Source: Bacilli bacterium
Lineage (GTDB): Bacteria; Bacillota_I; Bacilli_A; RFN20; CAG-826
NCBI GenBank assembly: GCA_017447165.1
Contig: JAFSOD010000001.1
Location: 62,001 to 126,000, forward strand
Direction of reading: 5' to 3'
Length of the DNA stretch: 64,000 bases
Under the pieces are notes generated by a model that was not told the origin of the DNA, made no database searches, and worked only from the letters and a program-made list of their open reading frames with translations. Both the position numbers and the translations under genes were made by a program. Numbering within the stretch: position 1 is the stretch's first letter; every line of letters begins with the position of its first letter. Below, piece after piece: positions 1-64,000 of the stretch.

Positions 1-1
1 T

Positions 2-106
2 GGCGATTTTATGATTTTTAGAAAAGGAAAATGGGGCGCTTTCTATGGCTGCCACAATTATCCACGCTGCGACTATACCGAAGAATACGAACCTGAATCA
101 AAATAA
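2..106 (+). CDS. C-terminal end of a protein with a topoisomerase-type C4 zinc finger (partial)
   Basis: An open frame enters from the left edge and ends at TAA 104-106, giving 34 residues. It contains WGAFYGCHNYPRCDYTEEYE, which matches the second half of the C4 zinc finger found at the end of type IA topoisomerases and of some nuclease/helicase proteins (G-x-F-x-G-C-x-N-Y-P-x-C). The first cysteine pair must lie outside the window, so the parent protein cannot be named. The motif probably binds single-stranded DNA. Whether it belongs to the integrated element or to the flanking chromosome is unclear. Confidence 0.6.
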   Translation, partial: GDFMIFRKGKWGAFYGCHNYPRCDYTEEYEPESK

Positions 107-121
107 ATTAATCATTAAAGA

Positions 122-147
122 TGAAAAAAGAGTGCTATGCACTCTTC
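122..147 (-). terminator. Intrinsic terminator after the XRE regulator
   Basis: Stem GAGTGC (130-135) / GCACTC (139-144) with loop TAT, extended by A/T pairs. The A-run at 124-129 becomes a U-run on the minus strand, so it ends the regulator transcript whose stop is at 155. Confidence 0.65.
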
Positions 148-154
148 AACTGAA

Positions 155-448
155 TTAATTGATCAATTCGATTATTTTTATCAGTATCTGTTTCTTTTTT
201 TCATCTAGACACTGATAAGCAGTAACTATCACATCTAATTCTTTAAATTTTGTATTTTCTTTAAAGAAATCACTGAGTGAAATACCAAATGCTTTACAGA
301 CTTGTTCTAGAGTGTCAATTCTAGGACTATTTTTTGTTCTAAGCATATTTCTTATGGTTGATTTATGCATTCCTGCTCTTTTAGCTAATTCGTACTGCGA
401 CCATTTCTTTGCTTTTAATAGTTCAGTTATACGCTTCTTGAAATCCAA
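155..448 (-). CDS. XRE-family (Cro/CI-type) helix-turn-helix regulator
   Basis: A 97-residue protein. Residues about 6-60 form a canonical Cro/CI helix-turn-helix (WSQYELAKRAGMHKSTIRN, then a second helix pair ending FGISLSDFF). The start is a TTG at 448-446, chosen because AGGAGGT (463-457 on the minus strand) sits 8 nt upstream and no ATG is available. It is divergent from the recombinase gene, the usual place for the repressor of an integrated element. The perfect 8-bp inverted repeat over its ribosome binding site suggests autoregulation (inference). Confidence 0.8.
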   Translation of the reverse strand: MDFKKRITELLKAKKWSQYELAKRAGMHKSTIRNMLRTKNSPRIDTLEQVCKAFGISLSDFFKENTKFKELDVIVTAYQCLDEKKKQILIKIIELIN

Positions 449-450
449 AT

Positions 451-473
451 ATACACACCTCCTTTGTGTGTAT
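451..473. promoter_or_regulatory. Inverted repeat enclosing the XRE gene ribosome binding site
   Basis: ATACACAC (451-458) and GTGTGTAT (466-473) are perfect inverted arms around a 7-nt centre. The minus-strand AGGAGGT (463-457) lies in the centre. The repeat could be an operator for the XRE protein or an RNA hairpin that presents or hides the Shine-Dalgarno sequence. Which one cannot be decided from sequence. Confidence 0.55.
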
Positions 474-484
474 GTATCCGTAAA

Positions 485-685
485 ATGTCAACTCTATCAA
501 GTCATTTAGTACATAAAAGGGTGCTAATAGCAAAGAATAATCAACTAATGGAGTATTGCAAAAAAGCAATAGAATCGAATTATGTACCAAAAAAGGAGGA
601 GGAAATGTTAGCATCAGCCATTAAACGTTATGCAACTCTGTTGTTAGTCTTTGTTTGGAGAGGAAATAATGAAAAACGAGACTAA
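485..685 (+). CDS. Possible small leader protein before the recombinase
   Basis: An open frame of 66 codons from ATG 485, or only 26 codons from ATG 605, overlapping the recombinase start. ATG 605 has a strong AAGGAGG (593-599) at good spacing, while ATG 485 has none. The translation has a charged helical stretch (KKEEEMLASAIKRYA) followed by a hydrophobic run (TLLLVFVW). I do not recognise it. It may be a real small protein or a translated leader coupled to recombinase synthesis. Overlap with the recombinase start at 669 fits translational coupling. Confidence 0.35.
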   Translation: MSTLSSHLVHKRVLIAKNNQLMEYCKKAIESNYVPKKEEEMLASAIKRYATLLLVFVWRGNNEKRD

Positions 686-2495
686 TAGAGAATGTATACG
701 ACAATCAATAAGAACAATTGATAGCGAAGTTGAAATCGTAAGGGGAAAACCGCGAATAGACCTACATGCTCCAGATAAAATGTTAAGAGTCTGTGCTTAT
801 TGCCGCGTTTCAACTGGAAATGATAATCAGCTTACTTCTTATGAATTACAAAAATCATATTATGACAATTTAATCGCCAGAACATCGAACTGGATAAATG
901 TTGGCATATATGCTGATGAAGGCATCACTGGAACCTCTTTAAAAAAGAGAGATGAGTTCAATCGCATGATTAGAGATTGTAAGGATGGAAAGATAGATGT
1001 AATTCTGGTAAAGCAGGCCCAAAGATTCGCAAGAAATATTGTTGATACTTTGACAGTTGTAAGAATGCTACGCTCTCTTCCAAATCCTGTAAGAGTTTAT
1101 TTTGAAACGGAAGCAATTGATACTTCTGATCCAAGCAATGATCTAAAGCTTGAAATGCATGCTATGTTCGCTGAGGCAGAGTCCAGACTTAAATCTGAAT
1201 CTATGAAGTGGTCTTATAAAAGGCGTTATGAAAGAGGCAGATTCTTAATTCCTGATTTATTCGGATATCGCGTAATAAATAGAGAGTTTATTATTCAAAA
1301 CGATGAGGCTGAAGTTGTAAAGGCCGTTTTTGCTTTGTTTGTTACAGGCAAAGAGCCTTCTGAAATAGCATACATGATGGCTAAATTAGGCATGAAGTCT
1401 AATATGAATGGTGATTGCAATTGGAACTCTGCAACTGTCATGAATATTTTGAATAACGAAAGAAGATGCGGAATGTTAATTGCTCAAAAGACTTTTACAC
1501 CTGATTTTTTGACACATCAATCAAAGAAGAATCGCGGCGAAGAAGATATTTACATTAGAAAGAACCATCATGAGGGAATAGTACCTAAAGATTTATATGA
1601 TTATGCAATTAGAATAAAAGGTTTACACAGAACAGCTAGGTTTTTTGGTGAAATTCCTGATTTAACTGTTATAAAAAGAGGACTGCTTAAGGGCTTTGTG
1701 TCTGTTTGTAGAAACTATCCAGGTTTTAATTATGAGAATTATCTTTTTGCTTCAAATTATGTCTTTAATGTCGATTCTAACGGAAGTAGGAAAGATGACG
1801 ATGATTATTTGCTAACAAAGGAACAGTTGGGTGCATTCGACTTTGAGGGATATGAAAAAGTTGATAGCCAATTAGTACTGAATAGAAGCTATCCAATATT
1901 GTGGATAAAAAGAGACTGTATGTATTTTAATTCGTCTTGTTTTAACAAGATGAATCGTGTTCATTATGTTGAGTTTTTATACGAACCATATGACCATCTT
2001 TTAGCCATAAGAACATGTGATGAAAAGACTCCTAATGCAATTAAGTGGGTATGTGATAAAAATGCAGATCACGTTAGGGTGTCCAGAAGGTCGTGTGGAG
2101 GATTTGCAAAGATTCTTTTTGACACATATGGATGGAATTATGAATGCAAATATAAAATCGTTGGGACAAAAAGAGAAAAGCATGGTGAAACAATAATCAT
2201 ATTTTCATTGGAAGATGCTGAACCAATGACATATGAAATTGTTAAACAAGAGAATGGCGATGAGCTTATAACTGTGAATCTCTACACGGATTATTTTTTG
2301 AATCATTTTGGGAAAGGTGTTTACGAGGATGCATATGCTAATCGATTATATTTGATTGATGAATTTAATAAGGCTAATTTTGCATCTGCGTCTGTTAAGA
2401 CTTCAGATACTCCGTTTTGGATGTTAGAAGCGCAAAGAATTGCTGCTTTTTACATAAATTTATTTTTAGAAAAGGAGAAAGAAAACAATGGATAA
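669..2495 (+). CDS. Large serine recombinase (site-specific integrase)
   Basis: A 608-residue protein. Start ATG 669 is preferred over an upstream in-frame TTG at 651 because of the GGAGAGG just before it. Residues about 39-180 are the resolvase catalytic domain with YCRVST (nucleophile Ser48) and QRFARN. Residues about 195-320 match the 'Recombinase' DNA-binding domain (FGYRV, NSATVMNILNNERRCG). The zinc ribbon usual in this family is not evident. Instead, residues about 440-560 form a domain that recurs in the next two genes. It catalyses integration or excision of the element and is followed with an 8-nt overlap by an accessory gene. Confidence 0.9.
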   Translation: MKNETNRECIRQSIRTIDSEVEIVRGKPRIDLHAPDKMLRVCAYCRVSTGNDNQLTSYELQKSYYDNLIARTSNWINVGIYADEGITGTSLKKRDEFNRMIRDCKDGKIDVILVKQAQRFARNIVDTLTVVRMLRSLPNPVRVYFETEAIDTSDPSNDLKLEMHAMFAEAESRLKSESMKWSYKRRYERGRFLIPDLFGYRVINREFIIQNDEAEVVKAVFALFVTGKEPSEIAYMMAKLGMKSNMNGDCNWNSATVMNILNNERRCGMLIAQKTFTPDFLTHQSKKNRGEEDIYIRKNHHEGIVPKDLYDYAIRIKGLHRTARFFGEIPDLTVIKRGLLKGFVSVCRNYPGFNYENYLFASNYVFNVDSNGSRKDDDDYLLTKEQLGAFDFEGYEKVDSQLVLNRSYPILWIKRDCMYFNSSCFNKMNRVHYVEFLYEPYDHLLAIRTCDEKTPNAIKWVCDKNADHVRVSRRSCGGFAKILFDTYGWNYECKYKIVGTKREKHGETIIIFSLEDAEPMTYEIVKQENGDELITVNLYTDYFLNHFGKGVYEDAYANRLYLIDEFNKANFASASVKTSDTPFWMLEAQRIAAFYINLFLEKEKENNG

Positions 2496-3171
2496 CGATG
2501 AGAGAAAAATCGGCTCTGAAGAAGTTATTGAAAAAGTGGATGTTGATATATCAAAGTTTCAAGTTGTTAGAAAAGAATTTTTTGTACATAGTTACGATTA
2601 TTCTATTTCAATTAGGCCAGATAAAATTAGATTCAGTGCCTCAATTGTAAAAAGACTTGCTGATGTATTTTATGTTCATATTTTGATGAATCAAGAAGAT
2701 GGCAAAATGATGGTTGTGCCTTGTGGCCCAGATGATAAAAATGCCATTCAATGGGGTTACTTAAGAGCAAAAAACAACAGAAAGGCTTCAAGAGATATTG
2801 GGGGCAAGCTTTTTTCAATGAAACTTTATAAGACGTTTGGTTGGGCTACTAATTACCGCTATAAAATAACAGGTGCTTTAGTTCAGCATGAAGGAAAGTT
2901 TGTTTTGCTCTTTAATATGAAAGATATTGAAGCGTTTCCTTTAGGAGAAAGAGGCAAATCATATCTTCCAGAAGAATGGATGAATTCGTTTGGACTACCC
3001 GTTAAAGAATTTGAAGAAAGCCTAAAGGTCACCTATTTGAATAACTATTCAAGAGTTGAAATTATTAAGAAGAGAAATAAGAAGATTGAGCCTCCACTAA
3101 TCGGCGCTACAGCTGAATCAGATACCGGACTTATACCATCTGATTCTGTCGCTAATGGAGAAAACATTTAA
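2488..3171 (+). CDS. Recombinase-linked protein, paralogue of the recombinase C-terminal domain
   Basis: A 227-residue protein whose ATG lies inside the end of the recombinase gene (8-nt overlap), with GGAG upstream, so translation is probably coupled. Its centre aligns by eye with the recombinase C-terminal region: KNAIQW matches PNAIKW, then a GG motif, LYKTFGW matches FDTYGW, RYKI matches KYKI, and both end in a hydrophobic strand followed by acidic residues. It has no catalytic serine. Such a protein could bind the att sites or the recombinase as a split-off subunit (inference). No named family was recognised. Confidence 0.7.
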   Translation: MDNDERKIGSEEVIEKVDVDISKFQVVRKEFFVHSYDYSISIRPDKIRFSASIVKRLADVFYVHILMNQEDGKMMVVPCGPDDKNAIQWGYLRAKNNRKASRDIGGKLFSMKLYKTFGWATNYRYKITGALVQHEGKFVLLFNMKDIEAFPLGERGKSYLPEEWMNSFGLPVKEFEESLKVTYLNNYSRVEIIKKRNKKIEPPLIGATAESDTGLIPSDSVANGENI

Positions 3172-3176
3172 ACGAT

Positions 3177-3566
3177 ATGAAAAACAATATTAATATTTCC
3201 TTTCGCAAGAAAATTGGTGGTGGCGATATAAGGCTTTCTATAGCGTTGCTTGATGGACTAGGATATCCAGAACATGTTAGATTATTAATCAACCAAGACA
3301 CATACGAGGTTGGTGTTCAGGCATCAAACAAAAAAGACCTTCTTGCTGTAAAGGTATTGTATTCAAATAGGAGTGCTGAGCATGGTGCTACAATATGCTC
3401 TAAAATCGCCTGCGATAGAATATTTGAACTGTGTTCATGGGATGATAATAGAACCTATAGGGCTAGCGATTATTATGTTACAAATTCGAATATATTTATA
3501 TTCAGATTAGTCAACGCCAAAGATGCCAGTAGATTACACACGAGAGGGCCTAAATCTGAAAGCTGA
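3177..3566 (+). CDS. Second recombinase-linked protein of the same domain type
   Basis: A 129-residue protein starting 5 nt after the previous stop and ending in TGA, unlike the TAA used by most chromosomal genes here. It aligns along its length with the same domain: HVRLLINQDTYEVGV, then LAVKVLY, a central helix with C and F residues, a W-D-D turn, YRASDYYV and IFIFRLVNAKDA. The only upstream GGAG is about 15 nt away, so re-initiation after the preceding gene is likely. Function unknown. It closes the recombinase operon and lies beside the putative attachment site. Confidence 0.65.
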   Translation: MKNNINISFRKKIGGGDIRLSIALLDGLGYPEHVRLLINQDTYEVGVQASNKKDLLAVKVLYSNRSAEHGATICSKIACDRIFELCSWDDNRTYRASDYYVTNSNIFIFRLVNAKDASRLHTRGPKSES

Positions 3567-3582
3567 GGTCATTTGAAATAAT

Positions 3583-3640
3583 GTCGTGTGGGTTCAACTC
3601 CTACGCTTGTCCAATTTTTTTGAGGGGGTTGAAACACGAC
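3583..3640. other. Candidate attachment site: imperfect dyad with tRNA T-arm-like sequence
   Basis: GTCGTGT-GGG-TTCAAC (3583-3598) is matched by GTTGAAACACGAC (3628-3640), whose reverse complement is identical except for the three G. The left arm also folds as a tRNA T arm: GTGGG (3588-3592), loop TTCAACT, CCTAC-type return strand (3600-3604), all five pairs formed. No remaining tRNA parts are visible upstream. A roughly 58-bp imperfect dyad directly after a serine recombinase operon is what an att site would look like, but the partner site lies outside the window. Confidence 0.4.
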
Positions 3641-3648
3641 ACTAGATG

Positions 3649-3676
3649 AGAGTCAATTTTGGCTCTTTTCTTTTTG
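3649..3676 (+). terminator. Intrinsic terminator after the recombinase operon
   Basis: Stem GAGTCA / TGGCTC (one G-T pair) around a four-base loop, followed by TTTTCTTTTT. It would stop transcripts from the recombinase operon. Confidence 0.55.
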
Positions 3677-3731
3677 TTCATGAAATTGATGAATCTTGGA
3701 ATGTTTATTTTTATATACTTAAGTATATAAA

Positions 3732-3767
3732 ATAAAAGAAAAACACGTACTTTGGTAAATACGTGTC
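3732..3767 (-). terminator. Intrinsic terminator after tRNA-Ser(GGA)
   Basis: ACACGTA (3743-3749) pairs with TACGTGT (3760-3766). On the minus strand the stem is followed by a U-rich tail from the A-rich stretch at 3731-3742. It lies about 15 nt past the 3' end of the tRNA. Confidence 0.7.
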
Positions 3768-3781
3768 AAGACATTCGATGA

Positions 3782-3870
3782 TGGCGGAGGAAGAGGGATT
3801 TGAACCCTCGCTCCTATTACAGACTACGAGCTTTCCAAGCCCGCCCCTTCAGCCTCTTGGGTATTCCTCC
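3782..3870 (-). tRNA. tRNA-Ser (GGA)
   Basis: A minus-strand cloverleaf with acceptor GGAGGAA (3870-3864) pairing with TTCCTCC, discriminator G, and encoded CCA at 3784-3782. The anticodon loop TTGGAAA gives GGA, which reads serine UCC/UCU. The long variable arm is typical of tRNA-Ser. It stands alone, with its own terminator. Confidence 0.95.
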
Positions 3871-3963
3871 GTGTTTTGGCTGCGATTAGTATTATATCTA
3901 AACAATTCTTAACTGTAAAACTTTATTTATAATAAATATCAAAGTAGAATAGAAAAAGAAGTT

Positions 3964-4926
3964 ATGATTTCTTTTATTATAAAAAAAGAAGAAGAGGGTC
4001 AAACCCTTGAAAAATTTGTGAAAAAGGTATTAAGTGAAGCACCTTTATCTTTTATCTATAAATTATTCCGTAAAAAAGATGTCAAAGTTAATGGACACTG
4101 GCAAGACAAGAAATATTTTATTTCTAGTGGAGAAGAAATTTCTATTTATATAACCGACTCTCAATTAGAGGAATTTAAAAGACAAGTTGAATCGAAACAA
4201 GTTGAAGATATTTCTAGTTGGATTATTTATGAAGATGAAAATATCTTATTAGTTAATAAGCCTCGTGGTGTTTTAGTGCAAAAAAACTCAGAAGACTCTA
4301 ATGCTTTAGATGAAATGGTGATTTCTTATTTAATAAATAAGGGTGAGTATGATCCAAATAAGAATCTAGGATATAAACCCGCTCCAGTGCATAGATTAGA
4401 TAGAAATACAGCAGGTATTGTAGTCTTTGGCAAGAACATCGCTACTCTACGCTATTTAGCGGATGCCCTTAACGATAAAAGTGTGATCCAAAAGAAATAT
4501 TTAACTTTGGTTAAAGGTGAGATAGATAAAGACGGAGAGATTATCGCTCCGCTATTAAAAAACAGCAAGACTCAAAGAGTGACTGTTTCTAAAGAAGGCA
4601 AGAAAGCCATTACTAAATATAAAGTAGTGGAAACCTTTAAAGGTTATACCCTATTAAAAGTGGAATTATTAACAGGTAGAACCCATCAAATTAGGGTTCA
4701 TATGGCCTATATTAATCACCCAGTCGTAGGAGACTCAAAATACGGTGATTATGGACTTAATAAAGAACTTGAATCTAAGTACGGTTTTAAGAATCAATTT
4801 CTAGAAGCTTATCAATTAGATTTTAATAAATTAAATAATCCGCTAAAATATTTATCAGGAAGATCTTTTAAGATTTCATTAATTGATGAATTCTTAAATT
4901 TAATAGATAGTATCAAAGGAGAATAA
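3964..4926 (+). CDS. RluA-family 23S rRNA pseudouridine synthase
   Basis: A 320-residue protein. Residues 1-60 form an S4 RNA-binding domain, followed by the RluA-type catalytic domain with PRGVLVQKN and the signature HRLDRNTAG carrying the catalytic aspartate. GRTHQIRVHM near residue 240 is also family-typical. It converts uridines to pseudouridine in 23S rRNA, and the S4 plus RluA layout resembles RluC/RluD-type enzymes. It heads a co-directional cluster with pgcA (1 nt gap) and gpsA. A possible promoter lies at 3906-3933 (TTCTTA, 16 nt, TATAAT). Confidence 0.9.
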   Translation: MISFIIKKEEEGQTLEKFVKKVLSEAPLSFIYKLFRKKDVKVNGHWQDKKYFISSGEEISIYITDSQLEEFKRQVESKQVEDISSWIIYEDENILLVNKPRGVLVQKNSEDSNALDEMVISYLINKGEYDPNKNLGYKPAPVHRLDRNTAGIVVFGKNIATLRYLADALNDKSVIQKKYLTLVKGEIDKDGEIIAPLLKNSKTQRVTVSKEGKKAITKYKVVETFKGYTLLKVELLTGRTHQIRVHMAYINHPVVGDSKYGDYGLNKELESKYGFKNQFLEAYQLDFNKLNNPLKYLSGRSFKISLIDEFLNLIDSIKGE

Positions 4927-4927
4927 T

Positions 4928-6628
4928 ATGGCTACTCAAGAAAACTATAAGCGTTGGCTTAATTCACCTAAGGTGAGTGAAAAAGACAAAAGTGTCTTAA
5001 AGGCAATGAGCCAAGTAGAGATTGATGATGCATTCTTTAAGGATGTGGAATTTGGCACTGCTGGTATGAGAGGTATATTAGGGCCCGGTACTAATAGATT
5101 AAATGAATTTACTGTGAAAAAAGCGACAGTGGGCTTTGCTAAATATTTATTAGAGAAATACAGCGACGCCAAAGAAGCGGGAGTAGTCATTTCTCATGAT
5201 AATAGACATATGTCTAGAGAATTTACTTTATTAACAGCAAAGATTCTTTCTGAATTCGGTATTAAGGCCTATATCTTTGATTCTCTTAGGCCTACCCCAG
5301 AATTATCTTTTGCTGTGAGATATATGAAGGCTATTGGAGGCGTTATGATTACTGCCTCCCATAACCCAAAAGAACATAATGGCTATAAAGTGTATGATGA
5401 AACTGGCTGTCAATTAGTCCCTGATAAGATTGCTAGACTAGTAGAAATTATTGGTGAACTTCCTAATGAATTAGAAGTGGAATACGTTCCAGTAGCTAAA
5501 CCAGCTGAAGTTGTCATGTTAGGTAAAGATGTTGATGATGAATATGTGAGACTAGTTGAGTCCATTGTCTTAAACAATGATTTAAATAAAAAAGGATTTA
5601 AGATTGTCTTTACTCCAAATCATGGTACCTCTTATGTTAATGCGATGAGAGTCTATAAAGACTTAGGGTACGAAGTATATCCAGTATTATCACAATGTGA
5701 CCCAGACCCAGATTTCTCTGGAACCTTATCCCCTAATCCAGAAGATCCAAGGAGTTATATCGAACCAATTAAACTCGCTAAAGAGATTGGGGCTCAACTT
5801 GTAGTGATGACTGACCCTGACGGAGATAGATGTGGCTTAGCATATTTATCTTCTAAAGGTGAATATAAAACCTTAACTGGTAATCAAAGTGCCGCTATGC
5901 TCATGGATTATATTTTCCATGTTAGACAAGAACGTGGATTATTACATAAAGACGGAGTGATGTATAACACAGTGGTTACTTCTTCTTTAGGTGAAGAAGT
6001 TGCAACACATTACGGGGTAAAAACCGAGCAATTCTTAACTGGATTTAAATTTATTGGTAATCGTATCGATTATTATGAAAAACATGGAGGAGGCCACTTC
6101 TTCGAGTTTGGTTACGAAGAAAGTTATGGCTGTTTAATCGCTCCATTTGCTAGAGATAAAGACGGCTTACAAGCGATTACGATGTATAGTGAAATGGCCT
6201 TATATTATCATTTACAAGGAAAGACCTTAGATATGGTTTGGGAAGACCTTGGTAGAAGATTTGGTTATCATGAAGACCAAGTTTACTCTATTGCTTTTGC
6301 GGGCTCTGCTGGAGATCAACAAATGAAAGACTTAATGTCTAATTTAAGAACAAACCCATTTATTGAATTAGATGGCAATAAAGTTGTGAAAGTTGATGAC
6401 TATCAATTATCTATTAGCAATGCTAAAGATGTTTGTAAGAAAATCAATTTACCAAAGAGTAATGTGATTAAACTTTACTTTGAAGATGGCACAACTATTG
6501 CCGTTAGACCATCGGGAACTGAAGCGAAAGTTAAATTCTATATTGGTGTAGTGGCAAGTTCCTTAAAAGAAGCAGAAGCTAAACCAAAAGCTTTATATGA
6601 AAAGTTCAAAGCTTTATTAGGAATCTAA
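4928..6628 (+). CDS. pgcA: Alpha-phosphoglucomutase / phosphohexomutase
   Basis: A 566-residue enzyme interconverting glucose 1-phosphate and glucose 6-phosphate. Visible family marks are TAGMRG near residue 45, the phosphoserine loop TASHNPKEHNGYK around residue 143, the Mg-binding DPDGDRCG around residue 297, the sugar-binding GYEESYG, and the phosphate-binding RPSGTEAK near the C-terminus. Length fits the Bacilli PgcA type. It sits between the pseudouridine synthase and gpsA with one-base gaps, so all three are probably one transcript. Confidence 0.95.
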   Translation: MATQENYKRWLNSPKVSEKDKSVLKAMSQVEIDDAFFKDVEFGTAGMRGILGPGTNRLNEFTVKKATVGFAKYLLEKYSDAKEAGVVISHDNRHMSREFTLLTAKILSEFGIKAYIFDSLRPTPELSFAVRYMKAIGGVMITASHNPKEHNGYKVYDETGCQLVPDKIARLVEIIGELPNELEVEYVPVAKPAEVVMLGKDVDDEYVRLVESIVLNNDLNKKGFKIVFTPNHGTSYVNAMRVYKDLGYEVYPVLSQCDPDPDFSGTLSPNPEDPRSYIEPIKLAKEIGAQLVVMTDPDGDRCGLAYLSSKGEYKTLTGNQSAAMLMDYIFHVRQERGLLHKDGVMYNTVVTSSLGEEVATHYGVKTEQFLTGFKFIGNRIDYYEKHGGGHFFEFGYEESYGCLIAPFARDKDGLQAITMYSEMALYYHLQGKTLDMVWEDLGRRFGYHEDQVYSIAFAGSAGDQQMKDLMSNLRTNPFIELDGNKVVKVDDYQLSISNAKDVCKKINLPKSNVIKLYFEDGTTIAVRPSGTEAKVKFYIGVVASSLKEAEAKPKALYEKFKALLGI

Positions 6629-6629
6629 T

Positions 6630-7637
6630 ATGAAAAGAATTGGAATATTAGGTTCCGGTACCTGGGGTACCGCTTTAGCGAATATGCTTGCTCTTCACGA
6701 CCATGAAGTGACTTTATATTCTTCCTTTCAAGAAGAAACTGGTAGTTTAATCGCCACGCATAGACATCCCCACTTAGATTGTGAACTAACTGATAAGATT
6801 GTTTTTACACATGATTTAAAATTAGCTTGTGAGAATAAAGAAATTATTATCTTTGCTTCACCATCCCCATATATCCGTAAAAGTGTAGAAAACGCAAAAC
6901 CTTATCTTACTAAAGATATGATTTTAGTGTGTGTCGCTAAAGGTATTGAACCAAATACTTTGTATTTCATGACTGAAATCATTGAAGATGTTTTAGGTGG
7001 TGGATATAAGATTGTCGCCTTAAGTGGACCAACTCACGCAGAAGAAGTGGCGATATGTCAACCAACCTGCATTGTTTCTGCTTCTAAATCAAAAGAAGCC
7101 AGAAGACTAATACAAAAAGAATTCTCTAATGATATTTTAAGAGTGTACACCAATAAAGATGTTAAAGGCGTAGAACTATGTGGTGCTTTAAAGAATATTG
7201 TTGCTTTAGCCGCTGGTATGTCTGAAGGTTTAGGATATGGTGATAACGCTAAAGCAGCGATTATGACTAGAGGCTTAGCGGAAATCACTAGACTCGGTAA
7301 AAAGATGGGATGCCGTACTAAAACGTTCTATGGACTAGCAGGAATTGGCGATATTATCGTTACTGCGACTAGCACCCATTCTCGTAACCATAACGCTGGT
7401 GTTTTATTAGGACAAGGTAAATCCTTAGAAGACACTTTAAAAGAGATTGGAATGGTGGTTGAAGGTGTTAATGCTTTAATTGCTGCTAAACAACTTCAAA
7501 AGAAATATAAAGTGGAATTACCTATTATCGAAGCCGCTTATAATATCGTTCAAGGTAAACTCGATGTTGGAGATGTTCTTCCAGTCCTATTTGGGAGAAG
7601 ACCTCAAAGCGAAACTAGATACAAAAAGACAAAATAA
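6630..7637 (+). CDS. gpsA: Glycerol-3-phosphate dehydrogenase (NAD(P)+)
   Basis: A 335-residue enzyme reducing dihydroxyacetone phosphate to sn-glycerol 3-phosphate for phospholipid synthesis. The N-terminal Rossmann motif GSGTWGTALA, then VAKGIE, LSGPTHAEEVA and the catalytic-lysine region ELCGALKNIVALAAG are intact. The start lies 1 nt after pgcA. The gene ends at a strong bidirectional terminator. Confidence 0.96.
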   Translation: MKRIGILGSGTWGTALANMLALHDHEVTLYSSFQEETGSLIATHRHPHLDCELTDKIVFTHDLKLACENKEIIIFASPSPYIRKSVENAKPYLTKDMILVCVAKGIEPNTLYFMTEIIEDVLGGGYKIVALSGPTHAEEVAICQPTCIVSASKSKEARRLIQKEFSNDILRVYTNKDVKGVELCGALKNIVALAAGMSEGLGYGDNAKAAIMTRGLAEITRLGKKMGCRTKTFYGLAGIGDIIVTATSTHSRNHNAGVLLGQGKSLEDTLKEIGMVVEGVNALIAAKQLQKKYKVELPIIEAAYNIVQGKLDVGDVLPVLFGRRPQSETRYKKTK

Positions 7638-7659
7638 AAAAGGACCTCAGGTCCTTTTC
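7636..7659. terminator. Bidirectional terminator between gpsA and trpS
   Basis: AAAAAGGACC - TCA - GGTCCTTTT. A-run and T-run flank the stem on both sides, so it serves both convergent genes. Confidence 0.85.
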
Positions 7660-8646
7660 TTATAAACTTAATAATCCAACAGCCTTTTTCACTCTACTAA
7701 GAGTTTTATTCGCTACTTCGTTAGCTCTTTTTGCTCCAGCGATTAAGACTTTTTCATAGGCTTTAGATTCTAAGATTTCTTTATATTTCTTTTGGAATCC
7801 TTCAAGCTCGTTTACAACGACATCAGCGACAGCTTTTTTGAAATCTCCATATCGAGAACCTGCAAATTCTTTTTCAGCTTCTTCAATACTGATTTCCTTT
7901 AAGGAAGCATAGATTGTTAATAAATTAGAAATACCCGGTTTATTTTCAACATCGTATTTAACTTCACTTCCAGAATCAGTAACCGCGGACATGATTTTCT
8001 TTCTAACTATGGCAAGGTCATCTTTTAAGAAGATATCGCCTTTAGGATCACTCTTAGACATCTTTTTGGTTGGGTCACTAAGTGACATAATTCTCGCACC
8101 AACTTTACGCATTTCTGGTTTAGGCATTGTAAGAATTTCACCATAACGATTATTGAATCTATTAACTAAATCTCTAGTTAATTCAACGTGCTGTTTTTGA
8201 TCTTCTCCAACAGGGACTATAGACGCATCATATAAAATGATGTCGCTCGCCATTAAAACTGGATAAGCAAATAAACCTAATCCGATAGCGGATTCTTTCA
8301 TCTTTGCAGATTTATCTTTGAATTGAGTCATTCGACTTAATTCACCCATATATAAATAATTTTGCATGATAGCGTTCATCTCTGCATGAGCAGAAACTGA
8401 ACTTTGAAGGAATAGTGTTACTTTAGAAATATCTAAGCCTGCGGCCATATAAAAACAAGCAAGGTCGATAGAATTTTGTCTTAATACTTCTGGATCGATT
8501 GGTAAAGTTAAAGCATGTAAGTCTGCGATAAAATAAAAACATTCGCCTCTTTCAACTTCTTTTGGGAGGTGTTTAAGTACTCCAATGTAATTTCCTAATG
8601 TTAATTGTCCAGTTGGTTTAATACCAGTTAAAATTCTTTCTGCCAT
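7660..8646 (-). CDS. trpS: Tryptophanyl-tRNA synthetase
   Basis: A 328-residue class I aminoacyl-tRNA synthetase that charges tRNA-Trp. The HIGH-equivalent GNYIG follows GIKPTGQLTLG at the N-terminus. The KMSKS loop (KKMSKSD) is near residue 195. Length matches the bacterial TrpRS family. An AAGGA precedes the ATG, so this gene, unlike several neighbours, uses a normal ribosome binding site. It is monocistronic and divergent from spx. Confidence 0.97.
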   Translation of the reverse strand: MAERILTGIKPTGQLTLGNYIGVLKHLPKEVERGECFYFIADLHALTLPIDPEVLRQNSIDLACFYMAAGLDISKVTLFLQSSVSAHAEMNAIMQNYLYMGELSRMTQFKDKSAKMKESAIGLGLFAYPVLMASDIILYDASIVPVGEDQKQHVELTRDLVNRFNNRYGEILTMPKPEMRKVGARIMSLSDPTKKMSKSDPKGDIFLKDDLAIVRKKIMSAVTDSGSEVKYDVENKPGISNLLTIYASLKEISIEEAEKEFAGSRYGDFKKAVADVVVNELEGFQKKYKEILESKAYEKVLIAGAKRANEVANKTLSRVKKAVGLLSL

Positions 8647-8744
8647 AACTTTTCCTTCTTTAGCAAATAGTCTAGTTCAAATAAGTTAATTTTTCCATAT
8701 TAAAAATGTGGAAAGAGTGTAGTATTATATTTCTCATAAGCATT

Positions 8745-9170
8745 ATGATTAAAATTTATACCTCTCCAAGTTGTAGTTCATGTCGTAAAGCTAAAGATTT
8801 CTTTAAAAAAGAAGAGATTCCTTTCCAAGAGAAAAATATTTTTGTTGCTACTTTAAATGATGAAGAACTTAAAGACATGTTAACCAAAAGTGAGAATGGT
8901 ACAGAAGATATCATCTCTACTAGAAGTAAGATTATTAAAGAGAAAAATGTCGATATCGATAGCATGTCGATTAAAGAACTTATTGCATTTATTAGAGAAA
9001 ATCCATCGGTATTAAAGCGACCAATTATGGTTGATGATAGGAAGATACAAGTAGGTTATAACCCAGAAGAGATTAGAGTCTTCATTCCACATGAAAAAAG
9101 AGTGGCAGAATGGTCTTGTAGAAAAGTCGATTGTCCCTCTTACGATAGCTGTGAAGATAAAGTTAACTAA
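8745..9170 (+). CDS. spx: Spx, redox-responsive global regulator (ArsC family)
   Basis: A 141-residue protein close to Bacillus Spx from end to end: YTSPSCSSCRKAK with the CxxC redox switch (Cys10/Cys13), EDIISTRSKI, LKRPIMVDDRKIQVGYNPEEIR. Spx binds the alpha C-terminal domain of RNA polymerase and reprograms transcription under disulfide stress. The start is placed at ATG 8745 to match the family. The in-frame start at 8706 lies upstream of the probable -10 (TATTAT 8723-8728). There is no Shine-Dalgarno sequence. The C-terminus carries three extra cysteines (SCRKVDCPSYDSC) not found in Bacillus Spx. Confidence 0.93.
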   Translation: MIKIYTSPSCSSCRKAKDFFKKEEIPFQEKNIFVATLNDEELKDMLTKSENGTEDIISTRSKIIKEKNVDIDSMSIKELIAFIRENPSVLKRPIMVDDRKIQVGYNPEEIRVFIPHEKRVAEWSCRKVDCPSYDSCEDKVN

Positions 9171-9760
9171 AGATTATATATCGCGCGCCTAGCCTTGTTT
9201 ATATAATCTTTTTTATATGTGACACCAAAAGGTTCAATAATCGCAAGTAATTGAGATTTTGCACGTGTTTCTGCGTCAGATTCTACCTCTAAATTGAAAT
9301 CTACTTTATTTCTAAAATAGTTTTTATCAATTACTAATAGGCAGCTTTCTAGCTTAACTTCTAAACGCTCTGTTTTTAAATCGGTGATGTATTTAATAGA
9401 GTTTGGATCAACACCACACTGAGACAATTTATCGATTATTGGTTTATAGGAAATTATATTGTTGTTGATCAATTCTACTTTTTCTTTGTTGGTTAAAAGA
9501 TGATTGATTTCAATCGCTCCATTTTCACCTTGTATTTTTAATGTTAACTCGTATTTGCTACCGTTTATTTTTCTCATTCTTAAGACTTTATGAGAATTGG
9601 TTAACTTTAAATCTTCGGTGTCAAAATAGTAGTTCTCATTAACAATTTCTTCTTTTGAATAACTTGTTGCGAGGTAATGATTTCGAATATTTAAATATTG
9701 CTCTTCATTAATCATGACGCGAGCTTCATATTCCATGTTGATATTGTCGTTAACGTTCAT
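9167..9760 (-). CDS. CYTH-domain protein (YjbK-like triphosphatase family)
   Basis: A 197-residue protein with the CYTH pattern: the N-terminal ExE-type motif (MEYEARV), YFDT, LRMR, TLKI, and alternating acidic and basic strands to the C-terminus. The family forms a triphosphate tunnel that binds or cleaves inorganic or organic triphosphates. In Bacilli a CYTH gene (yjbK) lies near the NAD kinase gene, as here. The 3' end overlaps spx by 4 nt, tail to tail. CATAAT sits 6 nt before the ATG and there is no Shine-Dalgarno sequence, so the mRNA is probably leaderless. Confidence 0.85.
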   Translation of the reverse strand: MNVNDNINMEYEARVMINEEQYLNIRNHYLATSYSKEEIVNENYYFDTEDLKLTNSHKVLRMRKINGSKYELTLKIQGENGAIEINHLLTNKEKVELINNNIISYKPIIDKLSQCGVDPNSIKYITDLKTERLEVKLESCLLVIDKNYFRNKVDFNLEVESDAETRAKSQLLAIIEPFGVTYKKDYINKARRAIYNL

Positions 9761-9766
9761 GAATAA

Positions 9767-9779
9767 ATTATGCTACAAT
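9767..9779. promoter_or_regulatory. Divergent overlapping -10 boxes of the CYTH gene and nadK
   Basis: On the minus strand CATAAT (9772-9767) lies 6 nt from the CYTH ATG at 9760. On the plus strand the extended -10 TGC-TACAAT (9771-9779) would start nadK RNA near 9786. The two elements share bases 9771-9772, so polymerase binding at one should exclude the other. Confidence 0.55.
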
Positions 9780-9804
9780 GTTTGTCACAAGTAAAAATCT
9801 AATT

Positions 9805-10581
9805 ATGAAAATTGCTCTATGCTATAAAACTGAAAAGATAAGTGAAGGTTCTATCTCTAATATTAAAGAGAAGATTTTTTCTTATGGGTTTGATTTAGAT
9901 GATTCTCATCCAGATGTTGTTTTATTTATTGGTGGAGATGGCACTTTCTTAAGAGCGGTCCATCAATATTTCAATCAACTTCATCTAGTGAAATTTATTG
10001 GATTATGTAAAGGACACTTAGGGTTCTTCTATTCTTATGAAGAAAAAGAGCTTGATTCTTTACTTAGCGATTTAAAGCGCGGTGCTTGTAAAAGTGAGTC
10101 TCATCAACTTCTTAAAGCATCAGTGGATAACGAAGAGATTTACGCTTTAAATGAGATAAGAATTGAATCTCCTTTCCATACACTTATTAGTGATGTCTTA
10201 ATTAATGATGAATTCTTAGAAACTTTTAGAGGGAATGGATTGGTTGTTTCTACTTCATTAGGAAGTAGTGCTTATAATAAATCTTTAGGTGGGGCGGTTA
10301 TTTATCCACATATCCCTTGTATGGAATTATCAGAAATTGCTCCTATTAATAATACGGTTTATACATCTTTACATTCTTCGTTGGTAGTGGATAAGGATAG
10401 TGAAATTGTCTTAAAAACCAAAACTGAAAACATCTTGGTGGGATATGACCACTTAAATAAAAACATTAGACTAGCTTCATCTATCTCTTTAAAGTTATCC
10501 GATAAATTAGTGGTCCTACTTAGAAATAGTGATTATTCATACACTAAACTTTTAAATTCCAAATTCGTAGGTAACAAATAA
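9805..10581 (+). CDS. nadK: NAD kinase
   Basis: A 258-residue enzyme that phosphorylates NAD to NADP. GGDGTFLRA is the catalytic/ATP motif and STSLGSSAYNKSLGG corresponds to the usual TPTGSTAYN region, with some drift. The start is placed at ATG 9805 (MKIALCYK). The longer in-frame start at 9778 overlaps the -10 box TACAAT (9774-9779) and would lie upstream of the transcript. The leader would be about 20 nt with no Shine-Dalgarno sequence. The stop overlaps the next ATG (TAATG). Confidence 0.92.
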   Translation: MKIALCYKTEKISEGSISNIKEKIFSYGFDLDDSHPDVVLFIGGDGTFLRAVHQYFNQLHLVKFIGLCKGHLGFFYSYEEKELDSLLSDLKRGACKSESHQLLKASVDNEEIYALNEIRIESPFHTLISDVLINDEFLETFRGNGLVVSTSLGSSAYNKSLGGAVIYPHIPCMELSEIAPINNTVYTSLHSSLVVDKDSEIVLKTKTENILVGYDHLNKNIRLASSISLKLSDKLVVLLRNSDYSYTKLLNSKFVGNK

Positions 10582-10721
10582 TGTTTATCCAATCAACTTT
10601 TAAAGACGATGTTAATGCTTTTTTAAAATCTGGAGCCTTCTGGATTGCTTTAGGAATTACTGTTTTGATTGTGATAACAATTACTGTCTTATTAATCAAA
10701 AATCGTAAAAAAAAGAAGTAA
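10581..10721 (+). CDS. 46-residue single-pass membrane protein
   Basis: A small gene coupled to nadK by a TAATG overlap. It encodes a 46-residue peptide with a hydrophilic N-terminus, one transmembrane helix (about residues 18-39, FWIALGITVLIVITITVLLI) and a positively charged tail (KNRKKKK), predicting the C-terminus in the cytoplasm. No family was recognised. Its TAA lies inside the terminator stem that also carries the stop of maf. Confidence 0.6.
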   Translation: MFIQSTFKDDVNAFLKSGAFWIALGITVLIVITITVLLIKNRKKKK

Positions 10722-10735
10722 GATTACTTCTTTAT
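10708..10735. terminator. Bidirectional terminator carrying both convergent stop codons
   Basis: AAGAAGTAA (10713-10721) and TTACTTCTT (10724-10732) are perfect inverted arms. The TAA of the 46-residue gene (10719-10721) and that of maf (10726-10724) lie within the stem. Confidence 0.7.
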
Positions 10736-11284
10736 TTGTTCGATTAATTCTTTTATTTCCTTAACTGGAAACCCAACAACGTTATCGACACTACCGATAA
10801 CTTTTTTAATTATTGGGAACTTACCGTTATCTTGAACACCGTACGCTCCAGCTTTATCTAAAGGAGATCCGCTTTTAACGTATTTATTAATTAATTCATC
10901 ACTAAGTTCGTTGAATATAACTTCACTAGTCACATGACTTATTATTTCTTTATTTAAATATTTAATGCGGAAACCAGTGTGGACGTAATGTGCTTTGCCT
11001 GATAATTCTTTTAGGATTCTTTTGGCGTCTAATTCATCTATTGGTTTTCCGATAATTTGATTATCAAGGACCACAATTGTGTCCGCAGAGATTATGAGAT
11101 CTTCAGGATAATATTTTTCTACTGCCTCACCTTTTCTTCTAGCGATGTCTTCTACCGCTTTAATAGGAGAGAGTTTATAAGATGATTCTTCATCGATATC
11201 TTCAGTAGCGACAATAAAATCTGATGAAATAATTTTCATCAATTCTTGTCTTCTTGGTGATTTAGACGCTAAAACGTATTTCAT
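10724..11284 (-). CDS. maf: Maf-family nucleotide pyrophosphatase
   Basis: A 186-residue house-cleaning enzyme that hydrolyses non-canonical or specific NTPs such as dTTP and UTP to monophosphates. Its family marks are LASKSPRRQELM at the N-terminus, SADTIV in the middle and DKAGAYGVQ near residue 145. Its ATG overlaps the RNase J stop (TAATG on the minus strand), so it is translated from the same mRNA as RNase J. Confidence 0.94.
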   Translation of the reverse strand: MKYVLASKSPRRQELMKIISSDFIVATEDIDEESSYKLSPIKAVEDIARRKGEAVEKYYPEDLIISADTIVVLDNQIIGKPIDELDAKRILKELSGKAHYVHTGFRIKYLNKEIISHVTSEVIFNELSDELINKYVKSGSPLDKAGAYGVQDNGKFPIIKKVIGSVDNVVGFPVKEIKELIEQIKK

Positions 11285-12954
11285 TAATTTTTAGACATGA
11301 TGATTGGAATAATCATCGGATAACGTTTTGTTCTGGTATATACAAACTTACTAGCAACATCTTTAACAACTTGCTTTAGTTCTGAGAAGTTTGTTTTTGT
11401 TCCAAGCTTTTCTCTTACAGCAGCTCCAACAAGAGATTGGCACTCTAAAATAGCTTTTTCATTATGTTTTTGGACAACACCTCTATTATAAATAGTTGGT
11501 TCATCTAGAAGGGTATTGCTTCTACTATCTATCGCTAAAGCAATAATGAGCATGCCGTCATCATGTAAGATTCTTCTATCTTCCATAACGGAATCAGCTA
11601 ATCCGTTGATGTCTTTGCCGTCAATATAAGAAACACCATGTTCAACTTGATAGCCAAGTTTCACTTTATGTTTGGCTAACACTAAAGTATCGCCATTATC
11701 TAATACAAAGCAGTTCTCTGCTGGAATACCTAAACTAGTGGCGAGTTCAGCATGAAGTCTAAGCATACGGTATTCTCCGTGCATTGGCATAAAGTATTTA
11801 GGATTAAATAATTTTAAGACTAATCTTAATTCTTGTCTTGATGGATGACCTGAAGAATGGATATCCGCTAAGATGGAGTTGGTGATGCATTCCGCACCAC
11901 ACCTTGTTAACAGGTTAACAATGTGAGCAATCATGATGCCGTTTCCTGGAATAGCGCTACTAGAGAATACCACTGTATCTCCAGGCATAACATGGATATC
12001 TTTATGATCTCCGCCAGCAATTCTGCTTAAAGCAGCGTTAGGCTCGCCTTGGCTACCAGTACAAAGAATTAATAATTCGCCGGCTTTATATTTTTTGATA
12101 TCGCTTGCTGGGATAATGCTACTATCTGGGATATGGATATAACCAAAGCTACGAGAAATATCGACAGCCTTTTCCATCGATTTACCAACGATAGTGATAT
12201 ATCTTTTATGTTTGACTGCAGATTCACAGATTTGTTGAATTCTTGAAATGTTACTTGAGAATGTGGAGACTATAATTCTACCCATCGCGTTATTAAAGAT
12301 TTCATTTATGGAGTCATTAACGTTTTTCTCACTTGGTGTATAGCCTTCTTGTTCGGCGTTAGTGGAGTCACTTAAAAGTAAGTCCACACCTTCTTTTCCA
12401 AGTTCAGCAATTCTTTGAAGTTCGATATCTGGTCCAATTGGAGTTAAGTCGACTTTAAAGTCACCAGTAGAGATAATTCTACCTTCTCTAGTGTCAATGA
12501 CAACTCCAAAGGAGTCAGGGATAGAGTGAGTCACTCTAAAGAAGGAAATATCAAAGTCTCCAATCTTTATTTTAGTGTCACTGTTATATTCAACAATTTT
12601 GACACGATCAGACATATGATATTCTTCTAATCTACTTTTAATTAATGCACAAGCAAGTTTAGGCGCGTATATCACAGGGATATTAACATTTTGAATAAGA
12701 AAAGGAATACCGCCAATATGGTCTTCATGGCCGTGAGTAATAATTAAAGCTTTAATTTTGTTTTTGTTGTTTTTAAGGTGTGTGAAGTCTGGGACGATAT
12801 AGTCAATTCCAGGAAATTCAACTCCTGGGAATTTGACACCACAGTCAATAATGACAATTTGCTCCTCGTTTTCGAAGCAATACATGTTTTTACCGACTTC
12901 TCCTAGCCCACCTAAAGCATAAATAGAAACCGGAAGAGAAATATTCTTATCCAT
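11284..12954 (-). CDS. rnj: Ribonuclease J
   Basis: A 556-residue metallo-beta-lactamase/beta-CASP ribonuclease that acts in mRNA turnover and rRNA maturation. It opens with ALGGLGEVGKNMY and carries the zinc motif THGHEDHIGG around residue 76, THSIPDS, STGDFK and SDSTNAE, with a C-terminal dimerisation domain. The start is ATG 12954, with GGAGG 5-6 nt upstream; an in-frame TTG at 12966 overlaps that site. One J-type gene is visible here. The peptide deformylase gene follows upstream, as near Bacillus rnjA. Confidence 0.95.
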   Translation of the reverse strand: MDKNISLPVSIYALGGLGEVGKNMYCFENEEQIVIIDCGVKFPGVEFPGIDYIVPDFTHLKNNKNKIKALIITHGHEDHIGGIPFLIQNVNIPVIYAPKLACALIKSRLEEYHMSDRVKIVEYNSDTKIKIGDFDISFFRVTHSIPDSFGVVIDTREGRIISTGDFKVDLTPIGPDIELQRIAELGKEGVDLLLSDSTNAEQEGYTPSEKNVNDSINEIFNNAMGRIIVSTFSSNISRIQQICESAVKHKRYITIVGKSMEKAVDISRSFGYIHIPDSSIIPASDIKKYKAGELLILCTGSQGEPNAALSRIAGGDHKDIHVMPGDTVVFSSSAIPGNGIMIAHIVNLLTRCGAECITNSILADIHSSGHPSRQELRLVLKLFNPKYFMPMHGEYRMLRLHAELATSLGIPAENCFVLDNGDTLVLAKHKVKLGYQVEHGVSYIDGKDINGLADSVMEDRRILHDDGMLIIALAIDSRSNTLLDEPTIYNRGVVQKHNEKAILECQSLVGAAVREKLGTKTNFSELKQVVKDVASKFVYTRTKRYPMIIPIIMSKN

Positions 12955-12996
12955 TGGAACCTCCAATACATTGCTTATGTAAAAATAGGTGCTTTT

Positions 12997-13005
12997 ATTT
13001 TAGCA
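12997..13005 (-). promoter_or_regulatory. Extended -10 promoter of the RNase J-maf operon
   Basis: Minus-strand TGC-TAAAAT (13005-12997) is an extended -10 element about 40 nt before the RNase J ATG. A weak TTGATT lies further upstream, at long spacing. Confidence 0.45.
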
Positions 13006-13043
13006 CACTATTTATAAAATAAATCAAATTATTTATTTTTAAA

Positions 13044-13586
13044 TTAGATTAATTGTTCGCCAGGCAAAGCTTGATCAGGAGCTTGTTTATTAATGTGGTC
13101 ATAGAAGAAGACACCATTGAGGTGGTCGTATTCATGTTGAAGAACTATGGCGTCATATCCAAAAGCAGTGATAACAATTTCTTCTCCTCTAATGGCCTCA
13201 TAAGCTTTCAATTTAATCTTGTAGTAGCGGTGAACCAAGCCCATATGTTCGTTATCCACACTTAAACAGCCTTCACCAGCCTCTAAAGCACACTGCTTTA
13301 CGGATGTTTCTAACATCACAGGGTTCACTAATTGATATTCTACTGGTCCTTTTTCTGTTTCATAGTAAATGACAAACATTCTTTTTAATAGACCAATTTG
13401 AATGGCCGCCATTCCTACTCCTGGACGATAGTTATGTTTTTTAGCATATTCTTCATCCTGAGATTTTTTTAGATAATCAAGCATCATATCTAAAGTGTTT
13501 TTATCTTCTTTAGATAAAGGCATCTCTACAGGAAGAGATTTTTTTCTCATAATTGGATTGGAATCTTTAATAATTTTTAGTTTCAT
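13044..13586 (-). CDS. def: Peptide deformylase
   Basis: A 180-residue metalloenzyme that removes the formyl group from nascent proteins. All three motifs are present: GVGMAAIQIG (motif 1), EGCLS (motif 2, metal-binding Cys) and QHEYDHLNG (motif 3, HExxH). GATAAT (13598-13593 on the minus strand) lies 6 nt before the ATG and no Shine-Dalgarno sequence is present, so a leaderless transcript is likely. It is divergent from ricF. Confidence 0.96.
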   Translation of the reverse strand: MKLKIIKDSNPIMRKKSLPVEMPLSKEDKNTLDMMLDYLKKSQDEEYAKKHNYRPGVGMAAIQIGLLKRMFVIYYETEKGPVEYQLVNPVMLETSVKQCALEAGEGCLSVDNEHMGLVHRYYKIKLKAYEAIRGEEIVITAFGYDAIVLQHEYDHLNGVFFYDHINKQAPDQALPGEQLI

Positions 13587-13629
13587 ATCTCAATTATCTT
13601 ATCTTATATCTTTTTGCAAAGCAAATAGG

Positions 13630-13635
13630 TATAAT
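13630..13635 (+). promoter_or_regulatory. -10 box of ricF-rsmD-coaD, leaderless start
   Basis: TATAAT at 13630-13635 is 9 nt before ATG 13645, which places the transcript start at or within a few bases of the start codon. No Shine-Dalgarno sequence is present. Confidence 0.6.
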
Positions 13636-13644
13636 ATTTTTACT

Positions 13645-13995
13645 ATGAATGAGAGAATATTTGATTTATCAACGAGATTAAATGAGTCCTTAGTCAATAA
13701 CCCAAAAGTCAAAGAACTTAATAAATTAGAAGAAGAGTTAAATAATTCCTATGAAGTTTATTTATTAAGTCAAAAGAAAGACGAGGCTTTAGAGTTATAC
13801 TCTAAACTTAAAGAGATCTATCCTGATGATAATGCTGAAGTTAAGGCTGCTTTAATTAGATTAAAAGAGGCTAAGGAAGCATTAAATAATCACCCATTAG
13901 TGAAATCTTATTTATCTATATATAATGAAGTTAAGTATTTATATATGGAAGTTGATAATATCTTATTTTCTGAATTTAAAGAAAGAGGCTGCTAA
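13645..13995 (+). CDS. ricF: YlbF/YmcA-family protein (RicF-like)
   Basis: A 116-residue, mostly alpha-helical protein of the YlbF/YmcA family (NNPKVKELNKLEEEL at the start; NHPLVKSYL and YLYMEVDNIL near the end). In Bacillus RicF works with RicA and RicT in RNase Y-dependent mRNA maturation and carries cysteines that help hold Fe-S clusters; here the protein ends in Cys. Start ATG 13645 follows TATAAT by 9 nt. The order ricF-rsmD-coaD copies ylbF-ylbH-ylbI of Bacillus, but ylbG is missing. The stop overlaps rsmD (TAATG). Confidence 0.8.
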   Translation: MNERIFDLSTRLNESLVNNPKVKELNKLEEELNNSYEVYLLSQKKDEALELYSKLKEIYPDDNAEVKAALIRLKEAKEALNNHPLVKSYLSIYNEVKYLYMEVDNILFSEFKERGC

Positions 13996-14549
13996 TGGGA
14001 ATGAGAGTTATCGGCGGAGAACTCCGTCATCGTAAACTTGTTTATCCAGAATCTAATCCTGATATTAGACCCACTAAAGATAGAATTAGAGAAGCTTTCT
14101 TTTCAATTGTTGGCAATATTGAGAACAAGACATTTTTAGATTTATATGCGGGAAGTGGTTCTATGGGAATTGAAGCAATTTCTAGAGGAGCATCTAAATC
14201 AGTTTTTGTAGAGATTTCTAGAGAAGCGTTAAAGTATGTAAAAGAGAATATTTCTACTTTACAAGTAGAATCTAGAAGTGAAATCTATAATTTAGAAGAC
14301 TTAAAAGCTTTAGAATTATTTTTACAAAAAAGCTATAAATTTGATGTTATCTATCTAGATCCACCATATGAAAAAGGGAAATATGAAGAAGTGCTTTCCT
14401 ATATATTTTCTAATAAATTAATTAATAAATATGGTCTAGTAGCGGTCGAAATAAATAGACCATTAAATATCGATCCTAATTGGAATAAAAAAATAAAAGA
14501 GTATCATTATGGTGATATTCGTTTATATACTTTTATAGAGGAATTATAA
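13995..14549 (+). CDS. rsmD: 16S rRNA (guanine-966-N2)-methyltransferase
   Basis: A 184-residue SAM-dependent enzyme. RVIGGELRHRKL at the N-terminus, RPTKDRIREAFFSI, the SAM-binding LDLYAGSGSMGIEA and the N6/N2-methylase motif LDPPY around residue 118 are all present. Start codons overlap neighbouring stops on both sides (TAATG), giving tight coupling with ricF and coaD. ATG 14001 is an alternative start two codons in. Confidence 0.95.
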   Translation: MGMRVIGGELRHRKLVYPESNPDIRPTKDRIREAFFSIVGNIENKTFLDLYAGSGSMGIEAISRGASKSVFVEISREALKYVKENISTLQVESRSEIYNLEDLKALELFLQKSYKFDVIYLDPPYEKGKYEEVLSYIFSNKLINKYGLVAVEINRPLNIDPNWNKKIKEYHYGDIRLYTFIEEL

Positions 14550-15013
14550 TGAAAATTGCTGTTTATCCTGGAAGCTTTGATCCAATCACCAATGGACACT
14601 TAGATATATTAAATAGAGCCTGTGCTTTATTTGATAAGGTCATTGTTTTAGTAGCGACTAATCCAAATAAATCTTCTAATTTTTCTACCGAAGAAAGAGT
14701 GGAGATGATTAAAGAATCCACTAAAGGAAATAAAAAGGTTGAAGTTACTAGTGATAGTGGGCTCACTGTGGAATTTGCTAAAAAACGCAAGGCTACGCAT
14801 TTAATTAGAGGCTTAAGAGCGGTATCTGATTTCGAATATGAATTCCAACTCGCTAGCGCAAACGAATTTATTGACCCAAAAATTGATACTGTGTTCTTAA
14901 TGGCAAGAGGCGATAAAACATTTATTTCTAGTAGCTCAATCATCACTATGGCTAAGCAAGGAATCGATGTTTCTAAATTAGTTCCTAGTAGCGTTCTAAA
15001 AAGACTTAAATAA
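14549..15013 (+). CDS. coaD: Phosphopantetheine adenylyltransferase
   Basis: A 154-residue nucleotidyltransferase catalysing the fourth step of coenzyme A synthesis. YPGSFDPITNGHLDI contains the T/HxGH motif and ISSSSI, followed by SKLVPSSV, is the C-terminal signature. It supplies CoA, the ultimate source of the phosphopantetheine arm that the peptide synthetase later in the window needs. It is the last gene of its operon. Confidence 0.97.
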   Translation: MKIAVYPGSFDPITNGHLDILNRACALFDKVIVLVATNPNKSSNFSTEERVEMIKESTKGNKKVEVTSDSGLTVEFAKKRKATHLIRGLRAVSDFEYEFQLASANEFIDPKIDTVFLMARGDKTFISSSSIITMAKQGIDVSKLVPSSVLKRLK

Positions 15014-15024
15014 GTTAGTATAAG

Positions 15025-15048
15025 AAAAGACCCAGCTGGGTCTTTTTT
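15025..15048. terminator. Bidirectional terminator after coaD
   Basis: AAAAGACCCAGCTGGGTCTTTTTT: a perfect palindromic stem with a T-run on each strand. Confidence 0.85.
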
Positions 15049-15065
15049 ATAATTAATATAATTAA

Positions 15066-15896
15066 TTAAGCTTCCATTTCTGGGTCGAATAATCCTTGAT
15101 AATTCCAAATATCTCTAACGACCATACCTTTGGTAGCTTCATTGATGTTATCGGATAAATCAAAGTCGATGTAATTATAGAATAATTGGGTAATGCCATT
15201 TGTTCCATAATAACCGATATCATATTTTTCTAAATCGACAAGGAATGTTAATGGTGTGTCTAATCCTTCATCAGAAGTACTAGCAGCATCTAACTTAGAA
15301 GATGTTGTCTTCATGTTGGTGACGATTGAGGATTTACTCTTAGCAAGAAGGTTTCTGTATAATGGGTAAGCTGTGTCATCACATTCACCATATTCTTCGA
15401 CTAATTCCTCGAATAAGCCGGTGTGTTTAGCATAGATTGGTTTTGCTAAGTATTCTTTTCCAGCGTCATCCATTTTATCAACAAGAATAGTATAGAATTT
15501 AAAACCTTGAACGTAGCCGTTAGCGATGGCATTGCCATATCCGGCAACTGCGTCCTTACAGTTTGTACAGTTTTGTTTAACAAAGGAGAGTAAGAATTTA
15601 TCACCAAATTCGTCTTTAATCTTTTTGGAGTTTTCGGCGCTATAGTTTTCTAAGTAGCCTAATAGTCTATCGGCTTGACCATCTTCTGTTAAAGTAAGGG
15701 CGTGTGCTTCATACCAAGCATAATCGTTGTCTGTGCTTTTGTTAACTAAACCTTCAATTCCTCTTTTGATGTAAGGGATTGAGAAGATGATAGCGAAAAT
15801 ACCACCAACAATTAATAATGGTTGAACCCATGCAGTACTAGCAATCCAACGTCCAATTTTTGCAAAGAAATGTCCGATAGCTCTTAAGATTTTCAT
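15066..15896 (-). CDS. Membrane-anchored protein with a CxxC thioredoxin-like region
   Basis: A 276-residue protein with AGGAGG before the ATG. A single transmembrane helix at about residues 22-42 follows a basic N-terminus, so the rest is probably outside. Around residue 105, FLLSFVKQNCTNCKDA resembles the strand and CxxC start of a thioredoxin fold, and TPLTFLVD further on could be the cis-proline loop. A thiol-disulfide role at the cell surface is an inference. No named family was recognised; downstream it meets the coaD terminator. Confidence 0.55.
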   Translation of the reverse strand: MKILRAIGHFFAKIGRWIASTAWVQPLLIVGGIFAIIFSIPYIKRGIEGLVNKSTDNDYAWYEAHALTLTEDGQADRLLGYLENYSAENSKKIKDEFGDKFLLSFVKQNCTNCKDAVAGYGNAIANGYVQGFKFYTILVDKMDDAGKEYLAKPIYAKHTGLFEELVEEYGECDDTAYPLYRNLLAKSKSSIVTNMKTTSSKLDAASTSDEGLDTPLTFLVDLEKYDIGYYGTNGITQLFYNYIDFDLSDNINEATKGMVVRDIWNYQGLFDPEMEA

Positions 15897-16040
15897 GATA
15901 ATTAGCCTCCTATATTTACATATAGCGAATAAATGATATCACTTTAGACATTTATTTTCAATAAAATAATATACTTTTTCTTCAACGTAATTAATTTCAA
16001 AGAAATTAAAATACAATTTAAAGCATGTTTTTGTTTCTTA

Positions 16041-16069
16041 TTGATATTTAAAATGCGAATGTATAAAAT
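16041..16069 (+). promoter_or_regulatory. Promoter of the YitT-family gene
   Basis: TTGATA (16041-16046), 17-nt spacer, TAAAAT (16064-16069). Transcription would start about 6 nt before ATG 16082, leaving almost no leader. Confidence 0.5.
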
Positions 16070-16081
16070 ACATGTTAGATT

Positions 16082-17104
16082 ATGAAAAAGATTAGTAAGT
16101 TGAAACGCAAAGTCAACAATTACATGTATGATCACATTGGTTTACGCGAGGGCTTAAATTTTAGTAAAGGCGCGTTCGTTGCGACATTTACTGCGCTTCT
16201 ATATGCGTTTGGATTTTACTGTTTTATCGCTCCTGCTGCAGAAAATCACGCGACTATTTGGGGTTCATCTATTACCACTGGTGGTGTTGGGGGTGTTTCC
16301 CAGGTCATTTGGATGATTTCTTCTTTATGCGGTGGCAATATCAGTATTTCTACAATGCAATCAATTTTCTATTTCGCATTAAATATCCCAATTCTTATTT
16401 TTGCTTATTTTAAAATTGGAAAGAAATTTGCTCTTCTCTCCTTGTTCAATGTTGGACTTTCTTCTTTGTTTATTTGGGCATTCTCAAATGTTGAGTTCAT
16501 GCATGATATCGCGTATGTCTTAGACCATGAGGGCCAGAGCTATCATAGCGCGAGAGTGTTATTCGCAGCTGTGAGCATCGCGCTCGCAAGTAGTATCGCC
16601 TTCCGCAACGAAATCTCGTGTGGCGGTATTGATGTTATTTCATATTATTTTGCACTCAGAAAATCTACTAGTGTAGGTAAATATGCTACCGCGCTTAATT
16701 CAGTTATTTTATTATCATATTTTGGATTAACAATTATTCATAATCACGGAGAACATGTTGATATCGCTTTTGTCAACTTGCTCTTCTCGTTCTTATATTT
16801 ATTCTCAGTGATGTTGGTGGTCGATTTTATTAACACCAGAAATAAGAAAGTTCAGATTCAAATTATTACGTCTATTAAAGATATTTCCTCAGTTTTGATT
16901 GCAAATTTCCCTCATTCCACAACAACCGTGGAAGGAAAAGGTGGCTATTCGCATGCGGATAAATTCGTTGTTTATATGGTGGTTTCCTCAAACGAAGTCA
17001 AAAGAGTTGTCGACCTTGTAAGAAAAGTTGATCAACATGCATTTGTGACTGTCACTTCTTTAATTCAAGCGTACGGAAATTTCTTCATCAAACCTATTGA
17101 ATAA
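16082..17104 (+). CDS. YitT-family membrane protein (DUF161 + DUF2179)
   Basis: A 340-residue protein with five to six hydrophobic helices in residues about 30-245 (DUF161), including the glycine-rich loop TTGGVGGVSQVIW and NEISCGGIDVISYY, then a soluble DUF2179 domain (residues about 255-335; VEGKGGYSH, VVDLVRKVDQHAFVTV). The family is widespread in Firmicutes. Its transport or sensing role is not settled. The gene stands alone between a promoter with almost no leader and a strong terminator. Confidence 0.85.
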   Translation: MKKISKLKRKVNNYMYDHIGLREGLNFSKGAFVATFTALLYAFGFYCFIAPAAENHATIWGSSITTGGVGGVSQVIWMISSLCGGNISISTMQSIFYFALNIPILIFAYFKIGKKFALLSLFNVGLSSLFIWAFSNVEFMHDIAYVLDHEGQSYHSARVLFAAVSIALASSIAFRNEISCGGIDVISYYFALRKSTSVGKYATALNSVILLSYFGLTIIHNHGEHVDIAFVNLLFSFLYLFSVMLVVDFINTRNKKVQIQIITSIKDISSVLIANFPHSTTTVEGKGGYSHADKFVVYMVVSSNEVKRVVDLVRKVDQHAFVTVTSLIQAYGNFFIKPIE

Positions 17105-17124
17105 AATATTGTTAAAGTAGTATA

Positions 17125-17155
17125 AAAAATCACTGGGCCGTTCCAGTGATTTTAT
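17125..17155. terminator. Bidirectional terminator between the YitT-family gene and the COG0523 GTPase gene
   Basis: AAAATCACTGG - loop - CCAGTGATTTTATTT, with A-run and T-run on either side. Confidence 0.85.
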
Positions 17156-17158
17156 TTA

Positions 17159-18421
17159 TCAGATTTGATCCAGTTCTTCTTTGATTTTTTCTTGCTCTAA
17201 GTTCTGTCCAATGAACACTAGTTTGATGAGTTTGTCGCCATATTTTTCGTCCCAGTCATGAGCAAAATTCTTATCATTTTCAATAAGCATTTGGAGCTGT
17301 TTTTTAGTTAGCTGTTCACTATACCAAACACCTGATTCGTTTAATGTCTGTTGACGACCAGCTTGTTCATAGACATAGGCCATCTTGAGTTCTTCTTTGA
17401 AATAGAGAATACCTTTGGATCTAATTAAGTGGTGCTTATTTTCATTAGCCCATTCGATAAATTTCTTTTTCTCAAATGGTCTTCTACGATAATACACCAT
17501 TGTATTTACATCATATTCATCAGCAGTTCCCTCATCATCATTTTCTCCAATACCGTGTTCGTGGTGATGGTGGTGATGATGGTGATGTTCATGTTCTTCG
17601 TGATGATGATGTTCGTGTTCATCTTTATCGTCATCATCGTCGTGGTGATGGTGTTCATGCTCTTCATCGGCGTCAATTTCATTATCCCAGTCTTCAAATT
17701 CTCTAATCCAGGCAGCTGAAGTTGAAGCTTCTTCAAAATTAAATAATTTTGTATCCACTAATTGGTCTATATCAACTTTACAGAAGTCTGTTTCAATAAT
17801 TTTGGCTTTTGGTTGAATAGCTTTAATTACTTTAACAACTCTATCTAATTCAACTTCAGAAATTTCGCTAACCTTATTTAATAAGATAATGTCACAAAAT
17901 TCGATTTGTTGAATAACGAGATTTTCTAAATTTTCTTCTCCTCTTTCTGCTTCTTGTAAAGTCTCTCCACATCCAAATTCGTCTCTTAATCTTAGAGCAT
18001 CAGTAACAGAGATAACTGCGTCAAGCGTGTAGTATTTAGGAAGATGTCTTTTCTTGAATTCTTCTTCCATAAAGGAAATGGTTTGAGCGATTGGTACCGG
18101 TTCACAAATACCACTTGCTTCTATTAAGATGTGATCAAACTTTTGAGATTGGACTAAATCTGCGAGTTGTTCGATTAAGTCTTTTTTTAAAGTGCAGCAG
18201 ATGCATCCGTTTTGAAGCGACACTAAGTTATCTTCTTTAGAAGAAACAATGCCGTTTTTCTCAATGAGTTCAGCATCGATATTAACTTCCCCTAAATCGT
18301 TAACGATAACCGCCATTTTGTGATCTTTAGCGTTTCTTAAAATATGATTGATTAAAGTGGTTTTACCACTTCCTAAATATCCAGTGATTAACGTAATAGG
18401 AACTGTTTTAATGTTTGCCAT
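17159..18421 (-). CDS. CobW/COG0523 metallochaperone GTPase with His-rich insert
   Basis: A 420-residue G3E GTPase. The P-loop GYLGSGKTTL, the metal-binding CICC motif, NKVSE (guanine-specificity NKxD variant) and a C-terminal CobW_C domain are all visible. Between the domains (about residues 240-290) is a region dominated by His, Asp and Glu with runs of up to nine histidines, which should bind Zn, Ni or similar ions. These proteins deliver metals to client enzymes, and zinc handling is the commonest role (inference here). Start ATG 18421 has GAGGAA upstream. An in-frame ATG at 18445 lies at or before the predicted transcript start. Confidence 0.88.
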   Translation of the reverse strand: MANIKTVPITLITGYLGSGKTTLINHILRNAKDHKMAVIVNDLGEVNIDAELIEKNGIVSSKEDNLVSLQNGCICCTLKKDLIEQLADLVQSQKFDHILIEASGICEPVPIAQTISFMEEEFKKRHLPKYYTLDAVISVTDALRLRDEFGCGETLQEAERGEENLENLVIQQIEFCDIILLNKVSEISEVELDRVVKVIKAIQPKAKIIETDFCKVDIDQLVDTKLFNFEEASTSAAWIREFEDWDNEIDADEEHEHHHHDDDDDKDEHEHHHHEEHEHHHHHHHHHEHGIGENDDEGTADEYDVNTMVYYRRRPFEKKKFIEWANENKHHLIRSKGILYFKEELKMAYVYEQAGRQQTLNESGVWYSEQLTKKQLQMLIENDKNFAHDWDEKYGDKLIKLVFIGQNLEQEKIKEELDQI

Positions 18422-18446
18422 ATTAGCTTCCTCTTTTCCATTCATT

Positions 18447-18474
18447 ATTATAATGAATATTAACTTATATTCAA
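18447..18474 (-). promoter_or_regulatory. Promoter of the COG0523 GTPase gene
   Basis: Minus strand TTGAAT (18474-18469), 16-nt spacer, TATAAT (18452-18447). The transcript should start near 18440, leaving a short leader with GAGGAA before ATG 18421. Confidence 0.6.
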
Positions 18475-18528
18475 ATAAATCATAAATTGTTTTACAATTA
18501 ATGTATCTAATTCTTTGAGGTTATTTAT

Positions 18529-19944
18529 ATGCGAAAGACCAAAATTATTTGTACGATTGGCCCTAGTAGTGATAAAGAAGAAACTCTTATTGCTATGGCT
18601 AAAGCGGGAATGAATGTCGCTAGAGCAAATTTTTCTCATGGCAATCATGAACAACATAAAGCTCGTTTTGAGATGATTAAAAAAGTGAGAGAAGAACTCA
18701 ATTTACCAATCGCGATTATGCTAGACACTAAAGGCCCAGAATATCGTATTGGTTTATTTGAACATGACGAAATTACTTTAAGTAATGGTGATGAATTTGT
18801 CTTTACTACCAAAGAAGTTGTGGGTAATGAAAAGCAAGTATCTGTATCTTATAAACACCTACCAGAAGAATTAGAAGTTGGTGATCAAATTTTAGTGAAT
18901 AATGGTTTAGTCATTTTTAAAGTCGTGAAGATTAGTGAAGACAAGATTTATACCGAAGTACTTAGTGGTGGTAAACTTTCTAATCGTAAATCAATGTCTT
19001 TCCCAGGCAAACATCTTCAACAAGCTTTCTTGTCTGATGCTGATAAGAGCGACTTATTATTCGGCATTGAAAATGATGTCGACTTTGTTGCGGCTTCCTT
19101 TGTTTCTTGTAGACAAGATATGTTAGATATGCGCCGATTCTTAGATGAAAATGGTGGTAAAGATATTGAGATTATCGCTAAAATCGAAAACCGATTTGGC
19201 GTTGATAACATTGATGAAATTTGTGAAATCGCTGATGGCATTATGGTTGCTAGAGGCGACTTAGGAGTGGAAGTTCCTTATATTGAAGTTCCTAGCATTC
19301 AAAAACATCTAATTAAGAAATGCCGTTTAATGGGCAAAGTGGTCATTACTGCGACTGAAATGTTAGAATCGATGATTAATAATCCTCGTCCAACTAGAGC
19401 TGAAATCTCTGATGTCGCTAATGCGGTTTATGACGGTAGTAGTGCGATTATGCTTTCTGGAGAATCTGCGTCTGGAAAATATCCAGTTGAAGCCACTAAA
19501 GTTATGGCGGACATTGCAGAATTTACCGAAAAGAATATTAACTATACTAAAATGTTTAGAGAAACTAATTTTGAGATTAGGAATTCTACTGACGCGGTAA
19601 GTCATGCGACTTGCGAAATGGCCATCGATGTAAAAGCAAAGGCGATTGTGGTTTCTTCTATTTCTGGAAAAACTGTAAGAATGGTGGCTAGATTCCGCTG
19701 CCCAATTGATATTTTGGGTGTCACAACTAGTGAAAAAGTTTGGTATAAATTGGCGTTATCTTGGGGAGTTACTCCAGCAATCACTGGAAGATTTGAACAT
19801 ACGACCCCAATGTTTAATAACGCTCTTAATTTAGCTAGAGTTGCCTTTGACTTAAAATCAGGTAGTTTCGTGGTCTTAACAGGTGGCACAGCGGGAGCAA
19901 AAATTGCTGCTACTAATTTAATAAAATTAGAAACAATCGTTTAA
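18529..19944 (+). CDS. pyk: Pyruvate kinase
   Basis: A 471-residue glycolytic enzyme making pyruvate and ATP from phosphoenolpyruvate. MRKTKIICTIGPSS, ARANFSHG, MLDTKGPE, AKIENRFG and the signature MVARGDLGVE are intact, with the C-terminal allosteric domain ending in TGGTAGAKIAATN. Its length is the short form; the extra C-terminal domain of Bacillus Pyk is absent. TGAGG precedes the ATG. It feeds the fermentative route that AdhE serves. Confidence 0.97.
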   Translation: MRKTKIICTIGPSSDKEETLIAMAKAGMNVARANFSHGNHEQHKARFEMIKKVREELNLPIAIMLDTKGPEYRIGLFEHDEITLSNGDEFVFTTKEVVGNEKQVSVSYKHLPEELEVGDQILVNNGLVIFKVVKISEDKIYTEVLSGGKLSNRKSMSFPGKHLQQAFLSDADKSDLLFGIENDVDFVAASFVSCRQDMLDMRRFLDENGGKDIEIIAKIENRFGVDNIDEICEIADGIMVARGDLGVEVPYIEVPSIQKHLIKKCRLMGKVVITATEMLESMINNPRPTRAEISDVANAVYDGSSAIMLSGESASGKYPVEATKVMADIAEFTEKNINYTKMFRETNFEIRNSTDAVSHATCEMAIDVKAKAIVVSSISGKTVRMVARFRCPIDILGVTTSEKVWYKLALSWGVTPAITGRFEHTTPMFNNALNLARVAFDLKSGSFVVLTGGTAGAKIAATNLIKLETIV

Positions 19945-19959
19945 TGGATTATTTAATTA

Positions 19960-19990
19960 AAAAAAGCTCTAAATTTTAGAGTCTTTTTTT
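19960..19990. terminator. Bidirectional terminator between pyk and tRNA-Ser(CGA)
   Basis: A-run, GCTCTAAA / TTTAGAGT stem, then TCTTTTTTT. Usable by pyk on the plus strand and the tRNA on the minus strand. Confidence 0.75.
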
Positions 19991-20080
19991 GGCGGAGAAG
20001 AAGGGATTTGAACCCTTGCAGGACTTGCATCCTCTAGCAGTTTTCGAAACTGCCCCCTTCAGCCGCTTGGGTACTTCTCC
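19990..20080 (-). tRNA. tRNA-Ser (CGA)
   Basis: A minus-strand cloverleaf with acceptor GGAGAAG (20080-20074) / CTTCTCC, discriminator G and encoded CCA (19992-19990). The anticodon loop TTCGAAA gives CGA, reading UCG. The long variable arm supports tRNA-Ser. It overlaps the tail of the preceding terminator by one base. Confidence 0.95.
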
Positions 20081-20159
20081 AGCGTGTTCAATTATAACGA
20101 CTTATGAATAAAAATGCTATATCAATCAATTATGAATAGAAAAATTCATAACACATCTC

Positions 20160-20165
20160 TATAAT
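20160..20165 (+). promoter_or_regulatory. -10 box of the GGDEF/EAL-like gene, leaderless start
   Basis: TATAAT at 20160-20165 is followed by 10 nt and ATG 20176. ATG 20167 directly abuts the -10 box and would lie outside the transcript. No Shine-Dalgarno sequence is present. Confidence 0.55.
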
Positions 20166-20175
20166 AATGTATTGT

Positions 20176-21936
20176 ATGAGACTTGGAGACTTTACTGATT
20201 ATCGCTTTGTTATCTTCTTTGTCGCTTTATTAGTGCTTACTCTATTACTTGTAATAGTGATTGTCTATTATGCTGTTGGAGCCCATAACGAAATAAAGTT
20301 TAAAAAGCAAATCTCGTATGAGAGTACAACCACTCGTATTTTTATAATCGATGTCAAAAAGAATAAATATGTCGTCTTCAACAAGAGTGATATCTCAAAT
20401 AAAAAGACTGCGGATTTATTCTCTTTTTATTCTTCGTTCCACCCAAATGATGTTGAAAGAGTAAAGAGTTGGATCTTTGATATTTGTGTTAACCCTAATG
20501 ACGTTAATGAATATTTAGAGGCTGATGTTTTAATTAATAGAACAAACAAAGTTTGTTTCTCTTTGCTTAGATTATTAGACTATAACCGTGAAGTGGGCTT
20601 AATTCACTTAGAAAGTCATCTTCTTAAGTACATTACTCCACTTAATGAACCCAAGAAGAAAACTACTGGTAAGAAAGCTCCTACTGGAATAGTGAAACGC
20701 AGTCAAATTATGCAAATGATTAACAAGAATAAAGCTTTAGCGGGCTTTACGTACTGCATTAGATTTTTCTACACCAAACAAAAAGTCATCTCTAACGATA
20801 AAATTGAACGTTATATGGTGATGAATTTAAAAAACGCCATTTATCCATTTGCCTCTAATCCAAAATTACCAAGACAAATGTTAGATAATGGAGATAACGA
20901 ATTGTTCTTATTTGATCTACGTATTTCTAATAAGGAAGCAGCAATGCAACTCGCTAATTCTATGGCTAAAGCCATTAGAAGAGAAATGGAAGTTAATGGC
21001 TTTGCCGGATTTATTAATTTCGCCATTGGTGTGGTAGAAAATGCGAACTTCTATCAAGATTATGACGCTGTTGAAGAAAAAGCTAGAGAAGCCTGTATGG
21101 CAGGACAAACTAACTCTAAAGAGATTGTCTTACATCAACGTAATATCGAAGCCAATAATGAGATGATTTTATATAACGAACAAATTGAACATATCCTTAA
21201 AGATAATGTCTTAAGATTCTTATATCGTCCAATTATTAATGCGAAGACCAGCCAAGTTATTGGTTACTTCGAATATGTAAAAGCCTATGATTCTCCATTC
21301 TCCAGCTATGCTGAGATGTCAAAATACGCGGCACGTATTAATTTAAATACCGAATTGCTCGCTAAAGTGAGTAAGAATGTTGTCTCTAAATTCATTATGG
21401 AAAGACCAGATGAATCAATGCGATTATTCTTCACCATTTCTATGGTGGACGTTAATAGCGTTTATGATATCATTTCACAAATCCCTAATTATCAAAGAGC
21501 ACACATCATCCTTGTTTTTGATGAACAAGAGATTAATGAAAACTCGACTAATATTGAATTATTAGTCCACACCCTTGAAGGCTTAAAAGATAAAGGCTTT
21601 GAACTCGCCTTATCTTTAAAAGATAAAAACTTATTACTTAATGACTCCGTTTATTTCCAATTCCATTACTTCGTTGTTGGTAGTGCGATGATGGAAGAAG
21701 TGAAAGAGAATAACCGTATTAGATTATCCTTATATGCTTTAATTGAGTCTTTACTTAAGTATAGCCGTCCAATTATTGCTACCGACTTAGAAGGTTGGCA
21801 AGCAGTGGAATTAATCATTAAGAGTGGCATTAACTATATTTCTAGTGATGCAATTAGCGCTAGTAATGATATGCTTCTTCCAATAGAGAAGAAGAAAATG
21901 GAAAAAGTTGCCGCGATGGCGGATAAATATTTATAG
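20176..21936 (+). CDS. Membrane protein with degenerate GGDEF and EAL-like domains
   Basis: A 586-residue protein. One transmembrane helix at about residues 10-35, a PAS-like stretch, a degenerate GGDEF-like domain (about 160-320, no GGDEF signature), and an EAL-like fold (about 335-580) beginning LRFLYRPIINAKTSQVIGYFEYVK, where the catalytic E-A-L and following Arg are replaced by F-E-Y and K. Other metal-binding motifs such as DDFG are also missing. It should neither make nor cleave cyclic di-GMP but could bind a ligand or act as a scaffold (inference). The start is the ATG 10 nt after TATAAT. It precedes proS by 11 nt. Confidence 0.65.
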   Translation: MRLGDFTDYRFVIFFVALLVLTLLLVIVIVYYAVGAHNEIKFKKQISYESTTTRIFIIDVKKNKYVVFNKSDISNKKTADLFSFYSSFHPNDVERVKSWIFDICVNPNDVNEYLEADVLINRTNKVCFSLLRLLDYNREVGLIHLESHLLKYITPLNEPKKKTTGKKAPTGIVKRSQIMQMINKNKALAGFTYCIRFFYTKQKVISNDKIERYMVMNLKNAIYPFASNPKLPRQMLDNGDNELFLFDLRISNKEAAMQLANSMAKAIRREMEVNGFAGFINFAIGVVENANFYQDYDAVEEKAREACMAGQTNSKEIVLHQRNIEANNEMILYNEQIEHILKDNVLRFLYRPIINAKTSQVIGYFEYVKAYDSPFSSYAEMSKYAARINLNTELLAKVSKNVVSKFIMERPDESMRLFFTISMVDVNSVYDIISQIPNYQRAHIILVFDEQEINENSTNIELLVHTLEGLKDKGFELALSLKDKNLLLNDSVYFQFHYFVVGSAMMEEVKENNRIRLSLYALIESLLKYSRPIIATDLEGWQAVELIIKSGINYISSDAISASNDMLLPIEKKKMEKVAAMADKYL

Positions 21937-21947
21937 GAGCTTTTCTT

Positions 21948-23384
21948 ATGGAAAATAATCAAATCAAAAACCAATCAATCACTAGACAAGAAGATGATTT
22001 TGCGCAGTGGTACACTGATGTTTGTAAAAAAGCAGAATTAATGGATTATTCATCTGTTAAAGGCTTTATCATCTATAGACCTTATGGCTATGCCATCTGG
22101 GAACAAATTCAAAAGTATTTAGACAAAAGATTTAAAGAAACTGGACATGAAAATGTCTATATGCCAATGGTGATCCCAGAATCTTTATTTAATAAAGAAA
22201 AGGAACATGTTGAAGGATTTGCTCCTGAATGTTTAGTGGCTACTCAAGGTGGTAAAGAAGAAATTGAAGACAAATTAATCGTTAGGCCAACTAGTGAAGT
22301 GCTTTTCTGTGATCATTACGCTAAAATCATTAAATCCTATAGAGATTTACCAAAATTATATAACCAGTGGTGTTCCGTAGTGAGGTGGGAAAAGACTACT
22401 AGGCCATTCTTAAGAGGGGCAGAATTCTTATGGCAAGAAGGTCACACCATGCATGAAAGCGAAGTGGAAGCCAGAACCGAAACTTTAAAGATGCTTGAAG
22501 TCTATGATGATTTAGGAAGAGATATCTTAGCTATTCCTTTCTCTAAAGGAAGAAAAACTGATAAAGAAAAATTCTCTGGAGCTTTAGAGACTTATTCTAT
22601 TGAAGCTTTAATGCCAGATGGAAAGGCTTTACAGTGCGGTACCACCCACTATTTTGGAAACGGCTTTGCTAAAGCCTTTGGGATTCAATTCCAATCTAAA
22701 GAAGGAAAATTAGAAAACCCATATCAAACCTCTTGGGGTGTTTCTACTAGATTAATCGGTGCTACCATTATGGTACATGGAGATGATAACGGCTTAGTAT
22801 TACCTCCTTATGTTGCTCCTATTCAAATCGTAGTGATTCCAGTAGCGGCTAATAAGCCAGGAGTTATCCCATCCTGTAGAGAAGTCGCTAATAGATTAGT
22901 GAAAGCTGGCTATAGAGTGAAATTAGATGATTCTGATAAGACTCCAGGATGGAAGTTCTCTGAATACGAAATGAAGGGTGTTCCACTTAGAGTGGAAATG
23001 GGTCCTAGAGACATCGAAAAAGGACAAGTTGTTATCGCTAAACGTAATGATGGAAGTAAAGTCTTTGTTTCTTTAGAAAAACTTGAAGATAAAGTTAAAG
23101 AACTCATCAAGACCATTCACCAAGAAATGTATGAGAAAGCTTATAAATATTTACTAGCGCATACCACAGACGTTCATAATATGGAGGAACTTAACAAAGC
23201 CTTAGACTTTGGTGGTTATTCCAAGATGATGTGGTGTGGTGATCGTGCTTGTGAAGATAAGATCAAAGAACTCACCAACGCCACCGCAAGATGCTTACCG
23301 TTTAACCAAATGGGTAATGGTGACATTTGCCCAGTGTGCGGCAAAAAAGCAAGTAAAGTTGTCTTATTTGCTAAAGCATATTAA
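21948..23384 (+). CDS. proS: Prolyl-tRNA synthetase, archaeal/eukaryotic-like short type
   Basis: A 478-residue class II synthetase that charges tRNA-Pro. VRPTSEVLFC (motif 2 region), RWEKTTRPFLRGAEFLWQEGHT and a C-terminal zinc-type domain ending CPVCGKKASKVVLFAKAY mark the ProS type lacking the INS editing domain. Some Bacilli and Mollicutes use this form instead of the long bacterial one. AGGAG precedes the ATG. It follows the EAL-like gene closely and ends at a terminator. Confidence 0.95.
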   Translation: MENNQIKNQSITRQEDDFAQWYTDVCKKAELMDYSSVKGFIIYRPYGYAIWEQIQKYLDKRFKETGHENVYMPMVIPESLFNKEKEHVEGFAPECLVATQGGKEEIEDKLIVRPTSEVLFCDHYAKIIKSYRDLPKLYNQWCSVVRWEKTTRPFLRGAEFLWQEGHTMHESEVEARTETLKMLEVYDDLGRDILAIPFSKGRKTDKEKFSGALETYSIEALMPDGKALQCGTTHYFGNGFAKAFGIQFQSKEGKLENPYQTSWGVSTRLIGATIMVHGDDNGLVLPPYVAPIQIVVIPVAANKPGVIPSCREVANRLVKAGYRVKLDDSDKTPGWKFSEYEMKGVPLRVEMGPRDIEKGQVVIAKRNDGSKVFVSLEKLEDKVKELIKTIHQEMYEKAYKYLLAHTTDVHNMEELNKALDFGGYSKMMWCGDRACEDKIKELTNATARCLPFNQMGNGDICPVCGKKASKVVLFAKAY

Positions 23385-23414
23385 AAAAATAAGGAACCTT
23401 TGGTTCCTTTTTTT
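23384..23414. terminator. Bidirectional terminator after proS
   Basis: AAAAAAATAAGGAACC - TTT - GGTTCCTTTTTTT. Serves proS and the convergent membrane-protein gene. Confidence 0.85.
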
Positions 23415-24054
23415 ACCATTTAGATCTTGCTTTTTTGTATAACGCGTACATCGCTACCGATGAGCCAAAGGCTACGAGGTTTAGACCAAATAACATTACT
23501 AGTCCAATACCTACACCGTATGTTCCAAAGGCGTACCAGTCCCAACCATCAATATTTCCAAAGTCATTAAATGCGGATACGCATATGATATAGAAAATAC
23601 CATATGTTCCAGAAGGAATTATTGAAAATAAATTCCATTTAAATTTGAGTTCGACTTTTGGTTCTAAAAAGATAAAGCATAAAATTGCGGTCACGGGAAT
23701 AATAAGGTGCATATATAAGTTAGCACCCTGAAACACTAACCAAATACCCATAAGTGGGGCTAGGTAACCTAGCACAGTCAAGAAAGTTAAAGTTAAACAA
23801 GTAGTGGCGATTAATTTTAAAATTACCACCCAAGTTGGATATTTGTCTTTTTTAAATAATAGATATATCAGAGATATAAGAGCGCTTATACCGATAAAGA
23901 TATTGCTTTGTACAGTGAAATATTTAAGCGCTTTAAATTTTGACCCAGTTAAAACCCCGTCGCTTGATGTCGCCATAACGTAAACCGAGATAACTACTAA
24001 AACAACAATCAAAAAATTAAAAAATAAGTTAAGATTTTTACTTCTAATTTTCAT
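23413..24054 (-). CDS. Pr6Pr-like multi-pass membrane protein
   Basis: A 213-residue protein with about six transmembrane helices. KYFTVQSNIFIGISALI and NLYMHLIIPVTAILCFIFLEP correspond to conserved segments of the Pr6Pr (FAR-17a/AIG1-like) family found in Firmicutes, whose function is unknown. It overlaps the 3' end of the YolD-like gene by 11 nt, so it is probably co-transcribed with the polymerase genes. Confidence 0.6.
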   Translation of the reverse strand: MKIRSKNLNLFFNFLIVVLVVISVYVMATSSDGVLTGSKFKALKYFTVQSNIFIGISALISLIYLLFKKDKYPTWVVILKLIATTCLTLTFLTVLGYLAPLMGIWLVFQGANLYMHLIIPVTAILCFIFLEPKVELKFKWNLFSIIPSGTYGIFYIICVSAFNDFGNIDGWDWYAFGTYGVGIGLVMLFGLNLVAFGSSVAMYALYKKARSKW

Positions 24055-24433
24055 CGCTAATTAATTTTATATCAATGATGTCTTTGATAGGAATAGTTTT
24101 TCTATTAACAAAAATAATTAATTTATCAATTTGATCGATACGTTTAATCATCCCTTTATATACGAAGTAGTTTTTTTTGCTTGCGACATAATATTTAACT
24201 TCAATAAAGTTGCCTTTATTTAAGTAGTGGAGAGTTTCTTCTAATTCTTCCTTTTTATCTTCAGCGATTAATTTCTTATCTTCTTTGATTTCTTGAGAAG
24301 CAGTAATAGCTTCAGCGTAGCCCACAAGCGCGGCAAAAGGAGCGAACTGGGCCGCTCGATTCTCTAAACTCATCTGTGGGTGATTTTTACTTACATGATG
24401 AGGAAGATTAATAATGTCATCATATTTACCCAT
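24044..24433 (-). CDS. YolD-like protein
   Basis: A 129-residue protein. MSLENRAAQFAPFAALVGY near the N-terminus is the signature of the YolD-like family, which is nearly always encoded beside a UmuC/DinB-type polymerase as here. The rest contains a charged helix and an Sm-like run of strands. Its start coincides with the end of the polymerase gene (overlap of 1 nt). A role assisting the Y-family polymerase is inferred from this recurrent pairing. Confidence 0.85.
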   Translation of the reverse strand: MGKYDDIINLPHHVSKNHPQMSLENRAAQFAPFAALVGYAEAITASQEIKEDKKLIAEDKKEELEETLHYLNKGNFIEVKYYVASKKNYFVYKGMIKRIDQIDKLIIFVNRKTIPIKDIIDIKLISDEN

Positions 24434-25929
24434 TACGCTTTATGACCACCGATTTGTTCATTTCTTTCTCTGGTGGTTCCTCCTTCTTCAAAGTCTCTTC
24501 CTTTAAGAACCTTATTCTTACCGTATTTCTTTTTAATTGTATTAATTGTTTGCTGAAGCTTGTTTTCTTCTTCAAGTTTGGCCTTAACGACTTCTTTTTT
24601 CTTTTCTAACTCATCATAATCTATAAATAAACTAAGCTGTTCATAGCCTCTTTCAAACTTCTTAATTTCATTAATCTTAATTACTCTTGTGGCAACGATA
24701 TACATTCTTCTAACATGTAGCTTTTTATTCACTAATTTATCAAATAACGTGACGGAGGCCGCCTCAATTAGGCTAGTGGAGTTAGTAAATTGCCCAATAT
24801 TAATTGAGGAGTGGTTGCCTTTTGGAACGTCTCTTCCATACCAATCTTTATCTATAATGATATTATCTTGAGTTAGGTCTTTAACGTCATATCCAATTGA
24901 GATAGCGATTTGATCGGTCAATAACCCTTTAGCTGCCATATCTAAAGATAGAGATTCTGCCATCTCTTTAATGATGAGCAAAGCCTTGCCATATTCATAT
25001 GGTCCAGGGAGAACTTGACCAATTGATAAAGAGTTATTTTCAGGTTCATAAGATTTTATCTTATCCATAGTGGTTGGCTCATATCCCCAAGCATGGTCAA
25101 TTAATAACTCAGCGTTAATACCAAATTCTTCATATAAAACATCTTCGTTTACTAAAGATTGTCTAGCAATATCGCCCATAGTGAACAAACCTAGATTATA
25201 TAATCGTTTAGTTAAACCTCTACCTACTCTCCAGAAATCAGTTAAAGGAAGATGATCCCATAAGAGTTTTCTATAAGACATCTCATCTAGATAAGCGATT
25301 CTCACTCCGTCTTCGTTTTCTTTAGCATGTTTAGCTAAAATATCCATCGCTACTTTACATAGATAGAGATTATCTCCTACCCCTGCAGTAGCGGTAATAC
25401 CGGTTTTCTCATAAACTTCTTTAATTAACATCGAAGCGATTTGACTAGCGGTCTTTTTATAAGTCTTTAAATATTTAGTGACATCAATAAAGACCTCGTC
25501 TATCGAGTAGACGTGAATATCTTCACTATCAATGTATTTAAGATATATTCTATATATCTCAATGCTCTTTTCGATATATTTTGCCATCTGTGGCTGAGCG
25601 ATTACAAAGTCTAATTCTAATGATGGATTTCTTTTTAGTTGATCTTCATTAAAACTTTTAGCGATAAATTTATGATTAGGGGCTTTCTTGATTCTTTGAT
25701 AGTTAATTTTTTTAACTGCTTCTTTAGCCTCAAATAAGCGACATCTTCCTGGTAAACCATATGCTTTTAAAGAAGGAGATACCGCTAGACAGATAGTTTT
25801 ATCAGTTCTAGTAGGATCCGCAACTACTAAATGGGTCTTTAAAGGATCTAAATTTCTTTCTATACATTCGACGGACGCATAAAAAGATTTTAGGTCGATA
25901 GCGATATATTGATTCTTCATTTCAGGCAT
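24433..25929 (-). CDS. Y-family (UmuC/DinB-like) DNA polymerase
   Basis: A 498-residue lesion-bypass polymerase. The N-terminal metal site IDLKSFYASVEC, the second acidic motif YSIDEVFIDVT near residue 135 and a helix-hairpin-helix region (FWRVGRGLTKRLYNLGLFTMGDIA) are intact, followed by the little-finger domain. It resembles the Firmicutes UvrX/YqjW-like group more than housekeeping DinB. The start is ATG 25929, because TACAAT (25941-25936 on the minus strand) is 6 nt upstream, giving a leaderless mRNA. The longer in-frame start lies upstream of that box. Confidence 0.9.
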   Translation of the reverse strand: MPEMKNQYIAIDLKSFYASVECIERNLDPLKTHLVVADPTRTDKTICLAVSPSLKAYGLPGRCRLFEAKEAVKKINYQRIKKAPNHKFIAKSFNEDQLKRNPSLELDFVIAQPQMAKYIEKSIEIYRIYLKYIDSEDIHVYSIDEVFIDVTKYLKTYKKTASQIASMLIKEVYEKTGITATAGVGDNLYLCKVAMDILAKHAKENEDGVRIAYLDEMSYRKLLWDHLPLTDFWRVGRGLTKRLYNLGLFTMGDIARQSLVNEDVLYEEFGINAELLIDHAWGYEPTTMDKIKSYEPENNSLSIGQVLPGPYEYGKALLIIKEMAESLSLDMAAKGLLTDQIAISIGYDVKDLTQDNIIIDKDWYGRDVPKGNHSSINIGQFTNSTSLIEAASVTLFDKLVNKKLHVRRMYIVATRVIKINEIKKFERGYEQLSLFIDYDELEKKKEVVKAKLEEENKLQQTINTIKKKYGKNKVLKGRDFEEGGTTRERNEQIGGHKA

Positions 25930-25946
25930 ACAATCATTGTATAAAA

Positions 25947-25972
25947 AAATCACCTTCTTATGAAGATGATTT
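25947..25972 (-). terminator. Terminator between the SDR gene and the polymerase gene
   Basis: Minus strand ATCATCTTC - ATAA - GAAGGTGAT followed by TTTTTTT. It ends the upstream SDR transcript. The leaderless promoter of the polymerase gene begins directly after it. Confidence 0.8.
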
Positions 25973-25987
25973 TAATTATTTTAAATC

Positions 25988-26998
25988 TTATTTAAATGTG
26001 CCATCAGGATAGCAGCGGTGCATAGTCTTTTCAATGGACTCTTTTAAACCGCCTCTTCCAATATGAAGTTCTTCACAAACGCGGTCAATAACTTCTGGTT
26101 CGATACAGCTTGCTGTGTCACTACACATGATCTCTTTCATAATGAGTTTGAGATTTAAGCCTGGTTCGTTGCCTTGTTTCTTTTCGGCTTTAGCGACCAT
26201 ATTTCCACCCATAGCGCACATCCATTTAGCTGGGTGCCAAATCTTTCTTGGCTTTGGTAAGACTGCGCCTGTCATAGTGTTAAGCATAAAGTCAAAGGAT
26301 TGATTTTCATCGCCAACTGGATATCTTTCTCCATCTTTACCGTATTCAATCGCTCCAATTGCGGCTTCAGCGATATGTTCAACCGCTGTCATAGTGGTCT
26401 TTCCTTTAGGGAAGAAGATCTTCTTTTTGCCATATGCATATCTATCTAAGAAGACGTTCTTCCAAATTGGCATTCTTTCAGGCATCACTCCAAAGATATA
26501 TGGGAACTCAAGAACGACTACTTCCATCTTTTTCTTTTGTTCATTTAATAATTTTGCTTGTTCAACACGGCATCTAACATATGGGTGTTTTTCCGCTAAT
26601 TTGAGTTCTGGATTTCTTCTATCAAAATATGCAAAGTAGGAATTAAAGCAAACTGCTTTTTTAATTCCTGCTCTTTCAGCTGCTCTAAAGCATTTCGCGC
26701 ATTCTACAACTAATCTTCTATGAAAAAATTCATAGGCTGGTGCTTTAGGAGTTTCTCGATCATCTGGTCCAACAGAATAGATCATATAGTCATAACCCTT
26801 CATCATTTCTACTAATTTATCTTCATCAGTTTCAAATAAATCAGTGAATTGGACATTAACTTCTTTTGGATACCAACCTTCAAGATTAACATCATTTAAA
26901 GAAATGGAACCAACTTCATACCCTTTCTTTAAAGCAAGCATAGTGGTGTAGTAACCTAAAAAACCGGTTCCACCTAAAATCAATAATTTTTTAGACAT
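25988..26998 (-). CDS. NAD-dependent epimerase/dehydratase-like protein (extended SDR)
   Basis: A 336-residue protein with the N-terminal Rossmann motif GGTGFLG and the general course of extended short-chain dehydrogenases (YSVGPDD after strand 4, FEFPYIFGVMP-like segment in the second half). The usual catalytic YxxxK is not obvious; PYVRCRVEQAK may take its place, so activity is uncertain. Its substrate cannot be named. A strong AGGGGGG lies 6 nt before the ATG. It is separated from the polymerase gene by a terminator. Confidence 0.7.
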   Translation of the reverse strand: MSKKLLILGGTGFLGYYTTMLALKKGYEVGSISLNDVNLEGWYPKEVNVQFTDLFETDEDKLVEMMKGYDYMIYSVGPDDRETPKAPAYEFFHRRLVVECAKCFRAAERAGIKKAVCFNSYFAYFDRRNPELKLAEKHPYVRCRVEQAKLLNEQKKKMEVVVLEFPYIFGVMPERMPIWKNVFLDRYAYGKKKIFFPKGKTTMTAVEHIAEAAIGAIEYGKDGERYPVGDENQSFDFMLNTMTGAVLPKPRKIWHPAKWMCAMGGNMVAKAEKKQGNEPGLNLKLIMKEIMCSDTASCIEPEVIDRVCEELHIGRGGLKESIEKTMHRCYPDGTFK

Positions 26999-27105
26999 AA
27001 TTGCCCCCCTAATTTTTTTGAATTATTTATCTAGGAAATAATATATCACATTTACTTTAGTGGATACAGATATAACAAAATCAAATGAGTTAAACGGTGA
27101 CTTTT

Positions 27106-29256
27106 TTATAGATATAAGGTGATAATGCTGTGCTTATCGATGTATTTATATTCTTGTTTTTTGGTGAATTGTTTAACTAATAATATGCCATATCCACCAG
27201 GGTTATCATCTGGTTGATTTTTAACCTTATGATTCACAAATGGATCATAATCGTCTCCATTAGAAGTAATTGTGATTTTTAATTTATTATTTAGGTATTC
27301 AAAATCTAGATTAATTTGTAAATCTTCTCTTTTTTCGTAGGAGATTAAATTATTTAAAAGTTCATCTAAAACAATGCCAACACGAGCTTTTGTTTCTTCG
27401 TTTAAATAGGAGAAAGTAGCCAAGAATTTTTCAGTTGCATCCTCGATTATTTTATAGTCTTTTTGATCATAATTAATATTTAGCTTGTTATCGCCTTTTC
27501 TAATTGAAATCATTGTAATATCGTCAAATTGCTGTTCTTTTCCGATAAATTCGTTATGTTTTTCATTGATCACTTTGAATAACTCTTCTAATGATAAGTC
27601 ATTATTAGATGATAATAATTCTTCTATACGAGTGTAGCCAAATTCTTCTTTAGATTTATTGATTGATTCATTTAATCCATCAGTGAACATAAATAAGGTA
27701 TCTTCATCTTTAAACTTAATAGATTCTTCCTTGTAATTAAAGCCTTCAACTTCGCCGATAACAAAGTTAGAAGTACCTTCAATTTTATTAACCTTCTTAT
27801 TTGAGAATACATATGGCTTTTCATGACCGCAATTGATGTATCTCATTTCTTGTTTTGCTAAGTCGATGACACCGATAAAGGCAGTAACAAATAAGTTCTC
27901 ACTGTTGTTATTAACTAAGATGTTATTGGCTTTATAAATAGCGGCTTCTAAATTATCATTGGCTAAGATTTCATTTTTAATAATTGCTTTGCTTCTCATC
28001 ATAAATAATGAAGCAGGTATTCCCTTACCAGAAACATCAGCGATTAACACTACGAATCTATTTTCATCTAAATAGAAGTAGTCGTAGAAATCTCCCCCAA
28101 CTTCTTTAGCAGCTTTCATATATGCTCTTAAAGAAACTTTTTCATCTTTATATACAAATGGTGGAAGTGCTTCTAGCTGGATTTTACTAGCAACTTCTAG
28201 TTCAGCGTTCATTCTTTCTTTTTCTTTTGCTTCTTTATGAACTAATTCGGAATAGTTATAAACCGCAGTTTGTAAAACATTTAATGAAGTAGCTAGATCT
28301 GCCATCTCATCTCTAGAACGAACCTTGATATTTATTGGTTCCTTTAAGGAATTCTTTTCTAATTTATAAGAGATATCTTTGGAAACTTTAGATAATTTAT
28401 TGATGTTTCTCACAAATAAGAAATAGGAAAGTAAAGCATAAATTAAAACAATAAAGATTGCGGTGATACTGATAATAATTGATTCTGTTCTTATAACCGC
28501 TCTTACGCCTGCTATAACAGAAGAATCATCATATTCAATAAAGATTTTAGCGACTTCTTGTGTTTGTGCTTCATCCTCATAAATAGTAATTAAACGAGTG
28601 GTTTTACCGAAAATATAATAACCATAATAGCCTTCGCCGTCTTTAGTTATTCTATCAGTGTCTTTAATAAGATAATCAGTTCCGGCAATTTGATAATATG
28701 GATGAGATTCATCTGTTAACAAAGATGCTTGTCGATTATCGCCTAAAAAGATTAAGTAATTATCTTTTTCAAACGCCGCATAAACAGCGACAGAATTAGA
28801 TGTTGTTTGGGCGCTAGTTAAAGCTGATAACAAAGTAAAATATTTGCCTTGGAATTTAGCTTTAGGAAGCGACAGACTTGGGGAGCCGTTATCAAAGATA
28901 AAACTACTTTCATTTCGATAATACGATTCAAAGGCAATAAAATCGTTATGAAAATGATCCCCAGTTAAGGTATATTGTTCACCTGCTGCTTTTCTTGCTT
29001 CATATCCTCTATCGGTAGAATCGGTGCCATTTAAAACATAATCGACGATATCAGATAAATTAGTGACATAGTCAGCTGTACTATAATAATCTTTTAGATA
29101 ATCAATTGAGTTATCAATATTATCGACATAAGTTTGTCGAGCGATTTTTATTTGGTTGTTATAACTAACTAAAATTGATACTCCAGACGCCACAAAAGAG
29201 ACAAGTATCCCTGCCAAAATAACTTTTAAAAGAATTGGGAACTTGATCTTTTTCAT
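27106..29256 (-). CDS. Membrane sensor SpoIIE-type phosphatase fused to an anti-sigma-like ATPase
   Basis: A 716-residue protein. Transmembrane helices at about residues 8-28 and 262-285 flank an extracellular sensor domain, then HAMP (about 290-345), a coiled linker, and a SpoIIE/PP2C phosphatase (about 375-570; GGDFYDYF, DVSGKGIPAS, FTDGLNES and FDDITM give the metal aspartates). A HATPase_c domain follows (about 585-716; N-box DELLNNLI, G-box GYGILLVK) of the RsbW/SpoIIAB type. Such proteins dephosphorylate and rephosphorylate a STAS antagonist. The STAS gene lies 7 nt upstream. Confidence 0.88.
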   Translation of the reverse strand: MKKIKFPILLKVILAGILVSFVASGVSILVSYNNQIKIARQTYVDNIDNSIDYLKDYYSTADYVTNLSDIVDYVLNGTDSTDRGYEARKAAGEQYTLTGDHFHNDFIAFESYYRNESSFIFDNGSPSLSLPKAKFQGKYFTLLSALTSAQTTSNSVAVYAAFEKDNYLIFLGDNRQASLLTDESHPYYQIAGTDYLIKDTDRITKDGEGYYGYYIFGKTTRLITIYEDEAQTQEVAKIFIEYDDSSVIAGVRAVIRTESIIISITAIFIVLIYALLSYFLFVRNINKLSKVSKDISYKLEKNSLKEPINIKVRSRDEMADLATSLNVLQTAVYNYSELVHKEAKEKERMNAELEVASKIQLEALPPFVYKDEKVSLRAYMKAAKEVGGDFYDYFYLDENRFVVLIADVSGKGIPASLFMMRSKAIIKNEILANDNLEAAIYKANNILVNNNSENLFVTAFIGVIDLAKQEMRYINCGHEKPYVFSNKKVNKIEGTSNFVIGEVEGFNYKEESIKFKDEDTLFMFTDGLNESINKSKEEFGYTRIEELLSSNNDLSLEELFKVINEKHNEFIGKEQQFDDITMISIRKGDNKLNINYDQKDYKIIEDATEKFLATFSYLNEETKARVGIVLDELLNNLISYEKREDLQINLDFEYLNNKLKITITSNGDDYDPFVNHKVKNQPDDNPGGYGILLVKQFTKKQEYKYIDKHSIITLYL

Positions 29257-29263
29257 ATCGTCC

Positions 29264-29560
29264 TTATTTAACGGTTAAAACGTTGTTAAATCCGGTGACT
29301 CTAAAGACTTCTTTACAGACATCGTTTAAAGAGCGGATTTCTAATTTCTTCTTTTGACTATTTAAAGTCTTGTTTAATGAAATTAATAATCTAAGTCCTG
29401 CTGAAGAAATATATTCCGTTTCGGACATATCAAAGATGACTAAATCTTCTTTAATTTCTTCACTATCAATCTTCTTTTGTAAATCTAAAGAAGAAACAGT
29501 GTCGAGTCGTCCAGAAAATTTAATGACCATTTCTGAACCATGAGTAATTTTAATTTCCAT
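29264..29560 (-). CDS. STAS-domain anti-sigma factor antagonist (RsbV/SpoIIAA-like)
   Basis: A 98-residue single STAS domain. YISSAGLRLL around residue 52 carries the conserved serine that is phosphorylated by RsbW-type kinases and dephosphorylated by SpoIIE-type phosphatases. It lies between the peptide synthetase gene (11 nt gap) and the phosphatase gene (7 nt gap), both within one operon. AAGGAG precedes the ATG. Its regulatory target is not visible in the window; no sigma factor gene is nearby. Confidence 0.9.
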   Translation of the reverse strand: MEIKITHGSEMVIKFSGRLDTVSSLDLQKKIDSEEIKEDLVIFDMSETEYISSAGLRLLISLNKTLNSQKKKLEIRSLNDVCKEVFRVTGFNNVLTVK

Positions 29561-29571
29561 AGTTTTTCTCC

Positions 29572-32500
29572 TTAAATGTCGTCTCTATCAAAGAAACCTA
29601 ATGAATCTAATTGTTTAATTGCTCTAATTAAGTATTCAAAGTCGGTAATTGGCCAACGATACCCTAGGCGATATAAAGCTTTAATCGTATAGGTTGCATC
29701 ACCTTGAATAAATTCATGAGATAAGTTATCACTTGATGAATAATTGAGAAGTGATGACACTATCATACTCTTTTTTTCATCTCCCATCGCTTCTTTTATT
29801 GAAGCTTGGAATTCTTCGTCGCTCACTTTATCCATGTGCATGCCCGCTAAAGACATCGCGTCAATCACATCACCCATTTGTACTAAGTGGGAATTAAATG
29901 AGTGGAAGACGGTGAATTTAGATGGGGCTGTAGCGAATAATAAGATAGTTTTGGCTACTTCATCAATTGGCGAGAAGTCAATTAATGTATCTAAAGCAGA
30001 GACTGGGAACTTCTCTAATACCTTATAACCCTTAAGGTTACGCATGAAGTTATTGGTAATACTATTGATTTGGAATTCTCCATCCGATTGTCTAGACATT
30101 AAGTTACCAACACGGATAATCTTTGCATCTAAATTATCTTTTTCAATAGCATCTAAGATTGCCTCTTCGGCCTTGAATTTACTATTAGCGTATTTATTAG
30201 ATAAATCTTGACCAAAATATAATTGATTCTCTTTCATTAAGAAGTTGCTTGGGAATTTATGGTCAATATTTTCTCCGGCAACAGAAATAGTGGAGACATG
30301 TACGAGTCTAGCTTTACGCACTTTAGCGACTTCAATTAAGTTGATCACGCCTCCGACATTAACGCGTTCAATGCTGTCGTCATTAGCGAAATGTTTGACG
30401 ATTGCCGCTGCATTAACAATGGTATCAAACTCATAATCTTTTAATTCGTCTAATAAATTATTAGAAGTAATATCAGCGTTAACAACTTTGACATATTTAT
30501 CAAATTCTTCATCAAGTGGAGAATCAAAATAATACATCAATAATCCTTTCATTCTTTGAACTGGATCCATGTCTTTTGCTCTTACTAGGATGACCATTTC
30601 ACGCTTTTGGTCAAGGAGTTCTTTAAAGAGGTGAATTCCTAAGAAACCGGTCGCTCCTGCTAAAAGAACTTTTCCCAAATCTCTTTCCGCTTTGATTTCA
30701 TCAACATAAGCAATGTCATTATATTTTAATGATTCTCTTTCGATATCTTTTTCTAATGATTTATCTTCGCTTGCTGTAGTAGTCTTTTCTCCCGAGGCAT
30801 TAGATTTAATAAATTCAGAAAGATCTCTAGGAGAAGGATGAGCAAAGATATCTTGATATGAAATCTGATATCCATTATTTAAAGCAAAGATAACTACTTT
30901 AGCCGCAGTTAAAGAAGTGCCACCAATTTCAAAGAAGCTATCAGTCGCGCTTACTTTCTCTACACCTAAAATCTCTTTATAGGCATCAGCAAAGGCCTTT
31001 TCAACTTCATTAGAGGCTTCGACAAATTCTTTACCTTCATCAGTAAATGTTGGAGCAGGCAAGGCTTTTTTATTCACTTTTTGATTTTGGTTAAGTGGAA
31101 TAGAGTCGATTTGCATGATGCTAGCAGGGACCATATAGGCTGGTTTATTCTCTTTAATGTGCTTTTTCAAATCGTTAATGTCGATTTTCTTATCACTAGT
31201 GAAATAGGCTGCTAGGAATTTTCCACCCGCTTCTAAATCAAATGCTTGAACAGTGGCATCTTTAATACCAGCATATGATCTAATCGCCATTTCAACTTCA
31301 CCAAGTTCGATACGGAAACCGCGGATTTTCACTTGCCCATCGTTTCTACCGATAAAATCGATAGAGCCGTCTTTTAGTCTTCTGACGATATCTCCAGTAC
31401 GATAGACTCGTTCATACCCTTCTATAGAACTAAATGGGTTTTTAATAAATGTTTGTTCGGTCTTTTCTTTTAAATTTAAATAACCAAGTCCAACACCTAG
31501 TCCGCTAATCCATAGTTCACCAAGAGCCCCATTAGGGACTTGTTGGCCCTTATTGTCCACAACATATAACTTATAGTTATCTAATGGTTTACCAATTGGA
31601 ATACGGTGATAGAGCTTGTCCACTAAATAAGTAGTGGAGAAGATTGTACATTCGGTTGGTCCATACCCGTTATATAATTCATATCCTTTAGGAGGATCAA
31701 GTGGAGTAAGTTTTTCTCCTCCAACTGATAAATATTTTAAAGTTGATTCATATCCTTCAGCAGCGAATAAACGTCCCACTTGAGTGGTCATAAATGAATG
31801 AGTGACATGATTATCGCTAAAATATTTAGCAAGTTGGTCTAAATTCATTCTTAATTCATCTGGTACGACGCATACAGCAGCACCTGTGGTTAAAGCCGGA
31901 TACATATCCATCATACAGGCATCAAAACCAAATCCTGCATAAGCGGAAACTACGCCTTCATCAGTAAGTTTATAGAACCTACGATACCAGTGAGCGAAGT
32001 TGACTAAGTTGAGATGCTTTAACATCACTCCCTTAGGAGTACCAGTAGTGCCAGAAGTGTATAAAAGAATAAATAGACTATCTTTATCTGGACCAGTTAG
32101 TTTCACTTCTTTTTCTTTTAACTGTTTAATTTCATTAATTCCTAGTACTGGTAATTTACAGCCCGGGATTTTATTTAATAAATCTTTTTCCGCGATTAAA
32201 TATTTCGCGTTTGCATCTTTAATCATGAATAAGAGTCTATCTTCTGGATAAGAACAATCTAAAGGCTGATATGCCGCTCCAGTTTTTAAGACACCTAAAG
32301 CAGTTATTGGCATATATTCGCTTCGAGAAATTAATATGGAAACGACATCACCTTTTTTAATGCCTTTACTAGCTAAATAATAGGCAATTTGATCACTTAA
32401 CTTATCAACTTCTTGATAGGTGTATTTATTTTCTTTAAAGATAACCGCTAAATTGTTTGGATATTTTTTAGCTGCATTTTTAAATTCGGTGACGATATCA

Positions 32501-35500
32501 TCTTTAACAATCTCTACTTCAGTCGCGTTATATTTATCGATTTCTTTATAGTCTATTTTATCTAATAAAGGTATATCGCTGATATCGCTATTTTTGATTA
32601 ATGAATTAAATACACGAGTCACGCTAGTGATGAATGATCTCATTGACCATTCTTCATAAATATTAGCGTTATATTCCACTAATAAATTAAATCCTTCATC
32701 AGTGTCATTAACCGCGATTAATAATCCGGCTTTTGCTTCGTTATTTGGTAGTAAGACCGCTTTTTTAATATCGTATTCACCAAGTTTAAGATTTTGAGAA
32801 ATCTTTCCTTCATAAACAAATAAGATATCGGTTCTCACTCCAAAATCATGAGCGATTTCCATAAAGGAGTATAAATCATGGGCCATATTTTGTTGGATTT
32901 GTTGGCCAACGGTTTTTATATAATCTATTGCATTAGTTGCTTTAAACGGCTCAACGACCACTGGGAAAGTATGGACAAACATACCAACACTTTTTTCCAC
33001 TCTGGTGTCGCTTCTGCCGTTATAAACAGTAGTGAACAAAGCATCTTCTCTATTTAGATATTTCGCTAAAGCGTAACCTAAAGAAGAGATCCATAAGCCG
33101 TTAATCGTGAGTTTATTTTCAATAATAAATTTATCAACAGACTTACGGTCAACTTTGAAACTATATTCAAATGATTTTTTACCAGCGTCTGTTAATTTAA
33201 CATCGTTGACTAATCCTGAATCAGTATCTCTACCATCTAATAAATTAGAATAATATTCTTTAGCCTCGTTATAGGTTTCGCTTTCTCTTAATTTAGCTTC
33301 ATCTAAAGCAAGTTCATATTCTGTATAATTTTCTTTAGATATCTTTTCGCCTTTATAGACTTTATTTAAATCTTGATATAAAGCATCAAGAGATTCCCCG
33401 TCAAAAGCAATATGATGAGCGTCAAATAAGAATTGATATTGATTATTATTTTCAATAATATAAGCACGATATAAAGGTTCATTTAATAAATCAAATGGTG
33501 TGACTAAACTATAAACACCTTCTTTTAAGTCTTTTAATTTAACGTTAGTAACTTTTACTTCTAGTTCATCATTTCTTTCCACCATAAAATTATTATCTTT
33601 ATCGGAAATGATTCTTGCTTTTAAATATGGATGCGCGTCCACTGACTTTTTAAAGGCTTCTATAAATTTTTTGATATCAGTTTCTTTAGGCAAATCAATA
33701 ACAAAAGGAATGTTATAGATAGTTTTATCAGGATGGGCTAAAACTTCAGTTAAAATGCCTTTTTGATTCATAGTCAAAGGATAATATTTTTGAATTTCAT
33801 AGGTCTCATCTACTGATTTTGCTCCTAGGAATTCAGCGATTTGTCTAATCGAAGGATATTTAACTAAATCGTTGACTCTCACTGTCTTATTTAAAGTAGT
33901 GGATAAAAGGGAGGCAAACTGCATCGCACTTAATGATGTTAAGCCGATATTGTTAAAATCATCAGTGACTCCAAATTCTTCATAACCCAATATCTTTTTT
34001 AAGATGTCATAAATCTTTTGTTCATCTTCATTAGCAGGGGCAACGACTTCTAAAGATTTATTTTCTGGTTCCGGAAGAGCTTTACGGTCAATTTTACCTC
34101 CTGGAGTAAGAGGCATATTATCTAATTTAATATAAATATTAGGGACCATATATTCTGTAAGGCTACTAGCCATATGGGCATTTAAGTCTTTTTCAGAAAT
34201 TTCCTTTTCACTTACGTAATATAAGACTAATAATTTATTTTTCACTAAAGCGATAGATTGAGTAATACCAGGATAATTAGAAGCGACATTTTCAATCTCT
34301 CCGAGCTCGATTCTAAATCCTCTTAATTTCACTTGGAAATCAATTCTTCCACAGTATTCCAAAACCCCTTCTGAGTTATATTTTGCTAAGTCGCCAGTTT
34401 TATACATCTTGTGGCCTTTTAAGAATTTACAAGGAATAAATCTTTCTTTATTTAATTCTTCGCGGTGATAGTACCCTTCACTTAATTGAGGTCCCGCGAG
34501 AGTAATTTCTCCAACCATACCTGAAGGTAAGAGATTACCGTTATAATCACAGATAAAGGAATAGGTGTTTTTCACGGCTTTACCAATTGGAACATCTTTA
34601 TCGCTAGATTGATCCACTATTTGATAAGATGATTCGACAGTGAATTCTGTTGGTCCATAGCCGTTATAAATTTTGACTTTAGTTTTCGCTACTTGGAGGA
34701 ATTTTTCTCCGCCGATAACGATAAATTTAAGTGGCACATCTGGATGTAAATTAATCATCGACATACCAATTTGTGTGGACATACAAGTGTTAGTAATTTT
34801 GTGTTCGACAATATATTGATAAGTTAAATCTAAATCTTTTCTAACCACTTCATCAAAGAGATGGACTGAGGCTCCTATCGCTAGTGGAGTATAAATATCA
34901 ATTACCGAAGCATCAAAAGAGAAACTAGCGTGCTCCGCGTGAATTGCGTTTTCATCTAAATCAAAATCCTTGATTTGCCAGGCTAAAAAGTTAAAAAGGG
35001 CGCTATGATTGATAACTACACCTTTAGGTTTTCCGGTTGATCCAGAAGTATAAATCATATAGGCGTGAGTAGTAGGAGTCGCTAAGTTAATTGGAGAATC
35101 ATCTTTCTCACTATCAATAATTTTTCTTAATAAATCATCATCTAAAGTGACTTTTGCCTCAGAGTCGCTAATCATGTATTCCACACGATCTTCAGGATAA
35201 GCTGGATCAACTGGTACATATCCTGCACCTGCTTTTTGAGCGCCGATAAATCCCGCAAAGAATTCTTTGATACGATTGACTTTTAAAACGACAAAGTCGC
35301 CTTGTTTTACTTTATGAGAAACAAGATAATGAGCAACTTTATTTGATGCTTTATCTAATTCTTCATAGGTATAAGAACTCTTAGAATCAAATACGACCTC
35401 TTTATTTTTATGAGCTTTAACTTGTTTTAAGAACAAATCGACAAAAGTTAATTTTTTATCATAAGGTAAATCTCCTCCATAGGAGGCTTTGATGATTTCT

Positions 35501-36774
35501 TGAGTCTCTTTTTCATCGATTAAACTAACATCCTTTAAATTTTTTACTTTTAAGAATTCAGATAAGATTTTTTGATATCTATTAGCGAAATCTTTAATCC
35601 AGGCTTCGCTATATAAATTAGATTGATATTGGATGTCCAACATCAATTTATTGTTTTCTAAATAGAGTTGGGTGGCGAGTTTTTCTCCAGTCGCGTTAAA
35701 TGGAAGAGGTTCTCTAACCATTTTTAATTCTTTAGAATCTGGTAATTCAAATAAATCGCCTTGATATGCAAATAAGATTTCACTAGTGTAGCCAGAACTC
35801 GAGGCTAATTCGGTAAAGGAGAATAAGTCATTGACCATTGCGCCAAGTAATAGGTCTTTTACCTTTTTCACACATTCACTAACTTTAATATTCTCTTCGT
35901 TTTGACATAATACTGGTAAGGTTCTGACAAACATCGAAATAGTGTTTTGTGTAGTTTTATCGTGTCGACCATTATAGACAGTGGCAAATGCCGCTTTACG
36001 GTTCATTGTATAAATAGATAAAAGAGTGCCAAACGCGGCAGTGGTATAGGCATTTTCATTAATTTGATTTTTATGGCAGTATTCTTGTATCGACTTAAAA
36101 TCAACATCTAAAGATGTTTGGTATTCTTTAAAATCTACTTCGCTATCCTTTTTATCTCCTTGAGGTAAAGAGACTTCTTCAACATCAGCGAATTTTTCTA
36201 AATACCAGTTCTTCGCGTTTTGATAATTTTTGCCTTCTCTTTTTTTAGCTTCATCAAGTGCGAAATCATAGGCAGTATAAGATTCTTGCTTTACTTCTTT
36301 TCCTTTATACAAATCTAAAATTTCATTCACTAATATTTTTAAAGAATATCCATCAAAAACAATGTGGTGGATATCCATGAATAATCTTAAGCATTCTTGA
36401 GATTTAAATAGTTTGAATCTGAATAATCTATCTTTAGATATATCAAAAGGTTCAATTAATTTTTCTTTAATCTTTTTAAAATCTTTTTCTTCAATTTTTT
36501 TAATTTCACAAATCTCTTTTTTAGCAAATTCTTCGCTATAAATCATCTTTGGAAGTCCGTCTTTATCAAAAGTGATAGTAGCGAACAAACCAGGATGATT
36601 ATTAACAGTTTTAGAAATGGCCTCCGCTAATTTATTTTCATCAACGTTTTTATCTAGTTTTAATAGAATTGGATTATTAAAGGCTATTTCTCCGTTTTTA
36701 CTTTCACAAGATAAAAAGATAGCTGTCTGTGCTTGAGATAGCGGAACAGCGTTTTTACTGAGGTTGATTTTCAT
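29572..36774 (-). CDS. Two-module nonribosomal peptide synthetase with terminal reductase (C-A-T-C-A-T-R)
   Basis: A 2400-residue enzyme; ATG 36774 has AAGGAG 7 nt upstream. Order: condensation 1 (HHIVFDG at 136-142), adenylation 1 (YTSGSTGKPKG near 573, YGPTE near 703), carrier 1 (GLTSL, Ser947), condensation 2 (HHIAFDG at 1120-1126), adenylation 2 (YTSGTTGTPKG near 1571), carrier 2 (GGTSL, Ser1954), thioester reductase (GATGFLG at 2040; YANSK catalytic pair). All active-site motifs look intact. The reductase implies release of a peptide aldehyde, and the first condensation domain suggests an N-acyl cap (inference). By eye, both adenylation pockets begin D-A and are largely hydrophobic. No phosphopantetheinyl transferase is in the window. 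Confidence 0.95.
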   Translation of the reverse strand: MKINLSKNAVPLSQAQTAIFLSCESKNGEIAFNNPILLKLDKNVDENKLAEAISKTVNNHPGLFATITFDKDGLPKMIYSEEFAKKEICEIKKIEEKDFKKIKEKLIEPFDISKDRLFRFKLFKSQECLRLFMDIHHIVFDGYSLKILVNEILDLYKGKEVKQESYTAYDFALDEAKKREGKNYQNAKNWYLEKFADVEEVSLPQGDKKDSEVDFKEYQTSLDVDFKSIQEYCHKNQINENAYTTAAFGTLLSIYTMNRKAAFATVYNGRHDKTTQNTISMFVRTLPVLCQNEENIKVSECVKKVKDLLLGAMVNDLFSFTELASSSGYTSEILFAYQGDLFELPDSKELKMVREPLPFNATGEKLATQLYLENNKLMLDIQYQSNLYSEAWIKDFANRYQKILSEFLKVKNLKDVSLIDEKETQEIIKASYGGDLPYDKKLTFVDLFLKQVKAHKNKEVVFDSKSSYTYEELDKASNKVAHYLVSHKVKQGDFVVLKVNRIKEFFAGFIGAQKAGAGYVPVDPAYPEDRVEYMISDSEAKVTLDDDLLRKIIDSEKDDSPINLATPTTHAYMIYTSGSTGKPKGVVINHSALFNFLAWQIKDFDLDENAIHAEHASFSFDASVIDIYTPLAIGASVHLFDEVVRKDLDLTYQYIVEHKITNTCMSTQIGMSMINLHPDVPLKFIVIGGEKFLQVAKTKVKIYNGYGPTEFTVESSYQIVDQSSDKDVPIGKAVKNTYSFICDYNGNLLPSGMVGEITLAGPQLSEGYYHREELNKERFIPCKFLKGHKMYKTGDLAKYNSEGVLEYCGRIDFQVKLRGFRIELGEIENVASNYPGITQSIALVKNKLLVLYYVSEKEISEKDLNAHMASSLTEYMVPNIYIKLDNMPLTPGGKIDRKALPEPENKSLEVVAPANEDEQKIYDILKKILGYEEFGVTDDFNNIGLTSLSAMQFASLLSTTLNKTVRVNDLVKYPSIRQIAEFLGAKSVDETYEIQKYYPLTMNQKGILTEVLAHPDKTIYNIPFVIDLPKETDIKKFIEAFKKSVDAHPYLKARIISDKDNNFMVERNDELEVKVTNVKLKDLKEGVYSLVTPFDLLNEPLYRAYIIENNNQYQFLFDAHHIAFDGESLDALYQDLNKVYKGEKISKENYTEYELALDEAKLRESETYNEAKEYYSNLLDGRDTDSGLVNDVKLTDAGKKSFEYSFKVDRKSVDKFIIENKLTINGLWISSLGYALAKYLNREDALFTTVYNGRSDTRVEKSVGMFVHTFPVVVEPFKATNAIDYIKTVGQQIQQNMAHDLYSFMEIAHDFGVRTDILFVYEGKISQNLKLGEYDIKKAVLLPNNEAKAGLLIAVNDTDEGFNLLVEYNANIYEEWSMRSFITSVTRVFNSLIKNSDISDIPLLDKIDYKEIDKYNATEVEIVKDDIVTEFKNAAKKYPNNLAVIFKENKYTYQEVDKLSDQIAYYLASKGIKKGDVVSILISRSEYMPITALGVLKTGAAYQPLDCSYPEDRLLFMIKDANAKYLIAEKDLLNKIPGCKLPVLGINEIKQLKEKEVKLTGPDKDSLFILLYTSGTTGTPKGVMLKHLNLVNFAHWYRRFYKLTDEGVVSAYAGFGFDACMMDMYPALTTGAAVCVVPDELRMNLDQLAKYFSDNHVTHSFMTTQVGRLFAAEGYESTLKYLSVGGEKLTPLDPPKGYELYNGYGPTECTIFSTTYLVDKLYHRIPIGKPLDNYKLYVVDNKGQQVPNGALGELWISGLGVGLGYLNLKEKTEQTFIKNPFSSIEGYERVYRTGDIVRRLKDGSIDFIGRNDGQVKIRGFRIELGEVEMAIRSYAGIKDATVQAFDLEAGGKFLAAYFTSDKKIDINDLKKHIKENKPAYMVPASIMQIDSIPLNQNQKVNKKALPAPTFTDEGKEFVEASNEVEKAFADAYKEILGVEKVSATDSFFEIGGTSLTAAKVVIFALNNGYQISYQDIFAHPSPRDLSEFIKSNASGEKTTTASEDKSLEKDIERESLKYNDIAYVDEIKAERDLGKVLLAGATGFLGIHLFKELLDQKREMVILVRAKDMDPVQRMKGLLMYYFDSPLDEEFDKYVKVVNADITSNNLLDELKDYEFDTIVNAAAIVKHFANDDSIERVNVGGVINLIEVAKVRKARLVHVSTISVAGENIDHKFPSNFLMKENQLYFGQDLSNKYANSKFKAEEAILDAIEKDNLDAKIIRVGNLMSRQSDGEFQINSITNNFMRNLKGYKVLEKFPVSALDTLIDFSPIDEVAKTILLFATAPSKFTVFHSFNSHLVQMGDVIDAMSLAGMHMDKVSDEEFQASIKEAMGDEKKSMIVSSLLNYSSSDNLSHEFIQGDATYTIKALYRLGYRWPITDFEYLIRAIKQLDSLGFFDRDDI

Positions 36775-36942
36775 AAACAAACTCCTTTTGATAGCTAATA
36801 ATTTTCAAAATGCAAAATTAGTGATATACATTTCAATAAATATAAATTATTTATATACGTTATATATTTTAATAACATATTGTTTTTTTAACAAATGAAA
36901 AGACATCGGATATATATTTTTATAAGTCGGTGAAGTATTGTT

Positions 36943-37926
36943 ATGGAAAAAAAGAACGGATTTAGTAGTGGTTTAGGATTTATTTTAGCCACCGCTGGTG
37001 GTGCTGTCGGATTAGGTAATTTATGGAGCTTTCCATATAAAACTAGTCAAAATAATGGCGGCACCTTCGTGAACTTCGCCAATCTTATGGATCTTAAGTT
37101 GGTAAAGAAGTTAATTTAGGTAAATCTGTCATGTGGATTGCCTTCTTTGATACTTTAGTGGCATTACTTGCTGGACTAGCAATTTCCCTGCTATTTATCA
37201 CTATAAGGCCGAAACTGGTATTGATTTAGATAATAACGGTATCGTTTTATTATTTAACTCTATGCCGATTATCTTTAATTCTCTTGGCAGCGGAGGAAAA
37301 GTCGTCTCCTTCTTATTCTTTGGCATGGTTTCTATTGCCGCTATTACATCTTTGATTTCTTTAATTGAAGTTATCTCTCAATACCTAATTCAAAGATATA
37401 AATTAAAAAGAAAATTAGCGTGCTTAATCGTTGGTATCTTTATGTTTTTAGTATCTATCTCTAAGGGGTATCATTAGGATATAAACTAAATGATAAGAGC
37501 ATGATGGTTATTGGAAGTTTGAGCTTCTTAGAGATGTTAGATCAGATAGTCGCAGGTGTATTAATCCCAATTGGGGCGCTTTGCATCGCTATTTCCTTTG
37601 GCTGGTTTATGTTTAAAGCAGATAATCCAAAAGACTTTTTTAGCTTTAAGTATCTAGGAAATAAATTAAAAGAAGAAGGATTGGATTTAGGGCGTCTCCA
37701 ATATGTGTTCGCCTTTATGATTAAATATCTATCTCCTCTTTTAATTCTTGGAATTGATATATTAGGAATCTCGGAGAATATCTTCCCTAACCACATTTTC
37801 TCTAGTAATGGATTAATCGTGGAGATTATTGGTTTAGCAGTAATTGGTCTATTAATTGGCATATTCTTTATCTTCTTGAAAAATAAGAGCCTTGGCGATA
37901 ACCAATGCGAAGAAACTGAAGAATAA
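36943..37926 (+). pseudogene. Decayed neurotransmitter:sodium symporter (NSS/SNF family)
   Basis: Starts with ATG 36943 and a perfect NSS transmembrane-1 signature (ATAGGAVGLGNLWSFPY), then breaks. The frame stops at 37117, most of helices 2-5 are missing, a lost base near 37190 shifts the frame after LLAGLAI, and another shift near 37470 separates KGYH from LGYKLN. The remaining pieces (SMPIIFNSLG, ITSLISLIEV, LIPIGALCIAISFGWF) match the C-terminal half of the family. The parent protein imports amino acids with sodium. Divergent from the peptide synthetase gene; it cannot give a full product. Confidence 0.88.
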
Positions 37927-37948
37927 TATAAATATTATTATATAGAAG

Positions 37949-37977
37949 AAAAGACACGCGAAATACGTGTCTTTATT
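37949..37977. terminator. Bidirectional terminator between the NSS pseudogene and tRNA-Ser(GCT)
   Basis: AAAAGACACG - loop - CGTGTCTTTATTTT. Confidence 0.75.
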
Positions 37978-37984
37978 TTCATAG

Positions 37985-38075
37985 TGGCGGAGTAGGAGAG
38001 ACTCGAACTCTCGCACCAGTTGCCCGATCTACTTCCTTAGCAGGGAAGCCCCTTCACCAACTTGGGTACTACTCC
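37985..38075 (-). tRNA. tRNA-Ser (GCT)
   Basis: A minus-strand cloverleaf with acceptor GGAGTAG (38075-38069) / CTACTCC, discriminator G and encoded CCA (37987-37985). The anticodon loop CTGCTAA gives GCT, reading AGC/AGU. It has a long variable arm. It is the third separate tRNA-Ser gene on the minus strand of this window. Confidence 0.95.
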
Positions 38076-38169
38076 AGTTCTTGTGAACGCTACATATCAT
38101 AACATAATTAATTGTTTTTATTAAATAATTATTTATTTTTTGCTTTTTTGATGGATTTTTTTCCTTTAT

Positions 38170-38220
38170 CGGCAATTATTTTGCATATATGTTGCAAGTT
38201 GCCGTTAAAATGAATATAGT
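38170..38220 (+). promoter_or_regulatory. adhE promoter with nested inverted repeats
   Basis: -35 TTGCAA (38192-38197), 17-nt spacer, -10 TATAGT (38215-38220). Over the -35 lie nested inverted repeats: outer CGGCAA (38170-38175) / TTGCCG (38199-38204), inner TTGCA (38181-38185) / TGCAA (38193-38197). A protein bound there would block the polymerase. GGTGAGG at 38225-38231 is the ribosome binding site. Confidence 0.6.
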
Positions 38221-38240
38221 TATTGGTGAGGTACACAAAT

Positions 38241-41006
38241 ATGAAATATATGTCTGTCGCCGAAACCGCCAAAAAATGGAAGCTTTCTGAAAGAAGTGTT
38301 CGTAATTATTGTGCGGAAGGCAAGGTAGAAGGTGCTTTTTTAACTGGTAAGACTTGGAACATCCCAAGTGATGCGAAAAAACCAGCTAATAGCACCAAAA
38401 AAGAAGAAATTGTTTCTCCAGTTGATGAAGTTAACGAATTAGTAGCGAAAGCCCAAGTTGCTTTAAGCGAATTTTCTAGTTTCACTCAAGAGCAAATTGA
38501 CTTCATTGTCGCGAAGATGTCTGTTGCGGGTCTTGACCATCACGGCACACTCGCTCAAGCCGCAATTGAAGAAACAAAAAGAGGTGTCTTTGAAGATAAA
38601 GCCACGAAGAACTTATTCGCTTGCGAATATGTCGTAAATAATATGCGTCACTTAAAGACTGTAGGAGTGATATCAGAAGATCCTGTTACCGGTATTACTG
38701 AGATTGCTGAACCAATTGGAGTTATCTGTGGTATTACCCCAGTTACTAACCCAACTAGTACAGTCATATTTAAGTCACTTATTTGTATTAAAACTAGAAA
38801 TCCAATTATCTTTGCGTTCCACCCAAGCGCTCAACAATCCTCTAAACAAGCAGCGATTGTTATGCGTGATGCGGCAATAGCAGCGGGTGCACCAGAAAAC
38901 TGTATTCAATGGATTGAACATCCAAGTATGGATGCGACTAGTTTATTAATGAATCACCCAGGAGTTGCGACTATTCTTGCCACTGGCGGAAACGCAATGG
39001 TGAAAGCCGCTTATAGTTGTGGTAAACCTGCTATGGGTGTTGGTGCGGGTAACGTACCTGCTTATATGCATAAATCATGTAATGTCGAACAAGCTGTTAA
39101 TGATATCGTCTTATCTAAATCATTTGATAACGGTATGATCTGTGCTAGTGAACAAGCGGCGATTATTGATAAAGAAATTTATAAAGAGGCCATTGATTTA
39201 TTTAAAAGATTCAAGGTTTACTTTGTAAACGAAGAAGAAAAGAAGAAGTTATCCCGTTATATGTTTGGCTACGCTGTTGGAGACGAAGGGGTGGAAGGTG
39301 CAAAACTTAACCCTGATATCGTTGGTAAACCAGCTTGGTGGATTGCTGAACAAGCCGGCTTTAGTGTTCCAAAAGATACATCTGTTATAGGTGTGGAATG
39401 TAAAGTTGTGGGACCAAGTGAACCAATTAGTAGAGAAAAATTATCTCCAGTATTAGCGTTCTTTAAAGTTAATAGTGAAGATGAAGGTATTGAAAGAGCT
39501 GCACAAATGGTGGCCTTTAATGGCTTAGGCCATAGTGCTGCGATTCACTGTGCAGAACAATCTCTTGCCGATAAATTTGGAGATAAAGTTTTAGCGATGA
39601 GAATTATATGGAATTCCCCAGCCACCTTTGGTGGTATCGGAAATGTCTATAACTCATTTCTCCCATCTTTAACTCTTGGTTGTGGTAGTTACGGCAAAAA
39701 CTCTATCGGAGGAAATGTCTCCGCGGTTAATTTAATCAACATTAAGAAAGTTGGTAAAAGGAGAAACACTGTGCAATGGTTTAAAGTCCCTCGCAAAATT
39801 TATTTTGAGAGAAATTCAATACAATATTTAAAGTCCTGTAAGGACATGGAAAAAGTCTTTATTGTTACTGATACTTCAATGGTGGAATTCGGCTTCTTTA
39901 AAAAGATTACTGAACAAATTAATGGAAGACGCAACAAAGTTACAATGCAATTATTCTGTGATGTGGAACCAGATCCAGATATTGAAACAGTCCGTAAAGG
40001 TACTGAACAAATGAAAATCTTCCAACCTGACACCATTATTGCTTTAGGTGGAGGAAGTGTTATGGACGCTGCTAAAGGTATGTGGCTATTCTATGAACAT
40101 CCAGAGGTAAATTTTGATGATTTAAAACAAAAGTTTATGGATATTCGTAAGAGAGCCTTTAAATACCCTGAATTAGGTAATATTAGTCGTCTTATTTGTA
40201 TTCCAACAACTTCCGGAACAGGAAGTGAAGTTACTCCATTTGCAGTTATTTCCGATAAGAAGAACAATAAGAAGTATCCTTTAGCGGATTACTCCTTAAC
40301 TCCAACAATTGCTATTGTTGATCCAGAATTTACGACCAATTTACCTGCTAGACCAACAGCGATGACTGGTATGGATGTATTAACTCACGCGATTGAAGCT
40401 TATGTTTCGGTGATGGCAAGCGATTATACAGATGGCTTAGCCTTAAAGGCTATTCAATTAGTGTTTGAATATTTACCACGCGCTGTGAAAGACGGAAAAC
40501 ACGACTTAGAAGCAAGAGAAAAGATGCATAACGCGGCTACTATTGCTGGTATGGCTTTTGCAAATGCTTTCTTAGGAATGACACATTCTATGGCTCATAA
40601 AGTCGGAGCGGAATTCCATACAATACATGGCTTAGCTTGTTCTATTCTATTGCCTCACGTTATTAGATATAACGGACAAGTACCAACTAAACTTAGTGTC
40701 TGGCCAAAATATAACCATTATTGCGCTGATAAAAAATATCAAGAAATCGCTAAGTTATTAGGTTTAAAAGCCTCTACCCCAGAAGAAGGAGTGGAATCTT
40801 TAGCGAAAGCTTGTGAAAATTTAGCAAAAGATATTGGCCTAGCAACTTGTTTTAAAGATACCGGTGTAGATAAAGATGCGTTCTATTCTGCTATTGATAG
40901 AATCGCTGTTTTAGCTTTCGAAGACCAATGTTCTCCATGTAATCCAAGAGTTCCTCTTGTTGAAGACATGAAAGAAATCTTGGCTCATGCATATAATGGA
41001 AAATAG
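38241..41006 (+). CDS. adhE: Bifunctional aldehyde/alcohol dehydrogenase with an N-terminal helix-turn-helix domain
   Basis: A 921-residue enzyme converting acetyl-CoA to acetaldehyde and then ethanol with 2 NADH. Residues 1-48 are an excisionase/MerR-like helix-turn-helix (SVAETAKKWKLSERSVRNYC, then LTGKTWNIP), not part of normal AdhE. A linker leads to the aldehyde dehydrogenase half (catalytic Cys301 in GMICASEQ) and the iron alcohol dehydrogenase half (GGGSVMDAAKG, THAIEAYVS, MTHSMAHKVGAEFHTIHG). Cys301 against Cys246 in E. coli fits an added segment of about 55 residues. The frame is continuous, with no stop or shift between the domains. Confidence 0.93.
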   Translation: MKYMSVAETAKKWKLSERSVRNYCAEGKVEGAFLTGKTWNIPSDAKKPANSTKKEEIVSPVDEVNELVAKAQVALSEFSSFTQEQIDFIVAKMSVAGLDHHGTLAQAAIEETKRGVFEDKATKNLFACEYVVNNMRHLKTVGVISEDPVTGITEIAEPIGVICGITPVTNPTSTVIFKSLICIKTRNPIIFAFHPSAQQSSKQAAIVMRDAAIAAGAPENCIQWIEHPSMDATSLLMNHPGVATILATGGNAMVKAAYSCGKPAMGVGAGNVPAYMHKSCNVEQAVNDIVLSKSFDNGMICASEQAAIIDKEIYKEAIDLFKRFKVYFVNEEEKKKLSRYMFGYAVGDEGVEGAKLNPDIVGKPAWWIAEQAGFSVPKDTSVIGVECKVVGPSEPISREKLSPVLAFFKVNSEDEGIERAAQMVAFNGLGHSAAIHCAEQSLADKFGDKVLAMRIIWNSPATFGGIGNVYNSFLPSLTLGCGSYGKNSIGGNVSAVNLINIKKVGKRRNTVQWFKVPRKIYFERNSIQYLKSCKDMEKVFIVTDTSMVEFGFFKKITEQINGRRNKVTMQLFCDVEPDPDIETVRKGTEQMKIFQPDTIIALGGGSVMDAAKGMWLFYEHPEVNFDDLKQKFMDIRKRAFKYPELGNISRLICIPTTSGTGSEVTPFAVISDKKNNKKYPLADYSLTPTIAIVDPEFTTNLPARPTAMTGMDVLTHAIEAYVSVMASDYTDGLALKAIQLVFEYLPRAVKDGKHDLEAREKMHNAATIAGMAFANAFLGMTHSMAHKVGAEFHTIHGLACSILLPHVIRYNGQVPTKLSVWPKYNHYCADKKYQEIAKLLGLKASTPEEGVESLAKACENLAKDIGLATCFKDTGVDKDAFYSAIDRIAVLAFEDQCSPCNPRVPLVEDMKEILAHAYNGK

Positions 41007-41081
41007 AATTTACTCTATTCTTAAGAAGAAATAACAAGTATTATATAAGTATTCGAAAATAATTTTTTGGAGGGATTTATA

Positions 41082-41498
41082 ATGGCAGATATTGTTTCCG
41101 AAGTTTTAAAGTTATCTCGTAGTGAGAGAACTGATGTTTGCAAAGGTGCGGTCGCAGATATTATCAAATTCTGTGATTCTCAAGGCCTTAATGATGAACA
41201 AACAATTTCATTCTTATGCGCTCTTACAAAACTATTCGTTTCCGTCGATCGTTCTTGTAAACAAGCTGAATACGATTTATTCATCGATGTTACCGGTTTT
41301 AAACTTTCTACTGATCAATTCTTTGAAATGACAAACTATGGTGGCAATAGTGAATTTATTGAAAGTGTTTTACACCTTGTTAGTTTAATGAGCGAAGATG
41401 CCAAGAAAGCCGTTGCAATCTTTGGCTTATGTATCTGTAGCGCTGATGGTGAAGTTACACCAGAAGAACGCGACATGATTGCTCGTACAGTTGCTTAA
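41082..41498 (+). CDS. TerB-like helical protein
   Basis: A 138-residue, all-helical acidic protein. The last third (AVAIFGLCICSADGEVTPEERDMIART) fits the TerB/DjlA-N pattern of a helix, a short acidic D-G-x-V-x-x-E-E loop and a second helix. The role of single-domain TerB-like proteins is unknown. GGAGGG lies 8 nt before ATG 41082. It follows adhE after about 75 nt, with a possible -10 (TATTAT) in the gap, so it may be separately transcribed, and it has its own terminator. Confidence 0.55.
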   Translation: MADIVSEVLKLSRSERTDVCKGAVADIIKFCDSQGLNDEQTISFLCALTKLFVSVDRSCKQAEYDLFIDVTGFKLSTDQFFEMTNYGGNSEFIESVLHLVSLMSEDAKKAVAIFGLCICSADGEVTPEERDMIARTVA

Positions 41499-41517
41499 TC
41501 AATAGTATAATTAAACT

Positions 41518-41550
41518 AGCCTGTGTCATATAGATACAGGCTTTTTTGTT
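41518..41550 (+). terminator. Terminator after the TerB-like gene
   Basis: AGCCTGTGTC - ATATA - GATACAGGCTTTTTT, one mismatch in the stem, T-run after it. Confidence 0.8.
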
Positions 41551-41571
41551 TATTTTTATAATAAAAGCAAA

Positions 41572-41577
41572 TATAAT
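41572..41577 (+). promoter_or_regulatory. -10 box of the amidohydrolase gene, leaderless start
   Basis: TATAAT at 41572-41577, then 7 nt, then ATG 41585. The predicted transcript start is the A of the start codon. Confidence 0.6.
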
Positions 41578-41584
41578 ATTGAAC

Positions 41585-42862
41585 ATGAAAACTTTATTAA
41601 AAAACGCCAAGATTTTATCGATGAAAGATGACCAAATTAAAGAAGGTCATATCGTTATTACTGATAATCGTATTAGTGAAATTGGTCCTAATGTGGATAT
41701 TAACGCTAGTTACGATAAGATAATCGATTGCGAAGGTAACTTATTAATGCCTGGATTTAAAGATGCTCACACTCATAGTGCGATGACTTTTTTACGAAGT
41801 AAAGCCGATGATTCTGCCCTTCATGATTGGTTATTTAAAGAAATATTCCCAAGGGAAGACAACTTATATAAAGGCTCTGTTTATGAATTAGGAAAAGTCG
41901 CTTTACTTGAATACCTTACCAGTGGTATTACTGGGGTTATCGACCAATATTTCTTCCCTGAAGAATTTGAAAGAGCCTGTAAAGAGTACGGCTTTAGATG
42001 TGTGAACTTAATCATGTTTGATAAGACCGCTAGACCAATGAGTGACTGCTATAAGCTCTTAGAGTGCAATAAAGAAAAAGATGGCTTAGTTAGAGCTGTT
42101 ATCGGAATGCATAGTGAATATACTGGCACTGAAGAAATGTTTAAGGCTACTGATGAATTGCTTAATACCACTAAACTTCCTTTCTATACTCATTTAAGTG
42201 AAACTGCTCAAGAGGTAGATGATTGTCTATCTAGGCGCGGTATTCGTCCGATGAAATTTTTTGATGATTTACATTTTTTTGATCGTGGTGGTGCGATATT
42301 CCACGGAGTATATTTAGACGATAATGATATAAATATCATAAAAAAGAGAAATGTGATTGTGGTTTCTAATCCTGCTAGTAACATGAAACTCGCTAGTGGG
42401 GTAGCGGAAATTAAAAAACTTCTTTCTAAAGGTGTAACAGTGGCATTAGGCACTGATGGTCCTGCAAGTAATAACGCTTTAGATATGTTTAGAGAAATGT
42501 ATCTAGTAACTGGTTTACAGAAACTTATTTTAAAAGATCCGGTTTCTATTCCCGCTTTTGAAGTTCTGAAGATGGCTACCGTTAACGGGGCTAAAGCCAT
42601 GAATCTAAGTGATGGAGACACCCTTGAAGTTGGTAAACTCGCTGATATCATTATGATTGATTTATCTCGACCAAGCATGCAACCAATTAACAATATTATT
42701 AATAATCTTGTTTATGCTGGGGAAAAAGATGTCATAAAGATGACAATGATTAACGGTAAGGTCTTATATTATGATCGAGAATTCTTTGTAGGTGAAGATA
42801 TTAAAGAACTCTATAAGAGAGTACAAAAAATGACTGATTATTTGTCAGTCATCAAGAAGTAA
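41585..42862 (+). CDS. MTA/SAH deaminase-like amidohydrolase
   Basis: A 425-residue TRZ/ATZ-type amidohydrolase. The metal-binding DAHTHSAMTFLRS (HxH) near residue 60, a central H in MHSEYTG, HLSETAQE, and GTDGPASNNALDM near residue 290 match the 5'-methylthioadenosine/S-adenosylhomocysteine deaminase group. It would deaminate MTA or SAH to the inosine analogue in S-adenosylmethionine by-product recycling, though guanine- or cytosine-type substrates cannot be excluded. Its 3' end overlaps the convergent methyltransferase-like gene by 18 nt. Confidence 0.82.
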   Translation: MKTLLKNAKILSMKDDQIKEGHIVITDNRISEIGPNVDINASYDKIIDCEGNLLMPGFKDAHTHSAMTFLRSKADDSALHDWLFKEIFPREDNLYKGSVYELGKVALLEYLTSGITGVIDQYFFPEEFERACKEYGFRCVNLIMFDKTARPMSDCYKLLECNKEKDGLVRAVIGMHSEYTGTEEMFKATDELLNTTKLPFYTHLSETAQEVDDCLSRRGIRPMKFFDDLHFFDRGGAIFHGVYLDDNDINIIKKRNVIVVSNPASNMKLASGVAEIKKLLSKGVTVALGTDGPASNNALDMFREMYLVTGLQKLILKDPVSIPAFEVLKMATVNGAKAMNLSDGDTLEVGKLADIIMIDLSRPSMQPINNIINNLVYAGEKDVIKMTMINGKVLYYDREFFVGEDIKELYKRVQKMTDYLSVIKK

Positions 42863-43933
42863 GTCTAATAAAGATTTATCACTTAATAAATTCTCTAATT
42901 GGGCCTTGTTAGTTAATACAAGGTCTTTTGTTTTTTTATAGTAAGTATTTATGATGTGATCCTCATAATTACTTTCTTTAGAATAATCGTGTTTTTGATT
43001 ATCAATAGACTCTTCTACAAGAGTCATCATTAGTCTTCTTAAATAAAGATAAAAGGATGATTCTAGCCAATAAAGATAAGTAGTGGATTTAGAATGCTTC
43101 TCACTCTTTTTGAATTTTAAAAATAGTTCCAATCCATCTTCTGGTGAGTGCCATAAATCAATAAAAGCGTAGTCACTTTTAATATCTTTATTTAGATAAT
43201 TAAGCGCGTCGTCTTTAACGATTTCAATCTTACTTTTATTTGGGAAATAATCTAAAAGATTATCTTTGAATAATTTAATGATGTTTGGATCGTTTTCTAT
43301 GACTTTGATTTTAGCGACTTCTTTCTTATTGGAAATCATAAATGGAAGATAACCAAGTCCTAGTCCAAAGACAGTGACTATGCCTTTAATCTTATTAATA
43401 GATTTCTCCATAGTCTCGATTTCATTAGGAGTGATATTCATCCAAGTAACGCCTTGATAATTAAGGGCTAAAAATGGGAATTTTTCTTTAAAATAACCAA
43501 GGGAGTTGATCTCTATATAGTTCTCACTATCCATATCTTTATAGGCGAATAATTCATATGGTTCATAGTGGTCCCATATAAGCTCATATTTACCTAATCT
43601 AACTGACTTAGGTTTTATAAGTTTATAGAAGTTGTTATTTACATATTTAGAAGTCTCTAATTCGTGAATTGAGTCCGCAATAAATTTATTAAAGATTTCT
43701 TCATTATCTTCAATGGTCAAATCAATATCAAGATAATCACTGATTTTAGAAAGAAACACTTCGTGTTTGCCGCTTTTAAATTTCCCACTTAATAAATTAA
43801 TTTCTTTGCTATTAGTAATCTCTAAATTAGAAAAGATGCTTCCTAATAAATCAGAAATAGAGAGATTAAGTTCGTGTTTATCGATTAATTCGTTTAAATA
43901 ACTTTTTAGTTCAGGACTAGAGATAAATTTCAT
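42845..43933 (-). CDS. SAM-dependent methyltransferase-like protein
   Basis: A 362-residue protein. The second half carries a Rossmann methyltransferase pattern: VTVFGLGLGYLPFMIS as the SAM-binding loop, VIENDP as the acidic strand-2 end, and DDALNYL / YAFIDLWHS further on, similar to spermidine-synthase-like folds. The N-terminal 180 residues are helical and unfamiliar. Its substrate is unknown. TAGAAT (43945-43940 on the minus strand) lies 6 nt before the ATG, another leaderless candidate. It shares a short divergent region with the zinc-ribbon gene. Confidence 0.6.
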   Translation of the reverse strand: MKFISSPELKSYLNELIDKHELNLSISDLLGSIFSNLEITNSKEINLLSGKFKSGKHEVFLSKISDYLDIDLTIEDNEEIFNKFIADSIHELETSKYVNNNFYKLIKPKSVRLGKYELIWDHYEPYELFAYKDMDSENYIEINSLGYFKEKFPFLALNYQGVTWMNITPNEIETMEKSINKIKGIVTVFGLGLGYLPFMISNKKEVAKIKVIENDPNIIKLFKDNLLDYFPNKSKIEIVKDDALNYLNKDIKSDYAFIDLWHSPEDGLELFLKFKKSEKHSKSTTYLYWLESSFYLYLRRLMMTLVEESIDNQKHDYSKESNYEDHIINTYYKKTKDLVLTNKAQLENLLSDKSLLDLLLDD

Positions 43934-43975
43934 ATTAACATTCTATATTTTTATTTCTATTTTTCAAAATTATTG

Positions 43976-43981
43976 TATAAT
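43976..43981 (+). promoter_or_regulatory. -10 box of the zinc-ribbon gene
   Basis: TATAAT at 43976-43981, 10 nt before ATG 43992, without a Shine-Dalgarno sequence. The divergent methyltransferase-like gene has TAGAAT 6 nt before its own ATG. Confidence 0.5.
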
Positions 43982-43991
43982 TTTAGCAATT

Positions 43992-45041
43992 ATGGCGACA
44001 AGAAAAGGCTTATGTCCATATTGCACAACTCATCGAGTGGACCGTCGTATCTTCCCGGTTAACCCAGAAGCTTCGACATGTTTTTGTCCAATCTGTATGA
44101 AAGAAGTGGAGCCTAAAGTTGCCATTGATGGTTATACCGAATTAATTAGCAAGATGCTTTTAAAAGCAGACAACACTTTATTTGTTACTTGCGATCCTGT
44201 TCTTGCTTATAGTGAATACGCTTCTGTAATAGAACTAGAACCAAAAGAGGCTCATGCTTTACTTGGTAGAATCCTTTGCCTTATTTATATGGGCAAAGTT
44301 CGTAAGTCTTATTTGGGAGAAGCTTATACTTTACTAGAAAACACACCTTATGAAGGGTGTGACATCGATGAATTTATCTTTTTCTTAAAGAAAATTAATT
44401 TTGCTTTAGATGAATATGAATCATCTTTAATTAAGAAATTAACGTTTAAATCATATTTCTATGATGTGGAATGTTTAAAACTTTATTGGATTCATTTACA
44501 CGATATTATCAAGATGAAAGAATTAATTCTTTCCATCATTAAAGATATCAAGAAAGAATATAAATCTAGCCAAGCTGAAGTCATGGCTAATATGATTGAA
44601 CATAATGTCGAGGAAAAGAAGAGAGTTATCCATACAGATACATTTGTGTGTGATGGCACTCCTTATCATTACGTTAAGACTGTTAACGGCAAAGCTGTTA
44701 TTGATTATTCCACAAAAAGAAAGATTAATACTCACTTAAATAGATATCGTTTAGCTTCTTTAGATATTGATGATAAACGCAAACGCTATATCAAAGATGA
44801 AATCTTTAAGGACTACACTAGAGTGGTGAAATCTCAAAAAGTCGCTTTTGTGTTCTCAATTATCTTCTACATCATTATGGGTGGTTGCATTGCTTCAACA
44901 ATTATCTTAAAAGATAAGCCGGTTTTCTTCTATTCATTCTTAGGTGGAAGTGTCTTATTCTTTATCGCAGCGACTATTTTATTAATCTTAAGTATTTCTT
45001 GGAAGTTGACCTTAAAGAAAAGAAGACTACGTATCGATTAA
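43992..45041 (+). CDS. Zinc-ribbon protein with TPR-like segment and two C-terminal membrane helices
   Basis: A 349-residue protein of no family I recognise. Two cysteine pairs (CPYC at 8-11 and CFCPIC at about 31-36) make a zinc ribbon. A segment around residues 65-110 (YSEYASVIELEPKEAHALLGRILCLIYMGK) looks like a tetratricopeptide repeat. Two hydrophobic helices at about 282-305 and 312-335 anchor the C-terminus. It may sense or recruit a cytoplasmic partner at the membrane (inference). Its end overlaps rdgB by 4 nt, tail to tail. Confidence 0.6.
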   Translation: MATRKGLCPYCTTHRVDRRIFPVNPEASTCFCPICMKEVEPKVAIDGYTELISKMLLKADNTLFVTCDPVLAYSEYASVIELEPKEAHALLGRILCLIYMGKVRKSYLGEAYTLLENTPYEGCDIDEFIFFLKKINFALDEYESSLIKKLTFKSYFYDVECLKLYWIHLHDIIKMKELILSIIKDIKKEYKSSQAEVMANMIEHNVEEKKRVIHTDTFVCDGTPYHYVKTVNGKAVIDYSTKRKINTHLNRYRLASLDIDDKRKRYIKDEIFKDYTRVVKSQKVAFVFSIIFYIIMGGCIASTIILKDKPVFFYSFLGGSVLFFIAATILLILSISWKLTLKKRRLRID

Positions 45042-45637
45042 GATGCGTAGCCATTTATCTTTAGATAAGTTAATAATTTATTTAGAGCTTTGCCGCGGTG
45101 AGAAACCCGGTTTTTTTCTTCTTCACTTAATGAAGCATAACTTTTACTAAGTTCGTCACAGATAAAGATTGGATCATACCCAAATCCAGTAGTCCCGTCA
45201 GGTTCATAGCCGATTCTTCCTAGGACTATTCCTTCAAAAAGAAGTGGTTTATCTTCTACATTCACTAGAACGATATCGCACATAAATCTCGCTGAACGGT
45301 CTTTTCCTTCTAATTCCTTATCTAAAACTTTGAAAGCTTCCATATGGCCTCCACATTCTTGAGCAAATCTAGCGGAGCGTAAACCTGGTTTTTTATCTAA
45401 CGCTAAAACTTCTAGTCCAGAATCATCAGCGATAATTGGCATTTTAGTCACTTGTTGAAGGGCTTTAGCCTTAATTAAAGCGTTTTCATAATAAGTTTTA
45501 CCGTTTTCTTCTACTTCACCGATATCGATATTTAAATCTTTCATCCCGTAAACGGTGATGTGATGAGGAGACAATATTTGTCTAATTTCTTTTAATTTAT
45601 GGGCATTATTAGTGGCCACGAGTAATTCAAAGTTCAT
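45038..45637 (-). CDS. rdgB: XTP/dITP diphosphatase (RdgB/HAM1)
   Basis: A 199-residue enzyme that removes deaminated purine nucleotides (XTP, ITP, dITP) from the pool. VATNNAHKLKEI at the N-terminus, ADDSGLEV with the metal aspartates, LRSARFA and the C-terminal GFGYDPIF and HRGKAL are intact. Upstream is a repeated TATAAA motif close to the ATG and no Shine-Dalgarno sequence, so the leader is short or absent. Confidence 0.95.
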   Translation of the reverse strand: MNFELLVATNNAHKLKEIRQILSPHHITVYGMKDLNIDIGEVEENGKTYYENALIKAKALQQVTKMPIIADDSGLEVLALDKKPGLRSARFAQECGGHMEAFKVLDKELEGKDRSARFMCDIVLVNVEDKPLLFEGIVLGRIGYEPDGTTGFGYDPIFICDELSKSYASLSEEEKNRVSHRGKALNKLLTYLKINGYAS

Positions 45638-45686
45638 ATATTTATATTTATATAAGGATAATAAGATTGCAACTATTTTAAAAAAA

Positions 45687-45713
45687 TTAGCACTCTATAT
45701 TGACGAGTGCCAA
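45687..45713. promoter_or_regulatory. CIRCE operator 1 of clpB (HrcA site)
   Basis: TTAGCACTC-N9-GAGTGCCAA, one mismatch from the CIRCE consensus. It covers the -35 box (TTGACG, 45700-45705), so bound HrcA would block polymerase. Confidence 0.92.
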
Positions 45714-45727
45714 AAAAGGACTATAAT
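45700..45727 (+). promoter_or_regulatory. clpB promoter
   Basis: TTGACG (45700-45705), 16-nt spacer, TATAAT (45722-45727). It lies between two CIRCE operators, the first overlapping the -35. Confidence 0.85.
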
Positions 45728-45731
45728 ATAA

Positions 45732-45758
45732 TTAGCACTTCAGTAGTGAGAGTGCTAA
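45732..45758. promoter_or_regulatory. CIRCE operator 2 of clpB (HrcA site)
   Basis: TTAGCACTT-N9-GAGTGCTAA, one mismatch from consensus, at the transcript start and in the 5' leader, ending just before AGGAGG of clpB. Confidence 0.93.
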
Positions 45759-45774
45759 AAGGAGGTCACAAATT

Positions 45775-47892
45775 ATGAACAATATGTTAGGAAACGAAGA
45801 TTATTCCCAAGATGAAAATATCTTAGAAAAATTTGGTCGTGATGTGACTAAAGCTGCCAAAGAAGGAAAGATAGATCCTGTGATTGGTAGAGATGAAGAA
45901 ATTCATCAAATCATCGAAGTTTTAAGTAGAAAAAATAAAAATAACGTCATTTTAATTGGTGAACCAGGTGTTGGTAAGACCGCGATTATCGAAGGACTTG
46001 CTTTACGTATTGTTAAAGATGATGTTCCGACTAGTTTAAAAAACAAAATGATTTATGAACTAGATATGGGCGCGTTAGTTGCTGGCGCTAAATATCGTGG
46101 AGAATTTGAAGAAAGACTTAAGGCTGTTCTTAATAAAATTAAGAATTCTGAAGGTCAAATCATCTTATTTATTGATGAAATCCATTTAATCGTGGGTGCT
46201 GGTCAAACTGAAGGAGCGTTAGATGCTTCTAATATGCTTAAACCAATGCTCGCTAGAGGGGAGATCGACTGTATCGGTGCGACAACTTTAAAAGAATATC
46301 GACTCTACATTGAAAAAGATAGAGCCCTTGAAAGACGATTCCAACAAGTACTCGTTAACGAGCCAAGCGTAGAAGATAGCATTTCTATTCTTCGTGGTTT
46401 AAAAGAGAAATTCGAAACTCATCACGGAGTGAAGATTACTGATAATGCGATAGTGGCCGCGGTTTCTTTAAGTAACCGCTATATCACAAGCAGATATTTA
46501 CCAGATAAAGCCATTGATTTGATCGATCAAGCCTGTGCCTCTATTAGAGTGGAACTTGAATCAACCCCAATTGAGTTAGATGAATTATCTCGTAAGATTA
46601 AGCAGTTAGAAATTGAAAAATTCGCCCTTGAAAAAGAAAGTGATGAATCCTCTAAAAAGAGATTAGAGAAGATTAATTCTAATTTAGAGAACCTCAAAAA
46701 AGAACAAGATGAGATGAACTCTAAATGGCAAAAAGAGAAAGAAGTTAATCTTAAGATTAAGCAAGAAAAAACTTCTTTAGATAAATTAAGATTTGATTTA
46801 GACAATGCCTTTTATAATGCAGACTATGAGAAAGCGTCTAAACTCCAATATAAAGACATCCCTGAATTAGAGAAAAAGATTAAGGAATTAGAAGAATCTA
46901 ATAAAGATAAAAAGATTCTCTCTGAAGTAGTGACTGAAGAAGAAATCGCTAAGATTGTTTCTAAAATCACTAATATTCCATTAAGCAAAATCTCTCAAGG
47001 TGAAAAAGAAAAAGTCATGCACTTAGAGGAGCAACTTAAAAAGAGAGTTATTGGTCAAGATGAGGCTCTTAAGCTTGTTAGTGATGCCATTATCCGTCAA
47101 AGAGCGGGTATCAAAGATCAAAATAGACCAATTGGTTCGTTTATGTTCTTAGGTCCTACTGGGGTTGGTAAAACTGAAGTCGCTAGAAGTTTAGCGGAAC
47201 TCTTATTTGATAGTGAGACCCATATGGTCCGTATTGATATGAGTGAATATATGGAGAAATATTCAACCTCTAGACTTATTGGTGCCCCTCCAGGATATGT
47301 TGGTTATGAAGAAGGCGGACAACTCACTGAGAAAGTCAGAAGAAACCCATACTCTATTGTCTTATTCGATGAAATCGAAAAAGCCCATCCAGAAGTATTT
47401 AATTTATTACTTCAAATCTTAGATGATGGCCGCTTAACTGACTCTCAAGGACGAGTGGTGGACTTTAAAAACACAATTATTATCATGACTAGTAATTTAG
47501 GTAGCGAATATCTACTTAACGGTAAACGTAAGGAAGTTGATAACTTAATTCATCAAACCTTCAAGCCAGAGTTCTTAAACCGTATTGATGAGATCATCTA
47601 CTTCAATCCACTTACTAAAGACAATCAATATAAGATTGTGGAGAAGTTACTTAATACACTTAATAATAGGCTTAAAGAAAACTATTATTCCTTTGAATTC
47701 TCTGATAAAGTGAAACACTATATCTTAGATAGTGCCTACTCCGCGACTTTTGGGGCGAGACCACTTAAGAGATTTATCCAAAATAATATTGAGACTCTTA
47801 TTGCTAAAGAAATTATTCAAGGTAACATCTCAACTAAATACAAATATTTGCTTGATTACGTCGATGATAAATTAGTGATTTCTAAGATGTAA
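45775..47892 (+). CDS. clpB: ClpB disaggregase lacking the N-terminal domain
   Basis: A 705-residue AAA+ protein. Two ATPase modules (Walker [10 protein letters not shown] near 65, Walker B FIDEIH; second GPTGVGKTE near 465, [10 protein letters not shown]) flank a coiled-coil M domain of about 120 residues (about 275-395, ending [14 protein letters not shown]), which marks ClpB rather than ClpC. The usual 150-residue N domain is absent, as in the ClpB of some mycoplasmas. With DnaK it resolubilises aggregated proteins after heat stress. Two CIRCE operators show HrcA control. Confidence 0.93.
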
Positions 47893-47899
47893 TAGGTGA

Positions 47900-47930
47900 G
47901 GTGGTGATGAAAATCATCACCTTTTTCTTA
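47900..47930 (+). terminator. Terminator after clpB
   Basis: GGTGATGA - AAA - TCATCACC followed by TTTTTC. Confidence 0.8.
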
Positions 47931-47939
47931 TTTAACGAC

Positions 47940-47945
47940 TATAAT
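47940..47945 (+). promoter_or_regulatory. -10 box of the thioesterase gene, leaderless start
   Basis: TATAAT at 47940-47945, then 7 nt, then ATG 47953. It begins right after the clpB terminator. Confidence 0.6.
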
Positions 47946-47952
47946 AGTTAAT

Positions 47953-48666
47953 ATGTTTGAATCTAAATTTGTTGTTAGGCCTGATGAAGTAGATGCTTTT
48001 GATGAAATTAAATTATCTAAGCTTCTTTGGAATATGCAGATAGTGGCCACTGATCACGCTAATAAACTCAAGATTGGTAGAGACGAACTTATGAAAGAAA
48101 ACAACATCTGGGTTGTAGTTCGTACTGATATTAAAATTAACCGTCTTCCAAAGCTTAAAGAGAAATATATAATTTCTACTCATCCAGGGGAGACTAAAGG
48201 ATTTATGTTTCCTCGATATTTCCAAGTTTATGATAAACATCGTAACTTATTAGCGACAGTTTCCTCAACTTGGGTCGTGGTGAATTTTGACACTAGAAGA
48301 ATAATTCTTCACCCATTTAAAAACACAACTTTCCCATTTGAAAGTGATCCAAGTGATTTAGAGATGCCTAGCAAAGTTAATGAAGAGGCACCTTACTTAA
48401 TAAGTAAAAGAGACACTGAAGAGAGTGAATTAGATATTAACATTCACATCAATAACACTAAATATTTTGATTATGTTTTAGGAATTCATGATGAAGAATT
48501 CTATAAAGAGAATAAAGTGAGCAGAATCTTACTAAACTATGAAAAAGAGATTACTCATCCTAATACAATTGAACTATATTCCTCTAAAAACAATCCAGAA
48601 GTAGTCATCGGAAAAGTGAATGATAATGTTTCTTTCCTTTCCAAGGTTGAATTTGTAAAAAGATAA
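47953..48666 (+). CDS. Acyl-ACP thioesterase
   Basis: A 237-residue double hot-dog protein of the FatA/FatB-like family common in Firmicutes. The first hot-dog starts FVVRPDEVDAFDEIKLSKLLWNMQ; WVVVRTDIKINRLP and the second-half INIHINNTKYFDYVL (with the N-x-H-x-N-N-x-x-Y catalytic cluster) fit the family. It would release free fatty acids from acyl-ACP, which could set chain length or feed acylation reactions. Leaderless start after TATAAT. Confidence 0.88.
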   Translation: MFESKFVVRPDEVDAFDEIKLSKLLWNMQIVATDHANKLKIGRDELMKENNIWVVVRTDIKINRLPKLKEKYIISTHPGETKGFMFPRYFQVYDKHRNLLATVSSTWVVVNFDTRRIILHPFKNTTFPFESDPSDLEMPSKVNEEAPYLISKRDTEESELDINIHINNTKYFDYVLGIHDEEFYKENKVSRILLNYEKEITHPNTIELYSSKNNPEVVIGKVNDNVSFLSKVEFVKR

Positions 48667-48724
48667 ACTAAATCTACATAATATTGTCGTAATCTATTAT
48701 TATATAAATAGAAAGATTTAATAT

Positions 48725-50134
48725 ATGAAAACCGTTATCCGTATTTTTAACTTTATAATTCTCGGTATTTCCGGATTAGCGATTGCGCTTTTATTTATGA
48801 ACTCGGCGTTCTCATTTAATTCGCGCCTATCTTTTGGTACGGATTTTATCGATAAATATTTCCATAAGATTTCCGAACAAATTAATATGTCGATTCCTGC
48901 TACTGAGACCGATCCAATTTTAAAAGAACCTTATATTGGTGATGTTAATTTCGCTCATGTTTTAGGTGTTGATTATATTAACTTATCTGTGAAATTTGAT
49001 ATTAGCTTTACAGAGGCTAATACATTAATGGGAAAAACTGATAAAGATCTCATTAATCAAGAACTCATTGAAGGCAATGTCAGTAGTGTTTTTGCTGAAT
49101 TACATGAACCAGTGGAAATCTTAACTGAATACACTGTTAGAACTGTTTTAAGAGGTGTTGCCAAAAAAGAAGTTTATAAGCAAATAGTTAAGGCTCTTGA
49201 CGCTAACCCTCAAGCCACAAGTAGTGCGACTGACGTTATGGAAGAAGTTGGTATGAATGAGAACTACTTTAGAGGATTTGCCAAAGCCTTATATGATGCT
49301 GCTAATACTCCTGATGATCCAGAACACGCCCAACCTGACGATGGCTGTTCCATTGATTCGTTCGTCGATGTAATCTTTAATAGATTAAAATCATCTCTTG
49401 CTGAAGCGGGAGCAGCTACTGGAGGAGAAGTTAGCGAAGATTCTCTTACTCCTGCTATGAAAGATGAAATTAAGAGCGGCTTTATTACCATTATTAATGA
49501 AGCAGGATTAATTCAAGAAGACGGACAGACCTTCATTAGGGTAAGTCAAGTTTCTTATGTTTTCTTAGGAAAACTTCTAAGAGATGAATTGATACATTTT
49601 ATAACTTCTGATCCAGATATCTTGAACCAACAACCTGGTGAAACCAAAGCTGCTTGGGCTGAAAGATTATCAAAACTATATATTGAGACTATGCTTCCTG
49701 ACAATTTCTATCAAATTGTTGGTTATGTTTGCTTAGGCTTATTTATTGGCATTATCGTTTTCGCGGCGATTTGGGCAATATTATTCCTTATCACTATTGC
49801 AAGAACGTTCTCTAGTGAGAAACCGTGGACGATATTTGGTCCGTGGTTCTGGATTTTTGGTTCCTTACAGGTTGTTTTAGGGTTAGGCTTAACAATCTTC
49901 TGTAAGTTTTACTTACCAGGTCTTTCGTTTGTCCAAAACGCTTTATCGGGCACTCCAATTCAAAACTTTGCGATTGCTCCTAGAACTGCTTGCTTAATTC
50001 CATCAATGATCTTCTTAGGAATGATTGTCTTTGCGATTGTTTATACAATCATCGCGCATTCCACTAAGAAAGAATATAAACAAAATCGTAGAAATAGAAG
50101 CCAAAAACCAAAGGAGGTAATTATTAATGAATAA
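48725..50134 (+). CDS. Membrane protein with large extracytoplasmic domain
   Basis: A 469-residue protein of unknown family. Transmembrane helix 1 at about residues 8-28 is followed by an extracytoplasmic region of about 300 residues, rich in acidic and polar residues, and then three more helices (about 330-360, 375-400, 420-445) before a basic tail (KQNRRNRSQKPKE). The next gene, a lipoprotein esterase, starts inside its last codons (8-nt overlap), so the two are translated together and may act in the same envelope process (inference). Confidence 0.6.
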   Translation: MKTVIRIFNFIILGISGLAIALLFMNSAFSFNSRLSFGTDFIDKYFHKISEQINMSIPATETDPILKEPYIGDVNFAHVLGVDYINLSVKFDISFTEANTLMGKTDKDLINQELIEGNVSSVFAELHEPVEILTEYTVRTVLRGVAKKEVYKQIVKALDANPQATSSATDVMEEVGMNENYFRGFAKALYDAANTPDDPEHAQPDDGCSIDSFVDVIFNRLKSSLAEAGAATGGEVSEDSLTPAMKDEIKSGFITIINEAGLIQEDGQTFIRVSQVSYVFLGKLLRDELIHFITSDPDILNQQPGETKAAWAERLSKLYIETMLPDNFYQIVGYVCLGLFIGIIVFAAIWAILFLITIARTFSSEKPWTIFGPWFWIFGSLQVVLGLGLTIFCKFYLPGLSFVQNALSGTPIQNFAIAPRTACLIPSMIFLGMIVFAIVYTIIAHSTKKEYKQNRRNRSQKPKEVIINE

Positions 50135-51461
50135 GAAAATGTTACTTTCCGTTTTGCTTTTAAGTGGTGCTTTAGCTTTATCTAGCTGTTCATTATTTAA
50201 TGATGACGACATCATGCAACCAAATATCTATCACCCAGAATATGATGAAGAGGAAGAAATTCCTGATGGAAGCGTTGTTGCTGGTGGAGTTGTCGGAAAA
50301 GAAGATACCGAACTACATTCTTTAGTGTTTAAGAATTTGTCTTACGGAACTTATAACCAAGATACAGATACTTATACTATTCCAAACACCTATAAAGAAG
50401 GTGGAATTCATCATATGGGATATCACGTTAATAATGACCAAGATTATCCTAATGCGACGAGTTCAAATAACAACTATGACTTATATGTTCCTGCTACAGC
50501 TTCTAGAACCGGTAAACACACAGTCATCTTGTTTATCCACGGAGGTGCTTGGGTTTCTGGATTTAAGACTGACGTTAATCCTTATATTCACGAATTTGCT
50601 AAAAAAGGATATGTGACTGCGACTATTAAATACACACTTTTAAAAAGAACGATGGATGATAATTCTTTATCTATCTTCCGCAATTTAGATGAAATTGATG
50701 CTTGCATCAAATCTATTAAAACTATATTAACTGATGACCTTAAATTTGATACCACTAAGTCAGAATTAGTTATCGGTGGAGCTTCTTCAGGAGCGCACCT
50801 ATCCATGCTATATGCTTATTCACGTGGCAAGGAATCCGCTCTTCCAATTAAATTTATCGTTGATGCTGTTGGCCCTATCGATATTAAGCCAAATGCATGG
50901 AAAGCTTTTACTCATGCCACTGATGCGGTTTTAGATGCTGGCTTAGATAAAGACGCAATTGCTGCTCAATCATCTAACTTAAGCGAACTAACTATCGCTG
51001 GAGAAGGTGGTAAAAAATGGACTGATTATCAAACATTTAGAATCGCTAACGGTATGTGCGGTCTTCCATATACATTAGAGCAAGTGAAAGCTGCTACTGA
51101 TGAAAATGAAGATTATGTTACTAATCCAAGTGCCCCTGCTTATGTCAACATGATTGCAAACAATGGTGGAGAAGATCAACTTTCTGTTACTTATTGGATT
51201 AATAAAGTGGATGAGGCATCTAAATTCCCAATTATCTGCGCATACGCCGGCAAAGATTCTATTGTTGGTATTAATCAATATGCAACCTTACAAACTGCAT
51301 TAGAGGCAAAAGGAATCAAGTCTTTTACTGCAGCTAGTGGAAAGAAATATATCTATTTCAAAAACAGTGAACACCAATAATTAACTCCTGAAAAAGACGC
51401 TGAACATTATAATGAATTAATTAACGCGGTTCATGCTTGGTGTCAGGCAGATAATATTTAA
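50127..51461 (+). pseudogene. Lipoprotein alpha/beta-hydrolase (esterase) with an in-frame stop near the C-terminus
   Basis: The first 417 codons encode a lipoprotein: signal peptide, lipobox ALSSC at about 18-22, then an esterase domain with the oxyanion-hole HGGAWVSG near residue 135, nucleophile elbow GGASSG near 217, and a likely catalytic His in NSEHQ at the very end. TAA 51378-51380 then interrupts the frame, but it stays open for 26 more codons (LTPEKDAEHYNELINAVHAW onward) to TAA 51459, and that stretch looks like the normal final helix. GGAGG lies 8 nt before the ATG. The shortened protein may still work, since the triad is complete. Confidence 0.75.
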
Positions 51462-51482
51462 CATAAAATTTTTTCAAGTAAA

Positions 51483-51504
51483 AAGCAGAATTATCTGCTT
51501 TTTT
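51483..51504 (+). terminator. Terminator after the esterase gene
   Basis: AGCAGA - ATTA - TCTGCT followed by TTTTTA. Confidence 0.8.
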
Positions 51505-51513
51505 ATACGCGTA

Positions 51514-51522
51514 TGTTATAAT
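51514..51522 (+). promoter_or_regulatory. Extended -10 promoter of the structured RNA
   Basis: TGT-TATAAT (51514-51522) is a strong extended -10 element directly after the terminator. No clear -35 is seen. The predicted start is near 51529. No coding frame of note follows. Confidence 0.6.
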
Positions 51523-51528
51523 ATATAT

Positions 51529-51740
51529 GTATTTTTTTAGCAGACTATCGGCGCTATGATCTAGCAATATAATTTGCAAAGTCGACCATACGCAGGTACA
51601 CGATAGGGCACCCTAATAGAAACTGCAAGATTGGACGTGTTAAGATCTTGCATTGTGGAAAGCATCGCCCAGAAGATAAACAAATGTGCTCGATGAACGT
51701 AAGAGTTCACACATTACATTATCCACGCTCCACACAAATT
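51529..51740 (+). ncRNA. Candidate structured non-coding RNA of about 200 nt
   Basis: No convincing coding frame exists here, but several helices can be drawn: CTATCG (51545-51550) with CGATAG (51601-51606), enclosing small hairpins GCTA/TAGC and GCAA/TTGC; TGCAAGAT (51624-51631) with ATCTTGCA (51645-51652); AATGTG (51683-51688) with CACATT (51710-51715), continued by TGAAC (51694-51698) with GTTCA (51705-51709); and TGTGGA (51654-51659) closing on TCCACA (51729-51734). It has its own promoter. It does not match SRP, RNase P, tmRNA, T-box or common riboswitch signatures that I know. A raiA-type or 6S-type RNA is possible but unproven. Confidence 0.6.
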
Positions 51741-51761
51741 ATTAATTAATTTGAATCAGTG

Positions 51762-51857
51762 GCCATCCAAAAGAGGATGAAACACCAGTAACTATGGTTG
51801 ATAGGGATATCAGCAGTTAGTTACAAAATAGGTGTTTTCATTTGGATGGCTTTTCTT
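51762..51857 (+). ncRNA. Long near-perfect hairpin with U-tail before the RhuM-Fic gene
   Basis: Nested pairings run the whole length: GCCATCCAAA (51762-51771) with TTTGGATGGC (51841-51850), TGAAACACC with GGTGTTTTCA (one bulge), GTAACT (51788-51793) with AGTTAC (51819-51824), and GTTGAT with ATCAGC around a six-base loop. TTTTCTTA follows, so it can terminate transcription. The 12-nt TCCAAAAGAGGA of its 5' arm recurs at 51882-51893, over the ribosome binding site of the next gene. It may end the preceding RNA or act as an attenuator. Confidence 0.65.
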
Positions 51858-51902
51858 ATCTCCTTTTGAAGACACCCTGTGTCCAAAAGAGGAGGTATAT
51901 AA

Positions 51903-52850
51903 ATGGACAAATTTCAATTAGTCAGATTTACTGACAAAAATTTTGAATTGGATGCGCGTGCCGATTCAGAAAATGAAACCGTATGGTTAACGCAAAAAGA
52001 AATGAGCCTTTTATTTGGTGTGGATACCGATACTATTGGTCTTCATATTTCGAACATTCTAAAAGAAAAAGAACTCGATGCTTCAACAACCGAGGAATCC
52101 TCGGTAGTTCAAAAAGAAGGCTCTAGAAACGTAAAACGTAGATTGAAAATCTATAATCTAGACATGATTATCTCTGTTGGATATCGAGTGAAATCCAATA
52201 GAGGAATTCTCTTTAGAAGATGGGCAAACCAGGTTTTAAAACAATATCTTATTCAAGGTGTTGCGGTTAATGAAAAAAGAATCGCAACTCTTAACAAGGT
52301 GGTAGATATTCAAAACAGGATGCTCTCGTATTCTTTAAACATTGATAGAGAAGAACTATCTAAAGTTATTAACGAATATACAAGAGCGTTAGATCTTCTT
52401 GATAGTTATGACCATCAAACATTAGAAAAGCCAAAAGGCACTAAGTCTGATTATGTCATGACTTATGAAGAAGCTAGAAGTATTATCGATTCCATGAAAT
52501 TTAATGATATATCTAGCGTCTTTGGAGTGGAAAAAGAAGAAGGAAAACTTAATGGTATAATTGCACAAGTTTATCAAAACGTCTTTGGGCAAGAACTATA
52601 TCCTTCAATTGAGGAAAAGGCTGCACACTTACTTTATTTCCTGGTTAAGGATCACCCTTTTGCTGACGGCTGTAAAAGAATTGCAGCTACTTTGTTTATT
52701 AACTTCTTATATAAGAGCAATCACCTTTATAGGAATAACAAACAAATCATTTCAAACGAGGCTCTTGTAGCGGTAACAATACTAACCGCCGAAAGTAATC
52801 CGGATGAAATGGAAATCATTGTCAAACTGATTACTAACTTGCTTCAATGA
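51903..52850 (+). CDS. RhuM-type protein with C-terminal Fic/Doc domain
   Basis: A 315-residue protein. Residues 1-130 match the RhuM (virulence RhuM) domain: an N-terminal strand pair, VWLTQKEMSLLFGV helix-turn-helix-like segment, and YNLDMIISVGYRVKSNRG. Residues about 180-310 form a Fic/Doc domain with the core HPFADGCKR at 251-259, where the usual Asn is Cys257. Fic domains transfer AMP, phosphate or other groups to proteins. GAGGAGG precedes the ATG. The stop is TGA, unlike most neighbours, and the gene is likely horizontally acquired (inference). Confidence 0.88.
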   Translation: MDKFQLVRFTDKNFELDARADSENETVWLTQKEMSLLFGVDTDTIGLHISNILKEKELDASTTEESSVVQKEGSRNVKRRLKIYNLDMIISVGYRVKSNRGILFRRWANQVLKQYLIQGVAVNEKRIATLNKVVDIQNRMLSYSLNIDREELSKVINEYTRALDLLDSYDHQTLEKPKGTKSDYVMTYEEARSIIDSMKFNDISSVFGVEKEEGKLNGIIAQVYQNVFGQELYPSIEEKAAHLLYFLVKDHPFADGCKRIAATLFINFLYKSNHLYRNNKQIISNEALVAVTILTAESNPDEMEIIVKLITNLLQ

Positions 52851-52857
52851 AAAAAAG

Positions 52858-52882
52858 AAACAGTGCAACGCACTGTTTTTAA
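52858..52882 (+). terminator. Terminator after the RhuM-Fic gene
   Basis: AAACAGTGC - AAC - GCACTGTTTTTAA; the A-rich 5' side also allows termination of the convergent tRNA-Gly. Confidence 0.8.
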
Positions 52883-52888
52883 ATCGCC

Positions 52889-52962
52889 TGGAGCAGGTGA
52901 CGGGAATCGAACCCGCGTATTCAGCTTGGAAGGCTGAAGTTCTACCATTGAACTACACCTGC
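52889..52962 (-). tRNA. tRNA-Gly (TCC)
   Basis: A minus-strand cloverleaf of 74 nt. Acceptor GCAGGTG (52962-52956) / CACCTGC, discriminator T, encoded CCA (52891-52889). The anticodon loop CTTCCAA gives TCC, reading GGA/GGG and, by wobble, other glycine codons. Confidence 0.95.
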
Positions 52963-52977
52963 ATTTCAGCGAATGTT

Positions 52978-53006
52978 ATTTTATAACAGACGCCTAATTA
53001 TATCAA
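52978..53006 (-). promoter_or_regulatory. Promoter of tRNA-Gly
   Basis: Minus strand TTGATA (53006-53001), 17-nt spacer, TAAAAT (52983-52978), the same two hexamers as before the YitT-family gene. It abuts the end of trxA. Confidence 0.55.
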
Positions 53007-53007
53007 A

Positions 53008-53316
53008 TTATTTCTTACAAAATTCTCTAATTTGATCTTCTCTTAAAAAGCCAGAATATCTTCTAACAGCTTTTCCTTCTGAGAAAAAGAATAATGTTGG
53101 AATACTTTCAACTTGGAATGCTCCAGCAAGTTCAGGAGCTTCATCAGTATCAACTTTAACGATTTGAACATTAAAGTCGTCTTTAGCGTCTAATCCTTCT
53201 AAAACTGGTCCAAGCATTCTACATGGTCCACACCATGGAGCGAAGAAATCCAATAAGACATCTCCTTTAGAAAGTAATTCTTTTAATTCTTCTTGTGTTT
53301 CAACGTGTTTAATCAT
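53008..53316 (-). CDS. trxA: Thioredoxin
   Basis: A 102-residue single-domain thioredoxin with the active site FAPWCGPCRML near residue 30 and the cis-proline loop SIPTLFFFSEG near 72. It reduces disulfides in cytoplasmic proteins. GGAGG precedes the ATG. It starts 1 nt after the stop of the TraX-like gene, so the two may share a transcript with the CPBP gene upstream. Confidence 0.95.
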   Translation of the reverse strand: MIKHVETQEELKELLSKGDVLLDFFAPWCGPCRMLGPVLEGLDAKDDFNVQIVKVDTDEAPELAGAFQVESIPTLFFFSEGKAVRRYSGFLREDQIREFCKK

Positions 53317-53317
53317 C

Positions 53318-54217
53318 TTATAATCCTCCGTTTTGAATAATAAATATAATGGCGATAATTAATATGTGTAATGGGTAATAAATGTAAGTTCCAACTTGGA
53401 ACCACTTAGCATTATATCCTCTTTTGCCTGAATAAAACAAAAGTAACGCTCCAGAAAGTAATGCATATAATTGTATGCCTGCATCCCAATAGATACCTTT
53501 TGGCCATAAATAAACAAAAGTAAATTGAGCAGTGATAATGACAACATTAACTAAAATAAAGAATAAATTAGTAACAAATCGGTAACTTCCATTTTCAACC
53601 CAAATACTCTTTTCAATTCCTGATTTTTGTTCTAAATATTCAATAAAGATTTCTGCAAACTTATATGAGTAGAAGAATCCTAACCCTAAAAGAATAGATA
53701 CCCAGTCGTACTGCATATTAAGGAAATATGGGAACCAGTGGATCTCAATAGTGTTGCCAACTTCAACGCCCTTAACCACAAAAGAAACAATAGAATAAAC
53801 TAAAGGAAGTAGTGTAAGTAATTTAACTTTTATATTAGGGTGCTTAAGACAATAAATCGCTGTGGCAGTTAAGATTAAATCGATAAATATATTACCGTGA
53901 CGGTAGATAGGAGTTGCTGCAGGGAAAAGGTTAGTGAAAGTAAACAATATAAATGCTATTGAGACCATTGAACCAACGATTCCTAACTTTAACATGTACT
54001 TATTAAAGTTCTTTGTGTGTCTAACTCCTTCTGCAATTAAAAAGATAAAAAGTGGTAAAGCAAGTCGGCCAAGAATTCTAAAGATATTGGATAAGTCAAT
54101 CATTGTCTGATTAAGAGGATATTGCATCGCAAAATACATCCCCAAGTGATCTAGAGTCATAAAGACAATAGCGAGGATTTTAATCCAGAAAGACGACAAA
54201 AATGCGATTTTTTTCAT
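53318..54217 (-). CDS. TraX-family membrane protein
   Basis: A 299-residue protein with about eight hydrophobic helices. The N-terminal WIKILAIVFMTLDHLGMYF and FRILGRLALPLFIFLIAEG are the conserved opening of the TraX family (acyltransferase-like; named for the F-pilin acetylase). The chromosomal members in Firmicutes have no fixed function; acetylation of a surface molecule is possible. Its start overlaps the CPBP gene stop by 4 nt. Confidence 0.85.
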   Translation of the reverse strand: MKKIAFLSSFWIKILAIVFMTLDHLGMYFAMQYPLNQTMIDLSNIFRILGRLALPLFIFLIAEGVRHTKNFNKYMLKLGIVGSMVSIAFILFTFTNLFPAATPIYRHGNIFIDLILTATAIYCLKHPNIKVKLLTLLPLVYSIVSFVVKGVEVGNTIEIHWFPYFLNMQYDWVSILLGLGFFYSYKFAEIFIEYLEQKSGIEKSIWVENGSYRFVTNLFFILVNVVIITAQFTFVYLWPKGIYWDAGIQLYALLSGALLLFYSGKRGYNAKWFQVGTYIYYPLHILIIAIIFIIQNGGL

Positions 54218-54972
54218 GAGTTAATTAATATAACCTGACTAATAATAACGAATAAATTATTTGTGATATGGGCTGTTAAGGAACATGGCAAATCATATAA
54301 ATCATAGGCAAATGATAATAATAATCCTGGAGCGATATAAGTTGGCAAAATGATAAATTCTGTAGCAATATTTCCCCCGAAATCCATATGAATAAGACCA
54401 AAGATTACACCGGTAACAATATATGCAGCAATTCGGTTCCATCTTTTAACTAGATTAAACATGCCCACGCGATATGTGAGTTCTTCGCAAATTGGCCCGA
54501 TGATTCCAAAAATAATAATTGATGCAGCGGGATATCTAGCGATAACTTGCCTGATTGCCGTTTCGTTTCCTCCGGTACCAGTGCTATAAAATAGGTTAAC
54601 TAACCTCATGTATGTTTGATCAAATAATAATATAGATGCTCCAACTGCTAATCCAACCACATAAGGTATCCAGTTTTTAAACTTTGGTAATATTTTTTTG
54701 AAGTCTAATCCAACGACTATAACTAAGATAGCAAATAGAACCGCATATGTTATTAATGCTTTAGCACCAGCCTTATCAACTTCGTTCATTGAAAAGAGGA
54801 TGGTTCCAACAATAGCAGATATTAAGGAAATGACAAAAACATTACCAAAGGCGAATAGAAGCACTTCCTTCCAAATATCAAGCTTCGCGTTATTAAAAGG
54901 CGCGTATTTGTCCGCTAATAAGTCGCTTCTATGTCTGTTTTTATTAGGTAAATTTTCTTCTTTTAAAAACAT
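54214..54972 (-). CDS. CPBP-family intramembrane metalloprotease
   Basis: A 252-residue membrane protein with the three CPBP (Abi/Rce1-like) motifs: PICEELTYR (EExxxR) near residue 165, FGLIHMDF (FxxxH) near 200, and a final HITNN (HxxxN) near 237. It may cleave membrane peptides; some family members give bacteriocin self-immunity. ATG 54972 is preferred over an in-frame start at 55074, because AAGGA lies upstream and the extra segment would overlap the divergent YigZ gene. Confidence 0.85.
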   Translation of the reverse strand: MFLKEENLPNKNRHRSDLLADKYAPFNNAKLDIWKEVLLFAFGNVFVISLISAIVGTILFSMNEVDKAGAKALITYAVLFAILVIVVGLDFKKILPKFKNWIPYVVGLAVGASILLFDQTYMRLVNLFYSTGTGGNETAIRQVIARYPAASIIIFGIIGPICEELTYRVGMFNLVKRWNRIAAYIVTGVIFGLIHMDFGGNIATEFIILPTYIAPGLLLSFAYDLYDLPCSLTAHITNNLFVIISQVILINS

Positions 54973-55041
54973 TATCTTTATTTTCCTTAAGAAAAATAAT
55001 ACACTAAAAGCACGTTGAAAGGTAGATTTTACTAGTAAAAT

Positions 55042-55425
55042 ATGGCTAATTTCACCATTGCTAAAGAAGGACAAGGATTTGTTGAATTGCTAAAAAGCAA
55101 GTTTTATTCCTACGCTTTTCCTGTTAGCGATGTCGAGGAATTTAAAAGAAGGCTTGAGGTAATAAGAAAAGCAAACCCGAAAGCTAAGCATGTGGTCTAT
55201 GCTTATCGAATTGGTGTGAATTCTAAGTCCACTGACGACAAAGAGCCAAAGGGAACAGCGGGTAGACCCCTATTAGAATTACTCGCCAAAAAGAATTTAG
55301 TGGATGTTGCTATTGTTGTGGTCCGCTATTTTGGTGGAAGTGAATTAGGAGCGTCTCGCTTACTTAGAACATATTTAGCTAGTGGAGTCGATGCAATTAA
55401 TCACACAACAATTGTTGAAAAATAA
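55042..55425 (+). CDS. YigZ/IMPACT (UPF0029) domain protein, short form
   Basis: A 127-residue protein with the UPF0029 pattern: SKFYSYAFPV, HVVYAYRIG, DDKEPKGTAGRPLLELL and VVRYFGGSELGASRLLRTY. The second domain (DUF1949) present in full-length YigZ is missing. The fold suggests RNA or ribosome binding; eukaryotic IMPACT regulates GCN2. The ATG has no Shine-Dalgarno sequence and is preceded directly by an AT-rich TAGTAAAAT. The next gene begins 13 nt after its stop. Confidence 0.85.
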   Translation: MANFTIAKEGQGFVELLKSKFYSYAFPVSDVEEFKRRLEVIRKANPKAKHVVYAYRIGVNSKSTDDKEPKGTAGRPLLELLAKKNLVDVAIVVVRYFGGSELGASRLLRTYLASGVDAINHTTIVEK

Positions 55426-55438
55426 GGAAGGTATCATT

Positions 55439-56263
55439 ATGGCAGATTGTAATCATCAATGCGAAGGTTGCCCAAGTAGTGGCAATTGCGAAAGCGAAAT
55501 TAAAAAAGCAAAACTAAACGATAGATCTAGTGTTAAACACGTTATCGCAGTTTTATCCGGTAAAGGTGGAGTTGGTAAATCATTTATCACCTCTTATTTA
55601 GCGGTGTCCTTACATAAGAAAGGCTATAAAGTCGGTATTTTAGACGCTGACGTCACTGGACCTAGTATCCCTAAAGCCTTTGGCATTAAAGATAAGGCAG
55701 TGGGAGAAGATGGAGTTATTTACCCACTTGAATCTAAGACTGGTATTCAAGTTATCTCCGCTAACTGCTTGTTAGAAGATGACTCTGAACCAATTATTTG
55801 GAGAGGTGTCTTATTAGGAAATCTAGTTAAACAATTCTATGAAGATGTCTTATGGGAAGACCTAGACTATTTATTAATTGATATGCCACCAGGAACTGGT
55901 GATATTGCTTTAACGACATTCCAAATGATTCCTATCGATGACTTAATTATTGTTACTTCGCCACAAGACTTAGTGTCTTTAGTGGTTACTAAGGCAATTA
56001 AGATGGCGAGAATGATGAACATCAAAGTCTTAGGTGTAGTGGAGAATATGTCTTATCTAAAATGTCCGAAATGTGGAGAAAAGATTCCTCTATTTGGACA
56101 GTCACATTTAGATGAGTTTGCCAAAAAGTTAGACTTCAAAGTTTTAGGTAAATTACCTTTAGTGAGTGAAAACGCCACTAAAGTAGATAAAGGAGAAGTG
56201 GAATTTATTGAATTCCCTGAATTTGAACCTATCACCGAAGCGGTTATAAAGGAGGAGAATTAA
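55439..56263 (+). CDS. Mrp/NBP35-type P-loop ATPase, Fe-S cluster carrier
   Basis: A 274-residue ATPase of the Mrp/ApbC/NBP35 group that carries and transfers Fe-S clusters. The N-terminus has four cysteines in the NBP35 arrangement (CNHQCEGCPSSGNC), followed by the deviant Walker A SGKGGVGKS near residue 42, MPPGTGDI, and the C-terminal CPKCGE pair that bridges a cluster between subunits. Start ATG 55439 has AAGGAAGG upstream; an earlier in-frame ATG lies in the YigZ gene. The stop overlaps the aminopeptidase ATG (TAATG). Confidence 0.92.
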   Translation: MADCNHQCEGCPSSGNCESEIKKAKLNDRSSVKHVIAVLSGKGGVGKSFITSYLAVSLHKKGYKVGILDADVTGPSIPKAFGIKDKAVGEDGVIYPLESKTGIQVISANCLLEDDSEPIIWRGVLLGNLVKQFYEDVLWEDLDYLLIDMPPGTGDIALTTFQMIPIDDLIIVTSPQDLVSLVVTKAIKMARMMNIKVLGVVENMSYLKCPKCGEKIPLFGQSHLDEFAKKLDFKVLGKLPLVSENATKVDKGEVEFIEFPEFEPITEAVIKEEN

Positions 56264-57525
56264 TGAAAGAATTTGATTTACGAAGGGCAAAATTATTTGA
56301 GTCTTTACCAGATAATTCTTTAGCGCTAGTTTTTGCTGGATCTGCAAAAATTAAAAGCGAAGATGAATATTTTCCGTTTTTTGCTAATCGCAACTTCTTC
56401 TATTTAACTGGTATCGAACAAGAAAATAGTGTTCTTATGTTGGTGAAGTGCCCAGGAGAAAGAAAAGAATATTTATTTTTAGATGAGCATAACGAACTTA
56501 AGGAGAGATGGACTGGTAAAAGGTTATCTTTTGAACAAGCTAGTGAGGTATCTCAAATCACCAATGTCTATTCTAATAATAACTTTGAAGCGATGCTTCA
56601 GATGGGATTATCTAAAGAGAATAATGTCTATGGTAACATCTCTCACTTATATCTTGATTTAAGTGATGAACTCAAAATTAAAAGTGGAGTGTCCACTCAA
56701 ATCTTTAAGAAAGAATTAGAAGAAAAATATCCTCATCTTACTTTTAGTAACATCTATCCATTAATTGTCGAGCTACGTTTAGTAAAGTCTGATATTGAAA
56801 TTGCAGAAATGATAGAGGCTATCAACTGCACAAATTTAGGAATTAATGAACTTTTAAACAACATGCATATCGGTGTTTCCGAACACGAATTAAGCGATCG
56901 CTTTGAATTCTTTGGAAAAACACATGGTCGACATGATTTAGCCTTTGAAACCATTGTTGGAAGCGGAATAAATTCCACAACCCTACATCATCCAATCGCT
57001 CAACAAGATAAACTCCTTGAATTTGATGATGTTGTCATTTTTGACCTTGGTTATAAACATCATGGGTATTGTGCTGATATTTCTAGAACCTTCCCAGTTT
57101 CTGGAACTTTCTCCCCAAAACAAAAAGAAATCTATGAAGCAGTTTTAGAATGTAATAAAGCAGTTATTAGTTTTGCTAAACCAGGATTAACTTTAAAAGA
57201 ATTACAAGAATTTACCATTGATTTCCTTAAGGGAGAATGCATTAGAAGAAAACTCATCGCTAAAGAAGATGACATCTTGAAATATTATATTCATAATGTT
57301 TCTCACTTCTTAGGGCTAGACACTCATGATGTTGGAGATAGAAATCGTAAACTTGTTCCAGGAAATGTTATTACTGTCGAACCAGGCTTATATTTTGTCG
57401 AAGACCATATTGGAGTGCGAGTTGAAGATGATGTTTTAATTACTGAAGATGGTGCTATTTGTCTATCTAAAGGTATTAAAAAGGAAATTGCTGATATCGA
57501 AAGAATGCTCAAAGGTCGTAAGTAA
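56263..57525 (+). CDS. Xaa-Pro aminopeptidase (M24 family)
   Basis: A 420-residue metallopeptidase that removes N-terminal residues preceding proline. The N-terminal creatinase-like domain (SLALVFAGSAKIKSEDEYFPF, NFFYLTGIEQ) precedes the catalytic pita-bread domain with FDLGYKHHGYCADISRTFP (metal aspartates), HNVSHFLGLDTHDVGD and VITVEPGLYF. It is coupled to the Mrp gene by TAATG and followed 2 nt later by glpK. Confidence 0.93.
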   Translation: MKEFDLRRAKLFESLPDNSLALVFAGSAKIKSEDEYFPFFANRNFFYLTGIEQENSVLMLVKCPGERKEYLFLDEHNELKERWTGKRLSFEQASEVSQITNVYSNNNFEAMLQMGLSKENNVYGNISHLYLDLSDELKIKSGVSTQIFKKELEEKYPHLTFSNIYPLIVELRLVKSDIEIAEMIEAINCTNLGINELLNNMHIGVSEHELSDRFEFFGKTHGRHDLAFETIVGSGINSTTLHHPIAQQDKLLEFDDVVIFDLGYKHHGYCADISRTFPVSGTFSPKQKEIYEAVLECNKAVISFAKPGLTLKELQEFTIDFLKGECIRRKLIAKEDDILKYYIHNVSHFLGLDTHDVGDRNRKLVPGNVITVEPGLYFVEDHIGVRVEDDVLITEDGAICLSKGIKKEIADIERMLKGRK

Positions 57526-57527
57526 TT

Positions 57528-59003
57528 ATGGAGAAATACATTTTAACAATTGATCAAGGCACCACTAGTACGAGAGCAATCTTAGTTGATAAAAATGGAC
57601 GAGTGGTGAATATGACCCAAGAAGAAGTGGTCTGTATCTTCCCGCATTCCGGTTGGGTAGAAACTGACGCTTTAAATATATGGGTTAGTGTTATTAATGT
57701 TATCAATGAACTACTTGTTAAACAAAATATCACTTGGAAGAATATTGACTCTATTGGTATTACCAATCAAAGAGAAACTACTGTTGTTTGGGATAAAAAG
57801 ACAATGATGCCTATTTGTCCCGCGATTGTCTGGCAATCTCGTCAATCTGCAGAAATTTGTGATAGATATGAGAAAGATAAAAAAATTATCCATAAGAAAA
57901 CTGGATTACTTATCAATCCATATTTCTCCGCCTCTAAAATTAAATTTATTTTAGAGCATGTATCAGGTGCAGAAGCACGCGCTAAAAAGGGGGAACTCCT
58001 TTTTGGCACAATTGATTCTTGGATTATTTATCGTATGACTAATGGTGCAGTGCACGCGACTGATGTCAGTAATGCTTCTAGAACAATGTTACTTAATCTC
58101 AAGACTTTGTCTTGGGATAAAGAATTATGCGAATTATTCAAAATTCCAATGAATATGCTTCCTAAGATTCTCCCTAGTTCGTATGATTATGGGAAAGCCT
58201 CATTCTTTTCAGAAAAAGTTCATATACACGGGGTAGCTGGAGACCAACAAGCCGCTTTATTTGGTCAAACCTGTTTTGAAGTTGGAGAATCGAAAAATAC
58301 ATATGGCACTGGTTGCTTTATGTTGATGAATATTGGCGACAAAATTACCTTAAGTGAAAAAGGGTTGCTAACCACAGTGGGCTGGCAAATTGGTAACAAA
58401 GTTACCTATGCTTTAGAAGGATCTGTTTTTATTGGTGGAGCGGTAGTCCAATGGTTAAGAGATAAAATGCATCTTATTGAACACTCTGCCGATAGCGAAA
58501 AGCTGGCCTTGGACTGTCATGACACGCATGGGGTATATATTGTGCCTGCATTCGTTGGCTTAGGTACACCTTACTGGGATGATGACGCTCGAGGAGCGGT
58601 ATTTGGTTTAACTAGAAATAGTGATTCTCGTCACTTTGTTAGAGCGGCATTAGAATCTATTGCCTATCAATGTAAAGATGTCTTTGAAGTGATGAAAGAA
58701 GAATCTAAACTTTCTATTCCTTCTTTAAAAGTTGATGGTGGAGCGACCGCTAATAATTTCTTAATGCAGTTCCAAAGCGATATTTTACATACTGCGATTG
58801 ATTTACCAGAATGTTTACAAACAACCGCTTTAGGAGCAGCCTATTTAGCGGGATTATCTTCTAAGTTCTATTCAAATTTAGACCATATTAAAAAGATTCA
58901 TCGTTCGCAGAAAATTTATAATCCAAAGATGGATGTTAACGAAGTTAAACGTCGTTATGATGGATGGAAGAAGGCTGTTGAAGTCACTAGGATGTTTAAA
59001 TAA
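57528..59003 (+). CDS. glpK: Glycerol kinase
   Basis: A 491-residue FGGY-family kinase making glycerol 3-phosphate. IDQGTTSTRAIL at the N-terminus, ITNQRETTVVW, DSWIIYRMT, the signature GVAGDQQAALFGQ near residue 240 and KVDGGATANNFLMQ near 400 are intact. The conserved phosphorylatable His region of low-GC GlpK is not clearly preserved by eye. Together with gpsA it supplies glycerol 3-phosphate for lipids. No glpF or glpO lies nearby. Confidence 0.96.
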   Translation: MEKYILTIDQGTTSTRAILVDKNGRVVNMTQEEVVCIFPHSGWVETDALNIWVSVINVINELLVKQNITWKNIDSIGITNQRETTVVWDKKTMMPICPAIVWQSRQSAEICDRYEKDKKIIHKKTGLLINPYFSASKIKFILEHVSGAEARAKKGELLFGTIDSWIIYRMTNGAVHATDVSNASRTMLLNLKTLSWDKELCELFKIPMNMLPKILPSSYDYGKASFFSEKVHIHGVAGDQQAALFGQTCFEVGESKNTYGTGCFMLMNIGDKITLSEKGLLTTVGWQIGNKVTYALEGSVFIGGAVVQWLRDKMHLIEHSADSEKLALDCHDTHGVYIVPAFVGLGTPYWDDDARGAVFGLTRNSDSRHFVRAALESIAYQCKDVFEVMKEESKLSIPSLKVDGGATANNFLMQFQSDILHTAIDLPECLQTTALGAAYLAGLSSKFYSNLDHIKKIHRSQKIYNPKMDVNEVKRRYDGWKKAVEVTRMFK

Positions 59004-59009
59004 TTATCT

Positions 59010-61313
59010 ATGTTAGTTATCGCTCCTAGAAATATGCATCTTGATATCATTAACTATTATCGAAAAGATAATCCTTTTTTTGATATCAAAGTCATCGATA
59101 AGAGCGATTTAACTAGTGCTGTTTACTTTGAAAGTAGAAGTGACACAGTTTTATATTTAATGACTCACTACCATTATTCCTATGATGAGGCAGTGACTTA
59201 TTTAAGTTTTATTAAAACTATCTTTACTCCAAATAATTCTAAGTTAGAGAAGTTATATAAACTTCAACAAGAACTAGTGGCTACTGGCTACTTATATAAA
59301 AGTGAAGTCTATCGCTATTTATATGAACACAAGTCAGCGATAGTGATTGGCTATCAAAAATATGACAATGGACTACTAGATTTATCTAATAAATTAGATA
59401 TGAATCTAGAATTCTTTGATTTTGGTAAGGACTATAAAGTTCATGAAATCAATAACTTCACTAGATTAGAAGATGAGGTGTATTTCGTCTTAAATGAGAT
59501 AGCCCATGATATTGATAATGGAGTAGATGTTAATGATATTTATATCTTTAATAGAAGTGAGGAATATATTTACTACTTAAAGAAATTCTCACCATTGTTC
59601 GGTTTTAATATTAACTTCCTAAACTCTTATAGTTTCACTAAAACTGGTGTGTACTCTGAATTTAAAAAGCTTTATGAAGAGTATTGTAATGTAGAAGAGG
59701 CTTTTGAAAAACTTGATGAGATTTGTCGAAGTGATGATATATATCATCAATTTGTGGATGCGATTCGTAAAATTGACATTAGTGAGTTAGATTATGAAAT
59801 CGCTTCAGTGTATCTAGAAAAAGAATTAAATAACCGCTACGTAGATGAGCCTCATTATCTAAATGCGGTTAAAGTGATTAATAATCCAACTTTATTAATA
59901 AATAAAAAAATCTATGTTCTAGGTTTTGTGCAAGGTCAATTCCCTAAGAGTCAAAAGGATGATTCTTATTTAAGTGAAAGCGAACTCCTTTATTTAAATA
60001 AACTCACCAATAAATTAAAGACCAAGATTGACCAAGATAATCTATTAGATTTCTTTAAGAGTGATAATGAATTTGTTTTATGTTACCCAAGTAAATCTCT
60101 TGATAGTCCTAAGATGTTTATCTCGCCATTGGTGAATTATTTATCTATAAAGACTAATACCAATCCGTTTAATAATTATTTCTATTCAGAAGATGTCTTA
60201 AAGTATATTGCCTGCTCTTTAAAAGACTTGAACGTTTTATATAAAGAAAAGTCCTCTAGGTACTTAGCCATTAAAGAACTAGTGGAACCAATTTACAATG
60301 ACTTTGATAACTCCTTTAAGGGGGCTAATGTTAATAACAAGAATTCACATTTAGTATTATCGACCTCGCAGTTAACTGACTATGCGAGTTGTCCTTTCAA
60401 ATATTACTTAGGCCGTGTATTAAGTGTGGATCCTTTTGAAGAGACCATTGACTCTATTTTCGGGAACATAGTTCATAAATTATTAGAAAAGTCACTTCTT
60501 GACGAAAGTTTTGATGTTTCTGGTGAATACGATAAAGCGGTTGATGCATCTAACGTTAGTGAAGAAATTAAAGTCCTTTGGTCTTTAAGCTTAAAAGATC
60601 AAATCATTGAGATGATTAAATTCATCAAACGACATAATCATTATATGACTAATCCAACTTTTGAATTAGAGAAGAGTATAACCATTAATTTAGATAAGTT
60701 AACTAGCTTAACTGGAAGAATTGATAAGATGGTGATTTTAGATAATAAATCACTGGTGATGATTGATTATAAAACAGGTAGCAGTGGAGACTTTGATGAT
60801 ACTTATCTCAAAGATGGATTATCTTCTCAACTTCCTACTTACGCTTTACTTGCTCAAGAGAGTAAATATTCTAAATACTCTGTTAGTGGACTTTATATCA
60901 ACCACATCTATACTTCAAAAGAAGTAGAACTAAAAGACGATGAACTCATTCCAAAATATTTAAAACTATCTGGAAAATCTTTAGATGATTATTCCTCTTT
61001 CTTTAATTTTGATTCCACAATCGCAAGTGGCAAATCTAGCTTTGTTGCCTCTATTTCTTCTAAAGAAGGAGTCCTCCAATCTAAAAACGGAGTTATTTCT
61101 AAAGATAAGTTAGATGAATATATCAAAACTGTGAGAGATAAATATCTTGAAGTTAGTGAATTAATTAGAGCCAATAAATTTGAAATATCACCATGTGATA
61201 AGGGAAAAGCTAATACACGTGCCTGCCAAAATTGTACTTATCGTGATATTTGTTATGTAAGAAGTAGCCAAGTGAGATACTTAAGCGCTCTAACGGAGGA
61301 AGAAAATGAGTAA
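59010..61313 (+). CDS. addB: AddB-like subunit of the helicase-nuclease
   Basis: A 767-residue protein, shorter than typical AddB (about 1100-1160). The C-terminal part holds a PD-(D/E)XK nuclease (MIDYKTGSSG near residue 585) framed by the AddB Fe-S cysteines: one in YASCPFKYYLGR near 463 and three in CDKG...CQNCTYRDIC near the end. The N-terminal UvrD-like region lacks obvious Walker motifs, as in AddB. With AddA it processes double-strand breaks for recombination. It overlaps addA by 8 nt. Confidence 0.9.
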   Translation: MLVIAPRNMHLDIINYYRKDNPFFDIKVIDKSDLTSAVYFESRSDTVLYLMTHYHYSYDEAVTYLSFIKTIFTPNNSKLEKLYKLQQELVATGYLYKSEVYRYLYEHKSAIVIGYQKYDNGLLDLSNKLDMNLEFFDFGKDYKVHEINNFTRLEDEVYFVLNEIAHDIDNGVDVNDIYIFNRSEEYIYYLKKFSPLFGFNINFLNSYSFTKTGVYSEFKKLYEEYCNVEEAFEKLDEICRSDDIYHQFVDAIRKIDISELDYEIASVYLEKELNNRYVDEPHYLNAVKVINNPTLLINKKIYVLGFVQGQFPKSQKDDSYLSESELLYLNKLTNKLKTKIDQDNLLDFFKSDNEFVLCYPSKSLDSPKMFISPLVNYLSIKTNTNPFNNYFYSEDVLKYIACSLKDLNVLYKEKSSRYLAIKELVEPIYNDFDNSFKGANVNNKNSHLVLSTSQLTDYASCPFKYYLGRVLSVDPFEETIDSIFGNIVHKLLEKSLLDESFDVSGEYDKAVDASNVSEEIKVLWSLSLKDQIIEMIKFIKRHNHYMTNPTFELEKSITINLDKLTSLTGRIDKMVILDNKSLVMIDYKTGSSGDFDDTYLKDGLSSQLPTYALLAQESKYSKYSVSGLYINHIYTSKEVELKDDELIPKYLKLSGKSLDDYSSFFNFDSTIASGKSSFVASISSKEGVLQSKNGVISKDKLDEYIKTVRDKYLEVSELIRANKFEISPCDKGKANTRACQNCTYRDICYVRSSQVRYLSALTEEENE

Positions 61314-64000
61314 GTTTATTCCTTCTAAAGAACAAGAGTTAGCAGTATCCGCGGTTGGTAAGAACTATCTAATTTCCGCTGGGGCAGGAAGTGGAAAAAC
61401 AGCAGTACTTTGTGAACGTATCTATAGATTAGTTAAAAAAGAGGGTCGACTTGATAACTTCTTGATTTTAACTTTCACTAACTTAGCCGCTAGTGAGATG
61501 AAGCAAAGAATCAGAGCCAAACTCTCTGAAGATCCAGAGACTCAAAAGTTTGCTGTAGAAGTGGATAACGCCCATATTGAAACATTCGACTCATTCTATT
61601 TATTCATCGCTAGAAAATATTTCTATGCCTTAGATATATCTAAAGATATTTCTATTATCGATAATGCGATTATTGAGATTAAGCGACATCAAATGGTGGA
61701 TATCATCTTTAAAGAGTTAGCTACTAATAAAGACAAAGACCTTATTGAGTTAATGAGATTATTCTCGCTTAAGAACAATAATGACCTTAAAGAATTTGTC
61801 TTAAAAGTGTTAACCACGGCAGATAACAAGATTGATAAAGAAACTTATTTTAGCTCCTTAGAAAATGACTTCAAGGATGAAAAATATGTTGCCTCTATTA
61901 TCAAAGATTACGACTCATTAATTAGAAAGAAAATTCTCTTCTTAATTAACAAGATTAAGACTGTCGATTTAATAAACTTAGATGACATCTCTAAGATGAA
62001 TGATTACTTATATGGTTTACTAGAGAAAGATAGTTATAGTAGTTTAACTGAAGAAATAAAAAATACAGCGTTCCCTAAGAAACCACGCGGTGAAGAAGAA
62101 AACGTTGAAGTAAGAAGTGGAATCGCTAAATTCTATAAAGATAATATCAACGCTGATTATCCAACTGAAGAAGAAATTAAGGCGGCAATAGCCGAGAACA
62201 ACAAGCATATACCCGTGCTATTGCGTGTTATTCGTCAAATTAACACTCAAATTGATGAGTTTAAAAAACAGAAGAACGCTTATAGCTTTGCGGATATATC
62301 TCGACTAGTTTTAAAACTTTTTAAAGATCCAAGTGTTGTAAACGAAATTAAAAATCAATTTGATTACATCATGGTGGATGAATATCAAGATACGAACGAC
62401 ATACAAGAAAGTGTGTTAAATATTATCGCTAAAGATAACGTCTATATGGTGGGTGATATCAAGCAATCTATCTATAGATTTAGAAACGCTGATTGTGAGA
62501 TTTTTAACCGTAAATTTAATGACTATAAAAAGCATTTAGGCGGAGAAGAAATTGACTTAAATAAATCCTTCAGAAGCCGTATTGAAGTTGTTGATTATAT
62601 TAACGACTTATTTTCTAATATTATGGTTCCAGAGATTAATCCAATCGATTACTCTAACGGACATCATTTTGGGTTTGGAAGAACCGAATATGGTGCTAAT
62701 AACTCAATCTATGATACTGAAGAATATCACTACGAGTATGAACATAGTTCTGAAGCTTTAGAAAAAGAAACATCCATGGTGGTTAATGACATCATCGACA
62801 AATATAACAATAAGTACCCTGTCTACGATTTAGATAGTCACGAAATTAGAGACATTGATTTTAAGGACTTTGCAATTATTGTTGACCGAGAAAGTGAATT
62901 TGATGATTTTACTAGAGCCCTTGCTAGTGCAGGAATCCCAGTTAAGTCATGCGGCAAAGAAAAACTCATGACTAGTGACATCATTGTTACTATTAAGAAC
63001 TTAGTTAAGCTCTTATATTTAGCACTTAACAATCAGCAAGATAGTAATGACTATAAACATGCCTATTTATCAGTCGCGAGAAGCTTCTTAATTGAAGAGA
63101 GTGACCAAGGCTTATATGAGACTTTTAAAAATGAAGATTACTCTAAAGTTTTAGTAACTCCACTTGGTCAAAAGATTGAGCTAATTAAAGAAAAACTCCG
63201 CTTTGCTTCTTTAGAAGAAGTGATGAATGTTTTATATAAAGAATTCAAACTTTATGACAAAGTCATAAAGATTGGAAATTACTACGCAAATGTCCATAAA
63301 GCAGAGTCGCTTTTAAAGTATGCCTCTCAAATGGATTCATTAGGAATGAGTTTAACTGATTTAGTGGACTATTTTGATAACTTATCTAACTATGAACTTG
63401 ATATTGAATATCGTGACTCCGATTCTCAAGAAAACTCGGTGACATTAATCAATATCCATCAATCTAAAGGATTAGAGTATAACGTTATCTATTATCCTAG
63501 ATTAAATAGGCAATTCAACTTATCTTCTTATCAAGAGAAGTTCGCCGTTTCTAAAAAGTATGGTTTATTATTTCCAGTTGATCACCTAATTACTAGTGAA
63601 CTAAATAACTATTTAGGAAGAAGTGCAGACTTAGAAGAAAAGATTAGACTTCTATATGTTGCCTTAACTAGAGCAAAACAGAAGATTATTCTTCTATTTG
63701 GCCATAAGATTACTAACTCGATTACCTATAACATGCCTTATAAAGCAGACTCCTTCTTAAAGATTTATGATTTAGCGGGTTTAGGTAACAAATTTGTAAA
63801 AAAATATGAGTTAGGTGACACTACTTTAACTTTAAAGTTAAAAGAAGAAAAGAAGTGTGAACCACTTACAATTAATATTAAAAAGATAAATGCTTTAAGC
63901 GAAGTTAAAGAAAAGAAGAAGGCTTCTAAAGAAGTGGTTAAAGTTGATGAATCACTCCTTAGATTTGGTAGCGAAGTTCACGCTTTACTTGAAGGATTAG
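61306..64000 (+). CDS. addA: AddA subunit of the helicase-nuclease (partial, runs off the window)
   Basis: The open frame runs from ATG 61306 (GGAGGA upstream) to the right edge, 898 codons of an expected 1200 or so. UvrD-type helicase motifs are present: ISAGAGSGKTAVL (Walker A), TFTNLAASEMKQR, VDEYQDTNDIQ (motif II), DIKQSIYRFRNA, INIHQSKGLEYNVIYY and LYVALTRAKQK. The C-terminal nuclease domain would lie beyond the edge; FGSEVHALLEG at the edge is its first conserved stretch. It acts with AddB, encoded immediately upstream. Confidence 0.95.
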   Translation, partial: MSKFIPSKEQELAVSAVGKNYLISAGAGSGKTAVLCERIYRLVKKEGRLDNFLILTFTNLAASEMKQRIRAKLSEDPETQKFAVEVDNAHIETFDSFYLFIARKYFYALDISKDISIIDNAIIEIKRHQMVDIIFKELATNKDKDLIELMRLFSLKNNNDLKEFVLKVLTTADNKIDKETYFSSLENDFKDEKYVASIIKDYDSLIRKKILFLINKIKTVDLINLDDISKMNDYLYGLLEKDSYSSLTEEIKNTAFPKKPRGEEENVEVRSGIAKFYKDNINADYPTEEEIKAAIAENNKHIPVLLRVIRQINTQIDEFKKQKNAYSFADISRLVLKLFKDPSVVNEIKNQFDYIMVDEYQDTNDIQESVLNIIAKDNVYMVGDIKQSIYRFRNADCEIFNRKFNDYKKHLGGEEIDLNKSFRSRIEVVDYINDLFSNIMVPEINPIDYSNGHHFGFGRTEYGANNSIYDTEEYHYEYEHSSEALEKETSMVVNDIIDKYNNKYPVYDLDSHEIRDIDFKDFAIIVDRESEFDDFTRALASAGIPVKSCGKEKLMTSDIIVTIKNLVKLLYLALNNQQDSNDYKHAYLSVARSFLIEESDQGLYETFKNEDYSKVLVTPLGQKIELIKEKLRFASLEEVMNVLYKEFKLYDKVIKIGNYYANVHKAESLLKYASQMDSLGMSLTDLVDYFDNLSNYELDIEYRDSDSQENSVTLINIHQSKGLEYNVIYYPRLNRQFNLSSYQEKFAVSKKYGLLFPVDHLITSELNNYLGRSADLEEKIRLLYVALTRAKQKIILLFGHKITNSITYNMPYKADSFLKIYDLAGLGNKFVKKYELGDTTLTLKLKEEKKCEPLTINIKKINALSEVKEKKKASKEVVKVDESLLRFGSEVHALLEGL

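Follow-up and report, generated by a model that had tools for sequence, protein, structure and literature searches.

The interval 51514-51740 of the window (the whole 64,000-nucleotide stretch of DNA analyzed here) is the 5' two thirds of one folded RNA of approximately 330 nt (about 51530-51855) that leads into a gene for a RhuM-Fic protein. We consider it probable, with a confidence of roughly 70%, that this predicted leader, of which the interval is the 5' domain, controls the RhuM-Fic gene in cis as a default-off attenuator, a generic lock on risky genes that moves as a module. The predicted structure, the linkage of its two parts, the terminator, and the gene swaps are shown by comparison of related copies; attenuation we infer from the layout of these elements, as we do repression, a signal, and a physiological role. 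The original prediction described an orphan structured RNA ending at 51740, matching none of the common RNA families, and carrying its own extended -10 promoter; structure and promoter are borne out below, while the RNA runs some way beyond that end, overlaps a known family, and looks like an exchangeable off-switch and no orphan.

Extent and structure of the RNA

A cmscan search identifies the COG3943 RNA (RF02941) at 51724-51835, with a score of 108.7 bits against a gathering score of 71.8 and a full-length match (model positions 1-108) whose start falls within 51514-51740. At this locus it lies upstream of a COG3943/RhuM gene (PF13310 in 51903-52850), and most other copies of RF02941 precede genes other than COG3943/RhuM. 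This is the sole relevant Rfam match; nothing else credible was found at E <= 10 in 51380-51920, where no match was obtained to raiA or 6S RNA (the two types that had been suggested), AbiF RNA (RF03085), T-box, group I intron, or other Rfam families. RF02941 is thus already known, and the 5' two thirds and the putative switch appear to be undescribed in the literature searched, which does not mention the COG3943 RNA (the 2017 source description falls outside that literature). The elements of the RNA and its upstream flank are as follows.

51480-51504 (+): terminator-like hairpin with T tail, 5' of the promoter, AAAAAGCAGA-ATTA-TCTGCTTTTT, from sequence reading
51514-51522 (+): extended -10 element TGT-TATAAT, TGTTATAAT, from sequence reading
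51534-51619 (+): whole P1-P3 domain
51534-51540/51613-51619 (+): helix P1, covariation in 6/7 pairs
51545-51550/51601-51606 (+): helix P2, inside P1, covariation in 3/6 pairs
51551-51558/51587-51593 (+): helix P3, inside P1, nearly invariant
51624-51631/51645-51652 (+): helix P4, 99.7% of cells paired, two-sided changes at 8/8 pairs
51637-51641 (+): P4 loop GUGUU, conserved in 77/78 complete copies
51654-51659/51729-51734 and 51662-51663/51727-51728 (+): helix P5, 100% paired, compensatory changes at two positions
51675-51723 (+): P6, variable peripheral hairpin inside P5
51675-51679/51719-51723 (+): base of P6, covariation in 5/5 pairs
51683-51698/51705-51715 (+): apical stems of P6, varying among copies
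51724-51835 (+): RF02941, containing P7-P11, from cmscan

The two parts are joined by helix P5, which pairs 51654-51663 in the 5' part with 51727-51734 in the Rfam match and shows U-A, G-C, and C-G pair types at one position. Because P5 spans the Rfam boundary, the RF02941 model, which draws its first 11 positions as unpaired, splits a helix. A covariance model built from the 5' part only (R1, from which P6 was omitted because it is misaligned in alignment A2) finds a match immediately 5' of RF02941, with fixed spacing, in 79 of the 81 places that the order scan gave; R1 has four additional matches, three of them at contig ends. The 5' part and the COG3943 RNA are thereby shown, by comparison, to form what we predict to be one RNA with its own promoter and helices P1-P11.

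Compensatory changes among relatives, which the original prediction proposed as a check, were found in an alignment of 42 copies with the same domain layout: the hand-drawn structure P1-P11 is 97.3% paired, and two-sided changes occur in 37/69 pairs. It scores 0.427 for covariation, whereas shuffles score 0.157 and versions with slid partners at most 0.085. Having been drawn from these very sequences, the structure has an advantage over the slid versions, but when every pair of columns was scanned without guidance the top helices were P1, P4, P5, P6, P7, P8, P10, and P11. By itself the folding energy of 51529-51745 gives no significant signal (z = -0.48), and the case therefore rests on comparison. 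The 8-bp stem noted at the outset is exact and corresponds to P4; the two-part stem is present, but it lies in the variable hairpin P6. Some copies, among them L084, L086, and L071, lack P2 and P3, leaving P1 as a plain hairpin, which suggests that this domain is dispensable or exchangeable. The GUGUU loop of P4 is exactly complementary to AACAC (51781-51785) in P9, both being invariant in nearly all copies; a pseudoknot between them is possible and could compete with P9, and its invariance means that covariation cannot judge it.

As predicted, TGT-TATAAT follows directly after a T-tailed hairpin, and a consensus scan gave no match at 51480-51504. A hexamer close to TATAAT is found at the same one or two offsets from P1 in 53/69 copies. 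Counting hexamers is by itself weak evidence in such AT-rich sequence (54% of shuffles reach 5/6), so the fixed position is the better argument for a promoter, which lies inside the block common to the copies. Upstream, an esterase-like gene ends at 51380; in the relative L096 the open reading frame continues through the matching approximately 29 codons, which are still in frame in the window (51372-51461), so that in the window a stop codon appears to have cut the gene short at its C-terminal end.

Terminator, alternative helices, and ribosome site

The 3' end of the RNA carries the elements listed here, followed by the gene.

51761-51855 (+): T1, intrinsic terminator, GGCCAUCCAAA (51761-51771) with UUUGGAUGGCU (51841-51851), then a U tract; stem element TTTGGATGGC
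51831-51876 (+): AS, alternative helix, GGUGUUUUCA (51831-51840) with UGAAGACACC (51867-51876), excluding P9
51860-51895 (+): hairpin masking the Shine-Dalgarno sequence AGGAGG (51890-51895)
51903-52850 (+): RhuM-Fic gene, 315 aa, Pfam PF13310 and PF02661, PADLOC candidates PDC-S23 and PDC-S05

T1 lies downstream of the Rfam model and has the consensus GGCC(A/G)TC... with ...GA(T/C)GGC, then a T tract. It forms at least 7 pairs in 77/79 copies, has a T-rich tail in 76/79 (at least 6 T within 9 bases from the stem end), and occurs in compensatory forms (GGCCATCAC/GTGATGGCT and GGCCGTCACT/AGTGACGGCT). Its 5' strand is also used by P8 (51764-51768/51775-51779), so that T1 and P8 are mutually exclusive, and an intrinsic terminator is thus set against a conserved helix ahead of the gene in 77/79 copies. 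Further downstream, the strand 3' of the terminator and the 3' strand of P9 can together form AS (GGTGTTTTCA with TGAAGACACC across copies); AS has at least 8 pairs in 65/79 copies, against 19% of shuffles, and would undo P9. An upstream CTCC-type strand masks the Shine-Dalgarno sequence, and the stem that it forms is at least 7 long in 92% of copies, compared with 38% of shuffles. A start-codon hairpin (TTGTCC...GGACAA), seen by eye in several copies, was discarded, with a mean of 5.65 against 5.60 in shuffles.

T1, P8, AS, and the Shine-Dalgarno hairpin are, as far as can be read from sequence, parts of an attenuator. In the resting state T1 would form and the ribosome site would be masked, giving a short RNA with the gene off. 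A signal read by the 5' domain would stabilize P8, GGUGU would then be freed to pair with GAAGACACC, and with that pairing RNA polymerase would pass and the ribosome site would open. Simple folding places the T1 state below the P8 state in 78/79 copies, by about 12 kcal/mol on average; with a gap this large in favor of the terminator, reaching the on state would require that the 5' domain, a protein, or the order of folding contribute substantially.

Downstream genes and exchange of the leader

The first gene after the RNA belongs to one of seven unrelated sequence groups, from which representatives were compared with Pfam and PADLOC: DUF1016/YhcG PDDEXK nucleases, in some cases preceded by a DUF4314 gene (45 copies in all), RhuM or RhuM-Fic (13 copies), an unnamed family of about 117 aa (13 copies), BrnT with an apparent BrnA behind it (four copies), a 60-aa family (two copies), KilA-N (one copy), and an open reading frame that by eye resembles a phosphoesterase (one copy). 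These genes are mostly toxin- or defence-like, and PADLOC lists the DUF1016, RhuM, and KilA-N proteins as phage-defence candidates, a listing and no proof of function. Within the genus 15 of the 21 RNA copies precede DUF1016 or RhuM genes, even though these genes total only about 70 in 19 genomes, and most of these genes have no such RNA, indicating that it is an optional regulator and no obligatory partner.

When the interval 51514-51740 alone was the query, 12 of 41 related genomes yielded 16 places between them, nearly all adjoined by RF02941, and an RF02941 search found 81 places in 57 of the 245 genomes of the order. A strict pattern gave 84 stretches among 84,980 species, practically all from uncultured Bacilli, and to judge by their record titles many come from the guts of herbivores, the rumen among them. 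Scans of the class and the phylum brought up no match beyond the window's own family, the order scan included two genomes from another family, and blastn found no copies in phages or plasmids. One copy is on a contig listed as viral (L234:9797-10120), the other long open reading frames of which look cellular by eye; there the RNA and T1 are followed by a second terminator-like hairpin and by no gene within approximately 110 bases behind T1, and this copy counts against the leader reading.

Copies whose RNAs reach at least 80% identity across 250 nt form 221 pairs, and in 111 of these the proteins encoded behind them show no detectable similarity to each other. G151 carries two RNAs that do not differ over 306 nt, one before a DUF1016 and the other before a RhuM-type gene, and G016 carries two that agree fully over 300 nt, one ahead of a 60-aa gene and the other ahead of a DUF1016 gene; in several such pairs the homology spans the promoter region through the Shine-Dalgarno hairpin and then ends. 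At a tRNA-Pro site G226 and G234 have the left flank, leader, and right flank in common, but between the Shine-Dalgarno hairpin and the stop codon one genome has a RhuM gene where the other has a DUF1016 gene. At the site of the window itself, the RNA and RhuM are both missing between the esterase and tRNA-Gly in G017 and G002, whereas RhuM is present in G015 and G001 behind leaders that belong to other classes.

The main rival is a trans-acting antitoxin or partner RNA, in which the terminated RNA of about 320 nt binds or neutralizes the downstream protein. An RNA with its own promoter, a terminator ahead of the gene, and toxin-like genes downstream would all suit it, but the same RNA, up to 100% identical, stands before unrelated proteins, which argues against specific protein binding. 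Since the majority of the DUF1016 and RhuM genes in the genus also do without the RNA, tandem repeats are absent, and the BrnT copies have an apparent BrnA of their own, we think this explanation unlikely.

A gap of 32-52 bases separates the end of many RNA-gene units from a convergent tRNA gene (Gly, Pro, Arg, or Leu), and in others the gap to tRNA-Trp, His, or Glu is about 185-275 bases; tRNA-adjacent units include that of the window (52850-52962) and those at L018, L019, L026, L027, L032, L034, L042, L048, L052, L057, L071, and L085. RhuM genes without the RNA in G011 (L105, about 460-500) and, as a broken remnant, in G018 (L096, about 1000-1050) have a copy of the tRNA-Gly 3' end on the far side, as if integrated at the tRNA. 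An integrated element was considered for the RNA-gene units and rejected, no tRNA-end direct repeats of at least 12 bases flanking them. The sharp homology block, the gene swap at one site, and the proximity to tRNA genes could also mean that the block is mainly a recombination site, or a landing site for exchanged genes, that folds as single-stranded DNA, its regulatory look being secondary. This is quite improbable, because many of the kept pairs are G-U, the promoter, terminator, and Shine-Dalgarno masking all indicate RNA, and the units lack those tRNA-end repeats. Two separate RNAs, one of about 200 nt followed by an independent COG3943 RNA, might be read from an Rfam model that covers the 3' part only and begins unpaired, but this is scarcely credible given that a covarying helix, P5, already contradicts the split and that the parts co-occur so consistently.

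Implications and comparison with known systems

A cis-acting attenuator is thus the reading we prefer, and the presence of the same leader before unrelated toxin- or defence-like genes suggests a generic lock exchanged as a module. More tentatively, it may be a dedicated sensor of infection or stress, common to and moved between unrelated single-gene immune effectors as a plug-in lock; we hold this to be possible and rather less likely than not to be correct, but if true, a genome could take up new toxic defence genes safely. Leaders controlling one gene family are common. To our knowledge no other structured leader of such size both serves at least seven unrelated protein groups, mainly candidate immune or toxin genes, and moves as a module from promoter to ribosome site. 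The comparison also completes an Rfam family of no assigned function, the model of which contains neither the 5' two thirds nor the expression platform, and a completed model would make the signal and the switch directly testable.

In layout the locus is similar to AbiF-RCd22 (PMC12373285). Like AbiF RNA (RCd22) and the type III toxin-antitoxin RNAs, it has a structured RNA with its own promoter just 5' of a toxin-like gene, but here a short repeated antitoxin unit is missing, neither a ToxN nor an Abi_2 protein is present, and the RNA is not tied to one protein partner. A type III system was rejected for want of tandem repeats in 51400-51910, and membership in AbiF because RF03085 does not match and the gene encodes RhuM-Fic and no Abi_2. 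With attenuators and riboswitch leaders it shares a large 5' domain, exclusive helices, an intrinsic terminator, and a masked ribosome site, whereas it matches no riboswitch or T-box family and its genes are toxin- or defence-like and mutually unrelated. The closest relation is to RF02941 itself, of which 51724-51835 is a full-length member before a COG3943 (RhuM) gene; most genes behind the copies are not COG3943, and the RNA described here is three times longer than the model, extending it by P1-P6 in the 5' direction and by T1, AS, and the Shine-Dalgarno hairpin in the 3' direction.
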